64,000 bases of DNA from Ferrovibrio terrae (GTDB taxonomy: Bacteria; Pseudomonadota; Alphaproteobacteria; Ferrovibrionales; Ferrovibrionaceae), in the NCBI RefSeq assembly GCF_007197755.1, contig NZ_CP041636.1:2578001-2642000 (forward strand). Direction: 5' to 3'. The notes under the pieces are model-generated. The model was not told the origin of the DNA. It saw only the letters and a program-made list of their open reading frames with translations, and ran no database searches. Position 1 is the stretch's first letter; each line of letters starts with the position of its first letter. Both the position numbers and the translations under genes were made by a program. Shown piece after piece: positions 1-64,000 of this stretch.

Positions 1-140
1 TTAATCCGCCGCAATTTCGCCATGGGCGGGCGGCAGGATTCCGGCTCGGCAGGCTTCCGATAAAAGACCGGCATGTCCCGTGGCGGGCATGTCGCCCCAG
101 CAAGATCGGCTGATACGGGAAGCCTGCCCCGAGGACGGTC

Positions 141-521
141 ATGTCTTCCCCCGAAACGATCCGACGCGTTGTCGCGCTGCTGGCGCTGGCGGTGTTCCTG
201 CCAGGCTGTGCGCAATGGCATTGCGGCTCGCTGCCCAATGCCGAGCAGTGCTATGCCGCCTATGACGAATACGAAACCTGCCAGTATCAGTCGCGCCCGC
301 TGATCCGCCATGTCGGCGAAACCTGGCGCAGCGAATGCCGCACCGAGCGGGTCGCTTGTGCTAAGCGTGACAGGCGCTGCGTCGAGCGGGTGCGCGAGGT
401 CTGCCGCTCGTATCCGGAACCGATCTATGATTACCGCGAGTATAACAATGGCGTGTCGCAATGCATGCGCGGCAAGGGGCTCGCGGCCTATGACATGTAT
501 TTCAACAGGCCGGCGTTTTGA
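141..521 (+). CDS. Cys-rich hypothetical lipoprotein
   Basis: A 126-residue protein of unknown function. It has a short positively charged N-terminus, a hydrophobic stretch and a lipobox ending LPGC near residue 23, so it is probably a lipoprotein anchored in the outer or inner membrane. The mature part has eight further Cys residues, enough for four disulfides in the periplasm, and many Arg, Glu and Tyr. The start is supported by GAGG about seven bases upstream. It stands alone on the plus strand, followed by a palindromic intergenic element. I recognise no domain. A second unrelated Cys-rich lipoprotein lies at 35814-36326. Confidence 0.75.
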   Translation: MSSPETIRRVVALLALAVFLPGCAQWHCGSLPNAEQCYAAYDEYETCQYQSRPLIRHVGETWRSECRTERVACAKRDRRCVERVREVCRSYPEPIYDYREYNNGVSQCMRGKGLAAYDMYFNRPAF

Positions 522-530
522 GGGCCAAAT

Positions 531-612
531 GGGATCTCGGCTCTTCGCTGCGCTTCGGCCGGGATGACGATTGAAATTTAGCCGTCACCCCGGGCTTGAC
601 CCGGGGGCCCAT
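531..612. repeat. REP-like double palindrome between convergent genes
   Basis: Two hairpins lie side by side. The first pairs 535-541 with 558-564 (seven pairs, one G-T). The second pairs CCCCGGG at 588-594 with CCCGGGG at 600-606 across a 5-base loop and is followed by a run of six T at 612-617. The wording, with GGGATGACG and a GTCACCCCGGGCTTGACCCGGG-like core, resembles palindromic repeats often seen between alphaproteobacterial genes. It may also serve as terminator for the plus-strand lipoprotein. Confidence 0.5.
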
Positions 613-617
613 TTTTT
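588..617 (+). terminator. Candidate intrinsic terminator after the lipoprotein gene
   Basis: A seven-pair GC stem (588-594 with 600-606, loop CTTGA) is followed by GGCCCA and six T. It lies 67 bases after the lipoprotein stop codon and just before the convergent aminotransferase stop. Confidence 0.5.
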
Positions 618-632
618 CGCGTGGACTTTTTT

Positions 633-1826
633 TTACTGCCTGTTCAGCCGTCTGAACCACGGATCGAGCCGCGCGATGGCGTCATCGATGATGGCGGCGT
701 CCATGCAGAAGGAAAACCGGATGTAGCGGTGGCCGTCGGCGGTGTTGAAATCGACGCCGGGCGCCGCCACCACGCCGGTCTCGTCCAGCATGCGCCTGCA
801 GAAGGCCACGCTGTCATCCGTGAAATCGCCGACATCGATATAGAGATAAAAGGCGCCATCGGGCGGCGCGAAACGCGTGATACCCCAGCGCGGCAACGCC
901 GCCAGCAGCTTGTCGCGGTTGCGGCGATAGGCTTCGACGCGCGGCGTCAGTTCGGCATCGGCGTTCAGGGCTGCGATGCCGGCCAGCTGCGACAGCGTCG
1001 GCGCGGAAATCTGCAGCGAGCCATGCAGCGCCTCGATGCGCGACACCAGCCGCTCGGGCAGCACCAGCCAGCCGATGCGCCAGCCGGTCATGCCCCAGTA
1101 TTTCGAGAAGCCGTTGATGACGATGGCATCGTCGCCGACCGACAACACGGTCTCGGCGGCGCGATCATACGTCACGCCGTGATACAGCTCGTCGACGATC
1201 AGCCACAACCCGCGCTGCTGGCAGAGATCGTAGATCGCGCGGAGTTCTTCGGCTGACAGCATCGTGCCGGTCGGATTGGCCGGGCTGGCGATCACCACAC
1301 CCTTCACCTGCGCCGGCAGCGCGGCGATCATCTCCGGCGTGACGCGATAGCCGGTCGAGGCATTGGTGGTGAGACGATACGGCACCAGGTCGATGGCCTT
1401 GAGCGTGCCGCGATAGGCCGGATAGCTCGGTTCGACCACCGCCACCGTGTCGCCGGCCGAAAATGCTGCCAGGAAGGCGAGCATGAGCCCCGAGGAAGTG
1501 CCCACCGTGACGGCGACGCGGCTGGATGAAATCTCCAGACCGTGGCGGCGCTGGTAAAACTGCGCGATGCCCTCGCGCAACGCCGGAATGCCGAGTGCTT
1601 CGGTATAGCCCAGCGGCTTGCCGCTGCTGAGCGCATCCTGCGCCGCCTTGATCGCGGCCTGCGGCGGCGGCAGGGTCGGCTCGCCGGCCAGCAGACTGAC
1701 GACTTTGCCGCCGGCCTTCACCTTCGCATTCACCGCCTTGAAGATCTCCCACATCTGGTAGATCTCGACATCGCTGCGCGATGAGGCAGCGAGCGGGACG
1801 AAGACTTTGTCGATATGGTCGAGCAT
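633..1826 (-). CDS. Class I/II pyridoxal-phosphate aminotransferase
   Basis: A 397-residue fold-type I PLP enzyme that should transfer an amino group from an amino acid to a 2-oxo acid in the cytoplasm. Visible motifs are SPANPTG at 181-187, the DEL-Y of the cofactor pocket near 212-215, and the PLP lysine K242 in GFSKYWGMTGWR. RFSF near the C-terminus carries the Arg that binds the substrate carboxylate. Full length for the family. It is the third gene of a minus-strand run (EamA transporter, VOC protein, aminotransferase), 34 bases after the VOC stop. The substrate is not evident; aspartate/alanine-type and aromatic enzymes share these motifs. Confidence 0.9.
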   Translation of the reverse strand: MLDHIDKVFVPLAASSRSDVEIYQMWEIFKAVNAKVKAGGKVVSLLAGEPTLPPPQAAIKAAQDALSSGKPLGYTEALGIPALREGIAQFYQRRHGLEISSSRVAVTVGTSSGLMLAFLAAFSAGDTVAVVEPSYPAYRGTLKAIDLVPYRLTTNASTGYRVTPEMIAALPAQVKGVVIASPANPTGTMLSAEELRAIYDLCQQRGLWLIVDELYHGVTYDRAAETVLSVGDDAIVINGFSKYWGMTGWRIGWLVLPERLVSRIEALHGSLQISAPTLSQLAGIAALNADAELTPRVEAYRRNRDKLLAALPRWGITRFAPPDGAFYLYIDVGDFTDDSVAFCRRMLDETGVVAAPGVDFNTADGHRYIRFSFCMDAAIIDDAIARLDPWFRRLNRQ

Positions 1827-1860
1827 GGCCGCAGTATACAGCGTTCGTTTGCTTTTGGGT

Positions 1861-2238
1861 TTAGTCAGGCGTGTAGCACACCGCTTCGATGCGGTAACCG
1901 TCAGGGTCGATCACAAACGCCGCATAATACGTTGGGGTGTATTGCGGGCGCAGGCCGGGCGGGCCGTTATCGGTGCCGCCATTCTGTATGGCGAGCGCGT
2001 GAAAGGCATCGACGGCAGCGCGGCTGTCGGCGCGGAAGCAGATATGCAGGCAGGATTTTGGATCGGACGGCACCGGGCTGTCGGTACGGTCGATCCAGAA
2101 TTGCGGATGCTTAGTGCCGTAGCCGATGCCGTATTCGCCTTCGTAGAGCCGCGTGTGGCCAAGCGGCTTCAGTGCCGCATCGTAGAAGGCGCCTGACCGC
2201 GCCATGTCGCGCACGCCGATGGAGAGATGGTCGAACAT
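1861..2238 (-). CDS. VOC family protein (glyoxalase/bleomycin-resistance fold)
   Basis: A 125-residue single-domain vicinal oxygen chelate protein. It begins with MFDHLSIGVRD, carries a metal-type His at residue 4, and ends with FVIDPDGYRIEAVC, the usual C-terminal beta-alpha-beta-beta-beta module with its Glu ligand. Members include glyoxalase I-like lyases, dioxygenases and resistance proteins; the reaction cannot be told here. The start lies only five bases after the stop of the upstream EamA transporter gene, so the two are surely co-transcribed. Confidence 0.85.
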   Translation of the reverse strand: MFDHLSIGVRDMARSGAFYDAALKPLGHTRLYEGEYGIGYGTKHPQFWIDRTDSPVPSDPKSCLHICFRADSRAAVDAFHALAIQNGGTDNGPPGLRPQYTPTYYAAFVIDPDGYRIEAVCYTPD

Positions 2239-2243
2239 CTAAA

Positions 2244-3212
2244 CTAACCTCTTTGATGGTTAGCTCGGTTATAGCGCGAAAACGCGCCGTTGGCCAAGGC
2301 CACGCCGAGGCTGACGGCGACAATTCCGATCCAGGTGACGGTCTCCGGCCATTCGCCGAGCAGCGGGATTGCCAGCAAGGCCGTGAGAGCGGGCGTCAGC
2401 GCCCCGAAGGCGGCGGCCGGCGCCGCACCCAACCGACGCACGGCGAAGCTGTAGGCTGCCATGCTGAGCAGGCCGGAGGCGACCGACTGCACGACCTGCA
2501 CGCCGATCTCGAAGGCCGGCGCGATCAGCAGCCGGCTGTCGAACCACAGGAAATAGATCGGCGTGTAGACGACAAAAGAGGCGACATAGACCACGGCAGC
2601 CGCCTGCCAGGGGCCGATGCCGGTCTTTTTCAGGCCGATGGTGTAGCAGGCCCACATCGCGCCGGCGCAGACGAACATCAGGTCGCCGCGCCAGGTGTCG
2701 CTGGTGCCCTGCACCACCTGCCAGCCGCCGACGGCAATCGCGCCCAGCAGCATCAATGCCGTGCCGAGCTTGCGCTGCGTATTGAAGCTTTCGCCCAGTA
2801 GCAGCGCGGCAAACAAGGCGGCGAAGAGCGGCATGCTGCCCGGCATCAGCGCGCCGGCATGGGCGGCGGGCGCAAACACCATGCCGCCGCTGCCGATCAA
2901 CAGGAAGGGCAGGCCGGCGCCGAGGATCATCACCACGATCCAGAACGGCCGGTTGCCAGCGGCCGCGCTGCCATCAGGCGCCGGCATGCGCATGAAGCGC
3001 AGCAGGATCGGGATCAGCAGCAGGGCGGGCAGCGCGAGCCGCAGGAAAATCACATCCCACAGCGACAGCGCGCCGGTGACGCCAAAGCGGGTCGCCACCA
3101 GTCCGGCCGCCCAGAGCAGAACCGTGGCCAGCGCGGCAGCCGCGCCGAGCCAGCGGCCGGGTTCGGCCAGGGGAAGCGGCACGGCGGGGGCGGAGGTGAG
3201 GGGGGCGGACAT
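2244..3212 (-). CDS. EamA/DMT-family inner-membrane transporter
   Basis: A 322-residue hydrophobic protein with about ten predicted membrane helices in two EamA repeats. The second repeat is recognisable from residue 175 to 310, ending in PLLGEWPETVTWIGIVAVSLG. Such proteins export or import small metabolites, often amino acids. GGAG sits nine bases before the ATG, which fixes the start. It is the first gene of an operon with a VOC protein and an aminotransferase, and it diverges from an Lrp/AsnC regulator. That arrangement is typical of an amino-acid-responsive exporter, though the cargo is an inference. Confidence 0.88.
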   Translation of the reverse strand: MSAPLTSAPAVPLPLAEPGRWLGAAAALATVLLWAAGLVATRFGVTGALSLWDVIFLRLALPALLLIPILLRFMRMPAPDGSAAAGNRPFWIVVMILGAGLPFLLIGSGGMVFAPAAHAGALMPGSMPLFAALFAALLLGESFNTQRKLGTALMLLGAIAVGGWQVVQGTSDTWRGDLMFVCAGAMWACYTIGLKKTGIGPWQAAAVVYVASFVVYTPIYFLWFDSRLLIAPAFEIGVQVVQSVASGLLSMAAYSFAVRRLGAAPAAAFGALTPALTALLAIPLLGEWPETVTWIGIVAVSLGVALANGAFSRYNRANHQRG

Positions 3213-3277
3213 GAACGGGAACTCCGGGCAATAAGCAGATGAAGGATCGCCGGGAAACGGACGGCATGTCCTTGCTA

Positions 3278-3342
3278 TTTCTGCCTGTTTTGGGATTATT
3301 TCAGCAATTTATGACAGTAAGTGACAGCAGCAGAGGCAGAAA
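3278..3342. promoter_or_regulatory. Divergent control region with inverted and direct repeats
   Basis: Between the EamA transporter and the Lrp-type regulator, TTTCTGCCT at 3278-3286 is matched by its reverse complement AGGCAGAAA at 3334-3342. The right arm touches the GTG start of the regulator. Inside lie an AT-rich stretch and two TGACAG repeats at 3312-3317 and 3322-3327, exactly 10 bases apart. This is where an Lrp-type octamer would be expected to bind; binding itself is inferred. Confidence 0.4.
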
Positions 3343-3828
3343 GTGCCAAAAGAGAACCTTGACGACTTCGACCGCAAGATCCTGGCCGCCCTGCAGGCCG
3401 ATGCCCGGCTAAGTAACGTCGACCTAGCCGAAAAGGTAGGCCTGTCGCCATCGCCCTGCCTGCGCCGGGTCAAGCGGCTGGAGGAGGACGGCTATATCCG
3501 CGGCTATCGCGCGGTGCTGGATCGCCGCAAGCTCGGCCTCGGCCTCACGGTCTATGTCGATATCAAGGTGGAAAAGCATTCGGCCGAGAATGCCGCCAGC
3601 CACCAGCGCATGCTGGAGGCGATTCCCGAAGTGGTGTCGGCGCACATGGTCTCGGGTGAGGCCGATTTCTTCGCCGAGGTGGTGGTACCCGATCTAGCGG
3701 CCTACGAGGAATTGCTGACCCAGCGCTTGTTGTCGCTGCCGATGGTGAAGGACATCCGCTCCAATTTCGTGATCCGGGCGATCAAGACCGACGGAGCCTT
3801 GCCATTGGCGCATCTGGCGGAGGTCTAG
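3343..3828 (+). CDS. Lrp/AsnC-family transcriptional regulator
   Basis: A 161-residue regulator. An N-terminal winged helix-turn-helix covers about residues 6-60 (DRKILAALQADARLSNVDLA, then SPSPCLRRVKRLEEDGYIRGY). A C-terminal RAM/AsnC effector-binding domain follows from about 70 to 150, with GEADFF in the expected place. The family forms dimers and octamers and senses amino acids. It starts with GTG after an AGAGG-like ribosome site. It diverges from the EamA transporter operon, which it most likely controls together with its own gene. Confidence 0.93.
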   Translation: MPKENLDDFDRKILAALQADARLSNVDLAEKVGLSPSPCLRRVKRLEEDGYIRGYRAVLDRRKLGLGLTVYVDIKVEKHSAENAASHQRMLEAIPEVVSAHMVSGEADFFAEVVVPDLAAYEELLTQRLLSLPMVKDIRSNFVIRAIKTDGALPLAHLAEV

Positions 3829-3878
3829 CGGCCGGCCCTTGCCCGGGCCTCGTCTTCAGGTGCTAACCTGCCGTGCCC

Positions 3879-3907
3879 TCGACTCTTTTTTTGCCCCACC
3901 GTATAGT
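3879..3907 (+). promoter_or_regulatory. Sigma-70-type promoter for the beta-glucan locus
   Basis: TCGACT at 3879-3884 and TATAGT at 3902-3907 are separated by exactly 17 bases that include a T-tract. This predicts a transcript starting near 3914 and a leader of roughly 120-140 bases before the glucan synthase start. Confidence 0.5.
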
Positions 3908-4051
3908 CCGGCGTCTGCCGTAAAGCCGCCATATTACCTGCCTATTCAGACTGCCAGCCGGAAACCGGTACCGGCGGTTATGGCCGGTATGGGGTCGCCG
4001 GCGCTGCGTCGTCATCTCTGCCCCGGGGCCCAAGTGTCCAAGTCTCTTGCC

Positions 4052-6703
4052 ATGCGCTATTCGGGACTGTTCGTCCTGCTCATTGTCGGCGTCCTCAATC
4101 TGGCCGGCTGGGCCTATATGAACCGTCCGATCGAACCGCGCCCCTGGGGCGAAGTGATCAGCGGTTTCGATTACACGCCGTTCCGCGCCGACCAGGATCC
4201 GCGCACCAACAAATTTGCCAGCGAAGCCGAGATCGAACAGGACATGCAAATCCTGGCTGGCCAGGTGCGGCAGATCCGCACCTATTCGACCATCGACGGG
4301 CAGGGCGAGATCGCCAAGATCGCCGGCCGCTATGGCCTCGAGGTGATGCAGGGCAGCTGGCTCGACGGCCGCCTCGAGCGCAACGAGGAAGAAATCAAAA
4401 ACCTGATCGAAATCGCGGCGACAAATAGCAACATCCGCCGCGTGCTGGTCGGCAACGAAACGCTGCTGCGCGCCGACATGCCGATCCAGGATCTGGTCGA
4501 GTATATTCGTCGCGTCCGCACCGGCCTTGCCAATCGCGGCAAACATGTCGAAGTCTCGACGCCGGAAACCTGGGACGTCTGGCTGCGCTATCCGCAGCTC
4601 GGCCGCGAGGTTGACTTCATCGCTATCCATCTGCTGCCCTACTGGGAAGGCCAGGCGCCGGACAAGGCGGTGGAATACGCGCTCAGCCGCTATCAGCAGG
4701 TGAAGGACGCCTTTCCGACCAAAAAGGTGGTGATCACCGAAATCGGCTGGCCGTCGGAAGGTCGCACGCGCCGCGATGCCGTGCCGAGCCCGACGACGCA
4801 GGCGGCGTTCATGCGCGCCTTCCTCAACATCGCCAACCAGCGCGGCCTCGATTACTTTCTGCAGGAAGCCTTCGACCAGCCATGGAAGCGCAATATCGAA
4901 GGCTCGGTCGGCGCCTATTGGGGCATCTACAATGCCGACCGCACGCCGAAATTTCCGATGACCGGCCCGGTCAGCGACCGGCCGCACTGGCCGCAGCTGG
5001 CTGCCGCCTCGATCCTGCTGGCGCTGCCGCTGATGGCCTGGTTCCTGGCGCGCTGGGCCGATCTGCGCTTCTCGGGCCGTTTCTTCTTCATCGCGCTGAT
5101 CCAGGTTGTCACCAGCGCGCTGGTGATGGTGGTCGATTCAGGATTGCGAACGTATATGAGTCCCGGCATCGCACTGATGTGGGCGATGCTGCTGCCATTG
5201 CTGCTCTTGCTGTTCATGGTGGTGCTGGTCGAAGGACTGGAGCTTTCGGAAGTGATCTGGGCGAGCCGACGGCAACGGCACTTCCTGCCGTTCCGCACCG
5301 ATGTGGAGCGGTCCTGGCCCAAGGTCTCGATTCATATCCCGGCCTATAACGAACCGCCGGAAATGCTGAAGCGCACGCTCGATGCGCTCAACCGCCTTGA
5401 TTATCCGAATTTCGAAGTGCTGCTGATCGACAACAACACCAAGGACGAGAAGGTCTGGCGGCCGGTCGAGGAATACTGCCGCACGCATCTCGATCCCGAG
5501 AAGTTTCGTTTCTTCCATGTCTCGCCGCTGAAAGGCTTCAAGGCCGGCGCGCTGAACTTCGCACTGCGCAACACGGCCAAGGATGTTGAGATCGTCGGCG
5601 TGATCGATGCCGATTATCTGGTCGAGCCCGACTGGCTGAAGTCGCTGGTGCCGTATTTCGATCGCGCCGATATCGGCTTCGTGCAGGCACCGCAGGATCA
5701 CTACGACTGGAAGAACGACACCTTCAAGGAATTCATCAACTGGGAATATGCCGGCTTCTTCCAGATCGGCATGGTGCAGCGGAATGAACGCGACGCCATC
5801 ATCCAGCACGGCACCATGACCCTTGTGCGCAAGGCCGCCATCGACCACGTCGGCATCTGGGCCGAGTGGTGCATCTGCGAGGATGCCGAGATGGGTCTGC
5901 GCCTGCTCGCCGGCGGCTGGCACTCGGTCTACACCGACAAGCGTTATGGCTATGGCCTGACACCCGACAGCTTTGCGGGCTACAAGAGCCAGCGTTTCCG
6001 TTGGGCCTATGGCGCGGTGCAGATCATCAAGCGGCACTGGCGCGACATGCTGCCGGGCGACGAGCGCAAACTCGACCCGATGCAGCGCTATCACTTCGTG
6101 ACCGGCTGGCTGCCGTGGTTCGCCGATGCGCTGGGCCTGATCTTCGCCATCGCCTCGCTGGTCTGGACCGTTGGCGTGCTGATCCTGCCTAAATATTTCG
6201 AACTGCCGCTGGCGCTGTTCCTGCTGCCGGTGGTGGCGGTGTTCGGCGCCAAGCTGGCGCAGTTCCTCTGGCTCTACAAGATTCGTGTGGCCTGTTCGCT
6301 GCGGCAACGGCTGGGCGCAGGCCTTGCCGGTCTGGCGCTGACCTACACGATTGCCAAGGCGATGCTGTTCGGTCTGTTCACATCGAAACTGCCGTTCATC
6401 CGCACGCCCAAGCATGAAGACCAGGCTGCCGTTGTGCAGGCCTTCATCATGGCGCAGGAAGAAACCCTGATCGCGGTGCTGCTGCTGCTCGCCGGCATCG
6501 GCATGTGGAATTTCCAGGGTGGCGAAGACCCCGAGGCGCGGCTCTGGGCCATCGTGATGTGGGCGCAGTCCATGCCTTACTGGGCGTCGCTCATCCTCGC
6601 CTTCATCAGCACGACGCCGAAATCGCCGAGCAAGACGGCCGCCATTCCGGCACCGACATCCACGCCGACCGATGCTGCCTCGCAGGGCAGCCCGGCGCAG
6701 TAA
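4052..6703 (+). CDS. GH17-GT2 fusion, cyclic/linear beta-glucan synthase (NdvB/NdvC-like)
   Basis: About 883 residues from the ATG chosen here; GTG at 4034, ATG at 3980 and an implausible TTG at 3839 are upstream alternatives. One N-terminal membrane helix leads into a glycoside hydrolase 17 domain (about 25-310) with acid/base Glu in VGNE near 136 and nucleophile Glu in ITEIGWPSEG near 230. Membrane helices follow, then a family 2 glycosyltransferase domain: VSIHIPAYNEP near 423, DAD near 517, ED near 609, QRFRW near 645, and a C-terminal multi-helix domain. It should polymerise UDP-glucose into beta-1,3/1,6-glucan at the inner membrane and remodel it on the periplasmic side. It is followed after 21 bases by a second GH17 gene. 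Confidence 0.88.
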   Translation: MRYSGLFVLLIVGVLNLAGWAYMNRPIEPRPWGEVISGFDYTPFRADQDPRTNKFASEAEIEQDMQILAGQVRQIRTYSTIDGQGEIAKIAGRYGLEVMQGSWLDGRLERNEEEIKNLIEIAATNSNIRRVLVGNETLLRADMPIQDLVEYIRRVRTGLANRGKHVEVSTPETWDVWLRYPQLGREVDFIAIHLLPYWEGQAPDKAVEYALSRYQQVKDAFPTKKVVITEIGWPSEGRTRRDAVPSPTTQAAFMRAFLNIANQRGLDYFLQEAFDQPWKRNIEGSVGAYWGIYNADRTPKFPMTGPVSDRPHWPQLAAASILLALPLMAWFLARWADLRFSGRFFFIALIQVVTSALVMVVDSGLRTYMSPGIALMWAMLLPLLLLLFMVVLVEGLELSEVIWASRRQRHFLPFRTDVERSWPKVSIHIPAYNEPPEMLKRTLDALNRLDYPNFEVLLIDNNTKDEKVWRPVEEYCRTHLDPEKFRFFHVSPLKGFKAGALNFALRNTAKDVEIVGVIDADYLVEPDWLKSLVPYFDRADIGFVQAPQDHYDWKNDTFKEFINWEYAGFFQIGMVQRNERDAIIQHGTMTLVRKAAIDHVGIWAEWCICEDAEMGLRLLAGGWHSVYTDKRYGYGLTPDSFAGYKSQRFRWAYGAVQIIKRHWRDMLPGDERKLDPMQRYHFVTGWLPWFADALGLIFAIASLVWTVGVLILPKYFELPLALFLLPVVAVFGAKLAQFLWLYKIRVACSLRQRLGAGLAGLALTYTIAKAMLFGLFTSKLPFIRTPKHEDQAAVVQAFIMAQEETLIAVLLLLAGIGMWNFQGGEDPEARLWAIVMWAQSMPYWASLILAFISTTPKSPSKTAAIPAPTSTPTDAASQGSPAQ

Positions 6704-6724
6704 CTCCAGGACAGGCTTACAAAC

Positions 6725-8500
6725 ATGACTGCGCCGACATCCCGGCCGGCCACGCGCTTCGTGTGGCTGCTGCTGCTGGTCCTTCTTGCCGCTCTCGCCA
6801 ATATCGTCGCCTGGTGGTGGCCCAACCAGCCGGTGCAGGTGGGGAATGCCCCCTACGCGGCGCAGGAGCATGTGGTCGAGAGCATGTCGTTTGCGCCATT
6901 CCGGCGCGGCCAGAGTCCGCTGACCCACGTTTATCCGACCGCCGAACAGGTGGTCGAGGACCTGGAGAGCCTGAAGGGTCTCACGCGGGGTATTCGCACC
7001 TACACGTCGCGCGAAGGCCTCGAAGTGGTGCCGCCGGCGGCGCAGAAGCTCGGTATCAACGTGATGCAGGGCGTCTGGCTCGGGCCGGAGCGCGACATCA
7101 ACGACAAGGAAGTGGCCGCCGCCATTGAGTTGGCCAACAAATATCCCGACGCGATCAAGTCGCTGGTGGTCGGCAACGAGGTGCTGCTGCGCAAGGACCT
7201 GACGGTCGATGAGGTGATCGCCTATATCCGCAAGGTCAAGGCCGCCGTGAAGCAGCCGGTCACCTATGCCGATGTGTGGGAGTTCTGGCTGCGCTTCCCC
7301 CAGCTGCTGAACGAAGTCGATTTCGTCACGGTGCATTTCCTGCCCTACTGGGAAGATCTGCCGATCGCGGCGTCGCATTCGATGCCGCATATCATGGAGG
7401 TCTTCCGCGAGGTGAAGGCCAAGCTGCCGGGCAAGCCGATCACCATCGGCGAGGTCGGCTGGCCGTCGGAAGGCCGCTCTCGCCGCGACGCTGTCCCGTC
7501 GCGCACCGAAGCGGCCGGCTTCATCGCCGACTTCATGCAGACCGCCAAAAAGGAGGGCCTGTCCTACAACCTGGTCGAGGCGTTCGACCAGCCATGGAAG
7601 GTCAAGATGGAAGGCACCGTCGGCGGCGCCTGGGGTATCCTGAACGAATTGCGCCAGCCGAAATTCGAAGTTGGCGGCAAGGTGTCGAACCTGCCGGAAT
7701 GGCCATTGTTCGCCGGCCTGGGTGTGCTGCTGGCGCTGATCCTGCTGGTGCTGCATGCGCAGACGATCGTGACGCTGTCGACCGCCGGCATGGCGGCGGC
7801 CGTGGGTTTCGCGCAGGTGCAGGCCGCATTGCTGTCGGCCGCGATCGAGCGTGGCCTGGAATACAATTTCTCCGTGGCGCACCAGATCGAGGCCGGGATC
7901 GCCATCCTGCTGATTGGCATCTTCGGGCTGCTGCTGTTCCGCCGCCTGCTCGTGCTGCTTGGCGGCAAAAGCGCACTCACGCATTCGCCGCGCTCATTGG
8001 GCAGCGCCTTCGGTCTGCTGCGTCCCGGTGCCGGACTGGGGGCCGGTGTGCTGTCGCTGCGCCAGCCGCGGCTGGGCGAGGCGATCTACGGCCTGCTCGG
8101 CCTGTGGGTGACCTATCATGCGGTGATGCTGGTGGCGGCGGGCCGCTACCGCGATTTCCCGATCGACTATTTCCTGCTGCCGGTCGCCGGCCTGCTGCTG
8201 CTGCGGCTGCTCGCCGGGCTGTTCGGTCGCAACGACAATGCCGGAATGGCGCGCATCGCGTTGGGCAATACCTTTGCCGATCCGCAGGCGGGCACGACGG
8301 CGCAGGGCCGTTTCGGCTGGGAGGCGGTGCTGACGTTCCTGCTGCTCTGCCTGCCGGTGCTGGTAGTCAGCCTCGAGACGCTGGACAACCGCGAGGCGCT
8401 CTACTGGTGCGCTATCACGGTCGTCTATGCCCTGCCGCTGCTGGGCAATCTGGCCCTGGCCGCGCAGCGGACGACAGCACGGACAGCTGCCGCCGTCTGA
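6725..8500 (+). CDS. Membrane-anchored GH17 beta-1,3-glucanase/transglycosylase-like protein
   Basis: A 591-residue protein. A signal-anchor helix at about residues 10-30 leads to a GH17 domain with acid/base Glu in VVGNEVLLR and nucleophile Glu in IGEVGWPSEG, both intact. The C-terminal 270 residues form several hydrophobic helices with no recognised domain. The GH17 part is closely similar to that of the upstream fusion protein, so the two probably arose by duplication. It lies 21 bases downstream and is surely co-transcribed. The likely job is to trim, branch or cyclise beta-glucan made by its neighbour. It ends three bases from the convergent TRAP permease stop. Confidence 0.82.
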   Translation: MTAPTSRPATRFVWLLLLVLLAALANIVAWWWPNQPVQVGNAPYAAQEHVVESMSFAPFRRGQSPLTHVYPTAEQVVEDLESLKGLTRGIRTYTSREGLEVVPPAAQKLGINVMQGVWLGPERDINDKEVAAAIELANKYPDAIKSLVVGNEVLLRKDLTVDEVIAYIRKVKAAVKQPVTYADVWEFWLRFPQLLNEVDFVTVHFLPYWEDLPIAASHSMPHIMEVFREVKAKLPGKPITIGEVGWPSEGRSRRDAVPSRTEAAGFIADFMQTAKKEGLSYNLVEAFDQPWKVKMEGTVGGAWGILNELRQPKFEVGGKVSNLPEWPLFAGLGVLLALILLVLHAQTIVTLSTAGMAAAVGFAQVQAALLSAAIERGLEYNFSVAHQIEAGIAILLIGIFGLLLFRRLLVLLGGKSALTHSPRSLGSAFGLLRPGAGLGAGVLSLRQPRLGEAIYGLLGLWVTYHAVMLVAAGRYRDFPIDYFLLPVAGLLLLRLLAGLFGRNDNAGMARIALGNTFADPQAGTTAQGRFGWEAVLTFLLLCLPVLVVSLETLDNREALYWCAITVVYALPLLGNLALAAQRTTARTAAAV

Positions 8501-8503
8501 TCG

Positions 8504-10534
8504 TCAGGCGGCGCGTTTGGCCAGTGCGGCGCGTCCGCGCTGGAAGACCGCCAGTGCGATGGTGAGCGCGATGCCGACCGATTTCATCAGGTCGAGATGC
8601 TCGCTGCCCAGCGTGGTCGAGATCGCATCGAGCAGCGAGGGGAACAGCAGCAGCGTGCCGGCCACGACCAGCGCGGCCTGCACGACGCGGCCGGTCCTGC
8701 CGAACAGCCAGCCCTGCGTGGCGCCGGCATAGGCCCAGATGCCGATGGCGGTGGTGGCGGTGACCCACGCGATCTGCGTCCAGTCGCCGCCCTTGGGCAC
8801 GGTCAGCAACAGGCCGACGCCATTCGGATCGAGCACGAAGACGAACGGCACCAGGAAGGCCGGCATCGTGTATTTCCACGACTGCAGCGTGGTGCGGTAC
8901 GGATCGGCGCCGGTAATGGCGGCGGCGGCGAAGGGCGACAGCGCGGTCGGCGGCGACACTTCCGACAGCACCGCGTAGTAGAAGATGAACATATGCGCGG
9001 CATAATCCGGCACGCCGAGCTTGATCAGGGCCGGGGCCGCGATCACCGCGCAGATGATGTAGGACGCCGTCACCGGCACGGCGAGGCCGACGATCCACAC
9101 GATCAGCGCGGTATACACCGCCGTCAGCACCAGGCTGCCGCCGGCATAGGCGATGGCGATGGCGCTGAATTTGAGACCGAGACCGGTCAGCGTGACCACG
9201 CCGACGATGATGCCGGCCGAGGCGCAGGTGGCCGCGGTGCCCAGCACGCCGATGGAGCCGGCAGCCAGTGCATCGATCAGCTTCTTCGGGGTCAACGCGG
9301 TGTCGCGACGGAAATAGCTAACGGCGATGGCGGCGATGGTGGCCCAGAAGACCGACAGCACCGGCGAGAAGCCCATCAGCATCAGGATGACGATCGAGAC
9401 CAGCGAACTGAAGTGATAGCCGTAACGCTTGGTCAGGTCCCACAGGCTGTCGCGCTTGCCAAGATCGACATTGGCGATGTTGTACTTGCCGGCATCGAAC
9501 TCGACCATCGCCAGAAGGCAGAAGTAGTAGAGCACGGTGGGAATCGCCGCCATGCGGATGACGTCGAGATACGAAATCTTGAGGAATTCGGCGATCAGAA
9601 AGGCTGCGGCGCCCAGCACCGGCGGCGAGATGATCGCGCCAAGACCGCCAGCCGCCAGCAGGCCGCCGGCCGCCGAAGCGACATAGCCCGATTTCTTCAA
9701 CATCGGCCAGGCGACCGAGCCGATCGTCACCGTGGTGGCGACGCCCGAACCCGACGGACCGCCGAGCAGGAAGGAGGACAGCACGATGGCGCGACCAGAG
9801 CTGGTGCTCTTGCCGCCCATGGCGGAGAACGAGAAGTCGATGAAGAATTTGCCGGCACCGGAGAACTGAAGAATGGCACCGAAGATGGTGAACAGGATGA
9901 TCAGGCTGGACGAAACGTCGACAGCCGAGCCGAAGATGCCTTCCAGCGTCATGTAGAGATGGCCGATCAGGCGCTCGGCGTCGTAGCCGCGATGGGTCCA
10001 GGGCGACGGCAGATAGGGGCCGAACATCGCATAGGCGATGAAGATGATGCCGACCACCGGCATGATCGGGCCGGTGGTGCGGCGCGTGGCCTCCAGGATC
10101 AGCACGACGAAGACGGCGCCGACCATCATATCGGTCTGGTTCGGCAGGCTGGCGCGGTCGGTCAGGTCGTCGCCGCCCATCACCAGATAGGCCATGGTGG
10201 CGATGCCGATCAGGGCGGTGAGCACGTCCCACCAGCGGATGCGGTCGCGGAAGCGCAGGGCGACAGGGTAGAGCAGGAAGATCAGCAGCATGACGAAGCC
10301 GACATGGACCGGTCGCAGCGTCTGCGTCGGTACGATGTCGTAGGCGGCATACATGTGGAACAGGGTCATGATCACGGCGAGTGCGGTGATCAGGTGGCCG
10401 GCCCAGCCCGAGAGACGATTGGCCGCGCCTTCTTCCTGTTCGATATATTCCTCGACCTTGCGCTGGGTTTCCTTATCGAGCGTGCCCGGCTCAATCATCG
10501 CTTCGGTGGCGCTCTTGGTGGTGTCCTGCGTCAT
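8504..10534 (-). CDS. TRAP transporter permease, fused DctQ-DctM (4TM/12TM) type
   Basis: About 676 residues, almost entirely membrane helices. The N-terminal four-helix part corresponds to the small permease and the rest to the large DctM-type permease, the fused form found with TAXI binding proteins. GGPSGSG near residue 255 and the Gly/Ala-rich repeats fit the large subunit. I moved the start 33 bases in from the longest frame, to the ATG that has AAGGGGAG seven bases upstream. It should use a sodium or proton gradient to import an organic acid captured by the TAXI protein encoded just upstream, past a hairpin. Confidence 0.9.
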   Translation of the reverse strand: MTQDTTKSATEAMIEPGTLDKETQRKVEEYIEQEEGAANRLSGWAGHLITALAVIMTLFHMYAAYDIVPTQTLRPVHVGFVMLLIFLLYPVALRFRDRIRWWDVLTALIGIATMAYLVMGGDDLTDRASLPNQTDMMVGAVFVVLILEATRRTTGPIMPVVGIIFIAYAMFGPYLPSPWTHRGYDAERLIGHLYMTLEGIFGSAVDVSSSLIILFTIFGAILQFSGAGKFFIDFSFSAMGGKSTSSGRAIVLSSFLLGGPSGSGVATTVTIGSVAWPMLKKSGYVASAAGGLLAAGGLGAIISPPVLGAAAFLIAEFLKISYLDVIRMAAIPTVLYYFCLLAMVEFDAGKYNIANVDLGKRDSLWDLTKRYGYHFSSLVSIVILMLMGFSPVLSVFWATIAAIAVSYFRRDTALTPKKLIDALAAGSIGVLGTAATCASAGIIVGVVTLTGLGLKFSAIAIAYAGGSLVLTAVYTALIVWIVGLAVPVTASYIICAVIAAPALIKLGVPDYAAHMFIFYYAVLSEVSPPTALSPFAAAAITGADPYRTTLQSWKYTMPAFLVPFVFVLDPNGVGLLLTVPKGGDWTQIAWVTATTAIGIWAYAGATQGWLFGRTGRVVQAALVVAGTLLLFPSLLDAISTTLGSEHLDLMKSVGIALTIALAVFQRGRAALAKRAA

Positions 10535-10610
10535 GTCGCTACTCCCCTTGCGTTGCCTGTCACGCAACGCCCCTGATATGGGCCCCTGTTATGGAGTGTT
10601 CTTTTAACAG

Positions 10611-10646
10611 TGAGCCCCGCTCCGGCCAATGCCGAAGCGGGGCTCA
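10611..10646 (-). terminator. Intercistronic hairpin between TAXI binding protein and permease
   Basis: TGAGCCCCGC (10611-10620) and its exact complement at 10637-10646 form a 10-11 pair stem with a 14-base loop, in the 147-base gap between two genes of one transport system. On the minus strand only TTAAAA follows, so it looks like a partial terminator or RNA-stabilising stem. Either would give more binding protein than permease. Confidence 0.55.
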
Positions 10647-10681
10647 TATTCCGGTAAAATCCGTATAAAACCGGTGGCGGA

Positions 10682-11659
10682 TTATTTTGGGTCGATCTTG
10701 ATGCCTTTTTCCGCCAGATACTTGATTGCACCCGGATGGAACGGAACCGGCGTGTTCTCGCGCTTCTGGTTTTCCAGCTTCACGTTCTTCGCCTCGGCAT
10801 GCACCTGGGCCCATTCATCGCGCTTCTCGAAGATGGTCTTGGTGATGTTGTAGGCGGTGGTTTCATCCATCGTGTCGGCGACGAACAGGATGTTCCACAC
10901 GCTGGACATCGCATTCGGCGCAGTCTGGCCCGGATAGGCGCCGGCCGGAATCTGGCCGGTGGCATAGAGCGGACCATACTTGTCGTTCATCTTCTTCACG
11001 ACATCCGAATGGTCGATCAGCTTCAGCTTCACGCCCGGGGTCGCACCCAGATCGGTCACCGCCGAGGTCGGCACGCCGCCAACCCAGAAGTAGGCGTCGA
11101 TCTTGTTGTCCTTCACCGCGTTGGTCGACTCAGCGGCGCCGAGACGTTCACGCTTGATGTCCTTGTCCTTGTCGAGGCCGGCAGCTTCCAGCACGCGAAA
11201 GGCCATCACTTCGGTGGCCGAACCCGGCGAACCGGTCGACACGCGCTTGCCCTTCAGGCCAGCCAGCGTGGTGACGCCGCTGGCTTCGGTGGTAACGACA
11301 TGCATCACATTCGGATACAGCACGCCAAGGGTACGATGATTGATCGCGTTGCCCTTGAACTTGTCTTCGCCGCGGGAAGCATCCAGCGAGGCATCGGCCA
11401 TGCTGAAACCGATATCGGCGCGCTTGGCACCGACGAGCTTCAGGTTGTCGACCGAACCGCCGGTCACTTCGGCAGTCGCCTGCCAGCCCGGCACATGCTT
11501 GGTCAGCAGGTTGGCGAGGCCACCACCCAGCGGGTAGTACACGCCGCCGGTGCCACCGGTGACGATGGAAAGATTCTTGCTCTGCGCCAGCGCATCTGTC
11601 GCGCCAACCGCTGCGAATACCAGGCCGGCCAGCGCCGCGCCAATCATCAGGCGTTTCAT
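10682..11659 (-). CDS. TAXI-family TRAP transporter solute-binding protein
   Basis: A 325-residue periplasmic protein. A Sec signal peptide spans residues 1-25 and ends ALA-Q. The mature protein opens with LSIVTGGTGGVYYPLGGGLA, the hallmark of the TAXI family, with GSVDNLKLV and ADIGF in the expected places. It captures the substrate, commonly a dicarboxylate or amino acid such as glutamate, for the fused permease encoded downstream. GAGGAGGAA just before the ATG is a very strong ribosome site, in keeping with the large amounts of protein such systems need. Confidence 0.93.
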   Translation of the reverse strand: MKRLMIGAALAGLVFAAVGATDALAQSKNLSIVTGGTGGVYYPLGGGLANLLTKHVPGWQATAEVTGGSVDNLKLVGAKRADIGFSMADASLDASRGEDKFKGNAINHRTLGVLYPNVMHVVTTEASGVTTLAGLKGKRVSTGSPGSATEVMAFRVLEAAGLDKDKDIKRERLGAAESTNAVKDNKIDAYFWVGGVPTSAVTDLGATPGVKLKLIDHSDVVKKMNDKYGPLYATGQIPAGAYPGQTAPNAMSSVWNILFVADTMDETTAYNITKTIFEKRDEWAQVHAEAKNVKLENQKRENTPVPFHPGAIKYLAEKGIKIDPK

Positions 11660-11874
11660 TCTCGTTTCCTCCTCGCTGTCCGCCCCAGCATTCCTGGTGA
11701 CGGCCCACTCCTTGTGCGGAGGGGAGACGATAAGGAGTCTGACGACCTAATATCAACCCTCTTTTCCCGTGCCGCAGCGCACAACACCGCGAGAGGCTGT
11801 ACAACCATTGTATTTCCGCTGCCCAGGGGCTAAGCCCGGGTCTCAGTTGCCCACGAAAAAAGCAAAAAAGCGTC

Positions 11875-12777
11875 ATGTCCTCCTCCGCCTCATCGCCGCA
11901 TCTGGCCCAGCGCTGGGCCCTGGCTGCCCTGATTCTCGGCGCGCTGGCAATTGCCTTCTCACCGATCTTCGTGCGTCTGTCGGAAGTCGGGCCGACTGCG
12001 ACCGGTTTCTACCGCACCATGCTCGCCGTGCCGCCGCTGTGGCTGGTCTGGCATCTGCGGCCAGCGCGGAAGGCCACCGCTCCAGGTACATCGCGCATGC
12101 CGCCGCTCGGCGTGCTGCTGCTGCCCGGCTTGCTGTTCGCCGGCGATCTGTTCTTCTGGCATCTCGCGATCCAGTACACCTCGGTGGCGAATTCCACGCT
12201 GCTGTCGAATTTCGCGCCCGTCATCGTCACCCTCGGCGCCTGGCTCCTGCTGGGCGAGCGCATCACCGGTGCTTTCCTGGTTGCCCTGCTGGTGTCGATC
12301 TTCGGCGCGATGATGCTGGTCGGGTCCAGTTTCCAGCTTGGCGGCGACTACGTCTTCGGCGATCTGCTGGCGCTGACCACGGCCTGTTTTTACGGCGCCT
12401 ATATGATCGCGGTGGCCAAACTGCGCGGCAGTCATGGCAGCCAGGAAATCATGCTGTGGTCCAGTCTGGTCAGCGGTATCGTACTGCTGCCGATGGCCTG
12501 GCTGATGGGCGAGACATTCCTGCCTGCCACACTGAACGGCTGGGCCGTGTTGTTCGGTCTGGCCTGGGTCAGCCATGCACTGGGGCAGAGCCTGATCGCC
12601 TATGCGCTCGGTCACCTGCCGGCGTCGTTCTCGTCACTGGTGGTGCTGGTGCAGCCGGTGGCGGCGGCCTTCTTCGGCTGGCTCTGGCTGGGCGAGAGCC
12701 TGGGGTCACTGCAGATCGCTGGCGGCGTCGTCGTGCTGGGCGGCATCCTGCTGGCGCGGCGCGCTCAGTTGAAGTAG
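11875..12777 (+). CDS. EamA/DMT-family transporter
   Basis: A 300-residue inner-membrane protein with about ten hydrophobic helices and two EamA repeats (about 15-145 and 160-295). Typical wording includes SEVGPTATGFYR, SVANSTLLSNFAPVIVTLGAWLLLGE and, in the second repeat, HLPASFSSLVVLVQPVAAAFFGWLWLGE. It probably exports a small metabolite. It is not closely related to the EamA protein at 2244-3212. It stands alone on the plus strand, converging on the acetoacetyl-CoA synthetase gene 16 bases away. The ribosome site is weak. Confidence 0.88.
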   Translation: MSSSASSPHLAQRWALAALILGALAIAFSPIFVRLSEVGPTATGFYRTMLAVPPLWLVWHLRPARKATAPGTSRMPPLGVLLLPGLLFAGDLFFWHLAIQYTSVANSTLLSNFAPVIVTLGAWLLLGERITGAFLVALLVSIFGAMMLVGSSFQLGGDYVFGDLLALTTACFYGAYMIAVAKLRGSHGSQEIMLWSSLVSGIVLLPMAWLMGETFLPATLNGWAVLFGLAWVSHALGQSLIAYALGHLPASFSSLVVLVQPVAAAFFGWLWLGESLGSLQIAGGVVVLGGILLARRAQLK

Positions 12778-12793
12778 GGGCGCAGCTGAAAAC

Positions 12794-14767
12794 CTAGGCC
12801 GCGCGCCGCTTCGCGAACTCGACGAACCAGGCCAGACTGCCCGGGTTGGCCATGGTGCCGGGATTGGACACCTTCTCGACCGGCTGGCCGAGCAGGATTT
12901 TCTTCACCGGCACTTCCAGCTTCTTGCCTGACAGCGTGCGCGGCACGTCCGACACCTGGAAGATGTCGTTCGGCACGAAACGCGCCGACACGGCTTTGCG
13001 GATCGCCTGGTTGATGCGGTCCTTCAGTGCGGCATCCAGCGTCAGGCCCGGCCGCAGCACGACGAAGAGTGGCATGTAACTTTCGCGGCCGAGATATTCG
13101 AGGTCGACGATCAGGCTATCCAGCACTTCAGGCAGTTCTTCCACCGCGCGATAGATTTCGCTGGTGCCCAGCCGCAGGCCATGGCGGTTGATGGTGGCAT
13201 CCGAGCGGCCATAAATGATGGCGCCGCCGCGCGGCGTGATGCGCAGCCAGTCGCCATGGCGCCAGACGCCGGGATACATGTCGAAATAACTGTCGTGATA
13301 GCGCTTGCCGTCCGGGTCGTTCCACAGGAACAGCGGCATGGAGGGCAGCGGCGAGGCGCAGACCAGCTCGCCCACCTCATCGGTCAGCGATTTTCCCTGG
13401 TCATCCAGCGACTGGATGTCGGCACCAAGGCAGCGCACCTGCATCTCGCCGGCATAGACCGGCAGCAAGGTGCAGCCGGCGACGAAAGCGCCGGCAAAAT
13501 CGGTGCCGCCGGAGATCGAGGTCAGCCAGACCGATTTGTCGAGCTTGTCATAGATCCAGGCATAAGAGTCTTCCGACAGCGGCGAGCCGGTCGAACCGAT
13601 GGTGCGCAGGGCCGAGAGATCGGCCATCTTGCGCGGCTCGATGCCGGCTTTCTGGCAATTGGCATAGAAAGCTGCGCCAGCGCCGAAGAATGTGGTTTTT
13701 GTCTCGCCGACAAACTGCCACAGCCGGTTCCAGTCCGGCCAGCTCGGACTGCCGTCGTAGATCGCGATGGTGGAGCCGACCAGCAGCCCGGCCACCTGGG
13801 CATTCCACATGATCCAGCCGGTGCTGGAATACCAGTGGAAGACGTCATCGGGGCCAAGGTCGTTGTGCAGCGCCGTCATCAGCATGATCACGATGACCAC
13901 GCCGCCATGGCCATGCACAATCGGTTTCGGCAGACCCGTGGTTCCGGACGAGTAAACCACCCAGAGCGGATGATCGAAGGGCACCGGCTCGACCTTCAGG
14001 TCGGCAGGTTTTGCAATCACATCGGCCCAGCGTGCGATGGAGACACGATCGGGCAGGGCATGGGCCGTTTCGCCCGGCATCAGGATCAGGTTCTGCACCG
14101 ATGGCAGTTCGGCGACCAGCTGGGCCAGCACATCACCCTTGTCGAGATGCTTGCCGTTGTAATGACTGGAGGGCACGGCAAACAGCGCCACTGGTTCGAT
14201 CTGGCGAAACCGGTCGAGCACTGCGTTCAGCCCCATATCGGGTGAACAGACCGACCAGATCGCGCCGATGCTGGCCACCGCCAGGAAAGCCACGATGGTT
14301 TCCGGCGTATTGGGCGCATAGGCCACCACGCGGTCGCCGCGTTTCACACCCAGCGCACGCAGATGTGCCGCCATGGCGCCGACCTGTTCGCGCAGGCCGC
14401 TCCACGCCACCTGTTTCAGCGGCTGGGTCTCGGAGGAATACAGGATGGCCGGCCGGGCCGCGGTCTCATGCCGGAAAACCTGGTCGACGAAATTCAGCTC
14501 GGCGCCGGTGAACCACTTCGCACCGGGCATCTCGCGCTTCGCCAGCACCTTGTCATAAGGCTTGTAGGACTTGAGCTCGAAATGATCCCACACCGCGGCC
14601 CAGAAGCCTTCGAGGTCGCTGACCGACCAGCGCCACAGGCTGTCGTAGTCCTCGAAATCGCGGCCGCGTTCTTTGCGCAGCCAGGTCATGAAGCGATGCA
14701 GCTTGCTGCGCTCGATGCGCTCGGCCGTTGGGGTCCACAGCAGGGCGGGGGCTGCCGTCTCGGTCAT
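12794..14767 (-). CDS. aacS: Acetoacetyl-CoA synthetase (acetoacetate-CoA ligase)
   Basis: A 657-residue acyl-adenylate-forming ligase, the usual length for this enzyme. The N-terminal ACAS-type extension (about 35-95), the P-loop SSGTTGLPKPIVHGHGG near 272-288 and the catalytic C-terminal lysine in SGKKLEVPVKK near 613 are all present. It converts acetoacetate, ATP and CoA to acetoacetyl-CoA in the cytoplasm. It is the last gene of a seven-gene minus-strand run with a TRAP transporter, lactonase and cupin, 18 bases after the cupin. That suggests acetoacetate is an end product of this pathway. Confidence 0.93.
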   Translation of the reverse strand: MTETAAPALLWTPTAERIERSKLHRFMTWLRKERGRDFEDYDSLWRWSVSDLEGFWAAVWDHFELKSYKPYDKVLAKREMPGAKWFTGAELNFVDQVFRHETAARPAILYSSETQPLKQVAWSGLREQVGAMAAHLRALGVKRGDRVVAYAPNTPETIVAFLAVASIGAIWSVCSPDMGLNAVLDRFRQIEPVALFAVPSSHYNGKHLDKGDVLAQLVAELPSVQNLILMPGETAHALPDRVSIARWADVIAKPADLKVEPVPFDHPLWVVYSSGTTGLPKPIVHGHGGVVIVIMLMTALHNDLGPDDVFHWYSSTGWIMWNAQVAGLLVGSTIAIYDGSPSWPDWNRLWQFVGETKTTFFGAGAAFYANCQKAGIEPRKMADLSALRTIGSTGSPLSEDSYAWIYDKLDKSVWLTSISGGTDFAGAFVAGCTLLPVYAGEMQVRCLGADIQSLDDQGKSLTDEVGELVCASPLPSMPLFLWNDPDGKRYHDSYFDMYPGVWRHGDWLRITPRGGAIIYGRSDATINRHGLRLGTSEIYRAVEELPEVLDSLIVDLEYLGRESYMPLFVVLRPGLTLDAALKDRINQAIRKAVSARFVPNDIFQVSDVPRTLSGKKLEVPVKKILLGQPVEKVSNPGTMANPGSLAWFVEFAKRRAA

Positions 14768-14785
14768 GGTCTCTCCCGGAAGTGC

Positions 14786-15370
14786 TTACGTTTTTGTGAT
14801 CAGCTTAGCGATCTCGGGCGAGAATGCACCATCTAGCAGGATGAAGGCCATGCGGGCGGGATTGGTTTCTGAGGGGTTTTCCCAGGCATGGTCTGTGCCA
14901 CGCTGCACCACCACGTCGCCGGCCTTGAGATGCGTGCGCGAGCCGTCGTCCAGCACCAGCACGATCTCGCCATGCACGACGATGCCGTAATCGACCGATT
15001 CCGTGCGATGCATCAGCGGATGCGGCGAACCGGGCTTCCAGGTCGAGGCATGGGACGAACCGACCATGGCGAAGGCGGCCTGCGCCATTTCCTTCGTCAC
15101 CGGCGGCGCGCCGGCGGCGGCAGTCTGCCTGGGGCCGAAATCGACAAAGCGGATGATGCTGCCCTGTTTGGGCGGCTCGATCTCCAGCTGGCGATCCGTG
15201 GGATCCTTGCCGTTATCCACGCTCACCGGGCTGCCGGCGGTATTCCACACCTCGAAAAAGGCGACGCCCAACTCCGGCTTTTCGATGGTCGGCGTCATCA
15301 CCGTGTCGATGGCGACGACGGACTGGCCGGCCGCGTTATGTCCGGTGACGATACGGCGCGGTGCTTTCAT
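14786..15370 (-). CDS. Cupin-domain protein
   Basis: About 194 residues. The conserved cupin barrel lies in the C-terminal half: HRTESVDYGIVVHGEIVLVLDDG (split here as HRTESVDYGIVV and HGEIVLVLDDG), then LKAGDVVVQRGTDHAWEN, with the metal-type His and Glu residues. The N-terminal half is less conserved. The start is set by an ATGA overlap with the stop of the upstream SMP-30 gene and GGAG six bases upstream; a start 12 bases earlier is less likely. The role is unknown: it could be a dioxygenase, an isomerase or a sensor of the pathway encoded by the operon. Confidence 0.85.
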   Translation of the reverse strand: MKAPRRIVTGHNAAGQSVVAIDTVMTPTIEKPELGVAFFEVWNTAGSPVSVDNGKDPTDRQLEIEPPKQGSIIRFVDFGPRQTAAAGAPPVTKEMAQAAFAMVGSSHASTWKPGSPHPLMHRTESVDYGIVVHGEIVLVLDDGSRTHLKAGDVVVQRGTDHAWENPSETNPARMAFILLDGAFSPEIAKLITKT

Positions 15371-16395
15371 TTTTCGCTCCAATGGACCATGGGAAGGCCG
15401 GCGACGGGGCTGCGGAACCAGGGGATATTCGTGCCGAAGAGCGTGCCGATATAGGCATTGCGCAGGTCGGGGCCGCCGAAGGTGACGCTGGCGATCCAGG
15501 GTGTGACGCTGCTGCGAGTTTCCATCATCTGCTCGGGCGCAGGCCTGCCGGTCTGGTAGCCGGCTTCAAGTGCTGCGATCTTGTCGGGCTTGCCATCATC
15601 GAACAGGGTGAGCATCTCGCCGTCCGGTGTCAGTGCTATCAGCCGCTCGGCCATCACCAGCGTGACCCAGAGGTTGCCGTAATCATCGAAGGCGCAGCCA
15701 TCGGGGAAGCCGGCCGGGCCGAAATCGCGCGGTCCGAAAATCTCGCGACCGGACAGGCTGCCGTCGCCGCCGACGCGAAAGCGCGTGATGCGCCGGCCGC
15801 AGGTTTCCACGGCGTAGAGGTATTCTTCCTTGGCATCCAGCCGCACTTCATTGGTGAAATGCAGGCCATCGGCGACGATGCGCAGGCCGCGCTCGTCGGC
15901 CAGCGCGATGAAGCCGTCATCCAGGCCAGGGCGGATCGCCTCCATCCAGTTTTTGATGCGGGTGGAAACGGTGAGCCAGATACGGTCTTTGCTGTCGCGC
16001 AGCACGAAATTGACCTTGCCGATCGGCTTGCCGTCGATGCTGTCATACAGCACACGGCTGCCGCCTTCGCGGGTCATCACTTCCAGCCGGTCGGTGCCGA
16101 AATTGGAGATCAGGATGTCGCCGTTGCGGGCGAAGGCCAGCCCGTTGGGCAGCGTGCCTTCGGTGAAGCGCTTCGCCAGGTCGGTGGTGCCGGCGAAGTG
16201 GCTGTCGGCCTGCTGCGCGATCAGGCGCTGGTTGCCGTCGGGCTCGATCCGCATGACGCCGCCACGCGCATCGGCCGACCACAGCGTGCCGTCGCGTTCG
16301 GCCAGGATGCATTCCGGCCGCTGCAGGTCCTTGCCGACGAACTGCAGGTCGTCACGGCTGATTTGAAAGCCCTTGAGGGGATTGGGAGTAGCCAT
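15367..16395 (-). CDS. SMP-30/gluconolactonase-family lactonase (first copy)
   Basis: A 342-residue six-bladed beta-propeller of the SMP-30/gluconolactonase/LRE family. The metal-binding Glu is in RPECILAE near residue 30; the Asn and Asp ligands are in NEVRLDAKE and PDGCAFDDYGNLWVT. Members open sugar-acid and other lactones by Ca- or Zn-dependent hydrolysis. It begins one base after the DctM stop and overlaps the cupin start by ATGA, so it is firmly part of the TRAP operon. A second, shorter copy lies at 21940-22809. Confidence 0.88.
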   Translation of the reverse strand: MATPNPLKGFQISRDDLQFVGKDLQRPECILAERDGTLWSADARGGVMRIEPDGNQRLIAQQADSHFAGTTDLAKRFTEGTLPNGLAFARNGDILISNFGTDRLEVMTREGGSRVLYDSIDGKPIGKVNFVLRDSKDRIWLTVSTRIKNWMEAIRPGLDDGFIALADERGLRIVADGLHFTNEVRLDAKEEYLYAVETCGRRITRFRVGGDGSLSGREIFGPRDFGPAGFPDGCAFDDYGNLWVTLVMAERLIALTPDGEMLTLFDDGKPDKIAALEAGYQTGRPAPEQMMETRSSVTPWIASVTFGGPDLRNAYIGTLFGTNIPWFRSPVAGLPMVHWSEK

Positions 16396-16396
16396 C

Positions 16397-17710
16397 TCAC
16401 ACCAGTGCCAGAGTGAGTTTCGGGAAGATCACCAGCAGGATCAGCGTCAGCAGCATGATGAAGGCAAAGGGCAGTGCGCCCATGAAGATGGTGCGTAGCG
16501 TGATCGTTGAATCGTTCAAACTGCTTTTGATGACAAAGACACTTAATCCAAAGGGCGGAGTAAGGAGTCCGATCTCGACGGCGACAATGGTGACGATGCC
16601 GAACCAGATCAGGTTCATGTCGAAGCCGCTGGCGATCGGCAGCATCAGCGGCAGCACGATCAGCAGGATCGAACTGGAGTCGATGAAGCAGCCGAGCAGG
16701 ACGATCAGCAGGATGTAGATGGCGAGGAAGGCGAAGGGGCCGAAGCCTGCCGCACTGATCTCGCCGACCAGGAACTGCGGCACGCCGCTGAGCGCCAGCA
16801 TGCGCGTGTAAAGACTGGCGCCGATGATCAGGAAGGAGACCGAGACGGTGACGTGGCCGGTCTCGACCAGCACCTGCCAGAATTTTTTGCTGTCCAGCTT
16901 GCGCTTCCACAGTGCAATCACCAGCGCGCCGGCGGCGCCGACTGCGCCGGCATCGGTGGCGGTGAAGAAACCGGCATAGATGCCGCCGAGCACGGCAGCG
17001 ATCAGCAGGAGGATCGGCAACAGCTTGGCGGTCATTTCCTTGCTGCCCATCAGGGTCACTCCGGCGGCATCGCCCTCGGCATGACCGCCGACATAGGACG
17101 GCCAGAAGCGCGCCATGACCATGATGCCGACAGAGTAACTGACGGCCAGCAGCAGGCCCGGCACCACGCCGGCCATGAACATCGCGCCGACCGACACCTC
17201 AGCCAGGAAGCCGTAGAGGATCATCAGCAGGCTGGGCGGGATCAGCATGCCAAGCACGGAAGATCCCGCCACCACGCCGGTGGCGAAGCCGGGCTTGTAG
17301 CCGTAGCGCAGCATTTCCGGCACGGCGACGCGGGTGAAGACGGCGGCAGACGCGATGCTGATGCCGGTGATGGCGGCGAACACGGCATTGGCGGCCACGG
17401 TGGCGATACCGAGCCCGCCGCGCAGCCGGCGCAGGCCCTGGTTGGCGACCTCGAAGGCATCCTTGCCGATATCGGCAATCGAGACGAGGAAGCCCATCAG
17501 CACGAACAGCGGCACGACGCCAAAGATATGGCTGGCAATCGAATCCGACGCGCCCTGCGCCAGCATGCTGGTGGCGACCCCGATGTCGTCTTTTAGCAGC
17601 CAGACGCCGACGAAGGAGGTGAGGCCAAGGGCGACAGCCACATGCAGCCCGCTCCAGACCAGCAGCATCATGCCGGCCAGGGTGAGGAAGCCGATTTCGA
17701 GGCCGGTCAT
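16397..17710 (-). CDS. dctM: TRAP transporter large permease (DctM)
   Basis: A 437-residue membrane protein with about 12 helices, the standard large-permease length. Family wording includes FGVVPLFVLMGFLVS near 64-78, GSSVLGMLIPPSLLMILYG near 149-167 and GLLTPPFGLSVFVI near 380. It carries the substrate across the inner membrane driven by an ion gradient, in complex with the DctQ subunit. Its start overlaps the DctQ stop by ATGA, so the two subunits are translationally coupled. Confidence 0.95.
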   Translation of the reverse strand: MTGLEIGFLTLAGMMLLVWSGLHVAVALGLTSFVGVWLLKDDIGVATSMLAQGASDSIASHIFGVVPLFVLMGFLVSIADIGKDAFEVANQGLRRLRGGLGIATVAANAVFAAITGISIASAAVFTRVAVPEMLRYGYKPGFATGVVAGSSVLGMLIPPSLLMILYGFLAEVSVGAMFMAGVVPGLLLAVSYSVGIMVMARFWPSYVGGHAEGDAAGVTLMGSKEMTAKLLPILLLIAAVLGGIYAGFFTATDAGAVGAAGALVIALWKRKLDSKKFWQVLVETGHVTVSVSFLIIGASLYTRMLALSGVPQFLVGEISAAGFGPFAFLAIYILLIVLLGCFIDSSSILLIVLPLMLPIASGFDMNLIWFGIVTIVAVEIGLLTPPFGLSVFVIKSSLNDSTITLRTIFMGALPFAFIMLLTLILLVIFPKLTLALV

Positions 17711-18204
17711 TTCTCACCTGCGAAAACGAAGCGGAAATCCTGCCAGGCCATGATCAGATACTGCAGTCCGGTGGCAGCGGCGCCGATCAGGATCAGCAGC
17801 CGGATCGGCCAGGTCGGGGCGGTGAAATCGCCAGCGGCGCCGACATATTCGCCGATCTCGATGGCTTCTTCGAACAACGCCAGGCTGCCCCAGAAGATGA
17901 TGACCAGAAACACCACGCCCAGCAGGTTGAAAATACCCTGCAGGGCGCGGCCGGCGCGTGGCCGGGCAATCAGAAGGTTTTCGATCAGCATGTCGGAGCG
18001 GGTCATGCGCCCGCTCATCAGCGCGTGGCCGAGTTGCAGGAAGACGATCCCGACGATGGACAGGGCAAGCAGTTCAGTGGTGCCGCGCACCGGGGTGCTG
18101 AACAATTCGCGCCCCAGGATGTCGGAGTTGATCAGAACCATGAGGAGAAAAATCCACACGGTGCCGAGCGCATTCATCGCGCCAAGCAGTCGGGAAAACA
18201 TCAC
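17707..18204 (-). CDS. dctQ: TRAP transporter small permease (DctQ)
   Basis: A 165-residue protein with four hydrophobic helices, the standard size. ELFSTPVRGTTELLALSIVG near 30-50 is the typical DctQ sequence after the first helix. It forms the membrane complex with DctM. It lies 24 bases downstream of the DctP stop and ends in an ATGA overlap with dctM. Confidence 0.93.
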   Translation of the reverse strand: MMFSRLLGAMNALGTVWIFLLMVLINSDILGRELFSTPVRGTTELLALSIVGIVFLQLGHALMSGRMTRSDMLIENLLIARPRAGRALQGIFNLLGVVFLVIIFWGSLALFEEAIEIGEYVGAAGDFTAPTWPIRLLILIGAAATGLQYLIMAWQDFRFVFAGEK

Positions 18205-18228
18205 GGCACCACCAAACTTGTGTTGGGC

Positions 18229-19299
18229 TTACTCTTTCGACCAGTCGCGCGGGAAGCTGGCGCCCGTCGCCTTCATCTGGGCCACGAACTCGTTCAGCAC
18301 CACCGTGCCGGGCAGGCCCTTGCTGTCGAGATCCTTGGCCCAGGGCAGCGCCACATTGGGCAGCACCATTGCCCACTGCTTGCGTTCCTCGGCCGAGAGT
18401 TCGCGCACCTTGGCGCCGCCTTCCACCATCTTCTGCATCAGCGAGGCCGACGTGGCGGCCAGCAGCTGGGCGAATTTGGCGTCGTATTCCGCGCCGACCT
18501 CATTGACGATCTTCTGCGCATCCTTCGGCAGCTTGTCGTAGACGCGCTTGCTCATCACCAGCGCGCCGGCGAACTGCGCACCGTAATTCACCTTGGTGAT
18601 ATGCGGGGCAACTTCGGTCAGCTTGGCCGGGAAGGCACCAGTGACGAAGGTGAGTGCACCCTCGGTCACGCCGGTCTGGATGTCGTTGTAGTAGGTCTGC
18701 AGTGTGCCGGCGACGGCAACCGCGCCGGTGCCCTTCACCCAGTTGGCCGAGGGGCCGGGGGCGTTGATCTTCTTGCCGTTCAGGTCTTCCAGCTTGTTGA
18801 TCGGCCCCTTGGTGAAGAGGTGATAGCTGTCGAGGCCGGTGCCGCCGAGGAAGATCATGTTGTTCTTGGTCCAGGCTTCGGCCATCGCCGGCACCTTGGC
18901 CTGCACGCCCTTGATCACTTTCGACATCACGGCGACATCGTCGGTCATGAAGGGGGCAACGTAAGACACGTTCTGCAGCGGGAATTTCGGCGCCTCGAAG
19001 ATGGTCGAGACGAAGGCGAGCTCGGCCAGACCGTCCTTGATCGCGCCGGACTCGCTGCCCAGCTTCACGGCAGTGCCGCCCCAGGCCTTGGTCCATTCGA
19101 ATTTGGTCTTGCTGTTGGCCGCCGCCAGCCGCTTGTCGACTTCGGGGATGAAGAATTCGTCGGCCAGCTTCACCCAGGGGAACACCACAGGATGGCCGGC
19201 CACGGCCGTCATCTTGACGGTCTGTGCCGTCGCCGGCTGGGCCAGCGCGAGCAGAAGGCCGGCGCTGATGACGCCGGAGATGGTCTTGAGTGCGGTCAT
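18229..19299 (-). CDS. dctP: TRAP transporter substrate-binding protein (DctP)
   Basis: A 356-residue periplasmic binding protein. The Sec signal peptide (1-25) ends ATA-Q. The mature protein has the DctP fold, with LKTEFV-like and GTGLDSYHLFTKGPI stretches and the conserved KINAPGPSANWVKGTGAV segment near 190, where the carboxylate-binding Arg normally lies; here Lys and Asn appear instead, so the ligand may be unusual. It leads a dctPQM set located behind a GntR regulator. The substrate is unknown. Confidence 0.92.
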   Translation of the reverse strand: MTALKTISGVISAGLLLALAQPATAQTVKMTAVAGHPVVFPWVKLADEFFIPEVDKRLAAANSKTKFEWTKAWGGTAVKLGSESGAIKDGLAELAFVSTIFEAPKFPLQNVSYVAPFMTDDVAVMSKVIKGVQAKVPAMAEAWTKNNMIFLGGTGLDSYHLFTKGPINKLEDLNGKKINAPGPSANWVKGTGAVAVAGTLQTYYNDIQTGVTEGALTFVTGAFPAKLTEVAPHITKVNYGAQFAGALVMSKRVYDKLPKDAQKIVNEVGAEYDAKFAQLLAATSASLMQKMVEGGAKVRELSAEERKQWAMVLPNVALPWAKDLDSKGLPGTVVLNEFVAQMKATGASFPRDWSKE

Positions 19300-19349
19300 G
19301 GTTTCCTCCCGAGGAATTATCCGCGTTGTTGTTCTTTTTTGTCAGGCAG

Positions 19350-20084
19350 TCACGGCGGCGCCGTCTGCCTGGCATTCGCTGCAGCGTCTTCGCCGTAGCA
19401 GAATTCGTAAGTGTGGCCGAGATGGTGCTGCAGGCTGGCGCAGGCGGCGTCGGCGTCGCGCGCCAGCACCATGTCCATCAGCTGCTTGTGTTCGCGCATC
19501 AGCACACCATGCCCGATCACCATGAAATTCTGCATCATGCCCTGGCGATAGCGTTCGGCCTGGTCGTAAAGCCGGCTCTGTTCATCCAGCAGGCGCGGCG
19601 AGCCGCAGGCGGCAATCAGCGCGACATGGAAGCCTTTGTGCAGGTCGCTGAACTCGGTGAAATTCTCCAGCGTCTGGCCTTCCTTGCGGGCGACATAGCG
19701 GTCAAGCCGGTGATAGGCCGCGAGAATGGCGCCTTCCCAGGCATCGTCGCCGCGCTCGATGGCGCGTTTCAGTGCGGCGGGCTCCACCACCTGGCGGGCC
19801 AGCGTGATATCGGCCAGATCCTCGGCGCTCATGGCGGCGACGCGGAAGCCGCGCTGGCTTTCGGCCGAGACGAAGCCCTGGCTGATCAGCCGGGCGAGGC
19901 CTTCGCGCAGCGGGCTGGCGCTCAGGCCGTAGCGGGATTTCAGGTCGTCGATCTGCAGCTTGGTGCCGGGTGGGAGGCGGCCCGCGATGATATCGGCGCG
20001 AATATTCCGGTATGCGGATTCCGTCAGGCTGCCGGCTTCGGCGGCCAGATCGCGGATATCGGCTTTGGTCTTTTCGTCTCCCAT
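19350..20084 (-). CDS. GntR-family (FadR/FCD-type) transcriptional regulator
   Basis: About 244 residues from the chosen ATG; a longer frame upstream would run through the control region and is unlikely. The N-terminal winged helix-turn-helix spans about 15-80 (AYRNIRADIIAGRLPPGTKL, then LSASPLREGLARLISQGFV). The C-terminal FCD effector domain has metal-type Asp and His residues in DLHKGFHVAL and REHKQLMD. Such regulators respond to organic acids. It heads the TRAP operon (51 bases before dctP) and faces the cyclase gene across a palindrome-containing gap, so it probably controls both directions. Confidence 0.9.
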   Translation of the reverse strand: MGDEKTKADIRDLAAEAGSLTESAYRNIRADIIAGRLPPGTKLQIDDLKSRYGLSASPLREGLARLISQGFVSAESQRGFRVAAMSAEDLADITLARQVVEPAALKRAIERGDDAWEGAILAAYHRLDRYVARKEGQTLENFTEFSDLHKGFHVALIAACGSPRLLDEQSRLYDQAERYRQGMMQNFMVIGHGVLMREHKQLMDMVLARDADAACASLQHHLGHTYEFCYGEDAAANARQTAPP

Positions 20085-20086
20085 AG

Positions 20087-20125
20087 CGTCACTGTGACGA
20101 CCGGACTCGGAAACTGTCAACGACA
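20087..20125. promoter_or_regulatory. Palindromic operator candidates for the GntR regulator
   Basis: CGTCAC-T-GTGACG at 20087-20099 is a perfect 6-1-6 palindrome touching the regulator's start region. TGTC-AAC-GACA at 20115-20125 is a second, shorter one. A direct repeat of CGACAAAA follows at 20121-20128 and 20140-20147, 19 bases apart. FadR-type GntR proteins bind short palindromes of this kind. That this regulator binds here is inferred from position. Confidence 0.45.
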
Positions 20126-20220
20126 AAAAAGAAAAAAATCGACAAAATGATCCGTGATCGTTATTGTTACCCGCAACCGCCCACCAGAGCCGGCCCCTAT
20201 AGATTTCCTTGGGAGGAACT

Positions 20221-20997
20221 ATGCCCCGTCGCTTTGTCGACCTCTCCATCTTTCTCGAGAATGACGTCCAGTCCGATCCGCCGGGCTTCGGCCCGAAGAT
20301 CGACTATATCCGCCACAAGGACAGCGCGTCGGACGTGGTGAAGTTCTTCCCCGGCCTGAAGGAAGAAGACCTGCCTGAAGCCGAGGGCTGGGCGGTGGAG
20401 AATGTGCAACTCAATACCCATAACGGCACGCATCTGGATGCGCCGTATCACTTCCATTCGACGATGAACCATGGCGAGCGCGCCTGGACCATCGACGAGG
20501 TGCCGCTGGAATGGTGCTTCGGTGATGGCGTGAAGCTCGACTTCACCAAGCTGCCCGACGGCTATGTCGTCACCGACAAGGATGTCGAGAACGAGCTGAA
20601 GCGCATCGGCTATACGCTGAAAGAGCACGACATCGTCGTGGTCAATACGGCGGCCGGCAAAGCCTATGGCAAGCCGAACTACGTCAGCACCGGTGCCGGC
20701 ATGGGCTACAAGGCCACCATGTATCTGCTGGAACGTGGCGTGCGCGTCACCGGCACCGATGCCTGGAGCTGGGATGCGCCGTTCGTGCATACCGCCGAGA
20801 AGTTCAAGGAGAGTCAGGATGCCTCGCTGATCTGGGAAGGCCACAAGGCCGGCCGCCATATCGGCTACTGCCATCTGGAGAAGCTGCATAACCTGGAAGT
20901 GCTGCCGCCGTTCGGTTTCACCATTTCCTGCTTCCCGCACAAGATCCGCGGCGCCTCCGCCGGCTGGACCCGTGCCGTCGCCATCTTCGAGGAATAA
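20221..20997 (+). CDS. Cyclase-family metal-dependent hydrolase (kynurenine formamidase-like)
   Basis: A 258-residue protein of the cyclase/KynB family. The defining metal-site motif [12 protein letters not shown] is at about 65-76, with further His residues near 83 and 220. Family members hydrolyse N-formylkynurenine, cyclic amides or lactones, or act as isatin hydrolases. GGGAGGA five bases before the ATG fixes the start; a TTG 12 bases upstream lies inside that ribosome site. It is the first gene of a two-gene plus-strand operon with an FAA hydrolase-family gene, divergent from the GntR/TRAP operon. Confidence 0.88.
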
Positions 20998-21003
20998 GCA
21001 CAG

Positions 21004-21939
21004 ATGAAATTCTGCACCTATAGCCATGCGGCGCATGGCGAGAAGCGCCCTGGCGTGCTCACTGCTGATGGCGCGGCGATTGTCGATCTCGGCGGCAGCT
21101 TTGACAGCACGCTGGCCATCATCAAGGGCGGCGCCGAGGCCAAGGCGAAGGCGAAAAGCCTGCAGGATCGTGCCGAGACACGTGTGGCGCTGGGCGAGGC
21201 CAGGTTGCATGCGCCGGTGCTGGTGCCGGAGCAGATCCGCGACAGCATGCTGTTCGAAAAGCATGTGCAGCAGGCGATGGAGCGCATGACGATCATGCGC
21301 AAGCCGCTGCTCGGCCCGCTGCTGGTCAAGATGGGCAAGATCAAGGTACCGCCGACCTGGTACCAGATTCCGATCTACTACAAGTCCAACCGTTTTTCGG
21401 TGAACGGTCCCGAGGGTGATGTGATCTGGCCGCGCTACAGCCAGGTGATGGATTTCGAGCTGGAATTCGGCTTCTTCCTCGGCAAGACTGGCAAGAACAT
21501 CAAGCCGTCGGAAGCCCGCAACCACATCTTCGGCTTCACCATCTTCAACGATTTCTCGGCCCGCGACGCGCAGTCGATCGAGATGCAGAGCATGCTCGGC
21601 CCCTGCAAGGGCAAGGATTTCGATACCGGCAATTCGATGGGCCCGTTCCTGGTGACGCTGGACGAGATCGGCGATCCCTATGCCCTGCGCATGCAGGCGC
21701 GCGTCAACGGCGAAACCTGGTGCGACAGCAATTCGCGCACCATCCACCACAAGTTCGAGGACCTGCTGGCGCGTGTGTCATCCGATGAAACGGTGCATCC
21801 GGGCGAGTTCTTCGGCTCGGGCACCGTGGGTGACGGCTGCGGTCTGGAACATGGCCGTTATCTGAAAGATGGCGATGTGGTCGAGCTGGAGGTCGAGAAG
21901 ATCGGCATCCTGCGCAACCGGGTGGTCAGGCAGAAATAA
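21004..21939 (+). CDS. Fumarylacetoacetate hydrolase-family protein
   Basis: A 311-residue enzyme of the FAA hydrolase fold. The catalytic half has DFELEFGFFLGKTGKN (metal-binding Glu pair), FTIFNDFSARD and a C-terminal GSGTVGDGCGLE. Family members cleave C-C bonds in acylpyruvates and fumarylacetoacetate, or hydrate and decarboxylate 2-oxo acids. It sits six bases after the cyclase gene. With acetoacetyl-CoA synthetase in the divergent operon, a cleavage that yields acetoacetate is an attractive guess. Its stop codon abuts that of the convergent SMP-30 gene with no base between. Confidence 0.9.
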   Translation: MKFCTYSHAAHGEKRPGVLTADGAAIVDLGGSFDSTLAIIKGGAEAKAKAKSLQDRAETRVALGEARLHAPVLVPEQIRDSMLFEKHVQQAMERMTIMRKPLLGPLLVKMGKIKVPPTWYQIPIYYKSNRFSVNGPEGDVIWPRYSQVMDFELEFGFFLGKTGKNIKPSEARNHIFGFTIFNDFSARDAQSIEMQSMLGPCKGKDFDTGNSMGPFLVTLDEIGDPYALRMQARVNGETWCDSNSRTIHHKFEDLLARVSSDETVHPGEFFGSGTVGDGCGLEHGRYLKDGDVVELEVEKIGILRNRVVRQK

Positions 21940-22809
21940 TCAGGCGCCAGACGTAAACGGCACTTCCGGCAGGCCCGGAATCTCGACCGGGATCGCGAAA
22001 ATGCCGCCGGCCAGCGGTGTTTTCGCCAAGTCCTCGGGCGTATGCCGCTGGCGTGCCGTCGTAATGTAGAGCGTTTTGAAATCCGGCCCGCCGAAGCAGG
22101 GCATAGTCGTCGCATTGGCCGGCAGGCGCACATCGCGCAGGCGTTTGCCCTCGGGCGAGACCTGCACCACCCTGCCGGCGCCATAGAGCGCCACCCAGTA
22201 ATTGCCGGCTGAATCCACCGTGGCGCCATCCGGGCGCTCAGCCGTTTCGCGCAGATCGAGGAACAGCCGGCGGTTCGAGATCGCCGCGGTCTTCACGTCG
22301 TAGTCGTAAGCCCAGACGCACATGGTTGGCGTGTCGGCATGATACATGGTCGCGCCATCCGGGCTCCAGGCCAGGCCATTGGAGATCGCGATGGCGCCAA
22401 CCAAACCCTGCCGCAGCACGCGGCCACCTTCCAGACGATAGAGCGCGGTATCGGGCTGGCGGTCATCGGTCATGCCGCCGACCCAGAAGCGGCCCTGGCG
22501 GTCGCAGCGGCCATCGTTGAACCGCGCATCTTCCAGCGGTGAGGTGGCCAGCAGGGTTTCACTTTCGGAGACCGGATCGAACAGCCAGATGCCGTCGCGA
22601 CGCGCCAGCAGCAGTTCATGGCCACGGGTCGGCGCCAGGCTGCCCAGCGCGCTCGGCATGTTCCAGGTTTCCAGTTTCTGCGTCGCCGGGTCGAAGCGAT
22701 GCAGGTTCGGCGCGTGGATGTCGGCGAACCAGAGCTTCTGATCACTGGCCGACCAGACTGGCGATTCCGCCAGTGCGAATTTGCCGTCCAGAATGCAGGT
22801 CGCGTCCAT
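21940..22809 (-). CDS. SMP-30/gluconolactonase-family lactonase (second copy)
   Basis: A 289-residue beta-propeller, closer than the first copy to classic SMP-30. Metal Glu is in LAESPVWSASDQKLWFADI near 15, then RFNDGRCDRQGRFWVGGM near 105, SNGLAWSPDG near 150 (Asn ligand) and PDGATVDSAGNYWVALY near 205 (Asp). It probably opens a lactone to a hydroxy acid. The start is placed nine codons inside the longest frame, at the ATG with GAGGA eight bases upstream, four bases after the oxidoreductase stop. The two therefore form an operon. Confidence 0.9.
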   Translation of the reverse strand: MDATCILDGKFALAESPVWSASDQKLWFADIHAPNLHRFDPATQKLETWNMPSALGSLAPTRGHELLLARRDGIWLFDPVSESETLLATSPLEDARFNDGRCDRQGRFWVGGMTDDRQPDTALYRLEGGRVLRQGLVGAIAISNGLAWSPDGATMYHADTPTMCVWAYDYDVKTAAISNRRLFLDLRETAERPDGATVDSAGNYWVALYGAGRVVQVSPEGKRLRDVRLPANATTMPCFGGPDFKTLYITTARQRHTPEDLAKTPLAGGIFAIPVEIPGLPEVPFTSGA

Positions 22810-22813
22810 CAGT

Positions 22814-23923
22814 TCATTCCTCTGCCATATCGGCAACCATCTCGCCGATGCTGAGTGAAGCCGTGAGGCCGGGGCTTTCGATGCCGAACAGGTTGATCAG
22901 GCCCGGCACGCCATTCTGCTCCGGTCCTTGGATGATGAAATCGTCGCCGCCTTTACCTGCTCCGCGACTGAGCTTGGGGCGGATGCCGGAATAGCCGGGC
23001 TGGATCGAGCCGTCGGGCAGGCCGGGCCAGTATTGCCGCACGGCAGCGTAGAAGCTGTCGCCGCGCGCCGGATCGACATTGTAATTGATGGCATCGATCC
23101 ATTCGACATCGGGGCCGAAGCGCATCTGTCCGCCCATGTCGATGGTGACATGCGTGCCCAGTCCGCCCGGCGTCGGGATCGGATAGATCAGCCGCGAGAA
23201 CGGCACCTTCACGCCGGACAGTACGAAATAGTTGCCCTTGGCGTAGTAGCAGCCGGGAATGCTCTCGGGCCGCACGCCGTGGATCTTCGCGGCGATGCCC
23301 TGGGCGGCGAAGCCGGCGGCATTCACCACGATGCGGGCTTTCAGCACCATTGGATCGGCGCCGCCGGTTTCGATGACGATGCCATCATTCACCGCTTCGC
23401 CGCGCACCACCGGCGACCCGAGCGCCAGCATGGCGCCGTGATCTTCCGCTTCGCCCTGATAGGCCAGCATCAGGCCATGGCTGTCGATGATGCCGGTGGA
23501 CGGAGAAAGGAGCGCGGCAACGCAATGCAGCTGCGGTTCCAGCGCCAGTGCCTCATCGCGCGTCAGCCATTGCAGGTCATGCACGCCGTTGGCTTCGGCC
23601 TTTTTCTTCAGCATTTCCAGGTCGGCGATCTGGCTGTCGTCGGTGGCAACGATCAGCTTGCCACAGCGGTTGTGGCCGACATGCCGATCAGCGCAGTAGG
23701 CATAGAGCGCCTGCTTGCCTTCGACGCAGAGTTTGGCCTTCAGGCTGCCGGCCGGATAATAGATGCCGGCATGGATCACCTCGGAATTGCGCGAGGAGGT
23801 CTCGCTGCCGATCAGATCTGCGGCCTCGGCGATCACCACTTCATGGCCGCGCCGGGCCAGTGCCCGGGCTATGCCCAGGCCGACCACGCCAGCCCCGATT
23901 ACCAGACATTCGACGCTGTCCAT
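22814..23923 (-). CDS. L-2-hydroxyglutarate oxidase-like FAD-dependent oxidoreductase
   Basis: A 369-residue DAO-fold flavoprotein of the LhgO type. The dinucleotide-binding motif [17 protein letters not shown] is at 10-26, followed by acidic E33. [12 protein letters not shown] near 46-57 is characteristic of L-2-hydroxyglutarate dehydrogenases, as are the C-terminal GIRPKL and [14 protein letters not shown]. It should oxidise an L-2-hydroxy acid to the 2-oxo acid and pass electrons to the quinone pool. It is the first gene of the pair with SMP-30, so a lactone-derived hydroxy acid is a reasonable substrate. Confidence 0.9.
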
Positions 23924-23951
23924 CGGCCTTCCAGCTCCTTGCCTCTCCCCG

Positions 23952-24002
23952 TTATCGGCAGCCGTCCGTGTCGGCGCAACCCCTTGAGCGGCCTGCCGAT
24001 AA
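23952..24002. repeat. Inverted repeat upstream of the flavoprotein gene
   Basis: TTATCGGCAG (23952-23961) is matched exactly by CTGCCGATAA (23993-24002). Pairing continues inward for three more pairs past a one-base bulge. It lies 29-79 bases upstream of the minus-strand flavoprotein start, so it could be a leader hairpin or a two-site operator. Confidence 0.4.
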
Positions 24003-24029
24003 TAGCGCCGGGAATTCTGCGGGCGGCGC

Positions 24030-24058
24030 TTGACTTCCAGCGGCCGGAGCCGTAAACA
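24030..24058 (+). promoter_or_regulatory. Promoter candidate for tRNA-Leu
   Basis: TTGACT at 24030-24035 and TAAACA at 24053-24058 are 17 bases apart and would start a transcript about 36 bases before the tRNA. The -35 box is good, the -10 box poor. Confidence 0.4.
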
Positions 24059-24100
24059 CTCGCCTCGGTTCGGACGGCCCTTGGGTTGCCCGCATCGTTT

Positions 24101-24187
24101 GCCCAGGTGGCGGAATTGGTAGACGCGCTAGCTTCAGGTGCTAGTGACCGAAAGGTCGTGTAAGTTCGAGTCTTATCCTGGGCACCA
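24101..24187 (+). tRNA. tRNA-Leu, anticodon CAG
   Basis: An 87-base class II tRNA with encoded CCA. GCCCAGG (24101-24107) pairs with CCTGGGC (24177-24183), then A and CCA. The anticodon stem CTAGC/GCTAG encloses the loop TTCAGGT, giving anticodon CAG that reads CUG, the most used Leu codon in this sequence. The long variable arm GACC-GAAA-GGTC and the T-loop GTTCGAGTC fit tRNA-Leu. Confidence 0.97.
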
Positions 24188-24255
24188 ATTCCTCGATTGC
24201 CGCATCGCTTGAGTACAGCGCCGGCTCGAGTGCAGCACCCGAGAGTGCATCGCAG

Positions 24256-24870
24256 ATGACCATCACTGTCTATCAGAACGACCTGCCGGCCGGCCTCGAC
24301 CTTGGCCCGGTTGTGGCAGTCGATACCGAGACCATGGGCCTGCGCACGCTGCGCGACCGCCTCTGCGTCGTTCAGCTTTCGTCGGGGGACGGCAACGCCC
24401 ATCTGGTGCAGTTCCGCTCCGGCACCGGTTACAGCGCGCCGAACCTGAAGCGCCTGCTGGAAAACCCGAAAATCCTCAAGCTGTTTCACTTCGCCCGCTT
24501 CGACCTTGCGGCGCTGAAACAGTATCTCGGTGCTGAAACCACGCCGGTTTACTGCACCCGCACGGCCTCCAAGCTGGTGCGCACCTTCACCGACCGCCAT
24601 GGTCTGAAGGATCTGTGCCGCGACCTGATCGGCGTGGACATCTCCAAGCAGGAGCAGTCCTCTGACTGGGGCGCCCAGGACCTGACCGAGGCGCAGCAGC
24701 GCTATGCCGCATCCGACGTGCTGAACCTGCATCAGCTCAAGACGGTGCTGGACAGCATGCTGGCCCGCGAAGGCCGCACCGCACTGGCCGAGGCCTGTTT
24801 CGGCTTCCTGCCGGCACGCGCCGCGCTCGACCTTGCCGGCTGGCCGGAAGACGACATTTTCGCCCATTGA
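24256..24870 (+). CDS. rnd: Ribonuclease D-type 3'-5' exonuclease (short form)
   Basis: A 204-residue DEDDy exonuclease. Visible motifs are Exo I AVDTETMGL near 23-31, Exo II HFARFDLAAL near 76-85 and Exo III YAASDVLNLHQL near 151-162. The HRDC RNA-binding domain of the classic 375-residue RNase D is absent, as is common for the short alphaproteobacterial form. It trims 3' ends of tRNA precursors and other structured RNA. It lies 68 bases downstream of tRNA-Leu, which may be in the same transcript. Confidence 0.9.
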   Translation: MTITVYQNDLPAGLDLGPVVAVDTETMGLRTLRDRLCVVQLSSGDGNAHLVQFRSGTGYSAPNLKRLLENPKILKLFHFARFDLAALKQYLGAETTPVYCTRTASKLVRTFTDRHGLKDLCRDLIGVDISKQEQSSDWGAQDLTEAQQRYAASDVLNLHQLKTVLDSMLAREGRTALAEACFGFLPARAALDLAGWPEDDIFAH

Positions 24871-24970
24871 TCCCCTTTTGATTCCGGGGCTTACCCCGCG
24901 AACAGCCAGGCACCGAATTCAGCTGCAAACCGGCCATCAGGTTTGCAATTTGAGGGCCGATTCTCCATAC

Positions 24971-24987
24971 TTGGCACGATTCTTGTT
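24971..24987 (+). promoter_or_regulatory. Sigma-54-like promoter before kdsD
   Basis: TTGGCACG (24971-24978), four bases, then TTGTT (24983-24987) matches the -24/-12 sigma-54 pattern in sequence and spacing, except that the normally invariant C of the -12 GC is T. A transcript would start near 24999, about 16 bases before the kdsD ATG. The operon it would drive contains rpoN itself. Confidence 0.35.
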
Positions 24988-25014
24988 AGTGTCCCCCAAG
25001 CGGTGAAAAAGCCC

Positions 25015-26109
25015 ATGACATCCGCACCCTCCGTCGCGCGGGTCAAGCGCGCCGGAAAGAAACGTGCGAAAGCGCAGCCCAAGGCCGGTCCGGCAAAGGT
25101 GGTGCAGGTCGCCAGCCGGCGTCCGGCAGCAAGCCCCGATATCGAAGTCGGCCGCCGCGTCCTGATGATGGAAGCCAACGGGCTGGCCGCGCTTGCCGCC
25201 AATCTGGACGGCAATTTCAGCAAGGCCGTCGATATTCTGATGGACGTCAGCCGCGAAGGTGGGCATGCGCGTGCCATCATTTCAGGCATGGGCAAGAGCG
25301 GCCATGTGGCCCGCAAGATCGCCGCCACGCTGGCATCCACCGGCACGCCGGCCAGCTTCGTGCATCCGGGCGAGGCGAGCCACGGCGACCTTGGCATGAT
25401 CATGCCGGGCGATGTGGTGATCTGCCTGTCGAATTCCGGCGAGACGCAGGAACTGGCTGACGTGATCGCGCACGCCAAGCGTTTCGCCATCCCGTTGATC
25501 GCCATGACCAAGAAGGCCAAATCGGCATTGGGCGATGCGGCCGACGTGGTTCTGCTGGTGCCGCCGGTGGAAGAGGCCTGCCCGATTGCGCAGGCGCCGA
25601 CCACGTCCACCACCATGATGCTGGCGCTGGGCGATGCCCTGGCCGTGGCGCTGATGGAGCGCAAGGGATTCACCAAGGACCAGTTCCACGTCTTCCATCC
25701 CGGCGGCAAGCTGGGCAAGCAGCTGGTCAAGGTGAAGGACCTGATGCATTCCGGCACCGAGATGCCGCTGGTGCCGGTTGGCACGCCGATGCGCGAGGCG
25801 CTGGTCACCATGGCAGGCCGCAGCTTTGGCTGCATCGGCATCGTCGGCAAGACCGGTCGTGACAAGGACAAGCTGCTCGGGATCATCACCGATGGCGATC
25901 TGCGCCGTCATATCGAGGGCGACCTGCTGAACCAGAAGGTCGAGGCGGTGATGACGAAAAAACCCATCACCATCCGCTCGAACCAGTTGGCGGGCGAGGC
26001 GTTGGGCGAAATGAACCGGCGCCGCATTACAGCCTTCTTCGTGATCGATAACAGCCGTCCCGTCGGTATCCTGCACATGCACGACTGCGTGCGCGCAGGC
26101 ATTACCTGA
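25015..26109 (+). CDS. kdsD: D-arabinose 5-phosphate isomerase (KpsF/GutQ family)
   Basis: About 364 residues. A sugar isomerase (SIS) domain at about 70-215 carries GMGKSGHVARKIAATLASTGTPA and SNSGETQEL. Two CBS repeats follow at about 240-300 and 305-360 (LLGIITDGDLRRH, then AFFVIDNSRPVGILH). It interconverts ribulose 5-phosphate and arabinose 5-phosphate, the first step to the Kdo of lipopolysaccharide. The first 45 residues are an unusual Lys/Arg/Ala/Pro-rich extension. GTG at 25003 is an alternative start. It opens the lptC-lptA-lptB-rpoN cluster, with 11 bases to lptC. Confidence 0.93.
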   Translation: MTSAPSVARVKRAGKKRAKAQPKAGPAKVVQVASRRPAASPDIEVGRRVLMMEANGLAALAANLDGNFSKAVDILMDVSREGGHARAIISGMGKSGHVARKIAATLASTGTPASFVHPGEASHGDLGMIMPGDVVICLSNSGETQELADVIAHAKRFAIPLIAMTKKAKSALGDAADVVLLVPPVEEACPIAQAPTTSTTMMLALGDALAVALMERKGFTKDQFHVFHPGGKLGKQLVKVKDLMHSGTEMPLVPVGTPMREALVTMAGRSFGCIGIVGKTGRDKDKLLGIITDGDLRRHIEGDLLNQKVEAVMTKKPITIRSNQLAGEALGEMNRRRITAFFVIDNSRPVGILHMHDCVRAGIT

Positions 26110-26120
26110 AGCATGGCGCC

Positions 26121-26801
26121 ATGATGACCGCAGATCTCAGCCAGCAAGGATCGTCCAAGCCCCGTCGCAGCGCGCATTTCAAGCCGCGCGACGCCGGCCA
26201 CGTCCTGTCTGCGCTGCCGCGTCGGCGCGGCTTTGTGCGGTTCATGAAATTCATCCTGCCGATGATCGCGCTTGGCACCGTGGTGACGGTGATCGCCTGG
26301 CCGCAGATGGTGAAGCGCCGCCTGGCGATTCCGCTGACCTTCAGTGACGTGGAAACCGCCAATGCAGCACTGGTGATGAACAACCCGCGCTACCGCGGCA
26401 CCGATACCAACGGCCAGCCCTATGTAGTGACCGCCGATCGCGCGATCCAGGACCCGAAAGACGACAAGCAGGTCACGCTCGATCGCGTGCAGGCGGACAT
26501 GACCATGAGCAATGGTGAATGGTGGTCGCTGACATCTGATACCGGTCTTTACAATGGGACATCCCAGATGCTCGACCTGTTCGGTAACATCAACGTCTTT
26601 GGCGATCGCGGTACGGAGATGCATGGGCATTCCGCCGAGATCAACCTGCAGACCAAGGTGATTTCCAGCGACGACAAGGTCTGGGGCCATGCCGATTTCG
26701 GCACCATCAATGCCAATGGCATGCGAGTTTACGACAGGGGGCGGGTCATCGTGTTTATCAATGGCGTGAAGACGAAAGTCTTACCGCAGAAGCGGGGATG
26801 A
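26121..26801 (+). CDS. lptC: LPS export protein LptC
   Basis: A 226-residue bitopic protein. Residues 1-35 are basic and cytoplasmic, and one membrane helix lies at about 36-57 (FILPMIALGTVVTVIAWP). The periplasmic beta-jellyroll of the LptC/YrbK family follows, with NPRYRGTDTNGQPYVVTADRA and GLYNGTSQMLDLFGNINVF. It links the LptBFG transporter to LptA and hands lipopolysaccharide across the periplasm. It is longer at the N-terminus than the E. coli form. Its TGA overlaps the lptA ATG. Confidence 0.9.
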   Translation: MMTADLSQQGSSKPRRSAHFKPRDAGHVLSALPRRRGFVRFMKFILPMIALGTVVTVIAWPQMVKRRLAIPLTFSDVETANAALVMNNPRYRGTDTNGQPYVVTADRAIQDPKDDKQVTLDRVQADMTMSNGEWWSLTSDTGLYNGTSQMLDLFGNINVFGDRGTEMHGHSAEINLQTKVISSDDKVWGHADFGTINANGMRVYDRGRVIVFINGVKTKVLPQKRG

Positions 26802-27463
26802 GCGAAATGGATCGCTTCCTTCGATATCTGCCGAATTGCATGGCCGCGATGATTTTGGCCGGACTGGCTGTCGTTTCGCTTCCCGCAGCTGCGCAGATCG
26901 GTCTGGGCGCGCGACAGAACAACAACGAGCCGATCGACATCTCGTCCGATACGCTGGAGGTGCAGCAGGACAAGCAGCTTGCCATCTTCCGCGGCAAGGT
27001 CGATGTGATCCAGGGAGATACGCGCCTGCGCTCTGATGAGCTTTTCGTTTATTACCGCGACCGCAATGCGCAGGGCGCTGCTCCCGCGAGCGCCGCCGCC
27101 CCGCGTGCGCCGGCCCGCCCCGCGCCGCAGTCCACGGCCGCAGGGCCGGATTCCAATTCGATCACCAAGATCGAGGCCAAGGGCAACGTCTTCGTCTCCA
27201 CACCGAAGGAGCGGGCACAGGGCGATTTCGGCGTCTACGATGTCGACAAGAAAACCGTGACGATCACCGGCAATGTACTGCTGACCAGCGATGACAGCAC
27301 GCTGCGCTGCGCGCGGGCGGTGATGTATCAGGACACCGGCCGCAGCACCTGCGATCCGGCTGCAGGCCAGCGCGTGCGCGGCGTGATCATTCCGAACAAT
27401 AGCAATAACGCCGCACCTGCGCCCAATGCTCCGGCTCAGCAACAGGGAGGGCAGCGCCGATGA
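26798..27463 (+). CDS. lptA: LPS transport periplasmic protein LptA
   Basis: A 221-residue periplasmic protein. The signal peptide ends PAAAQ near residue 33. The OstA/LptA beta-jellyroll has [20 protein letters not shown] and [20 protein letters not shown]. An Ala/Pro-rich insert at about 88-115 breaks the usual domain, and the C-terminus is a low-complexity N/A/P/Q tail. LptA oligomers bridge the periplasm from LptC to LptD. The start overlaps the lptC stop (ATGA) and its own stop overlaps the lptB start (ATGA). Confidence 0.9.
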
Positions 27464-28257
27464 CGGCTGTCGGCGACAAGCCCGACGACAGGCAGGAGGC
27501 GGGCGAGGGCCTGCGCCTGGTTGCGGAAAATCCGTATCCGGGCCTGGCCGCGCATCGCCTGGGCAAGAGTTTCAAGAAGCGCCCGGTGCTGCGCGATGTC
27601 TCGCTCTATGTGCAGCGTGGCGAGGCGGTCGGCCTGCTCGGCCCCAACGGTGCCGGCAAGACCACGACCTTTTACATCATGACCGGACTGATCCGGCCCG
27701 ATCACGGCAACATCACGCTGGACGGCCATAATATCACCGGCCTGCCGATGTATCGCCGCTCGCGGCTCGGCATGGGCTATCTGCCGCAGGAAGCCTCGAT
27801 TTTCCGCGGCCTGACGGTGGAGCAGAATATCCGTTCCGTGCTGGAGCTGGTGGAGCCGGAAGCCGATCGTCGCGAGGCAATGCTGGACGATCTGCTGGCC
27901 GAATTCTCGATCACGCATCTGCGCCGCACGCCGGCGCTGGCGCTGTCGGGCGGCGAGCGCCGCCGCTGCGAAATCGCTCGCGCACTGGCCACGCAGCCGT
28001 CCTTCATGCTGCTCGACGAACCGCTGGCCGGCATCGATCCGATTGCGGTGGGCGAAATCCGCCAGCTGGTGTCGCATCTGAAGGATCGCGGCATCGGTGT
28101 GCTGATCACCGATCACAACGTTCGCGAAACTCTCGATATCATCGACCGTGCCTACATCCTGCATGACGGCAAGGTGCTGATGGAGGGCAGTCCGAGCGAA
28201 ATCGTCGCCGACGAGAATGTCCGGCGGGTTTACCTCGGCGAACGGTTCAGCTGGTGA
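27460..28257 (+). CDS. lptB: LPS export ABC transporter ATPase LptB
   Basis: A 265-residue ABC ATPase. Walker A is [10 protein letters not shown] near 64-73, the signature LSGGERRR near 164-171 and Walker [14 protein letters not shown] near 184-196, with the switch His in [28 protein letters not shown] is specific to the LptB family. As LptB2FG it drives extraction of lipopolysaccharide from the inner membrane; lptF and lptG are not in this window. The first 25 residues are a hydrophilic extension compared with E. coli LptB. Confidence 0.96.
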
Positions 28258-28271
28258 CGGGCCCCTAAGCC

Positions 28272-29825
28272 ATGGCCTTGGGTCCGCGTCTTGAGCTGAG
28301 GCAGGGTCAGGCGCTCGTTATGACGCCGCAGCTGCAGCAGGCTATCAAGCTGCTGCAGCTCTCCAATCTTGAACTGACCGCCTATGTCGAGCAGGAACTC
28401 GAGCGCAATCCCCTGCTCGAGCGTCTGGATGGCGATGGTCCCGGCGAGGACACCCGCGATTCATTCGATACCGCCGACGCTGATGGCCCGGCCGAACGCC
28501 TGGATCTGAGTTCCGATGGCATCGCCGACAAGGCGCGCGAGGCGATGGACGTTGATCCTGACGGTGACAATACCTTCAACAACGACAGCGGTTACGATGC
28601 CGCCAATGCCGATATAGGCCTGGCCAGCAATTATATCAGCGGCCGGGGCGGCGACAGCCGCTTCGACGAGGACGGCGGCGGGCTGGAGCAGACGCTGTCG
28701 GAAAATCCCAGCCTGCGCGAACATGTGCAGGATCAGTGGCTGCTGATGCCGGCCAATGTCGGCGACCGGTTGATCGGCGCGGCGCTGATCGATGCGCTGG
28801 ACGAGGCCGGCTACATCACTGAGCCGCTGGACGACATCGCTGCCCGCCTTGGGATCGAAGCCGACGAGGTGGAGGCCGTGCTGGTCGATCTGCAGACCAT
28901 CGAGCCGGCGGGGATTTTTGCCCGCTCGCTGAAGGAATGCCTGGGGATACAACTGCGCGCGCGCGACCGGCTCGACCCCGCCATGCAGGCGCTGCTGGAC
29001 AATCTGGAGATGCTGGCCAAGCGCGATATTCCGGGTCTGATGCGCATCTGCGGCGTCGACCAGGAAGACATCGCCGACATGGTGCAGGAAATCCGCGCGC
29101 TCAATCCCAAGCCAGGCCTGCTGTTCGGCGGCGAGCCGGTGCAGACGCTGGTGCCCGACGTTTACATCCGGCGCGCCAATGATGGCAGCTGGACGGTGGA
29201 GCTGAACAGTGACACGTTGCCACGCGTGCTGGTCAACAGCCGCTATTATGCCCGCGTCACCAAACCCGAAAAGACCAACAGCGCCCAGAACAGCCAGCTC
29301 AAGCAGACCAAGACCTATATGTCGGATTGCCTGAACTCGGCGAACTGGCTGGTCAAGTCGCTCGACCAGCGGGCGCAGACCATCCTCAAGGTCGCCAGCG
29401 AGATCGTGCGGCAGCAGGACGCCTTCCTGCGTCATGGCGTGTCGCATCTCAAGCCGCTCAATCTGCGTGCCGTGGCCGAGGCCATCGAAATGCACGAAAG
29501 CACGGTCAGCCGCGTCACCTCGAACAAGACGATGGCGACACCGCGCGGGATTTTCGAGATGAAGTATTTCTTCACCGCCAGCATCGCGGCCACCGATGGC
29601 GGTGAGGCCTTCTCGGCAGAGTCGATCCGTCACCGGATCAAAACGCTGATCGATGCCGAGAGCGCCGCCGACGTGCTGTCGGACGACAAGATCGTCGAGA
29701 TGCTGGCCGGCAAGGGTGTCGATATCGCCCGGCGCACGGTGGCGAAATATCGTGAAGCGATGAACATTCCGTCTTCAGTGGAACGCCGGCGCCTCAAGAA
29801 GGCCGGCCTGCTGAAGGCCGGCTGA
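28272..29825 (+). CDS. rpoN: RNA polymerase sigma-54 factor RpoN
   Basis: A 517-residue sigma-54. The Gln/Leu-rich activator-interacting region I is at 1-45 (LELRQGQALVMTPQLQQAIK). An acidic region II spans about 55-135, and the core-binding domain lies at about 140-320. A helix-turn-helix is near 395-420, and the RpoN box ARRTVAKYRE at 486-495 recognises the -24 element. It directs polymerase to promoters that need an AAA+ activator. It lies 14 bases after lptB, the usual order, and is probably co-expressed with the lpt genes. Confidence 0.97.
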   Translation: MALGPRLELRQGQALVMTPQLQQAIKLLQLSNLELTAYVEQELERNPLLERLDGDGPGEDTRDSFDTADADGPAERLDLSSDGIADKAREAMDVDPDGDNTFNNDSGYDAANADIGLASNYISGRGGDSRFDEDGGGLEQTLSENPSLREHVQDQWLLMPANVGDRLIGAALIDALDEAGYITEPLDDIAARLGIEADEVEAVLVDLQTIEPAGIFARSLKECLGIQLRARDRLDPAMQALLDNLEMLAKRDIPGLMRICGVDQEDIADMVQEIRALNPKPGLLFGGEPVQTLVPDVYIRRANDGSWTVELNSDTLPRVLVNSRYYARVTKPEKTNSAQNSQLKQTKTYMSDCLNSANWLVKSLDQRAQTILKVASEIVRQQDAFLRHGVSHLKPLNLRAVAEAIEMHESTVSRVTSNKTMATPRGIFEMKYFFTASIAATDGGEAFSAESIRHRIKTLIDAESAADVLSDDKIVEMLAGKGVDIARRTVAKYREAMNIPSSVERRRLKKAGLLKAG

Positions 29826-29838
29826 AACGAGAGAGAGC

Positions 29839-30486
29839 ATGGCCGATATTGCGCCGCTATTTGAAAGCAACCGTGCTTGGGCGATTTCCAAGCTGAATGC
29901 AGATCCGGGTTTCTTCGACCGGCTGACGCATCAACAGACTCCGTCCTATCTGTGGATCGGCTGTGCCGACAGCCGCGTGCCGGCCAATGAAATCGTCGGC
30001 CTCGATCCGGGCGAATTGTTCGTGCACCGCAATGTTGCCAACCTGGTGCATCCGGCCGACATGAACTGCCTGGCGGTATTGCAGTACGCCATCGAGTATC
30101 TGAAGGTGAAGCATGTGATTGTCACCGGGCATTACGGTTGCGGTGGCGTGCGTGCGGCAATGCAGCCGCAGCAACTCGGCCTGATCGACCACTGGCTGCG
30201 GCCAATCCGCGATGTCTATGCCAAGCATGAAATCGAGTTGAAGGATGTGGTGGACGAGTACAAGCGCCTGAATCTGCTCTGCGAGATGAATGTCCGCGAA
30301 CAGGTTGCAAATCTCGCCAAGACCACCATCGTGCAGAACGCTTGGCATCGTGGCCAGGATCTCAGCCTGCATGGCTGGGTATACGGAATATCTAACGGCT
30401 TGATCCGCGATCTGGGCGTTACCATATCCGGGGTTGAGCCGGTCGACCGAATCTTCCGTACCGAACCGGCCCAGTCGGCACCTTAA
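29839..30486 (+). CDS. can: Beta-class carbonic anhydrase
   Basis: A 215-residue zinc enzyme interconverting CO2 and bicarbonate. Zinc ligands Cys and the catalytic Asp-Arg dyad are in CADSRVPANEIVGLDPGELF near 42-61, followed by HRNVANLV. The remaining ligands are in HYGCGGVRAA near 98-107. Standard length. GAGAGAG seven bases upstream marks the start, 13 bases after rpoN. Its position between rpoN and hpf interrupts a widespread gene order, and hpf then has its own promoter. Confidence 0.95.
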   Translation: MADIAPLFESNRAWAISKLNADPGFFDRLTHQQTPSYLWIGCADSRVPANEIVGLDPGELFVHRNVANLVHPADMNCLAVLQYAIEYLKVKHVIVTGHYGCGGVRAAMQPQQLGLIDHWLRPIRDVYAKHEIELKDVVDEYKRLNLLCEMNVREQVANLAKTTIVQNAWHRGQDLSLHGWVYGISNGLIRDLGVTISGVEPVDRIFRTEPAQSAP

Positions 30487-30565
30487 CCATTGCCGTATAG
30501 GTTAACCGCAGCGAGACGGCTGTGGATAGTTTATGAATCAATGGGTTAACGAATTTTACATTCGG

Positions 30566-30594
30566 TTGACAGGGAAAAGGCCCTTGTCTATGGT
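30566..30594 (+). promoter_or_regulatory. Strong sigma-70 promoter for hpf-ptsN
   Basis: A perfect -35 TTGACA (30566-30571), a 17-base spacer and TATGGT (30589-30594) predict a start near 30601 and a leader of about 68 bases before hpf. The 182-base gap also holds three GTTAAC-like motifs (near 30485, 30508 and 30544) of unknown meaning. Confidence 0.7.
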
Positions 30595-30668
30595 CCGCGC
30601 CGCATGACGGGCGAAGGCCGCCGTACTACACTCATGCTCTGACCGATCGAACTCGGATTTCGACACAC

Positions 30669-30995
30669 ATGAAAATCCTGACTTCCGGACAGCAGCTCGA
30701 CCTTGGCGATTCTCTGCGCGCCTATGTCGAGGAGCATCTCACTGCCGCCGTGTCCAAGTACATGGACAATGCCATTGAAGCCAATGTCGTGTTTCGTCTC
30801 GACGGCTCGATGTACCATTGCCAGTGTACCGTCCACATCGGCGCGGGGATTTCCATGCAGGCGGCCGCCGAAGGCAACGACATCTACGTCAGCTTCGATC
30901 AGGCGCTGGACAAGCTTGCCAAGCAAGTCCGCCGCGACAAGCGCAAGCGACGCAATCATCACCAGCGGCCCACTGAGACCGGAGATGCTGCCTGA
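30669..30995 (+). CDS. hpf: Ribosome hibernation-promoting factor, short form
   Basis: A 108-residue protein of the HPF/YfiA/RaiA family with the beta-alpha-beta-beta-beta-alpha ribosome-binding domain: LGDSLRAYVEEHLTAAVSKY near 13-32, ASIDRALDKL-like helix near 78-90, then a basic tail RRDKRKRRNHHQ. It binds the 30S decoding region in stationary phase. Many alphaproteobacteria have a long form of about 190 residues with a C-terminal dimerisation domain; here the frame stops right after the basic linker and ptsN begins 55 bases on, so that domain is missing. Confidence 0.92.
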   Translation: MKILTSGQQLDLGDSLRAYVEEHLTAAVSKYMDNAIEANVVFRLDGSMYHCQCTVHIGAGISMQAAAEGNDIYVSFDQALDKLAKQVRRDKRKRRNHHQRPTETGDAA

Positions 30996-31050
30996 GCCTC
31001 GTTGAGGCCAGCTCGCATCGATGGTAGACGCCGCGGAGGCACTGTTCCCC

Positions 31051-31515
31051 ATGGAAATCTTTCAGCTCTTGAGCCCGGATGGCGTAATGGCCAACCTCAA
31101 GGCCAATAGCAAGAAGCAGTCGCTGCAGGAGCTTTCCGCCCGCGCTGCAAAAATCACCGGCCAGCATGAACGCGCGATCTTCGACACACTGCTCGAGCGC
31201 GAGCGTCTTGGCACCACCGGTGTAGGCAATGGCATCGCGATCCCGCATGGCCGTCTGCCTGGCCTGGACAAGTTGTATGGCCTGTTCGCCCGCGTCGAGC
31301 GTCCGATCGATTTCGATTCGATCGACGAGATGCCGGTCGATCTCATTTTCCTGCTGTTGGCACCTGAATCGGCCGGTGCGGATCACCTGAAGGCGCTGGC
31401 CCGCGTGTCGCGCCTGCTGCGCGACAAGGGCGTGTGCGAAAAGCTGCGCGGTGCTGAAAGCGCCGACGCGATCTACGCCCTGCTCACTGACAGTCCGACC
31501 AGCCACGCCGCCTGA
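31051..31515 (+). CDS. ptsN: Nitrogen-related PTS enzyme IIA (PtsN)
   Basis: A 154-residue EIIA-Ntr protein. The phosphorylated His is in GNGIAIPHGRLPG near 64-76, and LLRDKGVCEKLRGAESADAIY is the C-terminal helix pair. It receives phosphate from PtsP/NPr and tunes nitrogen, potassium and envelope stress functions. The start at MEIFQLLSPDGV fits the family and has GGAGG 12 bases upstream; an ATG at 31021 would add ten residues. The order rpoN...hpf-ptsN is conserved in Proteobacteria. Confidence 0.94.
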   Translation: MEIFQLLSPDGVMANLKANSKKQSLQELSARAAKITGQHERAIFDTLLERERLGTTGVGNGIAIPHGRLPGLDKLYGLFARVERPIDFDSIDEMPVDLIFLLLAPESAGADHLKALARVSRLLRDKGVCEKLRGAESADAIYALLTDSPTSHAA

Positions 31516-31550
31516 TCAGAGACCGGGCGGGGCGTGGTTGGTTGTCCTGC

Positions 31551-31796
31551 TTACTGCACGCTGACGGGAAGCAGATCGTTCTGCACGGCGGCTGCAAAGG
31601 CCAGATCGCGTTCTGGTGCAAATCCCAACTGTGTGCCATTGGCGGCGTAGATGCCCCAAGCCAGTCCTTCCGGCGTCTGGACCGGACGAATATAGGCCAG
31701 ATCAGGCGCGCCGAGATTGGCGAAGGATTCTTCCGTCATCAGCGGTTGGGTCTGAAGCTCATCAGACTTACGGTCTTGATTATTGGGGGTAGCCAT
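31551..31796 (-). CDS. DUF1150-family protein
   Basis: An 81-residue protein matching the alphaproteobacterial DUF1150 family: SFANLGAPDLAYIRPVQTPEG, then AWGIYAANGTQLGFAPERDLAFAAA near the C-terminus. Its function is unknown. It lies 23 bases downstream of the hsp20 gene, a pairing seen widely in this class, so a role in the heat-stress response is likely but not shown. Confidence 0.88.
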   Translation of the reverse strand: MATPNNQDRKSDELQTQPLMTEESFANLGAPDLAYIRPVQTPEGLAWGIYAANGTQLGFAPERDLAFAAAVQNDLLPVSVQ

Positions 31797-31819
31797 TTGC
31801 TTTCTCCTTCCGGCCGCCT

Positions 31820-32287
31820 TTAGCTGCGTCCGGTTCCAGGCTTGCCGCCGACGCCTAAAGTGTCGGCGCGGCCGCCATCAGTCATATTAATAGCAATGTT
31901 GCGGACCTGAGGTTCCGGCCGGGGGCGGTGCAAATCGATATGCAGCAGCCCATTGCCAAGCTCGGCTCGCACCACTTCTATGCCATCTGCCAGGACAAAG
32001 CTGCGCTGGAACTGCCGAGCTGCGATGCCACGGTGCAGGTAAATACGTTCTTTGTCGTCGGTTTGTTTACCGCGAATGACCAGCTGATTGTCTTCCACGG
32101 TAATGGCTAGGTCGGCCGGACTGAAACCGGCAACGGCCAGCGTGATACGCAGCTCGTTCTCACCGGTCTGTTCAATATTATAGGGCGGGTAGCCTTCGGA
32201 TCCAGCTTTGGTCGCGCGCTCGATCATGCGTTCGACATGGTCGAATCCGAGCAGCAGCGGGCTGGAAAAAATGGAAACGCGGCTCAT
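31820..32287 (-). CDS. Small heat-shock protein, Hsp20/alpha-crystallin (IbpA-like)
   Basis: A 155-residue small heat-shock protein. The N-terminal arm SPLLLGFDHVERMIERA is followed by PPYNIEQTGENELRITLAVAG, the start of the alpha-crystallin domain (about 35-125), and the I-X-I-like tail lies near the end. It holds unfolding proteins in the cytoplasm until other chaperones act. I set the start at the ATG with AAGGAG seven bases upstream; a much longer frame runs antisense through the neighbour and is not real. A sigma-32-like promoter and an SD-blocking inverted repeat lie upstream. Confidence 0.95.
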   Translation of the reverse strand: MSRVSIFSSPLLLGFDHVERMIERATKAGSEGYPPYNIEQTGENELRITLAVAGFSPADLAITVEDNQLVIRGKQTDDKERIYLHRGIAARQFQRSFVLADGIEVVRAELGNGLLHIDLHRPRPEPQVRNIAINMTDGGRADTLGVGGKPGTGRS

Positions 32288-32293
32288 TCTGCA

Positions 32294-32331
32294 CTCCTTT
32301 GAAAGCGAGTAGCGACCCGGACCCTCAAAGG
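32294..32331 (-). promoter_or_regulatory. Putative RNA thermometer in the hsp20 leader
   Basis: In the minus-strand leader, CCUUUGA (from 32331-32325) is the exact complement of UCAAAGG (32302-32296), which overlaps the Shine-Dalgarno AAAGGAG of hsp20. Four further wobble and GC pairs extend the stem inward. Folding would hide the ribosome site at low temperature. This resembles fourU/ROSE-type control of small heat-shock genes; the thermometer function is inferred. Confidence 0.45.
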
Positions 32332-32348
32332 CATCCGGACAATGAAGG

Positions 32349-32379
32349 ATGTGGGGTGTGGCGGGTTGCGGATCAAGTC
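32349..32379 (-). promoter_or_regulatory. Sigma-32-like heat-shock promoter for hsp20
   Basis: On the minus strand GACTTGATC (32379-32371) and CCCCACAT (32356-32349) are 14-15 bases apart, close to the sigma-32 pattern CTTGAA-N13-17-CCCCATNT. The transcript would begin about 55 bases before the hsp20 start and include the SD-blocking stem. Confidence 0.5.
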
Positions 32380-32419
32380 CTGTCTGGGCAGGATGTTGCC
32401 GCGCAAACGGAGGTATATT

Positions 32420-33931
32420 GTGGCGGAAACCGGGCAAAAAATTGAAACCGTCGGCGTCATCGGCGCGGGCGCGATGGGGCGGGGCATTGCTCAGGTCGGC
32501 ATGACCGGCGGTATGGCGGTATTGTTGTATGACGCGATGGCTGGCGCCGCCGCGAAGGCGCGCGATGCGATCTTTGCCCAGCTCGACCAGATGGTCAGCA
32601 AGGGCCGCCTGGAAGATGATGCCGCAGCCGTCGCCAAGACGCGGCTCACGGTGGTCGATACAATGGATGCCTTCGCGCCGGCCGATCTGGTGGTCGAAGC
32701 CATCGTCGAAAACCTGGCCATCAAGCAGGAGGTGTTCCGCAAGCTGGAAGCCATCGTGCGACCCGATTGCCTGCTCGCTTCGAACACCTCGTCGCTGCGC
32801 ATCGCCAGCATTGCGGCCACCTGCCAACACCGCGCGCGCATTGCCGGCCTGCATTTCTTCAATCCGGTGCCGCTGATGAAGTTGGTCGAGGTGATCCGCG
32901 CGCCAGGCACCAGCGATGCGGCCATCGCCGCGCTGGTGGCGGTCGGCGAGCGGATGGGCCGCCTGCCGGTCGTGGTGCAGGATAGCCCGGGCTTCCTGGT
33001 CAATCTCGGTGGCCGCGCCTATACGCAGGAAGCCCTGCGCATCGTCTCCGAGGGCGTGGCGACGCCGGCCCAGGTGGATGCCGTGATGCGCGACAACTGG
33101 GGCTTCAAGATGGGGCCGTTTGAGTTGATGGACCTGACCGGCATCGACGTGAACTTCCCGGTCAGCCAGATCATTCACGAAGGCTATTTCTACGATCGCC
33201 GGCTGGCGACCGCGCCGCTGCATCAGCTGCTGAAGGAAAGTGGCCGGCTGGGGCGCAAGAGTAAGCAGGGCTTCTTCGCGTATGACGATGCAGGCAAAGG
33301 TGTGGTGCCTTCGGCCGATGCCACCAGTGCCGCGCCGGCGGCCGAGAAAGTTGTGCTGGCCGATGCCGATGACGAGGCGCTGGGCGAATTGCTGCGCAGT
33401 TTCGGTTTCGAGGTCAGCGGCTTCGACGATGGCGACAGCGCGATCCTCTGCGCGCCGCTCGGCATGGATGTTTCGACGTATGCCACCGAGCGCAAACTGG
33501 ATCACCGCCGGCTGTTCGGCCTCGATATTGCCGGTAAGCTGGACAAGCGGTTGACCCTGATGCGTGCGCCAGGCGCGCGCCGCGACCTGCTGGATGCCGT
33601 GGTGGCGCGCCTGCACGGCGCTGGCCGCGCAGTGACCGCGATTACCGACAGCCCCGGCTTCATCGGGCAGCGCATTGCCGCCATGGTGGCCAATCTGGGC
33701 TGCGAGATGGCTCAGATCCGCGTCGCCACGCCCGCCGATATCGACAAGGCGATGACACTGGGCCTGAACTATCCGTTCGGTCCGCTGGCGCTGGCCGATG
33801 CGATGGGACTGGAGACCGTCCATACGGTGCTGACCCAGCTGCAGGCGATCACCGGGGACGACCGCTATCGCCCCAGCCTGTGGCTTCGCCGCCGGGCGCA
33901 GCTTGGTCTTTCTGCCTTGACGGACGACTAA
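32420..33931 (+). CDS. 3-hydroxyacyl-CoA dehydrogenase (PaaH/FadB2-like, two C-terminal domains)
   Basis: A 503-residue NAD-dependent dehydrogenase. The Rossmann domain at about 8-190 begins VGVIGAGAMGRGIAQV, with SNTSSLRI and LHFFNPVPLMKLVEV (catalytic His) in place. Two 3HCDH C-terminal domains follow (about 195-290 and 410-500), as in the phenylacetate-pathway enzyme PaaH. It oxidises L-3-hydroxyacyl-CoA to 3-oxoacyl-CoA. The GTG start has GGAGG six bases upstream; a 26-residue longer frame lacks a ribosome site. The stop overlaps the convergent cyclase stop by two bases. Confidence 0.93.
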   Translation: MAETGQKIETVGVIGAGAMGRGIAQVGMTGGMAVLLYDAMAGAAAKARDAIFAQLDQMVSKGRLEDDAAAVAKTRLTVVDTMDAFAPADLVVEAIVENLAIKQEVFRKLEAIVRPDCLLASNTSSLRIASIAATCQHRARIAGLHFFNPVPLMKLVEVIRAPGTSDAAIAALVAVGERMGRLPVVVQDSPGFLVNLGGRAYTQEALRIVSEGVATPAQVDAVMRDNWGFKMGPFELMDLTGIDVNFPVSQIIHEGYFYDRRLATAPLHQLLKESGRLGRKSKQGFFAYDDAGKGVVPSADATSAAPAAEKVVLADADDEALGELLRSFGFEVSGFDDGDSAILCAPLGMDVSTYATERKLDHRRLFGLDIAGKLDKRLTLMRAPGARRDLLDAVVARLHGAGRAVTAITDSPGFIGQRIAAMVANLGCEMAQIRVATPADIDKAMTLGLNYPFGPLALADAMGLETVHTVLTQLQAITGDDRYRPSLWLRRRAQLGLSALTDD

Positions 33932-35757
33932 GCCGTCAGCCTGACAAAAGGCACCGGTCTGTCAAACCCCTTCAGTTCGGCGCTTTCGCGGCTTGCCGCG
34001 CGATCACGCAGCAGCGGCGCGACGGCGGGGTCGGCGGCGAGCGACTCCGACAGCACGACTTCGCCGCGCCGGCCGCGGCCCTGCAGGCGTGCGGCGAGGT
34101 TTACCGTGCTGCCGAAATAATCCAGCCGCTCGTTCAGTGTCACGGCGATGCAGCGGCCGGCATGCATGCCCATCTTCAGTCCGATCGCTGTGTCAGCGCT
34201 GCCGGTTTCGCGGCTGTAGTCTGCATTGAAGGCTGCGATGCGGTCATGGATATGCAGGGCAGCCTGTACGGCATGTTCCGGTGTGGCAAACGCCGCCATC
34301 ACGGCGTCGCCGATGGTCTTGATCAGGGCGCCGTCATGCTCGCGGATGGTTTCCGCCAGTACGCCGAAATGCCGCCGCACCAGGCGGTAGGCTGCCGCAT
34401 CGCCCAGCCGTTCATACAGCGCGGTCGAACCCTCCAGGTCGGTGAACATCAGCGTGATGCTGTCGATGCCGACATCCTCGCCGGCGCGCAGCACCTGATC
34501 GGGCAGCAGGTCGCGGAAGGCCTGCAGCGTCGTAACCTCGTGGGCGGTGAGGGCGTCGCTGCGCCAGGCACGCGATTCGATCACAAAGGTCAGTTCGCGG
34601 CTGCTGTGGTTGCGCATCGCGATGGTGCCAGACGTGTCGCCGGTCTCCGCCCGCATGGTGAAAGCGGGTGCTTCCGCATCCTCGGCCAGCAGAGTGGGGA
34701 AGGTGTTGCCATCATGGCGGGTGATGCATTCGCCGCCGGGCTCCAGCGTGCGCAGCCGGTATTCGCCGGCCGGCAGCGTTGCGGTGACCTTGCGCTCTTC
34801 GCCGGGCGCCAGGATCTGCTGCACGAGGATATGGCGCGAGACATGCGGCCCGCCCATGCAGAACTCGCCTTCGCCTATGCTGCGGATTGCGGTCGCAGGA
34901 CGGAAGCTGATTTCAATATTGCTGGTGAAGCTGCCGTCATAGGCGATGTTGCAAGAGGGACAGTGCGCCTGTTTTGGCAGGGCCTCCAGCGTATCGGCAG
35001 AAGCCTTGGCGCCGCCGCAACGCGGACAGAGCAGGTTCCAGGACAGGCCGAGCATGCCGAGCCGGGCGGCATCAAGACACAGTTCGGCGACGTGGCGGAC
35101 CGGCGCCTGCCATTCGCGCGCCAGTTTGCGCGGGCGAATGCGGACCAGATCGACTTCCTGCGCCGTCGTGATATGGCGGGCGAGACGGTCGGCGAGATCA
35201 TGATGATAGGCGCCGGCGGAAATCTGGCGCGTCAGGCCATCCAGCCGTGCCTGCTGCTGTGGTGTCAGGTCAGGAGGCGTGTAATCGAACGGCATTTCCG
35301 CCTGGCCGACGGCAAAACGCCCGGCCTGGTGCACCATCTCCTCCAGCCCCTTGCCGACCTTGTTGAGAAGCCCGGTGGCGAAGACCAGGTAGCCGGCGAT
35401 GCCACGCGGTGCGCCGCTGATCCGGTAGGTGACACGGCTGCCGCCATCGGGGCCGGGTTCAAGCTGCAGTGTAGGGCTCAGGCTTTTCAGCGGGCCGCGC
35501 CGGAAAATCCGCGTCTGACGGAATTCACGCTCGGCCACCCATTCGTAGGGCGGATCATCCCATTCGACGGCTACGCCCTTGTAGCTGGCGGCAGCGAGGC
35601 GCCTGACCGATCCGTCGGGTTGCGGCTCTTCGGTCACGGTATAGCGCGGGGTGCCAGCCGCCTCGTTGAAACGGGCGGTATCCGACAGATAGGGCCACAG
35701 GGCTGCCGGGGAAGCCGGCAAATCCCAGGTCCAGACGCGGTCATGCTGCTTCTGCAT
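33928..35757 (-). CDS. Class III adenylate cyclase with SRPBCC and zinc-ribbon front end
   Basis: A 609-residue protein. Residues 1-150 look like an SRPBCC/START ligand-binding fold (VWTWDLPASPAALWPYLSD). Two CPxC knuckles at about 241-270 (CPRCG, CPSC) form a zinc ribbon. A middle region follows, then a class III cyclase domain at about 432-600 with metal Asp in FTDLEGST, Lys and Asp in IKTIGDAVMAAF, Asp in LDYFGSTVN and Asn/Arg in VNLAARL. All catalytic and adenine-selecting residues are present, so it should make cAMP. No membrane helix is seen. The N-terminal domains suggest control by a bound hydrophobic ligand and by metal or redox state. Confidence 0.88.
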   Translation of the reverse strand: MQKQHDRVWTWDLPASPAALWPYLSDTARFNEAAGTPRYTVTEEPQPDGSVRRLAAASYKGVAVEWDDPPYEWVAEREFRQTRIFRRGPLKSLSPTLQLEPGPDGGSRVTYRISGAPRGIAGYLVFATGLLNKVGKGLEEMVHQAGRFAVGQAEMPFDYTPPDLTPQQQARLDGLTRQISAGAYHHDLADRLARHITTAQEVDLVRIRPRKLAREWQAPVRHVAELCLDAARLGMLGLSWNLLCPRCGGAKASADTLEALPKQAHCPSCNIAYDGSFTSNIEISFRPATAIRSIGEGEFCMGGPHVSRHILVQQILAPGEERKVTATLPAGEYRLRTLEPGGECITRHDGNTFPTLLAEDAEAPAFTMRAETGDTSGTIAMRNHSSRELTFVIESRAWRSDALTAHEVTTLQAFRDLLPDQVLRAGEDVGIDSITLMFTDLEGSTALYERLGDAAAYRLVRRHFGVLAETIREHDGALIKTIGDAVMAAFATPEHAVQAALHIHDRIAAFNADYSRETGSADTAIGLKMGMHAGRCIAVTLNERLDYFGSTVNLAARLQGRGRRGEVVLSESLAADPAVAPLLRDRAASRESAELKGFDRPVPFVRLTA

Positions 35758-35813
35758 GGAACAGAAGCTAGCACGCCGGCGTCATTGGCAAGAGGTCGGT
35801 TCGGTGACGCCGA

Positions 35814-36326
35814 TCACATCGGCCGTGTGGCCGGATCCGGCGTGGGTTCGACAATCACGGCATTGGCCGGCAGGGCCTGCGGCTGGCTGTCCGGATAGGT
35901 CGCGGTGCTGCCCGGTGCTTCGTAGGGCATGGTGGCCAGCTGCGGTTCGGCCCGGCGCCCGGGCGGGGTCATCGGCATGCGCGGATCGGCCAGAGTGCGC
36001 GGCGGCGCCGGCAACTGGCGGCCTTCCAGCGAATAGGGGTCTGGTTCGGCATAGCAGTCGACGCCGCCCAGCGTCTTGAAACAGTACACTTCCGGGCGGT
36101 CGGTCGGCTTGTAATTGCTGACGCAGTAGCTGCCCTCGGTGATGATATTTTCGAGATTGCAGGTCATGCCGAGACGCCTCTCGACGCGCGCTTTGAAGAT
36201 CTCGTAACCGACGGTGGCGATGCCGCTCTGCGCGGCGGGTGTCAGGTCGCCACGCGTGTCCGAACAGGCCGACAACAGGCCTGCGAGCATGAGCGGCAAC
36301 AGCAAGCTCTGGATTGCGAAACGCAT
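35814..36326 (-). CDS. Hypothetical lipoprotein with Pro-rich tail
   Basis: About 170 residues. The signal peptide ends in the lipobox LLSAC near residue 21. The mature part has four Cys (TC, YC, YC, DC between about 55 and 95), which could form two disulfides, and a low-complexity Pro-rich C-terminus of about 70 residues that could span peptidoglycan. The start chosen has AGGAGA eight bases upstream, 15 codons inside the longest frame. I recognise no domain. It is 56 bases upstream of nothing on its own strand except the cyclase gene that follows. Confidence 0.75.
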   Translation of the reverse strand: MRFAIQSLLLPLMLAGLLSACSDTRGDLTPAAQSGIATVGYEIFKARVERRLGMTCNLENIITEGSYCVSNYKPTDRPEVYCFKTLGGVDCYAEPDPYSLEGRQLPAPPRTLADPRMPMTPPGRRAEPQLATMPYEAPGSTATYPDSQPQALPANAVIVEPTPDPATRPM

Positions 36327-36417
36327 GGGGTTCTCTCCTGCACGCGGCCCGTCCTGAGGCCGCTCTGCCATTCTGGCGGCGCCATTATCGTGCCGGCAGG
36401 ATTGAATATCCAGTTAA

Positions 36418-36449
36418 GTGATATGGTTAAAACGCGTTAGCCATATCGC
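36418..36449 (-). repeat. Inverted repeat between histidine kinase and lipoprotein genes
   Basis: GATATGGTTAA (36420-36430) pairs with TTAGCCATATC (36437-36447) across the loop AACGCG, and two more pairs extend outward. It lies 49 bases after the histidine kinase stop on the minus strand and about 90 bases before the lipoprotein start. There is no T-run, so it may be a weak terminator or an operator. Confidence 0.4.
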
Positions 36450-36497
36450 TCAAACCTGCGGAATTGCGAGGCTTGGCCGTTAAAATCGGGGCCAGGA

Positions 36498-37925
36498 TCA
36501 GGCGGGTGCCTGCGGCAGGATGATGCGGAAGGTGGTGCCCAGCGGCCCGGTGCGGATCAGTTCCAGGTCGCCGCCGTGGCCGCGGATCAGCTCGCGGGCG
36601 ATGGCCAGCCCCAGACCGGTGCCGCCGCTGCGCCCGCCGCGGAACGGTTCGAACAGATGCGTGCGTGCCGCATCGCTCAGGCCCCCGCCGCTGTCGGCGA
36701 CCTCGATCACCACGTCGGTATCGGTGGCGGTGGCCGCCACCCGCAGGTCGCCGCCATCGGGCATGGCCTGCACGGCATTACGCATCAGGTTGTTCATCAC
36801 GCGATAGAGCTGATCGGGATCGGCATGCAGTGGCAGATGCTCGGGCACGGCATTGTGCCACCGGATAACAGCGCCGTCTGGCAGGCCGAGTGCGGCGGCC
36901 ACATCGTCGATGAAATTGCGCAGGGCGATCTGGCAGGTTTCCGGTGCGCGTTCTTCCGCCTTGCCGAATTGCAGGGTCTGGGCACAGAGCGAGATCGCCC
37001 GATCAATCGAACCGACCAGCCGCGGCGCCACCTGACGCACCGTCGGATCGTCGGACGCTTCCAGGCGGTCAGACACCAGCTGGGCCGCCGCCAGCATATT
37101 GCGCAGATCGTGGCTGATCTTGCTGACTGCGATGCCGAGCTGGGCCAGGCGCGTACGCTGGGTCAGGGCATGGCGCAGGTCCTGCTGCATCATCTGCAAC
37201 TCGCGCTCGGCCAGGCCGAGTTCGTCACGGCGCCGCGTGGGTCGGATGATCTGGCGCGCGTCTTCCGGCGCGGCATGGAAACCGACAATGCTGCCGATCA
37301 GGCGACGGATCGGCCGCACCAGCAGCAGCTGCAGGCTGACATAGACCAGGCTGCCGGTGATCATCGAGATCAGCAGCGCCACCCACAGCACGCGCCAGGA
37401 AAAGTCGCGCAGTGCCTCGCTCATCGGCGCGGTCGGCAGCACCACTTCGATGCGGGTGTGTGGATCGCGCGGCGACGGGCCGACCACGCGCACATACTCG
37501 GTGGGTGGTTTGATCAGCACCATCACGGCATGCATGATCTCTTCCCACCATTGCTGGTTCGCCAGGTCGACCGGTTTGCCGAGCATCGGCAGTTCCTGAC
37601 GGTCGCTCAGGATCAGCGCATTCGATTCCTTGCGCCGCATGGCAACCAGCTTGCCGCCGACATTGTGCAGCAGCTCGTCTTCCAACTCGGCGCTGACCAT
37701 GCCGTTCGGCGCCGCCAGCAGCGCAAGGGCGGCCTGGTCGGCGAGTTCGATGCGGGCTTCGAGGTAGCTGATGCGGAAGCGGCTCATCGCCGGCAGGTAG
37801 ATCAGCACGGCCGACAGCATGGTGAAGCCGACGGTCAGCAGCAGCAGCCGGCCGGACAGGCTGGCCACCGCGGGCGGACGCGGCAGGCGCGACAGATCGG
37901 ACGAGGGTCCCGGATCGGCGTTCAT
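36498..37925 (-). CDS. Sensor histidine kinase (orphan)
   Basis: A 475-residue inner-membrane kinase. One helix at about 25-45 and another near 175-200 flank a periplasmic sensor of about 130 residues. A HAMP linker follows (about 200-255), then an H-box KISHDLRNML with H near 272. The ATPase domain has NLMRNAVQAM (N-box), VADSGGGLS (G1) and GGTGLGLAIARELI (G2). It should autophosphorylate and pass phosphate to a response regulator, but none is encoded next to it. It is 21 bases downstream of the flavoprotein gene, so it may share its transcript. Confidence 0.92.
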   Translation of the reverse strand: MNADPGPSSDLSRLPRPPAVASLSGRLLLLTVGFTMLSAVLIYLPAMSRFRISYLEARIELADQAALALLAAPNGMVSAELEDELLHNVGGKLVAMRRKESNALILSDRQELPMLGKPVDLANQQWWEEIMHAVMVLIKPPTEYVRVVGPSPRDPHTRIEVVLPTAPMSEALRDFSWRVLWVALLISMITGSLVYVSLQLLLVRPIRRLIGSIVGFHAAPEDARQIIRPTRRRDELGLAERELQMMQQDLRHALTQRTRLAQLGIAVSKISHDLRNMLAAAQLVSDRLEASDDPTVRQVAPRLVGSIDRAISLCAQTLQFGKAEERAPETCQIALRNFIDDVAAALGLPDGAVIRWHNAVPEHLPLHADPDQLYRVMNNLMRNAVQAMPDGGDLRVAATATDTDVVIEVADSGGGLSDAARTHLFEPFRGGRSGGTGLGLAIARELIRGHGGDLELIRTGPLGTTFRIILPQAPA

Positions 37926-37946
37926 GGCGTCGAATACTACAGCGTC

Positions 37947-39371
37947 TCAGTCAAAACGGGCGAGGAACTGCACTACGCGGCGGCCGAATGGGCTGAACAG
38001 TTTCGGGCGGTAGAAATCTGTAGCGGCCTGGGCGGCGGTGTTCCCACGCGCCGGGAAGGGGGCAATCATCGCCTGCATCGCACCGATTCCGAATCCCTTT
38101 CCGATGGCCAGGGCCCAGGGCTGCAGGACTTCGGCTGCCTGCGGCCCGACAGCTGCCGCGCCGAGGATGCCGCCCAGCGGCGTGGTGACGACTTTCAGCA
38201 ATCCCTCGCTGCCGCCATCGGCCAGGGCACGTTCGTTCAAAACGAACGGCCGGCGCAGAATGCGGATGCTGCGATGGCTGCGTCGCGCCTCGGTTTCGTT
38301 GAGGCCGACGAAAGCCAGTTCGGGATCGCCGGGCACCAGGCTGGCGGCGGCGTTGGTGGCGATGCGCGCCGGCAGCCGGAACAGCAGGTTCTTCAGCGCC
38401 ACGCCGGCATGATGCAGCACCACCGGCGTGGTGGCCTGCAGGTCGGTGGCCGCGCCGATGGCGAAGACGCGGCGGTTCGTGGTGCGCAGCCGGCGATCGG
38501 TGACGATGCCCTGCGCGCCGGTCTCGATGCCGGCGACCATGGGATTGAGCGCGCCGTGGTCGGCCTGCCAGCCGGCGGCGAGGACCAGATGCGACGCGGC
38601 GATACGCGTGCTGCTGCCATCGGTGTGGCGCAAGGTCAGCACGATGCCTGGCACTGTATTCTCCACCTGCGCGATCTCGGTCTGCTCATGCAGGGTGACG
38701 CCATCGCGGCGCAGCGCGTCGATCGTCAGATCGCTAAGCTCCGGATCATGGCGTGACAGGAAGCGGCCTTGTTCGACCAGCGTGACTTTCACGCCGATGC
38801 GGCAGAAGCCCTGCGCCAGGGCCACGCCGGCACCACCGCCGCCAATGATCAGCAGATGCAGCGGGCGTTCGGTCACGTCGAAAGCGGTCTGCGGCGTCAG
38901 GCAGGGAATGTCGGCCAAACCCGGAATCGCCGGCAGGGCCGGGCGCGCACCGGTGGCGATGACAAAGCGCTTGGCTGTGACCACGCAGTCGCCGACGGCA
39001 AGGCTGTCGGCAGAGGCGAAACGCGCTTCGCCCTGCAACACGGTGATGCCCAGCGCGGACAGTCGTTCGACCGAATCATTGGCTGCCTGCGCGGCCGTGG
39101 TGTTTTTCGCGTGGCGCAGCACGGCGGCGAAATCGATGTCGGGTTCTTCGTAGCGGATGCCGAAGCCGGTGGCCTCGCGCCAGTTGACGGCATGACGACC
39201 CGCGGCGGACAGCACCTGCAATGGCAGTTCGCCATGCAGGCGGTAACCGCCCATGCGCTCGCGTTCGATCAGCACGGTTTTCATGCCGAACAGCGCGCTG
39301 GCAGTCGCCATCGCTATGCCGCCGGCCCCGGCGCCGATCACGGCGATCTCGCAGTCGATCCGCTCGCTCAT
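37947..39371 (-). CDS. Pyridine nucleotide-disulfide oxidoreductase-like FAD protein lacking redox cysteines
   Basis: About 474 residues with the fold of lipoamide dehydrogenase or mercuric reductase. The FAD motif is IGAGAGGIAMATASALFG near 11-28, the second ATG motif FVIATGARPALPAIPG near 140, the NAD motif IIGGGGAGVALAQGFCRIG near 180, and the C-terminal dimerisation domain is present. The redox pair CxxxxC after GG is replaced by YRLHGE, and the active-site HP-E region by PFPARG. It therefore cannot do disulfide chemistry and is perhaps an FAD-dependent quinone or other reductase. The start is the ATG 13 codons inside a TTG-initiated frame. No strong ribosome site is seen. Confidence 0.85.
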   Translation of the reverse strand: MSERIDCEIAVIGAGAGGIAMATASALFGMKTVLIERERMGGYRLHGELPLQVLSAAGRHAVNWREATGFGIRYEEPDIDFAAVLRHAKNTTAAQAANDSVERLSALGITVLQGEARFASADSLAVGDCVVTAKRFVIATGARPALPAIPGLADIPCLTPQTAFDVTERPLHLLIIGGGGAGVALAQGFCRIGVKVTLVEQGRFLSRHDPELSDLTIDALRRDGVTLHEQTEIAQVENTVPGIVLTLRHTDGSSTRIAASHLVLAAGWQADHGALNPMVAGIETGAQGIVTDRRLRTTNRRVFAIGAATDLQATTPVVLHHAGVALKNLLFRLPARIATNAAASLVPGDPELAFVGLNETEARRSHRSIRILRRPFVLNERALADGGSEGLLKVVTTPLGGILGAAAVGPQAAEVLQPWALAIGKGFGIGAMQAMIAPFPARGNTAAQAATDFYRPKLFSPFGRRVVQFLARFD

Positions 39372-39548
39372 GCTGCAAGCAAGCCAGCGGCCTCTTCCCA
39401 AGTCAAGCAATCGACTCGGGGCGAAAGTGTCGCCGTTCGCCCCGTTTTTGCCGCAAAGTCGCGCGAAAGGAAGCTTTTACGGGCCGTTTGGGCTATAGCT
39501 GGGCCAGCGCCCGCACGGACGTCAACCTGCATCTGACATAGATTCGCC

Positions 39549-41978
39549 ATGATATTCCGACCGATCCATTTTCTGCTCTCTCTGGCCCTGCTGCTTTGCC
39601 TGCTGGTGATGCCGGCCGTGTCCGCAGGCGCCCAGCAGCCAGCCACCGGCACGTCCTCCCCGGGCGCACTGACGCCGACCGACTGGAATGCCGCCCTGTC
39701 GCCGATCACGCGCCAGCTGCGCGATCCCCGCATGGACGACGAGGGCTTTGCGGTGCTGCGCGCCGATCTCGACCGGCTGCGCGTGCATGCCACCACCGAG
39801 CGCGACCAGTTCCGCCAGGTGGCGACGGCCACGCAGTCTCAGCTCGATGCGCTCGGGCCCCCACCTGCAGCCGGCCAGCCGCGCGAGGCTGCGGCAGTGA
39901 CAGAGTCGCGCCGCCAACTCGCTGTGCGGCTGCAATCGGCGCAGGACAGCACCAAGCAGGCCGAACTGGCGCTGACGCGCATCGTCGCGCTGCAGGACGA
40001 AGTGGCCGATGAAGCGCGCCGGCAGTTCACGCGGCAGCTGCTATATCGTGGCGCCTCGCCATTCAATCCCGATTTCTGGCGCGGCGGCTTTGACGATATA
40101 GGCGCGACTTCAGCCCAGGTGATGGCAATCCCGGCGCAGTGGTGGGCGGCCGACCAGGGCCGTCGTCCGGGACACAGCACGTTGCTGCAGATCGTGATCG
40201 TGGTGGCTATTGCGGGTGCCCTGCTGGTGCCTACGCAGCGCTGGCTCCGCCGCAATTACGGCATCCTTCCTGAAAACGAAGACCCGTCACCGGTTCGCCG
40301 TACCATTGCCGCCTTCACGGTCCTCATCGGGCGTACGGCCATGCCGCTCGTTGTGCTGTGGGCCGCTTACGGCGTACTGCTTGGGAACGGCTGGCTGGAG
40401 GGCCTGGTCGGCAGCATGGTGCTGATGCTGATGCAGGCGGTGTCCACTGCACTGCTGGCCTATGGTCTGGCCCATGCGACGCTGGCGCCGCACCAGCCGG
40501 CCTGGGCACTGATCCCGCTGTCCGAGCCGGAACGGGACAAACTTTTGCGCCGTACCGCCGCCGTGGCGGTTGGCATGATCCTGCTGGCTGTGCTGGTGGC
40601 GCCGTCGCGCGTGCCGGATTTCAGTTTCGCCGGGCGCAACATGGTAATCGCCGCGGTGGCGTTATTCCTGTTCATTTCCAACCTGGCTTTTTCCGATCCG
40701 CGGGTCTGGCGTTCGCTGCCGGACGAGTGGCGACCGCTGCGCCTGCTGTCAGGACTGATCTTCGGTCTCAATCTGGTCGCGCTGGTGGCGATGCTGCTGG
40801 GCTATTACGGCGCTGCCGCTTTCCTGTCCTACGGTTTGCTCGGTTCCGCGCTGAGTCTCGGCGCCTATGCACTGGTGCGCATCGCTGTCCGTGACGGCCT
40901 CGCCAATCTGGCCGAGAATCCGGACAGCCGCTTCCGCACCTGGCGGCAGTCGCTGGGCCTAAGCGGCCCGATGAGCACCACCAGCCAGCTGCTGCTTGGC
41001 CTGCTGGCCGATATCATACTGTTCCTCCTGCTGCTGGCCGGCCTTGCCGTGTCCTGGGGTGTCAGCCGCGCCACGCTGGTCAGCTACATGCTCGAGCTGT
41101 TCTACGGCGTCACCATCGGGCCGGTCACAATCTCACTCGGTAACATCCTGACCGCAGTTGTTGTGCTGGTGATTGGCATCGGCATCACGCGACTGCTGAG
41201 TGGCGGCCTCAATTCCCGGTTGGAAACGCAGGCCGGCATCGATCCTGGCGTGCGCAATTCGATGGTCACCGGCCTGACATATGTCGGTTACCTGCTCGCC
41301 ATCGTCGCCGGCGTCGGCGTGGTCGGCCTCGACCTGTCGAACCTCGCGATCATCGCCGGCGCGCTTTCGGTCGGTATCGGTTTCGGCCTGCAGAACATCG
41401 TCAACAACTTCGTCTCTGGTCTGATCCTGCTGATCGAACGGCCCGTGAAAGTCGGTGACTGGGTGGTGGTCGGCACCCGCGAAGGCTATGTCCGCCGCAT
41501 CAACGTGCGCTCGACCGAGATTGAGACTTTCCCGCGCGCCTCGGTGATCATTCCGAATTCCGAGCTGATCTCGCAATCGGTGATGAACTGGACGCACCGC
41601 AATCGTCTGGGGCGCATCGATATCCAGATCAACCTGTCCTACAATGCCGACCTTGAGAAGGCGCGCGAGGTGCTGCTGAAATGCCTGACCGAGCATCCAG
41701 ACATCCTCAGTATGCCGGCACCTCTGGTGGTATTCCGTGAATTCGAGGCCGGCACGCTGCTGTTCGCGTTGCGCGGTCATATCTCCGATGTCGAAAAACG
41801 CCACATCATCGAAAGCGATCTGCGCTTCGCGATTCACAAGGCTTTGAAGGAAAGCGGCGTCGGACTGCCTTATGGCGGGCCCAACACGCTGCATCTTGCC
41901 GATATCGAAAGGCTGGAAAAAGCTTTGGGCGGCCTGCGTGCTGCGCAGGACCGCCCAAAGTCAGACGGTCAGGCTTAG
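39549..41978 (+). CDS. Large mechanosensitive channel, MscS family (DUF3772-type)
   Basis: An 809-residue inner-membrane protein. A signal peptide (1-28, VSAGA-Q) is followed by a periplasmic helical DUF3772-like domain to about 200, then about ten membrane helices. The MscS pore and beta domain span about 590-780: ALSVGIGFGLQNIVNNFVSGL is the pore helix near 605-625, followed by IERPVKVGDWVVVG and FPRASVIIPNSELISQSVMNWT. It opens under membrane tension to release solutes on osmotic downshock. It converges on the pirin gene, with one base between their stop codons. Confidence 0.92.
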   Translation: MIFRPIHFLLSLALLLCLLVMPAVSAGAQQPATGTSSPGALTPTDWNAALSPITRQLRDPRMDDEGFAVLRADLDRLRVHATTERDQFRQVATATQSQLDALGPPPAAGQPREAAAVTESRRQLAVRLQSAQDSTKQAELALTRIVALQDEVADEARRQFTRQLLYRGASPFNPDFWRGGFDDIGATSAQVMAIPAQWWAADQGRRPGHSTLLQIVIVVAIAGALLVPTQRWLRRNYGILPENEDPSPVRRTIAAFTVLIGRTAMPLVVLWAAYGVLLGNGWLEGLVGSMVLMLMQAVSTALLAYGLAHATLAPHQPAWALIPLSEPERDKLLRRTAAVAVGMILLAVLVAPSRVPDFSFAGRNMVIAAVALFLFISNLAFSDPRVWRSLPDEWRPLRLLSGLIFGLNLVALVAMLLGYYGAAAFLSYGLLGSALSLGAYALVRIAVRDGLANLAENPDSRFRTWRQSLGLSGPMSTTSQLLLGLLADIILFLLLLAGLAVSWGVSRATLVSYMLELFYGVTIGPVTISLGNILTAVVVLVIGIGITRLLSGGLNSRLETQAGIDPGVRNSMVTGLTYVGYLLAIVAGVGVVGLDLSNLAIIAGALSVGIGFGLQNIVNNFVSGLILLIERPVKVGDWVVVGTREGYVRRINVRSTEIETFPRASVIIPNSELISQSVMNWTHRNRLGRIDIQINLSYNADLEKAREVLLKCLTEHPDILSMPAPLVVFREFEAGTLLFALRGHISDVEKRHIIESDLRFAIHKALKESGVGLPYGGPNTLHLADIERLEKALGGLRAAQDRPKSDGQA

Positions 41979-41979
41979 G

Positions 41980-42711
41980 TCAGTTCGGGCGCTGCTGCGG
42001 ACGCGGCAGGTCGAACAGCAGGAATTCCGCACCTTCGGGCGCCTTGATCTCCACCGGCGTGTCGGCAGCGATGGCCACGCCATCGCGGGTCTTCAAAGTC
42101 ACACCGTCGACATCCACGCTGCCCTCGGCGACCACCAGATAAGCCATGCGATCAGGCTTCTGCTCGTAGGTCACCGACTTGCCCTTTTCGACCAGCGCGC
42201 CGAACAGGGTGGCATCCTGATGGATCAGCAGCGTGCCCGTGTTGGCCGAGAGCACCGCCTCTTCGCCAGATGCCAGCGGCACCAGACGGTTGGCGCGATC
42301 GCCCTTGGGGAACTGTGCCTGGTCCCAGCGCGGCTTCAGCTTGGCCTGACGCGGCTCGATCCAGATCTGGAACAGATGCGTCATCTCGTCTTCGGCATTG
42401 AACTCCGAATGCATGATGCCGGTGCCGGCCGACATCACCTGCACATCGCCGGCTGGGGTGCGGCCCTTGTTGCCCAGGCTGTCTTCGTGGCTGATCGCGC
42501 CCTTGGTGACATAGGTGATGATCTCCATGTCGCGATGGCCATGCATCGGGAAGCCAGACTGCGCTGCGATCTCGTCGTCATTCCACACGCGCAGCGGACC
42601 GAAGCCGAAGCCCATCGGCGCGGCAACGCCCGAGAAGTTGAAGTGGAAGCGGCTGTTCAGCCAGTCGATGTTCATCCGGCCGAGATTGTCGAAGGGGACA
42701 ACATGAATCAT
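41980..42711 (-). CDS. Pirin-family bicupin protein
   Basis: A 243-residue two-cupin protein. The metal site is in the N-terminal cupin: PMHGHRDMEIITYV near 55-68 (three His and Glu with ISHEDS). The C-terminal cupin lacks ligands, as usual. Family members act as quercetin dioxygenases or redox-sensing cofactors. The start has GGAGG five bases upstream; four extra codons upstream are unlikely. It lies downstream of wrbA past a hairpin and is probably part of the same LysR-controlled, quinone/oxidative-stress unit. Confidence 0.92.
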   Translation of the reverse strand: MIHVVPFDNLGRMNIDWLNSRFHFNFSGVAAPMGFGFGPLRVWNDDEIAAQSGFPMHGHRDMEIITYVTKGAISHEDSLGNKGRTPAGDVQVMSAGTGIMHSEFNAEDEMTHLFQIWIEPRQAKLKPRWDQAQFPKGDRANRLVPLASGEEAVLSANTGTLLIHQDATLFGALVEKGKSVTYEQKPDRMAYLVVAEGSVDVDGVTLKTRDGVAIAADTPVEIKAPEGAEFLLFDLPRPQQRPN

Positions 42712-42724
42712 GGAAGCCTCCATC

Positions 42725-42753
42725 GGCGACGGCGGATCATGTCAGCCGTCGCC
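42725..42753 (-). terminator. Hairpin between wrbA and the pirin gene
   Basis: GGCGACGGC (42725-42733) and GCCGTCGCC (42745-42753) form a nine-pair perfect stem with an 11-base loop, immediately after the wrbA stop on the minus strand. There is no T-run, so it may reduce rather than stop read-through into the pirin gene. Confidence 0.45.
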
Positions 42754-42766
42754 ACTAGGTAGAGAG

Positions 42767-43366
42767 TTAAGCCTTCAGCTTTGCGGCGATGCTCGCCACA
42801 TGCTTGCCCTGGAAGCGGGCGGTCTTGAGTTCCTTCTCGCTCGGGCTGCGGCTGCCATCCGCACCGGCGATGGTGCCGGCGCCGAGCGGCGAACCGCCCT
42901 TCACTTCGCTGACGTCCATCGTCTCCGGGATGGCGTAAGGCAGGCCGACGATCACGAGGCCATGATGCAGCAGGGTGGTGTGGAAGCTGCTCGCCGTGGT
43001 TTCATTGCCGCCGCCGGTGCCGGTCGAGACGAAGACGCTGCCGACCTTGCCGACCAGCGCGCCCTTCACCCACAGACCGCCGGTCTGGTCGAGGAAGCTG
43101 CGCATCTGGCCGGTCATGTTGCCGAAGCGGGTGCCGGTGCCGAAGATGATGGCGTCATAATCGGCCAGTTCGGCCGGGTCTGCGATTGGCGCCGCCTGAT
43201 CCCATTTGCCGCCGGCCTTCTTGAAGGCCTCTTCCGGCATGGTCTCGGGTACGCGCTTGATGGTGACCTGGGCGCCGGCTACTTCGCGGGCGCCGGCGGC
43301 AACAGCCTCGGCCATCTTTTCCACGTGGCCATACATCGAATGATAAAGAACGAGAACCTTGGTCAT
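42767..43366 (-). CDS. wrbA: NAD(P)H:quinone oxidoreductase WrbA
   Basis: A 199-residue flavodoxin-like enzyme of type IV. The FMN phosphate loop is [20 protein letters not shown] near 8-27, and [20 protein letters not shown] near 75-95 is the WrbA signature. It reduces quinones by two electrons, avoiding semiquinone radicals. It diverges from a LysR regulator with repeated GAAACAAT sites between them, and is followed by a pirin gene. Confidence 0.95.
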
Positions 43367-43430
43367 GGCTGCCTCCTGGGCGGTCCGGGTTGGTGTTGGT
43401 TCGCGTTGGAAGGTATGCCTTTCCTAGATT

Positions 43431-43477
43431 GAAACAATATCATCTATGGAATATGATTGTTTCCTATGAGAAACAAT
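43431..43477. promoter_or_regulatory. LysR operator candidate between wrbA and the regulator
   Basis: GAAACAAT occurs at 43431-43438, as its inverse ATTGTTTC at 43456-43463, and again directly at 43470-43477, just before the regulator's ATG. Inverted sites separated by about two helical turns are typical of LysR-family binding. That the adjacent LysR protein binds here is inferred. Confidence 0.5.
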
Positions 43478-44437
43478 ATGGACCATCTGGCTGACTTGGC
43501 CGTGTTTGCCCGCGTGGTGGAGCAGGAGAGCTTCAGCGGGGCGGCCGAGAGCCTCGGCCTGTCGAAATCGGCCGTGTCGAAACAGATTTCCCGGCTGGAG
43601 CAGCGGCTCGGTGCCCAGCTGCTGCAGCGGACGACGCGAAAACTCTCGCTGACCGAAACCGGCCGCATCGTGCTGGAACATGCCCAGCGTGTGTTGGTCG
43701 AGGCCGAAGCCGCCGAAGCCGCCGTGCAGAATCTGCAGGCGCTGCCGCGCGGCCTGCTGCGGGTGAACCTGCCGATGAGCTTCGGCCTGAACTACGTGGC
43801 GCCGCTGTTGCCTGAACTGCTGGCGCTTTGCCCGGAACTGAAGGTCGATCTCACTTTCAACGACCGCACCATCGACCTGCTGGAAGAGGAGGTCGATGTT
43901 GCCATCCGCATCGGCGCGAATCTCGCCGACTCCACGCTAACCGCGCGGCGGCTGGCCCCGGTGCGCTCGATCACTTGCGCGGCCGAATCCTACCTGCGCA
44001 AGGCCGGCGTGCCGCTGAAACCCGACGATCTGCGCCAGCATGAATGCCTGCTCTACAAATATCTGCCCGAGCCCGGCCTCTGGCGTTACGAAGGCCCAGG
44101 CGGACCTTATGCTGTGAAGGTATCGGGCCGGCTGACCACCAACAACGGCGACTCGCTGCGCGACGCCGCGATCGCGGGGCATGGTATCGCCCGGTTACCC
44201 AGTTTCATTGTCGGCCCAGATATCGCCCAGAAGCGACTCGTGTCCCTGCTCGAAACCTACGAACCGGCGCCGCTGGGAATCTACGCCGTCTATCCGGCGC
44301 AGCGTTACCTGACGCCCAAGGTGCGCGCCTTCATCGACTTCTACGCCGGCCGTTTTGGCCCGGAGCCGCCCTGGGAGTGTGTTCTGGCCGACACAGCCCG
44401 GGCACGGAATGCATCCGGAAATATGAAATCGGCGTGA
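43478..44437 (+). CDS. LysR-family transcriptional regulator
   Basis: About 319 residues. The N-terminal winged helix-turn-helix (1-60) has SFSGAAESLGLSKSAVSKQISRLE. The C-terminal periplasmic-binding-like effector domain spans about 85-295, with the usual SLRDAAIAGHGIARLPSFIV near 230. The start used here is MDHLADLAVF; ATG 12 bases upstream is possible but would place a likely operator copy inside the gene. It diverges from wrbA and most likely controls it in response to quinones or electrophiles. Confidence 0.9.
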   Translation: MDHLADLAVFARVVEQESFSGAAESLGLSKSAVSKQISRLEQRLGAQLLQRTTRKLSLTETGRIVLEHAQRVLVEAEAAEAAVQNLQALPRGLLRVNLPMSFGLNYVAPLLPELLALCPELKVDLTFNDRTIDLLEEEVDVAIRIGANLADSTLTARRLAPVRSITCAAESYLRKAGVPLKPDDLRQHECLLYKYLPEPGLWRYEGPGGPYAVKVSGRLTTNNGDSLRDAAIAGHGIARLPSFIVGPDIAQKRLVSLLETYEPAPLGIYAVYPAQRYLTPKVRAFIDFYAGRFGPEPPWECVLADTARARNASGNMKSA

Positions 44438-44728
44438 AACCGGGTTTACGCCCCCGGCCGGCTATGCTATCCGACAATCGCGATCCAACAGGACCTTGTG
44501 TCATGACCCGCCAGTGGCGCCATCGACGAGCCCGTATGAGCGCACCGCCCTCGCAAATGATGCGAAAGCGGTGCGTTACGGCCGTTCGTGCCCACTGAAG
44601 CCAGGTCATCGTCGCCTACTGACTCCGACATTCCTGCTTCCCCGATGAGCACGACCCGGCCAACCGGACGGAAGGCTAAGGCCGAACGTCCGCCTCTGGT
44701 GTCCGACATCGTTGCTGGAAGCAAACTC

Positions 44729-45253
44729 ATGTACCCCATTCTGCCCGAGCGGCTCGCTGATGCCGCCCAGATCGACAGCCTGCTGGATCTCGCCTTCGGC
44801 TCGGATCGCACACGCAAGACCGTCTACCGGCTGCGCGAGGGCGTCCCGCATATCAAGTCGCTCGCCTTCGTGGTGCGTGACGAGGACGGCGTCGTGCTGG
44901 GCTCGATCCGTTACTGGCCGGTGACGATAGGTGAGGCGGCGACGCCGGCGGTGATGCTGGGGCCCGTCGCCGTACATCCGGATTACCAGGGCCAGGGCAT
45001 TGGCCGGGCGCTGATCCGGCACAGCCTTTATGCCGCCACGCGGCTGAATCATGGCCTGTGCATCCTGGTCGGGGACAAGCCCTATTACGAACCCTTCGGC
45101 TTCGTGAATGCGGCTGATCGCGGCCTTGAGATGCCGGGTTGGGTGGAGCGTGAGCGGTTCCAGGCCATGGAGCTTGCGGCCGGTGCGCTGCAGGGTGTCG
45201 GCGGCCTGGTGGGCAAGCCCGTGAAAACCGGACGAAAGAAGGCCGCGGCTTAG
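44729..45253 (+). CDS. GNAT-family N-acetyltransferase (YhbS-like)
   Basis: About 174 residues. The GNAT core has the acetyl-CoA-binding loop QGQGIGRALIRHSL near 87-100, preceded by MLGPVAVHPDYQ, and ends with PYYEPFGFVNAAD. It transfers acetyl from acetyl-CoA to an amine in the cytoplasm; the target is unknown. Starts at 44645 (ATG) and 44588 (GTG) would add a low-complexity Ser/Thr/Pro/Lys-rich leader; 44729 is preferred because the domain begins here and GGAAG lies seven bases upstream. The stop overlaps the convergent membrane gene stop. The 290 bases upstream hold no gene that I can support. Confidence 0.8.
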   Translation: MYPILPERLADAAQIDSLLDLAFGSDRTRKTVYRLREGVPHIKSLAFVVRDEDGVVLGSIRYWPVTIGEAATPAVMLGPVAVHPDYQGQGIGRALIRHSLYAATRLNHGLCILVGDKPYYEPFGFVNAADRGLEMPGWVERERFQAMELAAGALQGVGGLVGKPVKTGRKKAAA

Positions 45254-47352
45254 CGGCTTTCGCGTCGCCACATCAGCAGCATGCCGAGCAGCAGCGCCGT
45301 CAGCATTGCCAGCGGGAGCACCAGCGGCGTGAGCGTCAGGCCCGTCACCACATAGTCGTTCTGGCGATACAGCCCGATCCAGTTGCGGCCGGCCTGTTCG
45401 CGCACGGCTGAGCGCGTCGGCTTGTCGACCATGCGGATATCGGGCATGCCGTCGCGCAGCCAGCGCACGCTGCCATGGCTGGCATCGGCCAGCGGCTTCA
45501 GCACCGCAGGCGTGGCGCGCGGATCGGAGAATTCGCGAGGATTGACCGCGCCCATCGTCGCCACCGTCTCGCGCTCGCCGTCGCGAACACGGTAGATGCC
45601 GGGTAACTCGACAGGCAGCCGTCCGCTGGCGATGCCGTTGCCCTGTTCTTCCAGCATCAGCTTCGTTTCACTGCCGTCGGGACGGATCACCGTCACGGCT
45701 TCCTTGCGCTCGGTCAGGCTGCGGCGCTCGACTTCCAGCCGGCCGCCCTTGGCTTCGGCGCGCAGTGCCTCTTCCTCGAGATCCGGTTCCTTCATCAGCC
45801 AGTGCGCCAGCCGGCGCAGGAGTTCGCCCTGCGGGCCGCCACCTTCATAACCGCGCGACCACAGCCAGATATGGTCGGAATAGAATTGCGCCACACGGCC
45901 TTTTTCGATGCGGTCGAGTACGAGCAGCGGCTCGCGGTTCGGGCTTTCCAGCACCGAGTTGCCACGCGTGAGATCCACATTGACGACGCGGAACCAACGG
46001 CTCCAGTTCGGCTGGCCGTTCTCGCCCACCGAACCGGGCAGACCGGCCGTGACCGGGTGGCGCTTGCCGATGGCGCTCAGCTGCGGCGTGAAGGGCTCGG
46101 TGCGCATCGTGCCGTTCGGCCGGCCGGGCAGCACCTCCGAGACCGGCGTACGGTAGATGCTGAGCGGCGTGGCATAGGCGGGACCGGAGACTTCGAGGAA
46201 GGCACCGCCGCGTTGGACATAGCGGGCGATGTTTTCGTAGTAGGCGGTCGGCAGGATGCCGCGTCGCCGATAGCGGTCGAAGATAATCAGGTCAAACTCG
46301 TTCAGCTTGATCTCGAACAGTTCGCGGATCGGGAAGGCGATCAGCGACAGTTCGCGGATCGGCGTGCCATCCTGCTTGTCCGGCGGCCGCAGAATGGTGA
46401 AATGCACCAGATCGACATTGGGGTCGGCCTTCAGCAGGTTGCGCCAGACGCGCTCGCCGGCATGCACTTCACCGGTGACCAGCAGCACCCGCAGGCGGTC
46501 GCGCACGCCGTTCACCGACAGCGCCACGCGATTGTTCAGCGGCGTCAGTTCGCCCGGGATCGGGGGCACCTCGAATTCGAGCAGGCTGCGGTCGGCACGC
46601 GACAGCTTGAACGGCACGGTGACATCGCGCCCGATCGGCACCTGCAACACGCGTTCGCCCAGATCCTGCTGGCGGAAACGCAGTTCGGCCATTTCGTCGG
46701 GCGCTGCGCCGGTATCGTCGATGCGCAGCGTGACATTCAGTTCCTGGTTGATCATGCCGAAGGTCGGCGCATTGCGCACCACGAGCCGGCGGTCGCGCTC
46801 ATCCGGCCGGCCGGTGAGCAGCACATGCACCGGCGCGCCGGTCACGTCCTGTGCCGCGGCGATTTCGGCCGGCATGTCGTGCACCTGGCCGTCGGTGACC
46901 AGAATGCTGCCGGCCAGGCGATGACGCGGCAGGTCGCTGAGCGCCAGGGTCAGCGCCGAAAACAGCCGCGTGCCCTCGTCGCGGTCGGCGGTTTCGGCGG
47001 CGGCCTTGCCGGCTTTCACCACGCGCACTTCCAGATTCTCGGTGGCGCCGAGCTTCTCGCGCAGCAGGGCCTCGGCCTGTTCGGTCTGGCGCTGGCGTTC
47101 GGCGATGCCCTGGCTCGGGCTTTCGTCCACCACCACTACGGCGATATCGGGCAAAGTGCTGCGGTCTTCCTTGCGCGCCACCGGATTGGCCAGCGTGGTG
47201 ATCGCCAGCACGGCCACAGCGGCGCGCAGCAGCGTGCCGCGCGCGCGTCGCCACAGGCCGAGGCAGGTCAGCAGCAGGGCCGCGGCGGCGCAGGCCAGCA
47301 GCAGCGGCCAGGGCGCCAGTGGGGCGAAATCGAACGTGAGCGCGCTGTTCAT
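45250..47352 (-). CDS. Membrane protein with GATase-like domain of a MoxR operon
   Basis: About 700 residues. Two membrane helices at the N-terminus (about 10-60) and one at the C-terminus (about 670-692) enclose a large periplasmic part. A von Willebrand-like strand pattern (IAVVVVDESPSQG, then GSILVTDGQVHD) lies at about 70-170. A class I amidotransferase-like domain without an evident catalytic Cys lies at about 290-520 (FDLIIFDRYRRRGILP). The start is the ATG 15 bases after a TTG that overlaps the upstream stop. It is the last of four genes (MoxR, DUF58, DUF4159, this). The function is unknown, probably envelope stress or protein maturation. Confidence 0.8.
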   Translation of the reverse strand: MNSALTFDFAPLAPWPLLLACAAAALLLTCLGLWRRARGTLLRAAVAVLAITTLANPVARKEDRSTLPDIAVVVVDESPSQGIAERQRQTEQAEALLREKLGATENLEVRVVKAGKAAAETADRDEGTRLFSALTLALSDLPRHRLAGSILVTDGQVHDMPAEIAAAQDVTGAPVHVLLTGRPDERDRRLVVRNAPTFGMINQELNVTLRIDDTGAAPDEMAELRFRQQDLGERVLQVPIGRDVTVPFKLSRADRSLLEFEVPPIPGELTPLNNRVALSVNGVRDRLRVLLVTGEVHAGERVWRNLLKADPNVDLVHFTILRPPDKQDGTPIRELSLIAFPIRELFEIKLNEFDLIIFDRYRRRGILPTAYYENIARYVQRGGAFLEVSGPAYATPLSIYRTPVSEVLPGRPNGTMRTEPFTPQLSAIGKRHPVTAGLPGSVGENGQPNWSRWFRVVNVDLTRGNSVLESPNREPLLVLDRIEKGRVAQFYSDHIWLWSRGYEGGGPQGELLRRLAHWLMKEPDLEEEALRAEAKGGRLEVERRSLTERKEAVTVIRPDGSETKLMLEEQGNGIASGRLPVELPGIYRVRDGERETVATMGAVNPREFSDPRATPAVLKPLADASHGSVRWLRDGMPDIRMVDKPTRSAVREQAGRNWIGLYRQNDYVVTGLTLTPLVLPLAMLTALLLGMLLMWRRESR

Positions 47353-47363
47353 GCCTGGCCCGC

Positions 47364-50129
47364 TCAATTCCCCAGGCGCTCAAGCAGCGCCGGCACATGG
47401 ACCTGGTCGGCTTTGTAGTTGCCGGTCATCGTATACACCAGCAGGTTGATGCCGAAGCGATAGGCAAATTCGCGCTGGCGCGGCAGGTTCGGCACTGTGA
47501 CGGCCAGCGGCCGGCCATTATTGTCGATCGCCCAGGCGGCGGCGAAGTCATGGCTGCCGATCACGATGGAGGTGACGCCATCCTTGTCACCACCAGGATT
47601 GCGCTCGACCCAGAGCGTGCCGCCGGAATAGCGGCCGGGGAAGTCCTGCATCAGGTAGAAGGCCTTGGTCAGCACGTGGTCGTCCGGCACCGGCATCAGC
47701 GGCGGAATATCCAGACGCGACAGCAGTTGACGCAGCTTTTCGGTATTCGGGCTGGCCGCTGTGCCGCTCAGGCCCATCGCCTGATCGCGCGTGTCAAACA
47801 GGATCATGCCACCCGTCTTCATGAACAGGTCCAGCCGGCGCAGCGCAGCGTCGGAAAGCTGAGGCTGTTGCGGCGTGATCGGCCAGTACAGGAAGGGCAC
47901 CAGCGAAATGTCGTCGGCTTCCAGATTGACGCCGATCGGCTCGGCCGCCTCGATAGAGGTGCGGCGATACAGAACCTCGGTCAGGCCGTAGAGACCGGCG
48001 CGGCTCATCTGGTCGATATCGGCCTGGCCGGTGACGACATAGGCCAGCCGCAGGTCAAGTGAGGCTTTCAGGGCGAACTCGTCATTGGCGGTCAGCGTAG
48101 TGCGGCGCTGCTGCTGCGCCTCCGTCATGCCCGGCAGCAGCAGAAGGGCAACGGCGAGCATGGCCGCAGCCGGACGGCGACGCAGTGCCAGGAGCAGGCC
48201 GCGCAGGCCAAGGCCGATCAGCCAGTCGGCGAGGAACAGCAGCAGAGCCGCGCCCATCAACCAGGGCAGCAGATGCAGTTCGCGATTCTGGCCATCCAGC
48301 CGCAGTTCGGCGACGCCGGCCGGCCAGTTCAGCACCGGCAGCAGTTTCGTCTCGGCATTGGCGGTGTTGAGCGATTGGCGGCTATCGAGGCGGCCATACC
48401 AGCCGGGCGGATGGCGCGGGCCGGGCTTGGTGGTAGCGATGGCACGCGGTGCAATCGGCTGCACGGCCGGGCCTGGTTCGACGGCGCGGCCGAAACCGTC
48501 CAGCACCCCGAGCGGCGGCAACGGCGTGTCGGCGGCTTCGCCGGTGCCGCCGATGCCTTGGGAAAGATCGATCACCTTGCGCAGCATTTCGACATAGAAC
48601 CCGCTGAGCGCCAGATCGGACCATAGCGTGTTGGCGGTGGTGTGAACCAGAATCAGCCAGCCTTTGCCGCGCTGTGTGGCGGTGGCGAGCGGGGTGCCGT
48701 CTTCCAGTCGCAGCCAGGTCTTCTCCCCCAGCTGCGCTTCCGGTTCGGCCAGCACCTGGCGGCTGACGGTCACATCATTGCTGCCGCCGAGGCCGAAGAA
48801 GGGACTGGTCTCGGGCGTGGCGCCGAGCCGCTGCGGCTGGGACCAGGAGAGTGCGCCGCCGAGTTGCCGCGAACCCTGCCGCAGCTTCACCGGCAGCAGG
48901 TTATCGGTCGCCTCGGCCATGCGTGGGCCGGCAAAGCGCAGCAGCACGCCGCCATTATCGATCCATTGCTCCAGCTGACGTGTTTCGCTCGCCACCACCT
49001 GGGCCACGTCGGCCAGCACGATCACGGCGATCTCGCGCTGCAGCAGTTCGGCCACCGGTGCCGAGCGCAGTTCGGCATAAGGGCTCAGCGCGCGATCGAG
49101 ATAGAACAGGTCGCCCAGCAGGGGTTGCCGCGTTTCCACCGCGCCGCCGGTGACCAGCCCGACCGGGCGGCGACGCCAGCGGTCATCCAGCAGTTGCACG
49201 GTGCCGGCGCTTGGCTGTTCCTCGATTTCAAGACGCGACAGCTGATTGCGCAATTCACTCGGCAGGTCGAGCTTCAGCGTCGCGGTTTCCGAACGCGCTG
49301 CAAACGTCATGCGCTCGCGCGACAAGACGCGGCCCTGGTCGGTGACGGCACGGAGCGTCGCGCCCTGCTCACCGGTGACATTGGCGCTGCGGCGCAAGGT
49401 AACAGTGTCACCCTGCGCGCTGGTGACGGGCGGCAACAGCGCCAGGGTGGCATCGTCTGGCGAGGTGATGACGCTGAGCGGGCCAAGCCGCTGCAGGAAC
49501 TCGGCCAGCGTATAGGTGCTCGCGCCGGTTTCATCCTCGCGCAGGCCGTCGCTGATCCAGACCACATTGGCGCTTTCGGGCAGACGGGCCTGCAGCAGTG
49601 CTTGCACCAGGGCAGCACGGTCGCTGGTCCAGGCCTTGGGCTGCAGGCCGGCCACAATGGGGCGCAGATCGGCCGCTGGCATCAGCAGCGAGGGCTGCAT
49701 CGCTTCGCCGTTCGCGGGTGCCGCGGTGGTGATCAGCACGGCAGGGCGGCCATCGCGTTCGGCGGCTTCGAGCAGCGTGTCGGCGCGGACCAGCTTTTCG
49801 CGCCAGCGCGGCGCACCGGTCCAGCCGTCGTCGATCACCAGCACCAGCGCCTGGCTGTCGCGCTGCGCCACTTGCGGATTGAGGATGGGTTCGGCGAGGG
49901 CGAGAATCGCCAGCGCTGCGATCAGCAGGCGCAGCAGCAGCAGCCACCAGGGTGTATGCGCCGGCGTCTCTTCCTTGGGCTGCAGCAGAAGTAGCAGGCG
50001 CAGCGGCGGGAAGGTGACCTGTCTGGGCTGCGGCGGCGTGATGCGCAGCAGCCACCACAGCACCGGCAGGCTGATCAGTGCGGCGAGCGCCCAGGGTGTG
50101 GCGAAAGCAAGTGCACCAAGCGACAGCAT
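47364..50129 (-). CDS. BatA-like / DUF4159 membrane protein
   Basis: A 921-residue protein. Residues 1-80 form the aerotolerance-regulator (BatA) N-terminal double-helix module (PWALAALISLPVLWWLLRITPP), followed by a von Willebrand-like region (LVLVIDDGWTG). Middle beta-rich and amidotransferase-like parts and two helices near 630-680 follow. DUF4159 occupies the last 220 residues (LRLAYVVTGQADIDQMSRAG, then MKTGGMILFDTRDQ). The start is three bases from the DUF58 stop. This is the classic third gene of an alphaproteobacterial MoxR operon; the biochemical role is not known. Confidence 0.88.
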   Translation of the reverse strand: MLSLGALAFATPWALAALISLPVLWWLLRITPPQPRQVTFPPLRLLLLLQPKEETPAHTPWWLLLLRLLIAALAILALAEPILNPQVAQRDSQALVLVIDDGWTGAPRWREKLVRADTLLEAAERDGRPAVLITTAAPANGEAMQPSLLMPAADLRPIVAGLQPKAWTSDRAALVQALLQARLPESANVVWISDGLREDETGASTYTLAEFLQRLGPLSVITSPDDATLALLPPVTSAQGDTVTLRRSANVTGEQGATLRAVTDQGRVLSRERMTFAARSETATLKLDLPSELRNQLSRLEIEEQPSAGTVQLLDDRWRRRPVGLVTGGAVETRQPLLGDLFYLDRALSPYAELRSAPVAELLQREIAVIVLADVAQVVASETRQLEQWIDNGGVLLRFAGPRMAEATDNLLPVKLRQGSRQLGGALSWSQPQRLGATPETSPFFGLGGSNDVTVSRQVLAEPEAQLGEKTWLRLEDGTPLATATQRGKGWLILVHTTANTLWSDLALSGFYVEMLRKVIDLSQGIGGTGEAADTPLPPLGVLDGFGRAVEPGPAVQPIAPRAIATTKPGPRHPPGWYGRLDSRQSLNTANAETKLLPVLNWPAGVAELRLDGQNRELHLLPWLMGAALLLFLADWLIGLGLRGLLLALRRRPAAAMLAVALLLLPGMTEAQQQRRTTLTANDEFALKASLDLRLAYVVTGQADIDQMSRAGLYGLTEVLYRRTSIEAAEPIGVNLEADDISLVPFLYWPITPQQPQLSDAALRRLDLFMKTGGMILFDTRDQAMGLSGTAASPNTEKLRQLLSRLDIPPLMPVPDDHVLTKAFYLMQDFPGRYSGGTLWVERNPGGDKDGVTSIVIGSHDFAAAWAIDNNGRPLAVTVPNLPRQREFAYRFGINLLVYTMTGNYKADQVHVPALLERLGN

Positions 50130-50132
50130 GGC

Positions 50133-51050
50133 TTAACGGCCGGTTGGCAGGGCGCGTTCGCCCTGCAGGGATTGATACAGCGTCAGCAGGGCGGTTTGCG
50201 GTCCCCGATCCGTGCGATGCTTGATGTGGCGCCAGCCGAGCCGGCGGCAGACCTCGGCCAGTTCAGCCTGATGCGCCGCGAATGTCGCGCGCCAGTCGTC
50301 GCCCATGGTTTCGGCGCGCGGCACCAGCAGCGGGTATTCGCCTTCCAGACCGAGGAACCGCGTGCGGCCCTTGTAGGGGAAGTCTTCTTCGGCCGGATCG
50401 ACGAGACGCAGCACGGTGCCCTTCACGCCCATATCGGCGAGCGCGCGCAGGCGTGCGGCGATCTCGGGCACCGGATACAGGAAATCGCCGAGCAGAACGA
50501 TATGGGCATAGCGCGGCAGCGGCTGGATCGGCGGCAGGCTGGCCTCGGCGGTTTCAAAGCGCGAACGGATCAGACGTTCGGCGATGCGCTCCATGACCAT
50601 GCGACCCGAGGCCGGGCGCTGCGGATGCCCGAGCAGGGCGACGCGTTCGCCGCCGCGCAGCAGCAGGCTGGCCAGCGCCAGCAGCAACAGGTCGCCACGT
50701 TCGTCCTTCTGCTCCATGCCAAGATCGGATTTCCAGCGCATGGAGGGCGAGGGGTCGCGCCACAGCCAGACGCTTTCGGCGGCTTCCCACTCGTTCTCCC
50801 GGATGAAGGCGGCCTGGCGTTTGGCGGTCTGACGCCAGTCGATGCGCGTCAGCGAGTCACCCTGGCTGTAGCGGCGGAACTGCCAGAAGGCGTCGCCGGG
50901 GCCGACACGGCGGCGGCCATGGACGCCCTGTTCGACGGTCGCAGCGACGCGCTCGGCCGCCACCAGCAGCGGCGGCAGGAATGCGGCGAAGTGTTCGGCG
51001 CGCTGGCGCCGTGCGTTAGCTGTAGTTCCGGCCGCGACCGCTACCGCCAT
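50133..51050 (-). CDS. DUF58-family protein (MoxR partner)
   Basis: A 305-residue soluble protein. The DUF58 hallmark YSQGDSLTRIDWRQTAKR is near 61-78, within a von Willebrand A-like fold (SVWLWRDPSPSM in place of the metal site). DUF58 proteins are encoded next to MoxR ATPases and are thought to be their clients or adaptors. It starts 12 bases after the MoxR stop. No signal peptide or membrane helix is seen. Confidence 0.9.
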   Translation of the reverse strand: MAVAVAAGTTANARRQRAEHFAAFLPPLLVAAERVAATVEQGVHGRRRVGPGDAFWQFRRYSQGDSLTRIDWRQTAKRQAAFIRENEWEAAESVWLWRDPSPSMRWKSDLGMEQKDERGDLLLLALASLLLRGGERVALLGHPQRPASGRMVMERIAERLIRSRFETAEASLPPIQPLPRYAHIVLLGDFLYPVPEIAARLRALADMGVKGTVLRLVDPAEEDFPYKGRTRFLGLEGEYPLLVPRAETMGDDWRATFAAHQAELAEVCRRLGWRHIKHRTDRGPQTALLTLYQSLQGERALPTGR

Positions 51051-51062
51051 CTCGCGTCCCGC

Positions 51063-52061
<999 letters not shown>

Positions 52062-52068
52062 GGGAATG

Positions 52069-52078
52069 AGTATATAGT
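52069..52078. promoter_or_regulatory. Overlapping back-to-back -10 boxes between MoxR and DUF1285 genes
   Basis: In a 26-base divergent gap, AGTATATAGT holds TATACT on the minus strand (52074-52069) and TATAGT on the plus strand (52073-52078). Each would start transcription within a few bases of the adjacent ATG. No good -35 is visible on either side. Confidence 0.45.
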
Positions 52079-52087
52079 AGAAGCGAA

Positions 52088-52693
52088 ATGAAAGCCCATA
52101 TGTCTCATATGTCTGCCACCGCCTCAAAAGGCCCAAGTCTCAAGGATGTGATCGCCCGGTTCGGCGGCGAGGAGACTTTGCGCAAAAAACCGCCTGTCCA
52201 CCTGTGGAACCCGCCATTCTGTGGGCAGATCGACATGCGGATCGCCCGGAACGGGAGCTGGCACTATATGGGGTCGCCAATTTCGCGACCTGCCATGGTC
52301 AAGCTCTTTGCCAGTATATTGCGGCGCGAAGCCGACGACAGTTACGTTCTGGTGACGCCGGTGGAGAAATGCGGCATCCGGGTCGACGACGCCCCCTTCG
52401 TTGCCGTTGAGGCAACCGTGGCGGGGGAGGGTGCCGCCCGGCTGATCGTTTTCCGCACCAATGTCGACGACGTCGTGCCGCTGGATGCCGAGCATCCGCT
52501 GCGGGTCAGCGTTCATCCTGAGACCGGCGAGCCGTCGCCCTATCTGCTGGTGCGCGACCGACTCGAGGCGCTGATCGCGCGGCCAGTCTATTACCAACTG
52601 GTTGAGATGGCGGAAGAGCGCAGCGTCGACGGCAAGATCATGCTGGGTGTCGAAAGCGCCGGGCAGTTTTTCGTTCTGGGTGAAATGCCGTGA
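52088..52693 (+). CDS. DUF1285-family protein
   Basis: A 201-residue protein of the DUF1285 family: KPPVHLWNPPFCGQIDMRIA near 37-56, then GSPISRPAMVKLFASILRRE near 64-83 and VTPVEKCGIRVDDAPFVAVE near 92-111. The known structure in this family is a two-domain beta-rich protein of unknown function. Start codons at 52100 and 52109 are alternatives, since the leader is Met-rich and no clear ribosome site is seen. It is coupled to the Nudix gene by a GTGA overlap, an order conserved in alphaproteobacteria. Confidence 0.88.
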   Translation: MKAHMSHMSATASKGPSLKDVIARFGGEETLRKKPPVHLWNPPFCGQIDMRIARNGSWHYMGSPISRPAMVKLFASILRREADDSYVLVTPVEKCGIRVDDAPFVAVEATVAGEGAARLIVFRTNVDDVVPLDAEHPLRVSVHPETGEPSPYLLVRDRLEALIARPVYYQLVEMAEERSVDGKIMLGVESAGQFFVLGEMP

Positions 52694-53373
52694 ATGTTGC
52701 CGCGCCGCTAATTATCGACAGTACACCGACCGTGGAGCGACTGCGCGCGCATCTGCAGCCGGTGCCGGCTTTCGATGCGATTCCGCGCGAGCATGGACTG
52801 GCGCCCAAAGGCGACTTCCAGCTCAACCCCGGCCTCAAGCCCTTTCGCCCCGGTCCGCTGATGCCGGCGGCCGTGCTGGTGCCGGTGGTCGCTTATGAGG
52901 CCGGCGAACGCGTGATTCTGACCAAGCGTACGGCGCATCTGTCCAATCATGCCGGGCAGATCAGTTTCCCCGGCGGCCGCGTCGATGCCGAGGATCCTGA
53001 CGTGATCGCCACGGCCTTGCGCGAAACGGAAGAAGAGATTGGCCTCGACCGCGGCCATATCAGCGTGCTGGGAGCGCTGGATGCCTATGTCACCGGCACT
53101 GGCTTCGCCGTCGTGCCGGTCGTTGGCCTGGTGAAGCCCGGCTTCGCGCTGCATCTGGCGCAGCACGAGGTGGCCGAGGTGTTCGAAGTGCCGTTCGACT
53201 TCCTGATGGATTCGCGCAATCACCAGCGGCACAAAGGCGTATTCAACGGCGTCGAGCGCCAGTGGTGGGCCATGCCATATCAGGATTATTATATCTGGGG
53301 AGCCACGGCCGGGATGCTGCGTAACCTGCACGACCTTTTGCATGGCCAGACGGCTGGAACCGCCCAGCCATGA
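52690..53373 (+). CDS. Nudix hydrolase, CoA pyrophosphatase type
   Basis: A 227-residue Nudix protein. The UPF0035/CoAse signature LTKRTAHLSNHAGQISFPGG near 76-95 precedes the Nudix box (G97 to about 118), with RETEEEIGL supplying the metal-binding Glu residues. It should hydrolyse CoA and CoA derivatives to 3',5'-ADP and phosphopantetheine. The GTG start overlaps the DUF1285 stop, and its own stop overlaps the next start (ATGA). Confidence 0.93.
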   Translation: MNVAAPLIIDSTPTVERLRAHLQPVPAFDAIPREHGLAPKGDFQLNPGLKPFRPGPLMPAAVLVPVVAYEAGERVILTKRTAHLSNHAGQISFPGGRVDAEDPDVIATALRETEEEIGLDRGHISVLGALDAYVTGTGFAVVPVVGLVKPGFALHLAQHEVAEVFEVPFDFLMDSRNHQRHKGVFNGVERQWWAMPYQDYYIWGATAGMLRNLHDLLHGQTAGTAQP

Positions 53374-53624
53374 GTCGCCTGATCGTCCACCTGCTGCCGC
53401 TCATGCTGCCGTTCCTGCTTTACGGCCTGTACATCTGGCATGTGAAGCGCAGCGGCAAGGACGGCCCGGAAGCGACGCCATGGTTCTGGCTCGCCGCCAT
53501 CGGCATGGTCCTGATGATCCTCAGCTTCGTTGTCTATGGCGCCTTCTTCGGGGAGACGCTGGGTGACTATGCGCCGGCGCGATTCGAGGATGGCCGGGTC
53601 GTACCCGGCCGCATCGGCCAATAA
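53370..53624 (+). CDS. DUF6111-like small membrane protein
   Basis: An 84-residue protein with two hydrophobic helices at about 5-23 and 39-60 and a short C-terminal cytoplasmic or periplasmic tail (FEDGRVVPGRIGQ). It matches the small membrane family found between the Nudix gene and the CCA-adding enzyme gene in many alphaproteobacteria. Function unknown. ATGA overlap with the Nudix gene indicates coupled translation. Confidence 0.8.
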   Translation: MSRLIVHLLPLMLPFLLYGLYIWHVKRSGKDGPEATPWFWLAAIGMVLMILSFVVYGAFFGETLGDYAPARFEDGRVVPGRIGQ

Positions 53625-53658
53625 GCGCGTCCCCCGGCAGATGCTGTAGACTGCCGCC

Positions 53659-54918
53659 ATGGCCTTGCCCGAGACGATTCAGCCCCCGGACTGGATGACC
53701 GCCGCCCCGACTCGCAGCCTGCTGGCCGCGCTGGGTGCCGGTGGCGTGCCGGTGCGCTTTGTTGGCGGCTGTGTGCGTGACGCCATCCTCGGCCTGCGGC
53801 CCGCGGATATAGACATCGCCACCCCCGAAAAGCCGGATCAGGTGATCAAGCGGCTGGAAAAGGCCAAGCTGAAGGCGGTGCCGACCGGTATCGAGCACGG
53901 CACTGTCACTGCCGTGGTGCCGCCCGCCACTTTCCAGGTCACAACGCTGCGCCAGGACGTCACCACCGATGGCCGCCATGCCACGGTCGCCTTCGGCACC
54001 GACTGGGCCGAGGACGCCGCGCGGCGCGACTTCACCATCAATGCGCTTTATGCCGATGCCGAAGGTCGGCTTTACGACTTTACCGGCGGCCGTGCCGATC
54101 TGGCGGCCGGGGTGGTGCGTTTCATCGGCGACCCGGCGCAGCGCGTGACCGAAGATTATCTGCGGGTACTGCGCTTCTTCCGGTTCCATGCCCGGTTCGG
54201 TAAAGGCGCGCCCGATGCGGCCTCGCTGACGGCTTGCGCTGATGCGGTCGACCGGCTCGACCGTTTGTCGGGCGAGCGGATTCGCGATGAACTGCTGAAG
54301 ATCCTGATCCTGCCCAATGCCGCCGATGCAATGGCGCTGATGCACCAGAGCGGCGTGCTGGCGGCGATCCTGCCGCAGGCGCGGCTGGATGTGCCAGCGC
54401 TGTCGCGACTGATTCGGTTGCAGGGGGCAGTGGCGGCAGCTGGCGGGCCCGACCCGGATCTCTGGCCGCGACTTGCTCTGTTGCTGGATGGCAACACGGA
54501 TGCGGATGCGATCGCCGGCCGTCTGAAGCTTTCGAATGCCCAGCGCCTGCGGCTGGACGGGTTGTTGTCGCTGCCGCCTTTCAAGGCCGGGATGCTGGAG
54601 GGCGAATCAGCGTTTCGCGTCGCTCTCTATCGTCTGGGGGCCGAGCGCTGCCGCGACGGGCTGCTGCTGGCGGCTACCCGCCAGGCGATGGACGAGGAGA
54701 CGGCTGTCGCACGGGCCGTCGCGACGACGAGTTGGCGGCGACCGGTATTCCCGCTGCGTGGTGCCGACATTCTCGCGGCCGGCTTTTCGCCCGGCCCGAC
54801 GGTGAGTGCGCTGCTCAACGAACTGGAATCCTGGTGGGCGGACGCTGGCTTTGCGCCGGATCGCGAGGCTTGCCTGCAGCGCCTGCGCGAACGGGTACAG
54901 ATGACCGACAGCGAGTGA
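53659..54918 (+). CDS. cca: CCA tRNA nucleotidyltransferase / poly(A) polymerase family
   Basis: A 419-residue class II nucleotidyltransferase. The head domain has VRFVGGCVRDAILG near 30-43, the metal Asp pair in ADIDIATPEKPDQV near 48-61 and the template motif RRDFTINALYADAEGRLYDF near 133-152. The neck DYLRVLRFFRFHARFG near 172-187 and the helical body follow. It adds or repairs the 3' CCA of tRNA. It follows DUF6111 after 34 bases in the same operon. The closely related poly(A) polymerase cannot be fully ruled out. Confidence 0.93.
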   Translation: MALPETIQPPDWMTAAPTRSLLAALGAGGVPVRFVGGCVRDAILGLRPADIDIATPEKPDQVIKRLEKAKLKAVPTGIEHGTVTAVVPPATFQVTTLRQDVTTDGRHATVAFGTDWAEDAARRDFTINALYADAEGRLYDFTGGRADLAAGVVRFIGDPAQRVTEDYLRVLRFFRFHARFGKGAPDAASLTACADAVDRLDRLSGERIRDELLKILILPNAADAMALMHQSGVLAAILPQARLDVPALSRLIRLQGAVAAAGGPDPDLWPRLALLLDGNTDADAIAGRLKLSNAQRLRLDGLLSLPPFKAGMLEGESAFRVALYRLGAERCRDGLLLAATRQAMDEETAVARAVATTSWRRPVFPLRGADILAAGFSPGPTVSALLNELESWWADAGFAPDREACLQRLRERVQMTDSE

Positions 54919-55026
54919 GTATCGCTGAATCAAATATTTGAATTTTAAGGATTTTTATTGATAGCCGGCTAGTCCGGCAGGCGGGGACTGTCGTCGGATA
55001 AGAGTGACTGCGTACCCCTAAAAGCG

Positions 55027-55077
55027 CTTGGGCTCCACGTCGGCGCCGTAAACCCGGCGGCCGACGTGGAGCCCAAG
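55027..55077 (-). terminator. Strong hairpin terminator after the Lys-rich small gene
   Basis: An 18-pair perfect stem (55027-55044 with 55060-55077) has a loop that pairs further (GCCG with CGGC). On the minus strand it is followed by GCGCTTTTA. It ends the transcript of the small Lys-rich gene and may also block read-through from cca. Confidence 0.75.
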
Positions 55078-55108
55078 ACAACTGTACTCTAAAGCTACCG
55101 AAGAGACC

Positions 55109-55219
55109 TTACTTCTTGGCCTTCTTCTTGGCAGCCTTCTTCTTGGCCTTCGGGGCCTTCTTAGCCTTCACAGCCTTCTTCGCCACCTTCTTCTTAGCGG
55201 CCTTTTTCTTCGCAGCCAT
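55109..55219 (-). CDS. 36-residue Lys/Ala-rich histone-H1-like protein
   Basis: A very short gene below usual length limits. The product is 36 residues with 20 Lys and 12 Ala, arranged as KKKAAKKK-type repeats with one Pro near residue 23 and three Val, and no acidic residue. GGAGGAG lies seven bases before the ATG, a 5' hairpin lies upstream and an 18-pair terminator follows, so it looks like a genuine free-standing gene. The composition matches the tails of bacterial histone H1-like proteins and suggests binding to DNA or RNA. The basic extension of the MTA phosphorylase at 59754 is strikingly similar. Confidence 0.75.
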   Translation of the reverse strand: MAAKKKAAKKKVAKKAVKAKKAPKAKKKAAKKKAKK

Positions 55220-55243
55220 GAGTTTCTCCTCCATGGATTAGAG

Positions 55244-55259
55244 TGCGGTTTTCACCGCA
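55244..55259 (-). other. GAAA-tetraloop hairpin in the leader of the small basic gene
   Basis: On the minus strand TGCGGT-GAAA-ACCGCA forms a six-pair stem with a stable GNRA loop, 25 bases before the ATG and just upstream of the ribosome site. It could stabilise the mRNA. Confidence 0.5.
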
Positions 55260-55334
55260 ACGAAGTTTTCAGGAAAATGTTTCCCGAACACGTATATCTG
55301 TAGCACAACGCAACAGTATTAACCACTAAATCTT

Positions 55335-55365
55335 GCGCGCGCTTAAAAAATGGTTAAGCGCGCGC
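55335..55365 (-). terminator. Perfect palindrome after hemF, also a CtrA-type box
   Basis: GCGCGCGCTTAA (55335-55346) and TTAAGCGCGCGC (55354-55365) form a 12-pair stem around AAAATGG. It lies 125 bases past the hemF stop and 116 bases before the small basic gene start. Its core TTAA-N7-TTAA equals the CtrA consensus, and on the minus strand the first half reads TTAACCAT. It is either a terminator, a regulatory site, or both. The rest of the 270-base gap (55220-55489) shows nothing else I can name. Confidence 0.45.
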
Positions 55366-55489
55366 TCCGGCGGTGATGTGAATCGCGCGTGTCGCATGAA
55401 CGAAAAACATCGCTGACGCAAAACACGCACGATGATTCCGGAAAAATACGACATCAAAAAAACCTGCATGGAATCTGATGTTTTTACAC

Positions 55490-56344
55490 TCACGGCCATT
55501 TCACTTCAGGTGGCATCGACATCAGAATCGCTTCGGTGTTGCCACCTGTTTTCAGACCGAATGTGGTGCCGCGATCATAGAGCAAATTGAACTCGACATA
55601 GCGTCCGCGACGCACCAGTTGGTGCTCTCTTTCAGCCGCCGACCACGACTCATTGAGGTGTTTGCGGGCGATTTTTGGGTATGATTCGAGGAACGATTCG
55701 CCTACCGATTTTGTGAAGTCGAAGTCGCGCTCCCAATCACCGCTATCGAGCTGATCAAAGAAGATGCCGCCGACGCCGCGGGGCTCGTTGCGATGCGGTA
55801 GATGGAAATACTCGTCGCACCATGCCTTGAAGCGGGGGTAGTAGGCGGGGTCGGAACGGTCGCAGGCACCCTTGAGGGCGGCATGGAACGCAGCGGTGTC
55901 GGTTTCATCGGGCACCATCGGCGTCAGGTCGGCGCCGCCACCGAACCACGCCTTGCTGGTGACCAGGAATCGCGTGTTCATGTGCACTGCGGGCACCTTC
56001 GGCGACTGCAGATGCGCCACCAGCGATATCCCGCAGGCCCAGAAACGTCCGTCCGATGCGGCCCCGGGAATCTGCTTGCGGAATTCCTCGCTGAACTCGC
56101 CATGTACGGTGGAGACGTTCACGCCCACCTTCTCGAAGACGCGGCCGCGCATCACGCTCATCACGCCGCCGCCGCCGCCGGGCCGGTCCCAGGCGGTGCG
56201 GACGAAGCGTCCGGCCGGGCGATCGCTCAGTTGGCCGCTCAGGTCATCCTCGAGCTGTTCGAAGGCGGCGCAGATCCGGTCACGCAGGGATTCGAACCAG
56301 ACGCGGGCGCGTTGCTGCCGTTCACTGATCTGGGCGTCGGTCAT
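55490..56344 (-). CDS. hemF: Oxygen-dependent coproporphyrinogen III oxidase
   Basis: A 284-residue HemF. Family wording includes [21 protein letters not shown], split as [10 protein letters not shown] and [10 protein letters not shown] near 55-75, then FGGGADLTP near 135-143 and [20 protein letters not shown] near 245-264. It decarboxylates two propionates of coproporphyrinogen III with O2 in haem synthesis. Of two close ATGs, the one at 56344 is seven bases from AAGGAG and is chosen. It begins 12 bases after the trmL stop. Confidence 0.96.
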
Positions 56345-56355
56345 TGTCATACTCC

Positions 56356-56847
56356 TTATTGCCGATCCGGCATTGTCTCTGGGCGGCGCGGGAATGCATC
56401 GCATTGCCGCAGCGCCTCGCCAAGTACAATGGCGGCGGCCGTGGCCACATTGATCGAGCGCAAGTCGGGGCGGATCGGGATCAGTAACCGCGCATCGGCA
56501 GCGGCATGGACATAGTCGGGTGCGCCCTTGCTCTCGCGGCCGAACAGAAGAATGTCGTCCGGCGCGAAGCGGAAGTCCGTATAGGGAATGGCCGCTTTGG
56601 TGGTCATCAGCACCAGCCGGCCCCCAAGGCGTCCCGCCTGCCGCTCGTTCTGGAAATGCTGCCAGCTGTCATGGCGGTGAATCTCGGCATGCTCCAGGTA
56701 ATCCATGGCGCTGCGCCGGACCATCTGGATCGAGAAGGGGAAGCCGCAGGGCTCGATCACATGCACCGGGGTTTCAAGGCAGGCGCCCAGGCGCAGAATC
56801 GTGCCCAGGTTCGGCGGGATATCGGGTTCAAAAAGGGCGAGCCGCAT
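56356..56847 (-). CDS. trmL: tRNA (cytidine(34)-2'-O)-methyltransferase
   Basis: A 163-residue SPOUT methyltransferase. [20 protein letters not shown] opens the fold. The SAM-binding knot is [13 protein letters not shown] near 98-110 and [20 protein letters not shown] near 118-137. It methylates the wobble base of tRNA-Leu isoacceptors, which suits the presence of a tRNA-Leu gene in the window. The start is the ATG that gives the family's usual N-terminus, 35 codons inside a longer frame. Confidence 0.93.
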
Positions 56848-57047
56848 GGCTGTTCCGGTACGCTTGTGAATCGGGTGTTTGGGCGGGGGCGAGAGGGGGT
56901 AGTTTTTTCGCGGTTTCCTAGGGCGATTCCAACCACAAGACCCCTGCGGCAACCTGTCGCATCCGTCGGGCTAAGTGCTGGACTTCGCCAACATATAGTG
57001 AGAAATATCCCGACACGTTTCCAAGTCTTATTATCTTCGAGGGATCT

Positions 57048-57581
57048 ATGGCAGGGACAGCGACCCAACCGGCCGGTACGACCGAGCCGACCCGGCGCGA
57101 CTTTATCGTCGTCGCAGCCGGCGCCTTCGCCGCGGTGGGAGCGGCGGCGGCGGTATGGCCGTTCATTCATCAGATGAACCCGTCGGCCGACGTGCTGGCG
57201 CTGTCGAGCACCGAGGTCGATCTCGGTCAGATCGCCGCCGGTCAGAGCGTCACTATCCTGTGGCGCGGCAAGCCGGTTTTCGTGCGTCATCGCACCGAAG
57301 CCGAGATCGCCCAGGCCAAGACGGACGACACCGCCGCCCTGCCGGACCCGCAGAAGGACGCCGATCGCGTGAAGAAGCCGGAATGGCTGGTCATGATGGG
57401 TGTCTGCACCCACCTCGGCTGCGTGCCGCTTGGCCAGAAGGGCGATTTCGGCGGCTGGTTCTGCCCGTGCCACGGCTCGCACTACGATACGTCGGGACGT
57501 ATCCGCAAAGGCCCCGCGCCGAGCAATCTGCCGGTGCCGGACTACGCCTTCCTCAACGATACCCGCATCCGTATCGGTTAA
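57048..57581 (+). CDS. petA: Ubiquinol-cytochrome c reductase Rieske iron-sulfur subunit
   Basis: A 177-residue subunit of the bc1 complex. A Tat-type leader with TRRDF near 12-16 and one membrane helix (about 20-40) anchor it. The 2Fe-2S site is CTHLGC near 117-122 and CPCHGSHYD near 137-145, with all four ligands. It takes an electron from quinol to cytochrome c1. It opens petABC, with 19 bases to petB. The 200 bases upstream (56848-57047) contain TATAGT at 56994-56999 without a clear -35. Confidence 0.97.
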
Positions 57582-57600
57582 GGCTTAAGGACCAGCACCC

Positions 57601-58848
57601 ATGGCTGACAACAATTCCGGCTTTTTTGCCAACCCGCTCGTCAAGTGGATCGAATACCGCCTGCCGGTATTCTCCACGCTCGACCATATGGTCGGCACGC
57701 AGTATCCCACGCCGAAGAACCTGAACTACTGGTGGAACTTCGGTTCGCTGGCGGGTCTTTGCCTGGTGATCCAGATCGTCACCGGCATCGTGCTGGTGAT
57801 GCACTACACGCCGCACACCTCAATGGCCTTCGACAGCGTCGAGCATATCATGCGCGACGTGAACTACGGCTGGCTGCTGCGCTACATGCATGCCAATGGT
57901 GCCTCGATGTTCTTCATCGCGGTGTACATCCATATCTTCCGTGGCCTGTATTACGGATCGTACAAGGCGCCGCGCGAACTGCTGTGGTTCCTCGGCCTCA
58001 TCATCTTCCTGCTGATGATGGCGACCGCGTTCATGGGCTACGTGCTTCCCTGGGGCCAAATGAGCTTCTGGGGCGCCACCGTGATCACGAACCTGTTCTC
58101 GGCCATTCCGCTGGTCGGCGAGCCGATCGTGACCTGGCTGTGGGGCGGCTTCTCAGTCGATAACCCGACGCTGAACCGCTTCTTCTCACTGCATTACCTG
58201 TTGCCGTTCGTAATCGTCGGCGTGGTGCTGCTGCATATCCTGGCGCTGCATCAGCATGGGTCCAACAACCCGCTGGGCATCGACACCAAGGGCCCGCAGG
58301 ACCGCATCCCGTTCCACCCGTACTACACGATCAAGGATGCGGTGGGCGTCGGCGCCTTCCTGATCTTCTTCAGCTTCTTCCTGTTCTACGCGCCGAACAT
58401 GCTGGGCCATCCGGACAACTACATTCCGGCCAACCCGCTGGTGACGCCGGAGCATATCGTGCCGGAATGGTACTTCTTGCCGTTCTACGCGATCCTGCGC
58501 TCGGTCCCGGACAAGCTCGGCGGCGTGCTGCTGATGTTTGGCGCCATCCTGATCCTGTTCCTGCTGCCCTGGCTGGATACCAGCAAGGTGCGTTCGGCCA
58601 AGTTCCGGCCGATCTACAAGCAGCTGTATGTGATCTTCCTGATTGTTTGCGTCGGCCTGACCTGGGCGGGCGGCAAGCCGGCGGAAGGCTATTACCTGAT
58701 CATCGCCCGCGTTTGCACGGTGTATTACTTCGCGCATTTCCTGATCCTGCTGCCGGTGGTTGGCTGGTTCGAGAAGCCGCTCAAGCTGCCTGCCTCGATC
58801 AGTGAGGCCGTGCTCAAGGGCGATGCCGCGCCTGCTGGCAAGGCGTAA
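57601..58848 (+). CDS. petB: Cytochrome b of the bc1 complex
   Basis: A 415-residue membrane protein with eight helices. Two His pairs 14 residues apart hold the two haems: [15 protein letters not shown] near 98-112 and [15 protein letters not shown] near 198-212. [14 protein letters not shown] near 288-301 is the PEWY loop of the quinol-oxidation site. It oxidises ubiquinol and recycles electrons to the inner quinone site. It is the full-length mitochondrial-type form, not split as in cytochrome b6-subunit IV. Confidence 0.98.
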
Positions 58849-58861
58849 GGGGGATCGGATC

Positions 58862-59629
58862 ATGAAGACGATTAAGATGCGTGCGATCCTCACTGCCCTC
58901 GCTCTGGGTCTCGCGGCCCCGGCCGCTATGGCTGCCGGCGCAGAAGTGGCGATCCCGGCACAGAAGTGGAGCTTCAACGGCCCCTTCGGCACCTTTGACC
59001 GCGCTGAACTGCAGCGTGGCTATCAGGTGTACAAGGAAGTCTGCGCCGCCTGCCACGCCATGAAGTATGTGGCCTTCCGCAATCTGACCGACGTCGGCTT
59101 CTCGGCCGCGGAAGTGAAGGCGCTGGCGGCCACCTTCGAGGTGAATGGCGACCTGAATGACGCCGGCGAGGTGACCAAGCGTCCCGGCCTGCCGCAGGAC
59201 AAGTTCCCGTCGCCCTTCCCGAACGAGAAGGCGGCGCGAGCGTCCAACGGCGGTGCCTATCCGCTCGACCTGTCGCTCATCGCCAAGGCCCGTGCAGCCG
59301 GTCCGGATTACATCCGCGCCCTGCTGGTCGGCTACAAGGATGCGCCGGCCGGTTTCGCGCTGGGCGAAGGCCTGAACTACAACGAATATTTCCCGGGTCA
59401 TCAGATCGCGATGCCCAAGCCGCTCAACGAAGACCAGGTGACCTATGCCGATGGCACCAAGGCCAGCGTCGAGCAGATGGCGCATGATGTTTCCGCCTTC
59501 CTGATGTGGGCAGCCGAGCCCAAGCTGGAAGACCGCAAGCGCATGGGCTTCAAGGTGATGATCTTCCTGATCGTGCTGACCGGCCTGTTCTTCATGGCCA
59601 AGAAGCGCATCTGGGCGAAACTCCACTAA
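58862..59629 (+). CDS. petC: Cytochrome c1 of the bc1 complex
   Basis: A 255-residue haem protein. A signal peptide (1-25) is followed by the haem site VCAACHAMKYV near 60-70. PNEKAARASNGGAYPLDLSL near 120-140, a Met ligand region near 180-185 (HQIAMPKPL) and one C-terminal membrane helix (about 230-248) complete the fold. It passes electrons from the Rieske protein to cytochrome c. AAGGGGG nine bases upstream fixes the ATG; a longer frame overlaps petB. A clear terminator follows 24 bases after the stop. Confidence 0.97.
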   Translation: MKTIKMRAILTALALGLAAPAAMAAGAEVAIPAQKWSFNGPFGTFDRAELQRGYQVYKEVCAACHAMKYVAFRNLTDVGFSAAEVKALAATFEVNGDLNDAGEVTKRPGLPQDKFPSPFPNEKAARASNGGAYPLDLSLIAKARAAGPDYIRALLVGYKDAPAGFALGEGLNYNEYFPGHQIAMPKPLNEDQVTYADGTKASVEQMAHDVSAFLMWAAEPKLEDRKRMGFKVMIFLIVLTGLFFMAKKRIWAKLH

Positions 59630-59652
59630 GCCGCATACAGCTGCGGATACTG

Positions 59653-59678
59653 AAAGGCCGCCGGAAACGGCGGCCTTT
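59653..59678 (+). terminator. Intrinsic terminator of petABC
   Basis: AAAGGCCGCCG, a GAAA tetraloop, then CGGCGGCCTTT form an 11-pair stem running into TTTTTTGTTG. This is a textbook rho-independent terminator 24 bases after petC. Confidence 0.93.
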
Positions 59679-59753
59679 TTTGTTGCGCCCCGAAGGGCGG
59701 TTTGCTTAAGTCGCGCGGCGTTGCGCGCCCATAATCCGAGAGGATCATCTGCT

Positions 59754-60812
59754 ATGGCCAAGGCGAAGAAGGCTGCGAAGAAGAGCGTCAAGAAGGCCGC
59801 TCGCAAGCCGGCCAAGCGCAAGCCGGCTGGCAAGCCGACGACCTCTGCGGTCGCTGTCGCCAGGGCGGCGGCCAGGTCGGTTTCCGGTCGTGCCAAGGCC
59901 ACTGCCGGTATCCCGAAGCCGCATATCGCCAGGGCCGGCGATGCCGTGCGCATCGGTGTGCTGGGCGGCAGCGGCATCTACGGCATGGCCGGGCTGAAGA
60001 ACACCAAATGGCGCAAGGTTTCCACGCCCTGGGGCGATCCCTCCGACGAGCTGCTGTTCGGCACATTGGACGGCGCCGAGCTGGTTTTTCTGCCGCGTCA
60101 CGGCCGTGGCCATGTGCATTCACCGTCGGAAGTGAACTACCGCGCCAATATCGATGCGCTGAAGCGCGTCGGCTGCCAGGACGTGATTTCGGTTTCTGCC
60201 TGTGGCTCGTTCAAGGAGCAGCTGGCGCCAGGAACCTTCGTGATCGTCGACCAGTTCATCGACCGCACCTTCATGCGGCAGAAGAGCTTCTTCAGCACCG
60301 GCATGGTGGCACATGTCTCCTGCGGCCATCCGGTCTGCAGCCGGCTCGGCGATGCGCTGGAAGCCGCCGCCAGGGAAGCCGGCATCATTGCGCAGCGCGG
60401 AGGCACATATCTCTGCATGGAAGGGCCGCAATTCTCCACCCAGGCCGAGAGCTTCCTGTACAAGAGCTGGGGCTGCGACGTGATCGGTATGACCAATGCG
60501 CCGGAAGCCAAGCTCGCCCGCGAGGCCGAACTTTGCTATGCCTCGGTTGCCATGGTTACGGATTACGACTGCTGGCATCCCGATCATGATCATGTCGATG
60601 TGGCGGCCGTGATTCGCGTGCTGCTCGGCAATGCCGAGAAAGGCCAGGCCTTGGTCGCCAAGGCGGTGCCGCATCTGAAGCATCGGCCCGGTCACTGCCC
60701 GCAAGGCTGTGACCGGGTGCTCGATACCGCACTGATCACCGCGCCGGAAAAGCGCGACCCGAAGGTGCTGAAGAAACTCGATGCGGTCGCTGGCCGTGTG
60801 TTGAAGGCTTAA
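59754..60812 (+). CDS. mtnP: S-methyl-5'-thioadenosine phosphorylase with basic N-terminal extension
   Basis: A 352-residue protein. Residues 1-64 are a Lys/Ala/Arg/Pro-rich segment (11 Lys and 2 Arg in the first 28), then the purine phosphorylase domain begins VRIGVLGGSGIYGMAGL. Phosphate-site residues are in FLPRHGRGHVHSPSEVNYRA near 104-123, and substrate-site GTYLCMEGPQFSTQAES is near 219-235. It cleaves methylthioadenosine to adenine and methylthioribose 1-phosphate. GAGAGGA ten bases before the ATG supports the long form; a GTG at 59946 would give the usual length. It lies 21 bases before apt, which reuses the adenine. Confidence 0.9.
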   Translation: MAKAKKAAKKSVKKAARKPAKRKPAGKPTTSAVAVARAAARSVSGRAKATAGIPKPHIARAGDAVRIGVLGGSGIYGMAGLKNTKWRKVSTPWGDPSDELLFGTLDGAELVFLPRHGRGHVHSPSEVNYRANIDALKRVGCQDVISVSACGSFKEQLAPGTFVIVDQFIDRTFMRQKSFFSTGMVAHVSCGHPVCSRLGDALEAAAREAGIIAQRGGTYLCMEGPQFSTQAESFLYKSWGCDVIGMTNAPEAKLAREAELCYASVAMVTDYDCWHPDHDHVDVAAVIRVLLGNAEKGQALVAKAVPHLKHRPGHCPQGCDRVLDTALITAPEKRDPKVLKKLDAVAGRVLKA

Positions 60813-60833
60813 TTCGAAAAGGACCCGCCTGCC

Positions 60834-61364
60834 ATGCAGGGTATCAAGGAAAAGATTCGCGCGATCCCCGACTATCCGAAGCCGGGCATCATGTTCCGCG
60901 ACATCACCACGCTGCTGCAGGATGCACGCGGCTTCCGCAAGACCGTCGACGAGATGGTGCAGCCGCTGGCCGGCACCCGCATCGACAAAGTGGTGGGCAT
61001 TGAGGCGCGTGGCTTCATCCTGGGCGGCGCCATCGCGCACCAGCTTTCCATCGGCTTCGTGCCAGTGCGCAAGCGCGGCAAGTTGCCCTGGAAGACGCTG
61101 TCGCAGGAATACCAGCTGGAATACGGCACCGATTCGATGGAAATCCACATCGATGCCATCCAGCCGAATGAGAATATCCTGATCGTCGACGACCTGATCG
61201 CCACCGGCGGCACGGCCGAGGCTGCGATCAAGCTGATCCGCGCGCATAAGGGCAACGTGGTCGGCTGTTCCTTCATCGTCGACCTGCCCGAACTGGGTGG
61301 TCGCAAGAAGCTGGAAGCGCTGGGCGTGCAGGTGCTGTCGCTCTGCGAATTCGACGGGCACTGA
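60834..61364 (+). CDS. apt: Adenine phosphoribosyltransferase
   Basis: A 176-residue type I phosphoribosyltransferase. [21 protein letters not shown] near the start (split as [11 protein letters not shown] and [10 protein letters not shown]) is the Apt hallmark, [15 protein letters not shown] is near 57-71, and the PRPP loop [20 protein letters not shown] is near 118-137. It makes AMP from adenine and PRPP. It sits directly behind MTA phosphorylase, so the pair forms an adenine-salvage unit. Confidence 0.97.
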
Positions 61365-61381
61365 GCCGGGAGTAGCGTAGC

Positions 61382-62236
61382 GTGGCCCATCACATCATCG
61401 GCCTGGACCACACCGTTCATGCCGTCACCGACCTTGAGGCAGCCAAGGCCAACTGGCAGCGGTTGGGCTTTACGCTGACGCCGCGGGGGCGCCATATTGG
61501 CTGGGCCACCGGCAATTACTGCATCATGTTTTTGCGCAACTACCACGAACTGCTCGGCATCGCCGAGCCCGGTGGGTATACCGCCGGCGTGGAAGACTTG
61601 TTGAAGGCCAAGGGCCCGGGCGTGCACAAGGTGGTGCTGGGCATCGACGACGCCAGAGCCGCCGTACAGGAACTGAAGGCCTCGGGCCTGAATCCATCCG
61701 AGCCACAGAATCTCAAGCGCGAACTGGAACTGCCCGAAGGCACCGTGCTGCCGGCCTTCAGCCTTGTGCATCTGCCGCCTGAAGCGACCCCCGAGCTGTC
61801 GATGTTCCTGTGCCAGCATCTGACGCCGGAACTGCTACGCAAGCCGGAATGGCTGCTGCATCCCAATGGCGCGCAGCAGATCGTCAGCGTGATCGTGGCC
61901 GCCGACAATCCGCCGGCGCTGGAACTGCCCTACGAAGCGCTGGTTGGTGCCGGTGCCGCCGTGCGCACGGATCGCATGGTGGCGGTGCGTGCTGCCGAGG
62001 AAACAGTACTGTTCGTCACCCCTGACGATCTGGATACCCTGTTTCCGGATATCGAACATCCGACGCTGCCGACGCCCTATGTCGCTGGCCTGCGTTTCCG
62101 GGTGCATAACACCGAGGCAGCCGCGGCCTATTTCAAGGCTGCCGGGATCGACCATGCCCGCAGCCTGGATGGCACCGTGCTGGTGCCGGCCTCCGTCGCC
62201 AACGGTGTTTTCCTGGAATTCAGCAGCCGCGCATAA
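61382..62236 (+). CDS. Two-domain VOC protein (glyoxalase-like)
   Basis: A 284-residue protein with two vicinal oxygen chelate-type halves. IIGLDHTVHAVTDLEAAKANW near 5-25 (His ligand near 10) opens the first, ending VHLPPEATPELSMFLCQH; the second runs from about 145 to 280. It resembles the glyoxalase-like Glyoxalase_3 group; the reaction is unknown. It starts with GTG, GGGAG about ten bases upstream, 17 bases after apt, and is probably in the same transcript. It converges on the dienelactone hydrolase gene. Confidence 0.85.
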   Translation: MAHHIIGLDHTVHAVTDLEAAKANWQRLGFTLTPRGRHIGWATGNYCIMFLRNYHELLGIAEPGGYTAGVEDLLKAKGPGVHKVVLGIDDARAAVQELKASGLNPSEPQNLKRELELPEGTVLPAFSLVHLPPEATPELSMFLCQHLTPELLRKPEWLLHPNGAQQIVSVIVAADNPPALELPYEALVGAGAAVRTDRMVAVRAAEETVLFVTPDDLDTLFPDIEHPTLPTPYVAGLRFRVHNTEAAAAYFKAAGIDHARSLDGTVLVPASVANGVFLEFSSRA

Positions 62237-62240
62237 GCGG

Positions 62241-62906
62241 CTATAGCAAAGCCTCGAAGAAGGCCAGCGTGCGGCGCCGTGCAATGACAGCCGCCGTCGC
62301 GTTATAGGTCGCGCGCTGGTCGCAGTTGAAGCCGTGATCGGCATCGTAGACATGCGTCGTGATGGACGGATGCAGGGCCTTCATCTCGTCGGCCAGGCTG
62401 GTCGGGATCATTTTGTCCAATGCGCCGAAATGCAGCAGGCAGGGGGCCTTCGGGGCTTCCGCTTTCAGCTCGCCCCAGGGGCCGCCGTAATAGCCAACCG
62501 AGGCCGCCACACCGGCTAGTGATGTGGCCATCTTCCAGGTGACGCCGCCGCCGAAACAGTAGCCGGTGGTGCCGACCCGACCGGCTTTCGAGGCCAGCGC
62601 CAGCGCCACGGCGCAATCCTGCAGCACGCTGTCCCAGACCATCTTGCCACGGATGTCTTTGCCCTTGGCGATATCATCGGGGCTGTAGCCGAGATCGACA
62701 TTGGGCTGCACGCGGTCGAACAGCGCCGGTGCAACGGCGTAGTAGCCATCGGCAGCGAAGCCATCCGCCACCGACTTGATATGGCCGTTCACGCCGAAGA
62801 TTTCTTGGATCACCACGACGCCGCCTTTCGGCGCGCCTTTCGGCTCGGTGACATAGGCCGCGAGGCGATGGCCGTCGGCGGCGGTCAGGCTGGTCATGGC
62901 ACCCAT
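62241..62906 (-). CDS. Dienelactone hydrolase-family protein
   Basis: A 221-residue alpha/beta hydrolase. The nucleophile elbow GYCFGGG near 116-122 carries Cys, the acid Asp lies in ALDKMIP near 165 and the His in DADHGF near 190-195. VIQEIFGVNGHIK near 32-44 holds the family Glu. It hydrolyses dienelactone-like esters, or unknown physiological substrates. It is the last gene of the ychF - MaoC - MaoC run on the minus strand, ten bases after the previous stop. Confidence 0.92.
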   Translation of the reverse strand: MGAMTSLTAADGHRLAAYVTEPKGAPKGGVVVIQEIFGVNGHIKSVADGFAADGYYAVAPALFDRVQPNVDLGYSPDDIAKGKDIRGKMVWDSVLQDCAVALALASKAGRVGTTGYCFGGGVTWKMATSLAGVAASVGYYGGPWGELKAEAPKAPCLLHFGALDKMIPTSLADEMKALHPSITTHVYDADHGFNCDQRATYNATAAVIARRRTLAFFEALL

Positions 62907-62916
62907 GGCAGGCTCC

Positions 62917-63369
62917 TTACGGTGAGACAGGATTACGGAAACGCATGATTCCGATGCTGGTGTAGCGCATCACCAGCTCGTCACTCTGATTGAAGGCCTC
63001 GATCAGGAAGCGCGCCGAGCCGATGCCCGGTCGGCTGCGCGACGGTGCCTTGTCGAGACAGGTCATGCGGGCGCGGATGGTATCGCCAGGCCGCACCGGT
63101 TTGAGCCAGGACAGGTCGTCGAAACCCGGCGAGCCGAGACTGGCCTCCACCTCGATGGCGGAATCGACGATCATGCGCATCACGGTGGCGGCGGTATGCC
63201 AGCCCGACGCGATCAGGCCGCCGAAAGCGGTTTTCTTCGCGGCTTCGGGGTCGGTGTGGAACGGCTGCGGGTCGAACTGGGTGGCAAAGGCGATGATGGC
63301 CGGCTCAGTGAAGGTGTGGCTACCGATGTCACGTACAGCGCCAGGTTCGATGTCTTCGTAGTATTGCAT
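62917..63369 (-). CDS. MaoC-like hydratase (second of tandem pair)
   Basis: A 150-residue single hot-dog-fold protein. The hydratase motif FATQFDPQPFHTDPEAAK near 28-45 has the catalytic Asp and His, followed by FGGLIASGWHTAATVMRM. It should hydrate trans-2-enoyl-CoA to (R)-3-hydroxyacyl-CoA or a related substrate. It is similar in sequence and length to the next gene upstream, 11 bases away, and probably arose from it by duplication; the two may form a heterodimer. Confidence 0.9.
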   Translation of the reverse strand: MQYYEDIEPGAVRDIGSHTFTEPAIIAFATQFDPQPFHTDPEAAKKTAFGGLIASGWHTAATVMRMIVDSAIEVEASLGSPGFDDLSWLKPVRPGDTIRARMTCLDKAPSRSRPGIGSARFLIEAFNQSDELVMRYTSIGIMRFRNPVSP

Positions 63370-63380
63370 CGCGCGCTCCT

Positions 63381-63824
63381 TCAGGCTGGCCGGCGGGCAT
63401 ACATGCCCTTGGCCTGCATGGTCAGCACGGTTTCGCCCTTCTGGTTTTTCATCTCGTAGCGCGAGGTGATCACGCCACGATCCGGCTTTGAGCGCGACGG
63501 CTTCACATCCATCACCTCGCCGCGCAGATGCAGGGTGTCGCCGGGAAATACCGGTTTCACCCAGCGCAACTGGTCAACGCCGGGGGAGCCCATGGAGGCA
63601 TATTTGCCGATCATGTTATCGACCAGCATCCGCATCATCAGTCCCGCCGTGTGCCAGCCGGATGCGCAAAGGCCGCCAAACAGCGACTGCTTGGCGGCCT
63701 CTTGGTCGAGATGGAAGGGCTGCGGGTCATAGTCCCGCGCGAAAGCGATGATCTCGTCTTCGTTCACCGTGCGGGGCGGGAATTCCATCACCTGTCCGAC
63801 AGCGAAATCTTCCAGATATTTCAT
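63381..63824 (-). CDS. MaoC-like hydratase (first of tandem pair)
   Basis: A 147-residue hot-dog protein. FARDYDPQPFHLDQEAAKQS near 29-48 carries the catalytic Asp and His, followed by FGGLCASGWHTAGLMMRM, nearly the same as its neighbour. PVFPGDTLHLRGEVMDVKPS near 92-111 is the usual second half. It begins eight bases after the ychF stop, so ychF and both hydratases are likely one transcript. Confidence 0.9.
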   Translation of the reverse strand: MKYLEDFAVGQVMEFPPRTVNEDEIIAFARDYDPQPFHLDQEAAKQSLFGGLCASGWHTAGLMMRMLVDNMIGKYASMGSPGVDQLRWVKPVFPGDTLHLRGEVMDVKPSRSKPDRGVITSRYEMKNQKGETVLTMQAKGMYARRPA

Positions 63825-63832
63825 TCGATCTC

Positions 63833-64000
63833 TTAGGTATTGAAGCGGAAGTGCATCACATCGCCATCCTGCACGATGTAATCCTTACCTTCCAGCCGCA
63901 ATTTGCCGGCATCGCGCGCCCCGGCCTCGCCCTTGCCGGCGACGTAGTCGACATAGGCGATGGTCTCAGCGCGAATGAAGCCCTTCTCGAAATCGGTATG
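63833..64000 (-). CDS. ychF: Redox-regulated ATPase YchF, C-terminal part
   Basis: Only the last 55 residues are in the window; the gene continues beyond base 64000. The visible part is the end of the TGS domain: [36 protein letters not shown] and the terminal VMHFRFNT, which is near-invariant in YchF/OLA1. This Obg-related protein hydrolyses ATP rather than GTP, binds ribosomes and dampens antioxidant responses. The catalytic G domain cannot be inspected here. Confidence 0.93.

Follow-up and report, generated by a model that had tools for sequence, protein, structure and literature searches.

A conserved 36-residue Lys/Ala gene between cca and hemF of Ferrovibrio, resembling an H1-like tail that stands alone

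The window analysed here, a 64,000-nucleotide stretch of the Ferrovibrio terrae genome (4.26 Mb, single contig), contains a very short frame between the convergent cca gene and hemF, which lies upstream on the same strand (both neighbours supported by Pfam). As its product would consist almost entirely of lysine and alanine, the locus raises the question of whether such a frame is a gene at all and, if so, what a lone Lys/Ala peptide might do. Running on the minus strand from 55219 to 55109, with its TAA stop at 55109-55111, the frame translates to MAAKKKAAKKKVAKKAVKAKKAPKAKKKAAKKKAKK, a 36-mer of 20 K, 12 A, 2 V, 1 P and 1 M with a net charge of about +19.5 and a mass of 3.9 kDa; sequence, composition and frame agree with what the initial annotation had described. 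At a K+A frequency of 0.17, the probability of finding at least 32 K/A in 35 residues is ~1e-21, and hence chance cannot yield this composition. The ribosome site claimed for the frame is also in place, a Shine-Dalgarno GGAGGAG at 55226-55232 (minus strand), 6 nt before the ATG at 55219 and near-invariant in the alignment of orthologues. An alternative in-frame ATG at 55234 (MEEKL-MAAK...) overlaps this Shine-Dalgarno and lacks a separate ribosome site, which makes 55219 the likelier start.

The behaviour of the frame in relatives bears most directly on whether it is a gene. Nine Ferrovibrio genomes, that of the window included, carry the micro-ORF in the cca-hemF interval (the other carriers are G001-G006, G008 and G009, the G004 copy being part-masked by N), with lengths of 31-44 aa. 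Two sister genera carry an orthologue as well, one of 25 aa (G010), where an extra gene lies between hemF and the micro-ORF, and one of 89-93 aa (G011) that is also tail-only. Short Lys/Ala frames beside hemF and cca, which the initial annotation had proposed to look for, were therefore found in eight further Ferrovibrio genomes and two sister genera, and frameshifts between close relatives, which it had named as evidence against a gene, were not seen; all length differences among the orthologues are multiples of three. Beside hemF of G012-G015 the micro-ORF is absent within the readable sequence beyond that gene, and the micro-gene is thus not universally needed; G007 and G016 (no hemF match) and G017 (sequence ends after hemF) fall outside this count. 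The hemF gene of G006 itself has an in-frame low-complexity insertion of ~100 residues, rich in Gln/Ala/Gly/His, near the N terminus of its 412-codon frame.

Codon changes in the informative pairs of orthologues are overwhelmingly synonymous, with synonymous to non-synonymous counts of 7:0 (P = 1.5e-5), 6:1 (P = 4.6e-4) and 8:1 (P = 1.6e-5), where ~20% synonymous changes would be expected. A sequence of this kind could also be made uniform by slippage within the repeats or by gene conversion; alone, these processes would not favour third positions. Both marks of a protein-coding micro-gene, a frame kept between species and an excess of synonymous changes, are accordingly present. Together with the fixed promoter spacing and the covarying stems described below, they indicate a real, selected gene, neither a chance frame nor a decayed tail, and we hold with high confidence that the frame from 55219 to 55109 is coding. 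The description of the locus as a free-standing gene with its own signals holds up in the relatives, in which synteny, promoter spacing, ribosome site and coding constraint are all conserved.

Upstream of the frame, alignment and spacing delineate a conserved promoter-like element, GCAAGATTTAGTGGTTAA ... TGCTACAGA, at 55297-55336 on the minus strand. It comprises GTGGTT-N15-TGCTA, a -35-like/extended -10-like pair at identical spacing in all 11 orthologous loci. A consensus scan for a sigma-70 site did not recognise this pair, and its identity as a promoter is therefore deduced from conservation. When contigs were scanned with the pattern from promoter to ribosome site, five cyanobacterial matches and one from Saprospiraceae were also returned, which we take as chance or unrelated. 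Just upstream of the promoter-like element, a TTAA-N7-TTAA motif with CtrA-like spacing lies within a GCGCGCTTAA...TTAAGCGCGC palindrome at 55343-55357; the motif is clean only in four genomes (G000, G001, G002 and G005).

Between promoter-like element and ribosome site, the leader forms two hairpins, hairpin 1 (TTCGGGAAA/TTTCCTGAA, 55268-55288) and hairpin 2 (TGCGGT-GAAA-ACCGCA, 55244-55259), both on the minus strand. Both re-form with different sequence in relatives through compensatory changes, as exemplified by the stems of hairpin 2 (UGCGGU/ACCGCA, GUGGUC/GACCAC, GCGGUUC/GAACCGC and ACGGC/GCCGU); these stems were tallied by hand, the automatic alignment being out of register with them, and the G011 leader showed no comparable fold. 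Of the single GAAA-tetraloop hairpin assigned to this leader, the hairpin is thus real, but the GAAA loop is restricted to the closest relatives, the other orthologues keeping the same stem with other loops, and hairpin 1 had been missed.

On the other side of the frame lies a 3' hairpin (55027-55077, minus strand) with an 18-pair stem, 55027-55044 pairing with 55060-55077, which is stable (MFE z = -6.7) and covarying: 93.9% of cells are paired across 11 genomes, double-sided changes occur at 10 of the 18 pairs, and the covariation score was reached by 0 of 500 shuffles. An intrinsic, Rho-independent terminator combines a GC stem with an immediate U-run, and here the stem is followed by just CGCTTTTAGG, a poor U-run (CGCUUUUAGG), with no U-run at all in several orthologues; a terminator scan also found none. 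The 18-pair element that had been called a terminator is therefore sound as a stem and unproven as a terminator; with so weak a U-tract here, and none in some orthologues, it may be a 3' stability element rather than a terminator. The mRNA would be short and well expressed, and its structured leader and 3' stem probably serve to stabilise and tune it.

Lys/Ala stretches of this kind are not confined to the micro-gene. In the same genome, N-terminal Lys/Ala tails were found on pyruvate phosphate dikinase (PPDK; locus L003), aconitase (L006) and a phosphorylase-superfamily enzyme (PF01048, MTAP-like by eye), and C-terminal tails on YbeY (L004), topoisomerase I (TopA; L005) and a PilZ-domain protein (L077). 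The phosphorylase-superfamily gene lies within the window, at 59754-60812 on the plus strand, and its N-terminal extension, MAKAKKAAKKSVKKAARKPAKRKPAGKP, is rich in Lys, Ala and Arg. This census, made by DNA and pattern searches, is incomplete and hence a lower bound. Among relatives, the tail recurs on aconitase in G006 and on PPDK in G013 and G016 (loci L026, L028 and L035). These tails represent the same Lys/Ala module as the 36-mer, but they are fused to folded domains and have no gene of their own.

Outside Ferrovibrio, we also observed that free-standing Lys/Ala frames recur in two further alphaproteobacterial families, which is new here. A ribosome site followed by MAAKKKA(x)KK was matched in 8 of 289 alphaproteobacterial genomes and, phylum-wide, in only 2 of 398 (the window's own and G083); the pattern is thus rare, and none was seen outside Alphaproteobacteria in that sample. 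In the family f67, a frame of 18-24 aa follows a ribonucleotide reductase gene, and an identical 18-mer, MAAKKKAAKKKAAKKKKQ, is present in 12 genomes with seven distinct DNA sequences, all six variable columns of which are third codon positions; a folded 3' element is predicted after several of these frames. At L128, L139 and L142, the predicted hairpin 3' of the 18-aa frame has changing stems (GGCCAAAG/CTTTGGCC, GGGCCGTA/TACGGTCC and GACCAGCGC/GCGCTGGTC) and adjoins a AAAGGGCGT/ACGCCTTT complementarity. In the family f5, the frames lie after gatB and span 21-96 aa. Frames of both families are like the Ferrovibrio gene in their MAAKKKA... start, a ribosome site in most cases and the lack of a partner domain, but unlike it in their unrelated loci and flanks and in their lengths. 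For the Ferrovibrio, f67 and f5 frames, sequence of such low complexity does not allow common descent to be distinguished from convergence. A protein of another kind, with K-T-A-K-R repeats over 76-87 aa, was seen at L070 and L071 (family f97), flanked, as judged by eye, by a malate-dehydrogenase-like frame on one side and a sucC-like frame on the other.

What could a peptide of this composition do? By analogy with known lysine-rich tails, its role is most likely to be binding of DNA/RNA or polyphosphate. As a whole explanation we favour, with somewhat better than even confidence, a monocistronic gene whose product, a polycationic peptide consisting of an H1-like tail alone, binds nucleic acid non-specifically. 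The 36-mer would be an extended or inducible helix. AlphaFold gives one helix over residues 2-35 (pLDDT 83.5, pTM 0.37), which is weak evidence, as it tends to return a single helix for such peptides. The peptide may bind DNA and/or RNA, and perhaps polyphosphate too, through charge and irrespective of sequence, acting like an isolated lysine-rich H1-like tail in compaction of the nucleoid or of RNPs, or in charge balance. More generally, the same Lys/Ala module serves both as a tail at one end of several enzymes of this genome and, in free-standing form, as micro-genes at unrelated loci of other Alphaproteobacteria. Since any polycation binds polyanions, composition cannot reveal the true partner.

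The main rival to nucleic-acid binding is polyphosphate or another polyanion store, such as granules, with the tailed enzymes and the free peptide sharing a polyanion-rich compartment. AlgP, a Lys/Ala protein of the H1-like kind, is found at polyphosphate granules, whose spacing depends on the AlgP tail (PMC9239181). The similar tails on PPDK, aconitase and the phosphorylase-superfamily enzyme of the same genome point the same way, but those on TopA and YbeY suit nucleic acid equally well, and we consider polyphosphate unlikely as the main partner. The covarying 5' and 3' structures, with the folded 3' elements predicted after f67 micro-ORFs too, raise a different alternative, namely that the RNA is the main product, either a structured small RNA with a secondary frame or a dual-function RNA. 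Protein-level constraint, with changes at third positions in both Ferrovibrio and f67, and conservation of the ribosome site and start argue against this, and a search of Rfam 15 gave no family at gathering score, with weak matches far below threshold; a known sRNA is thereby rejected. An RNA as main product is in our view improbable, even as the conserved structures are compatible with a role of the RNA itself.

Three other readings fare worse. The Lys/Ala composition, the orthologue of about 89 aa in the sister genus G011 and the very similar N-terminal tail of PPDK in the same genome (MAKKKAAKKVAKKAVKARKAA...) might suggest that a longer gene, H1-like or Lys/Ala-tailed, is decaying and has left this remnant, but frame, ribosome site and UTR structures have all been preserved across the genus and into sister genera and the longest orthologue is itself tail-only, so that we disfavour decay as highly improbable. 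A leader peptide or lysine-sensing attenuator would accord with the 20 Lys codons and the strong stem after them; the gene order in the window refutes it, there being no same-strand gene downstream and the next gene, cca, being convergent, and it retains hardly any credence. We give just as little to a membrane-active product of the antisense frame at 55116-55241 (plus strand; MAFFLAAFFLAF...). That frame is open across the same stretch, but it starts with TTG, has by eye no ribosome site in the preceding bases and loses its start in G009, which reads AAGAAGAAGTAATTCTTC around the sense stop; we have rejected it.

Alphaproteobacteria may harbour autonomous micro-proteins, overlooked as a class, that consist of an H1-like tail and nothing else, range from 18 to about 45 aa, are almost entirely Lys/Ala and have their own short structured mRNAs. 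These would be selected at lineage-specific loci as minimal binders of polyanions (nucleoid, ribosome or polyphosphate), the module being appended to metabolic and nucleic-acid enzymes as well; we advance this wider proposal tentatively, rating it a little short of even. Such micro-proteins would be missed because they fall below annotation limits and trypsin would cut them into fragments of no more than four residues (one to four, as computed for the 36-mer), a systematic blind spot in which Lys/Ala micro-genes are invisible to tryptic proteomics. A selected tail-only gene, with 18-residue look-alikes identical in 12 genomes, offers a minimal natural system for the function of a lone tail.

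How, then, does the 36-mer relate to known systems? It had no match among Pfam and NCBIfam profiles or in a PDB search, its own genome gave no PF07382 match, and in the open literature, mostly without subscription journals and hence a weak absence, we found no description or quoted sequence of such free-standing peptides. In bacteria, H1-like tails rich in lysine have been known as portions of larger proteins, and no lost globular domain was found for the Ferrovibrio gene. The HC2/histone H1-like nucleoproteins (PF07382; NF038053, NF038052) share with the 36-mer the Lys/Ala-rich low-complexity repeats that mark them, but their profiles span 194-201 positions against 36 aa. The frame of G011 gave sub-threshold matches to HC2 and the Burkholderia H1-like family (E 2.7e-5 and 3.2e-7; 24.8 bits with a cut-off of 40 and 30.8 bits with a cut-off of 80), and no tested protein of the locus reached the curated cut-offs of PF07382 and NF038053. 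The notion of an H1-like tail existing alone accordingly draws support from the composition and from the tail-only G011 orthologue with its matches below the cut-offs; we regard the 36-mer as probably acting in the manner of an H1-like tail, and do not class it as HC2.

DNA binding has been reported for the Lys/Ala tails of AlgP and PhaF of Pseudomonas and, in vitro, for KPAA-repeat peptides (PMC9239181). The 36-mer is like these C-terminal Lys/Ala(Pro) tails in its richness in lysine and alanine, but whereas theirs stand behind an N-terminal helical or phasin domain and carry KPAA repeats, the Ferrovibrio peptide has no other domain and a single proline, and is a tail alone.
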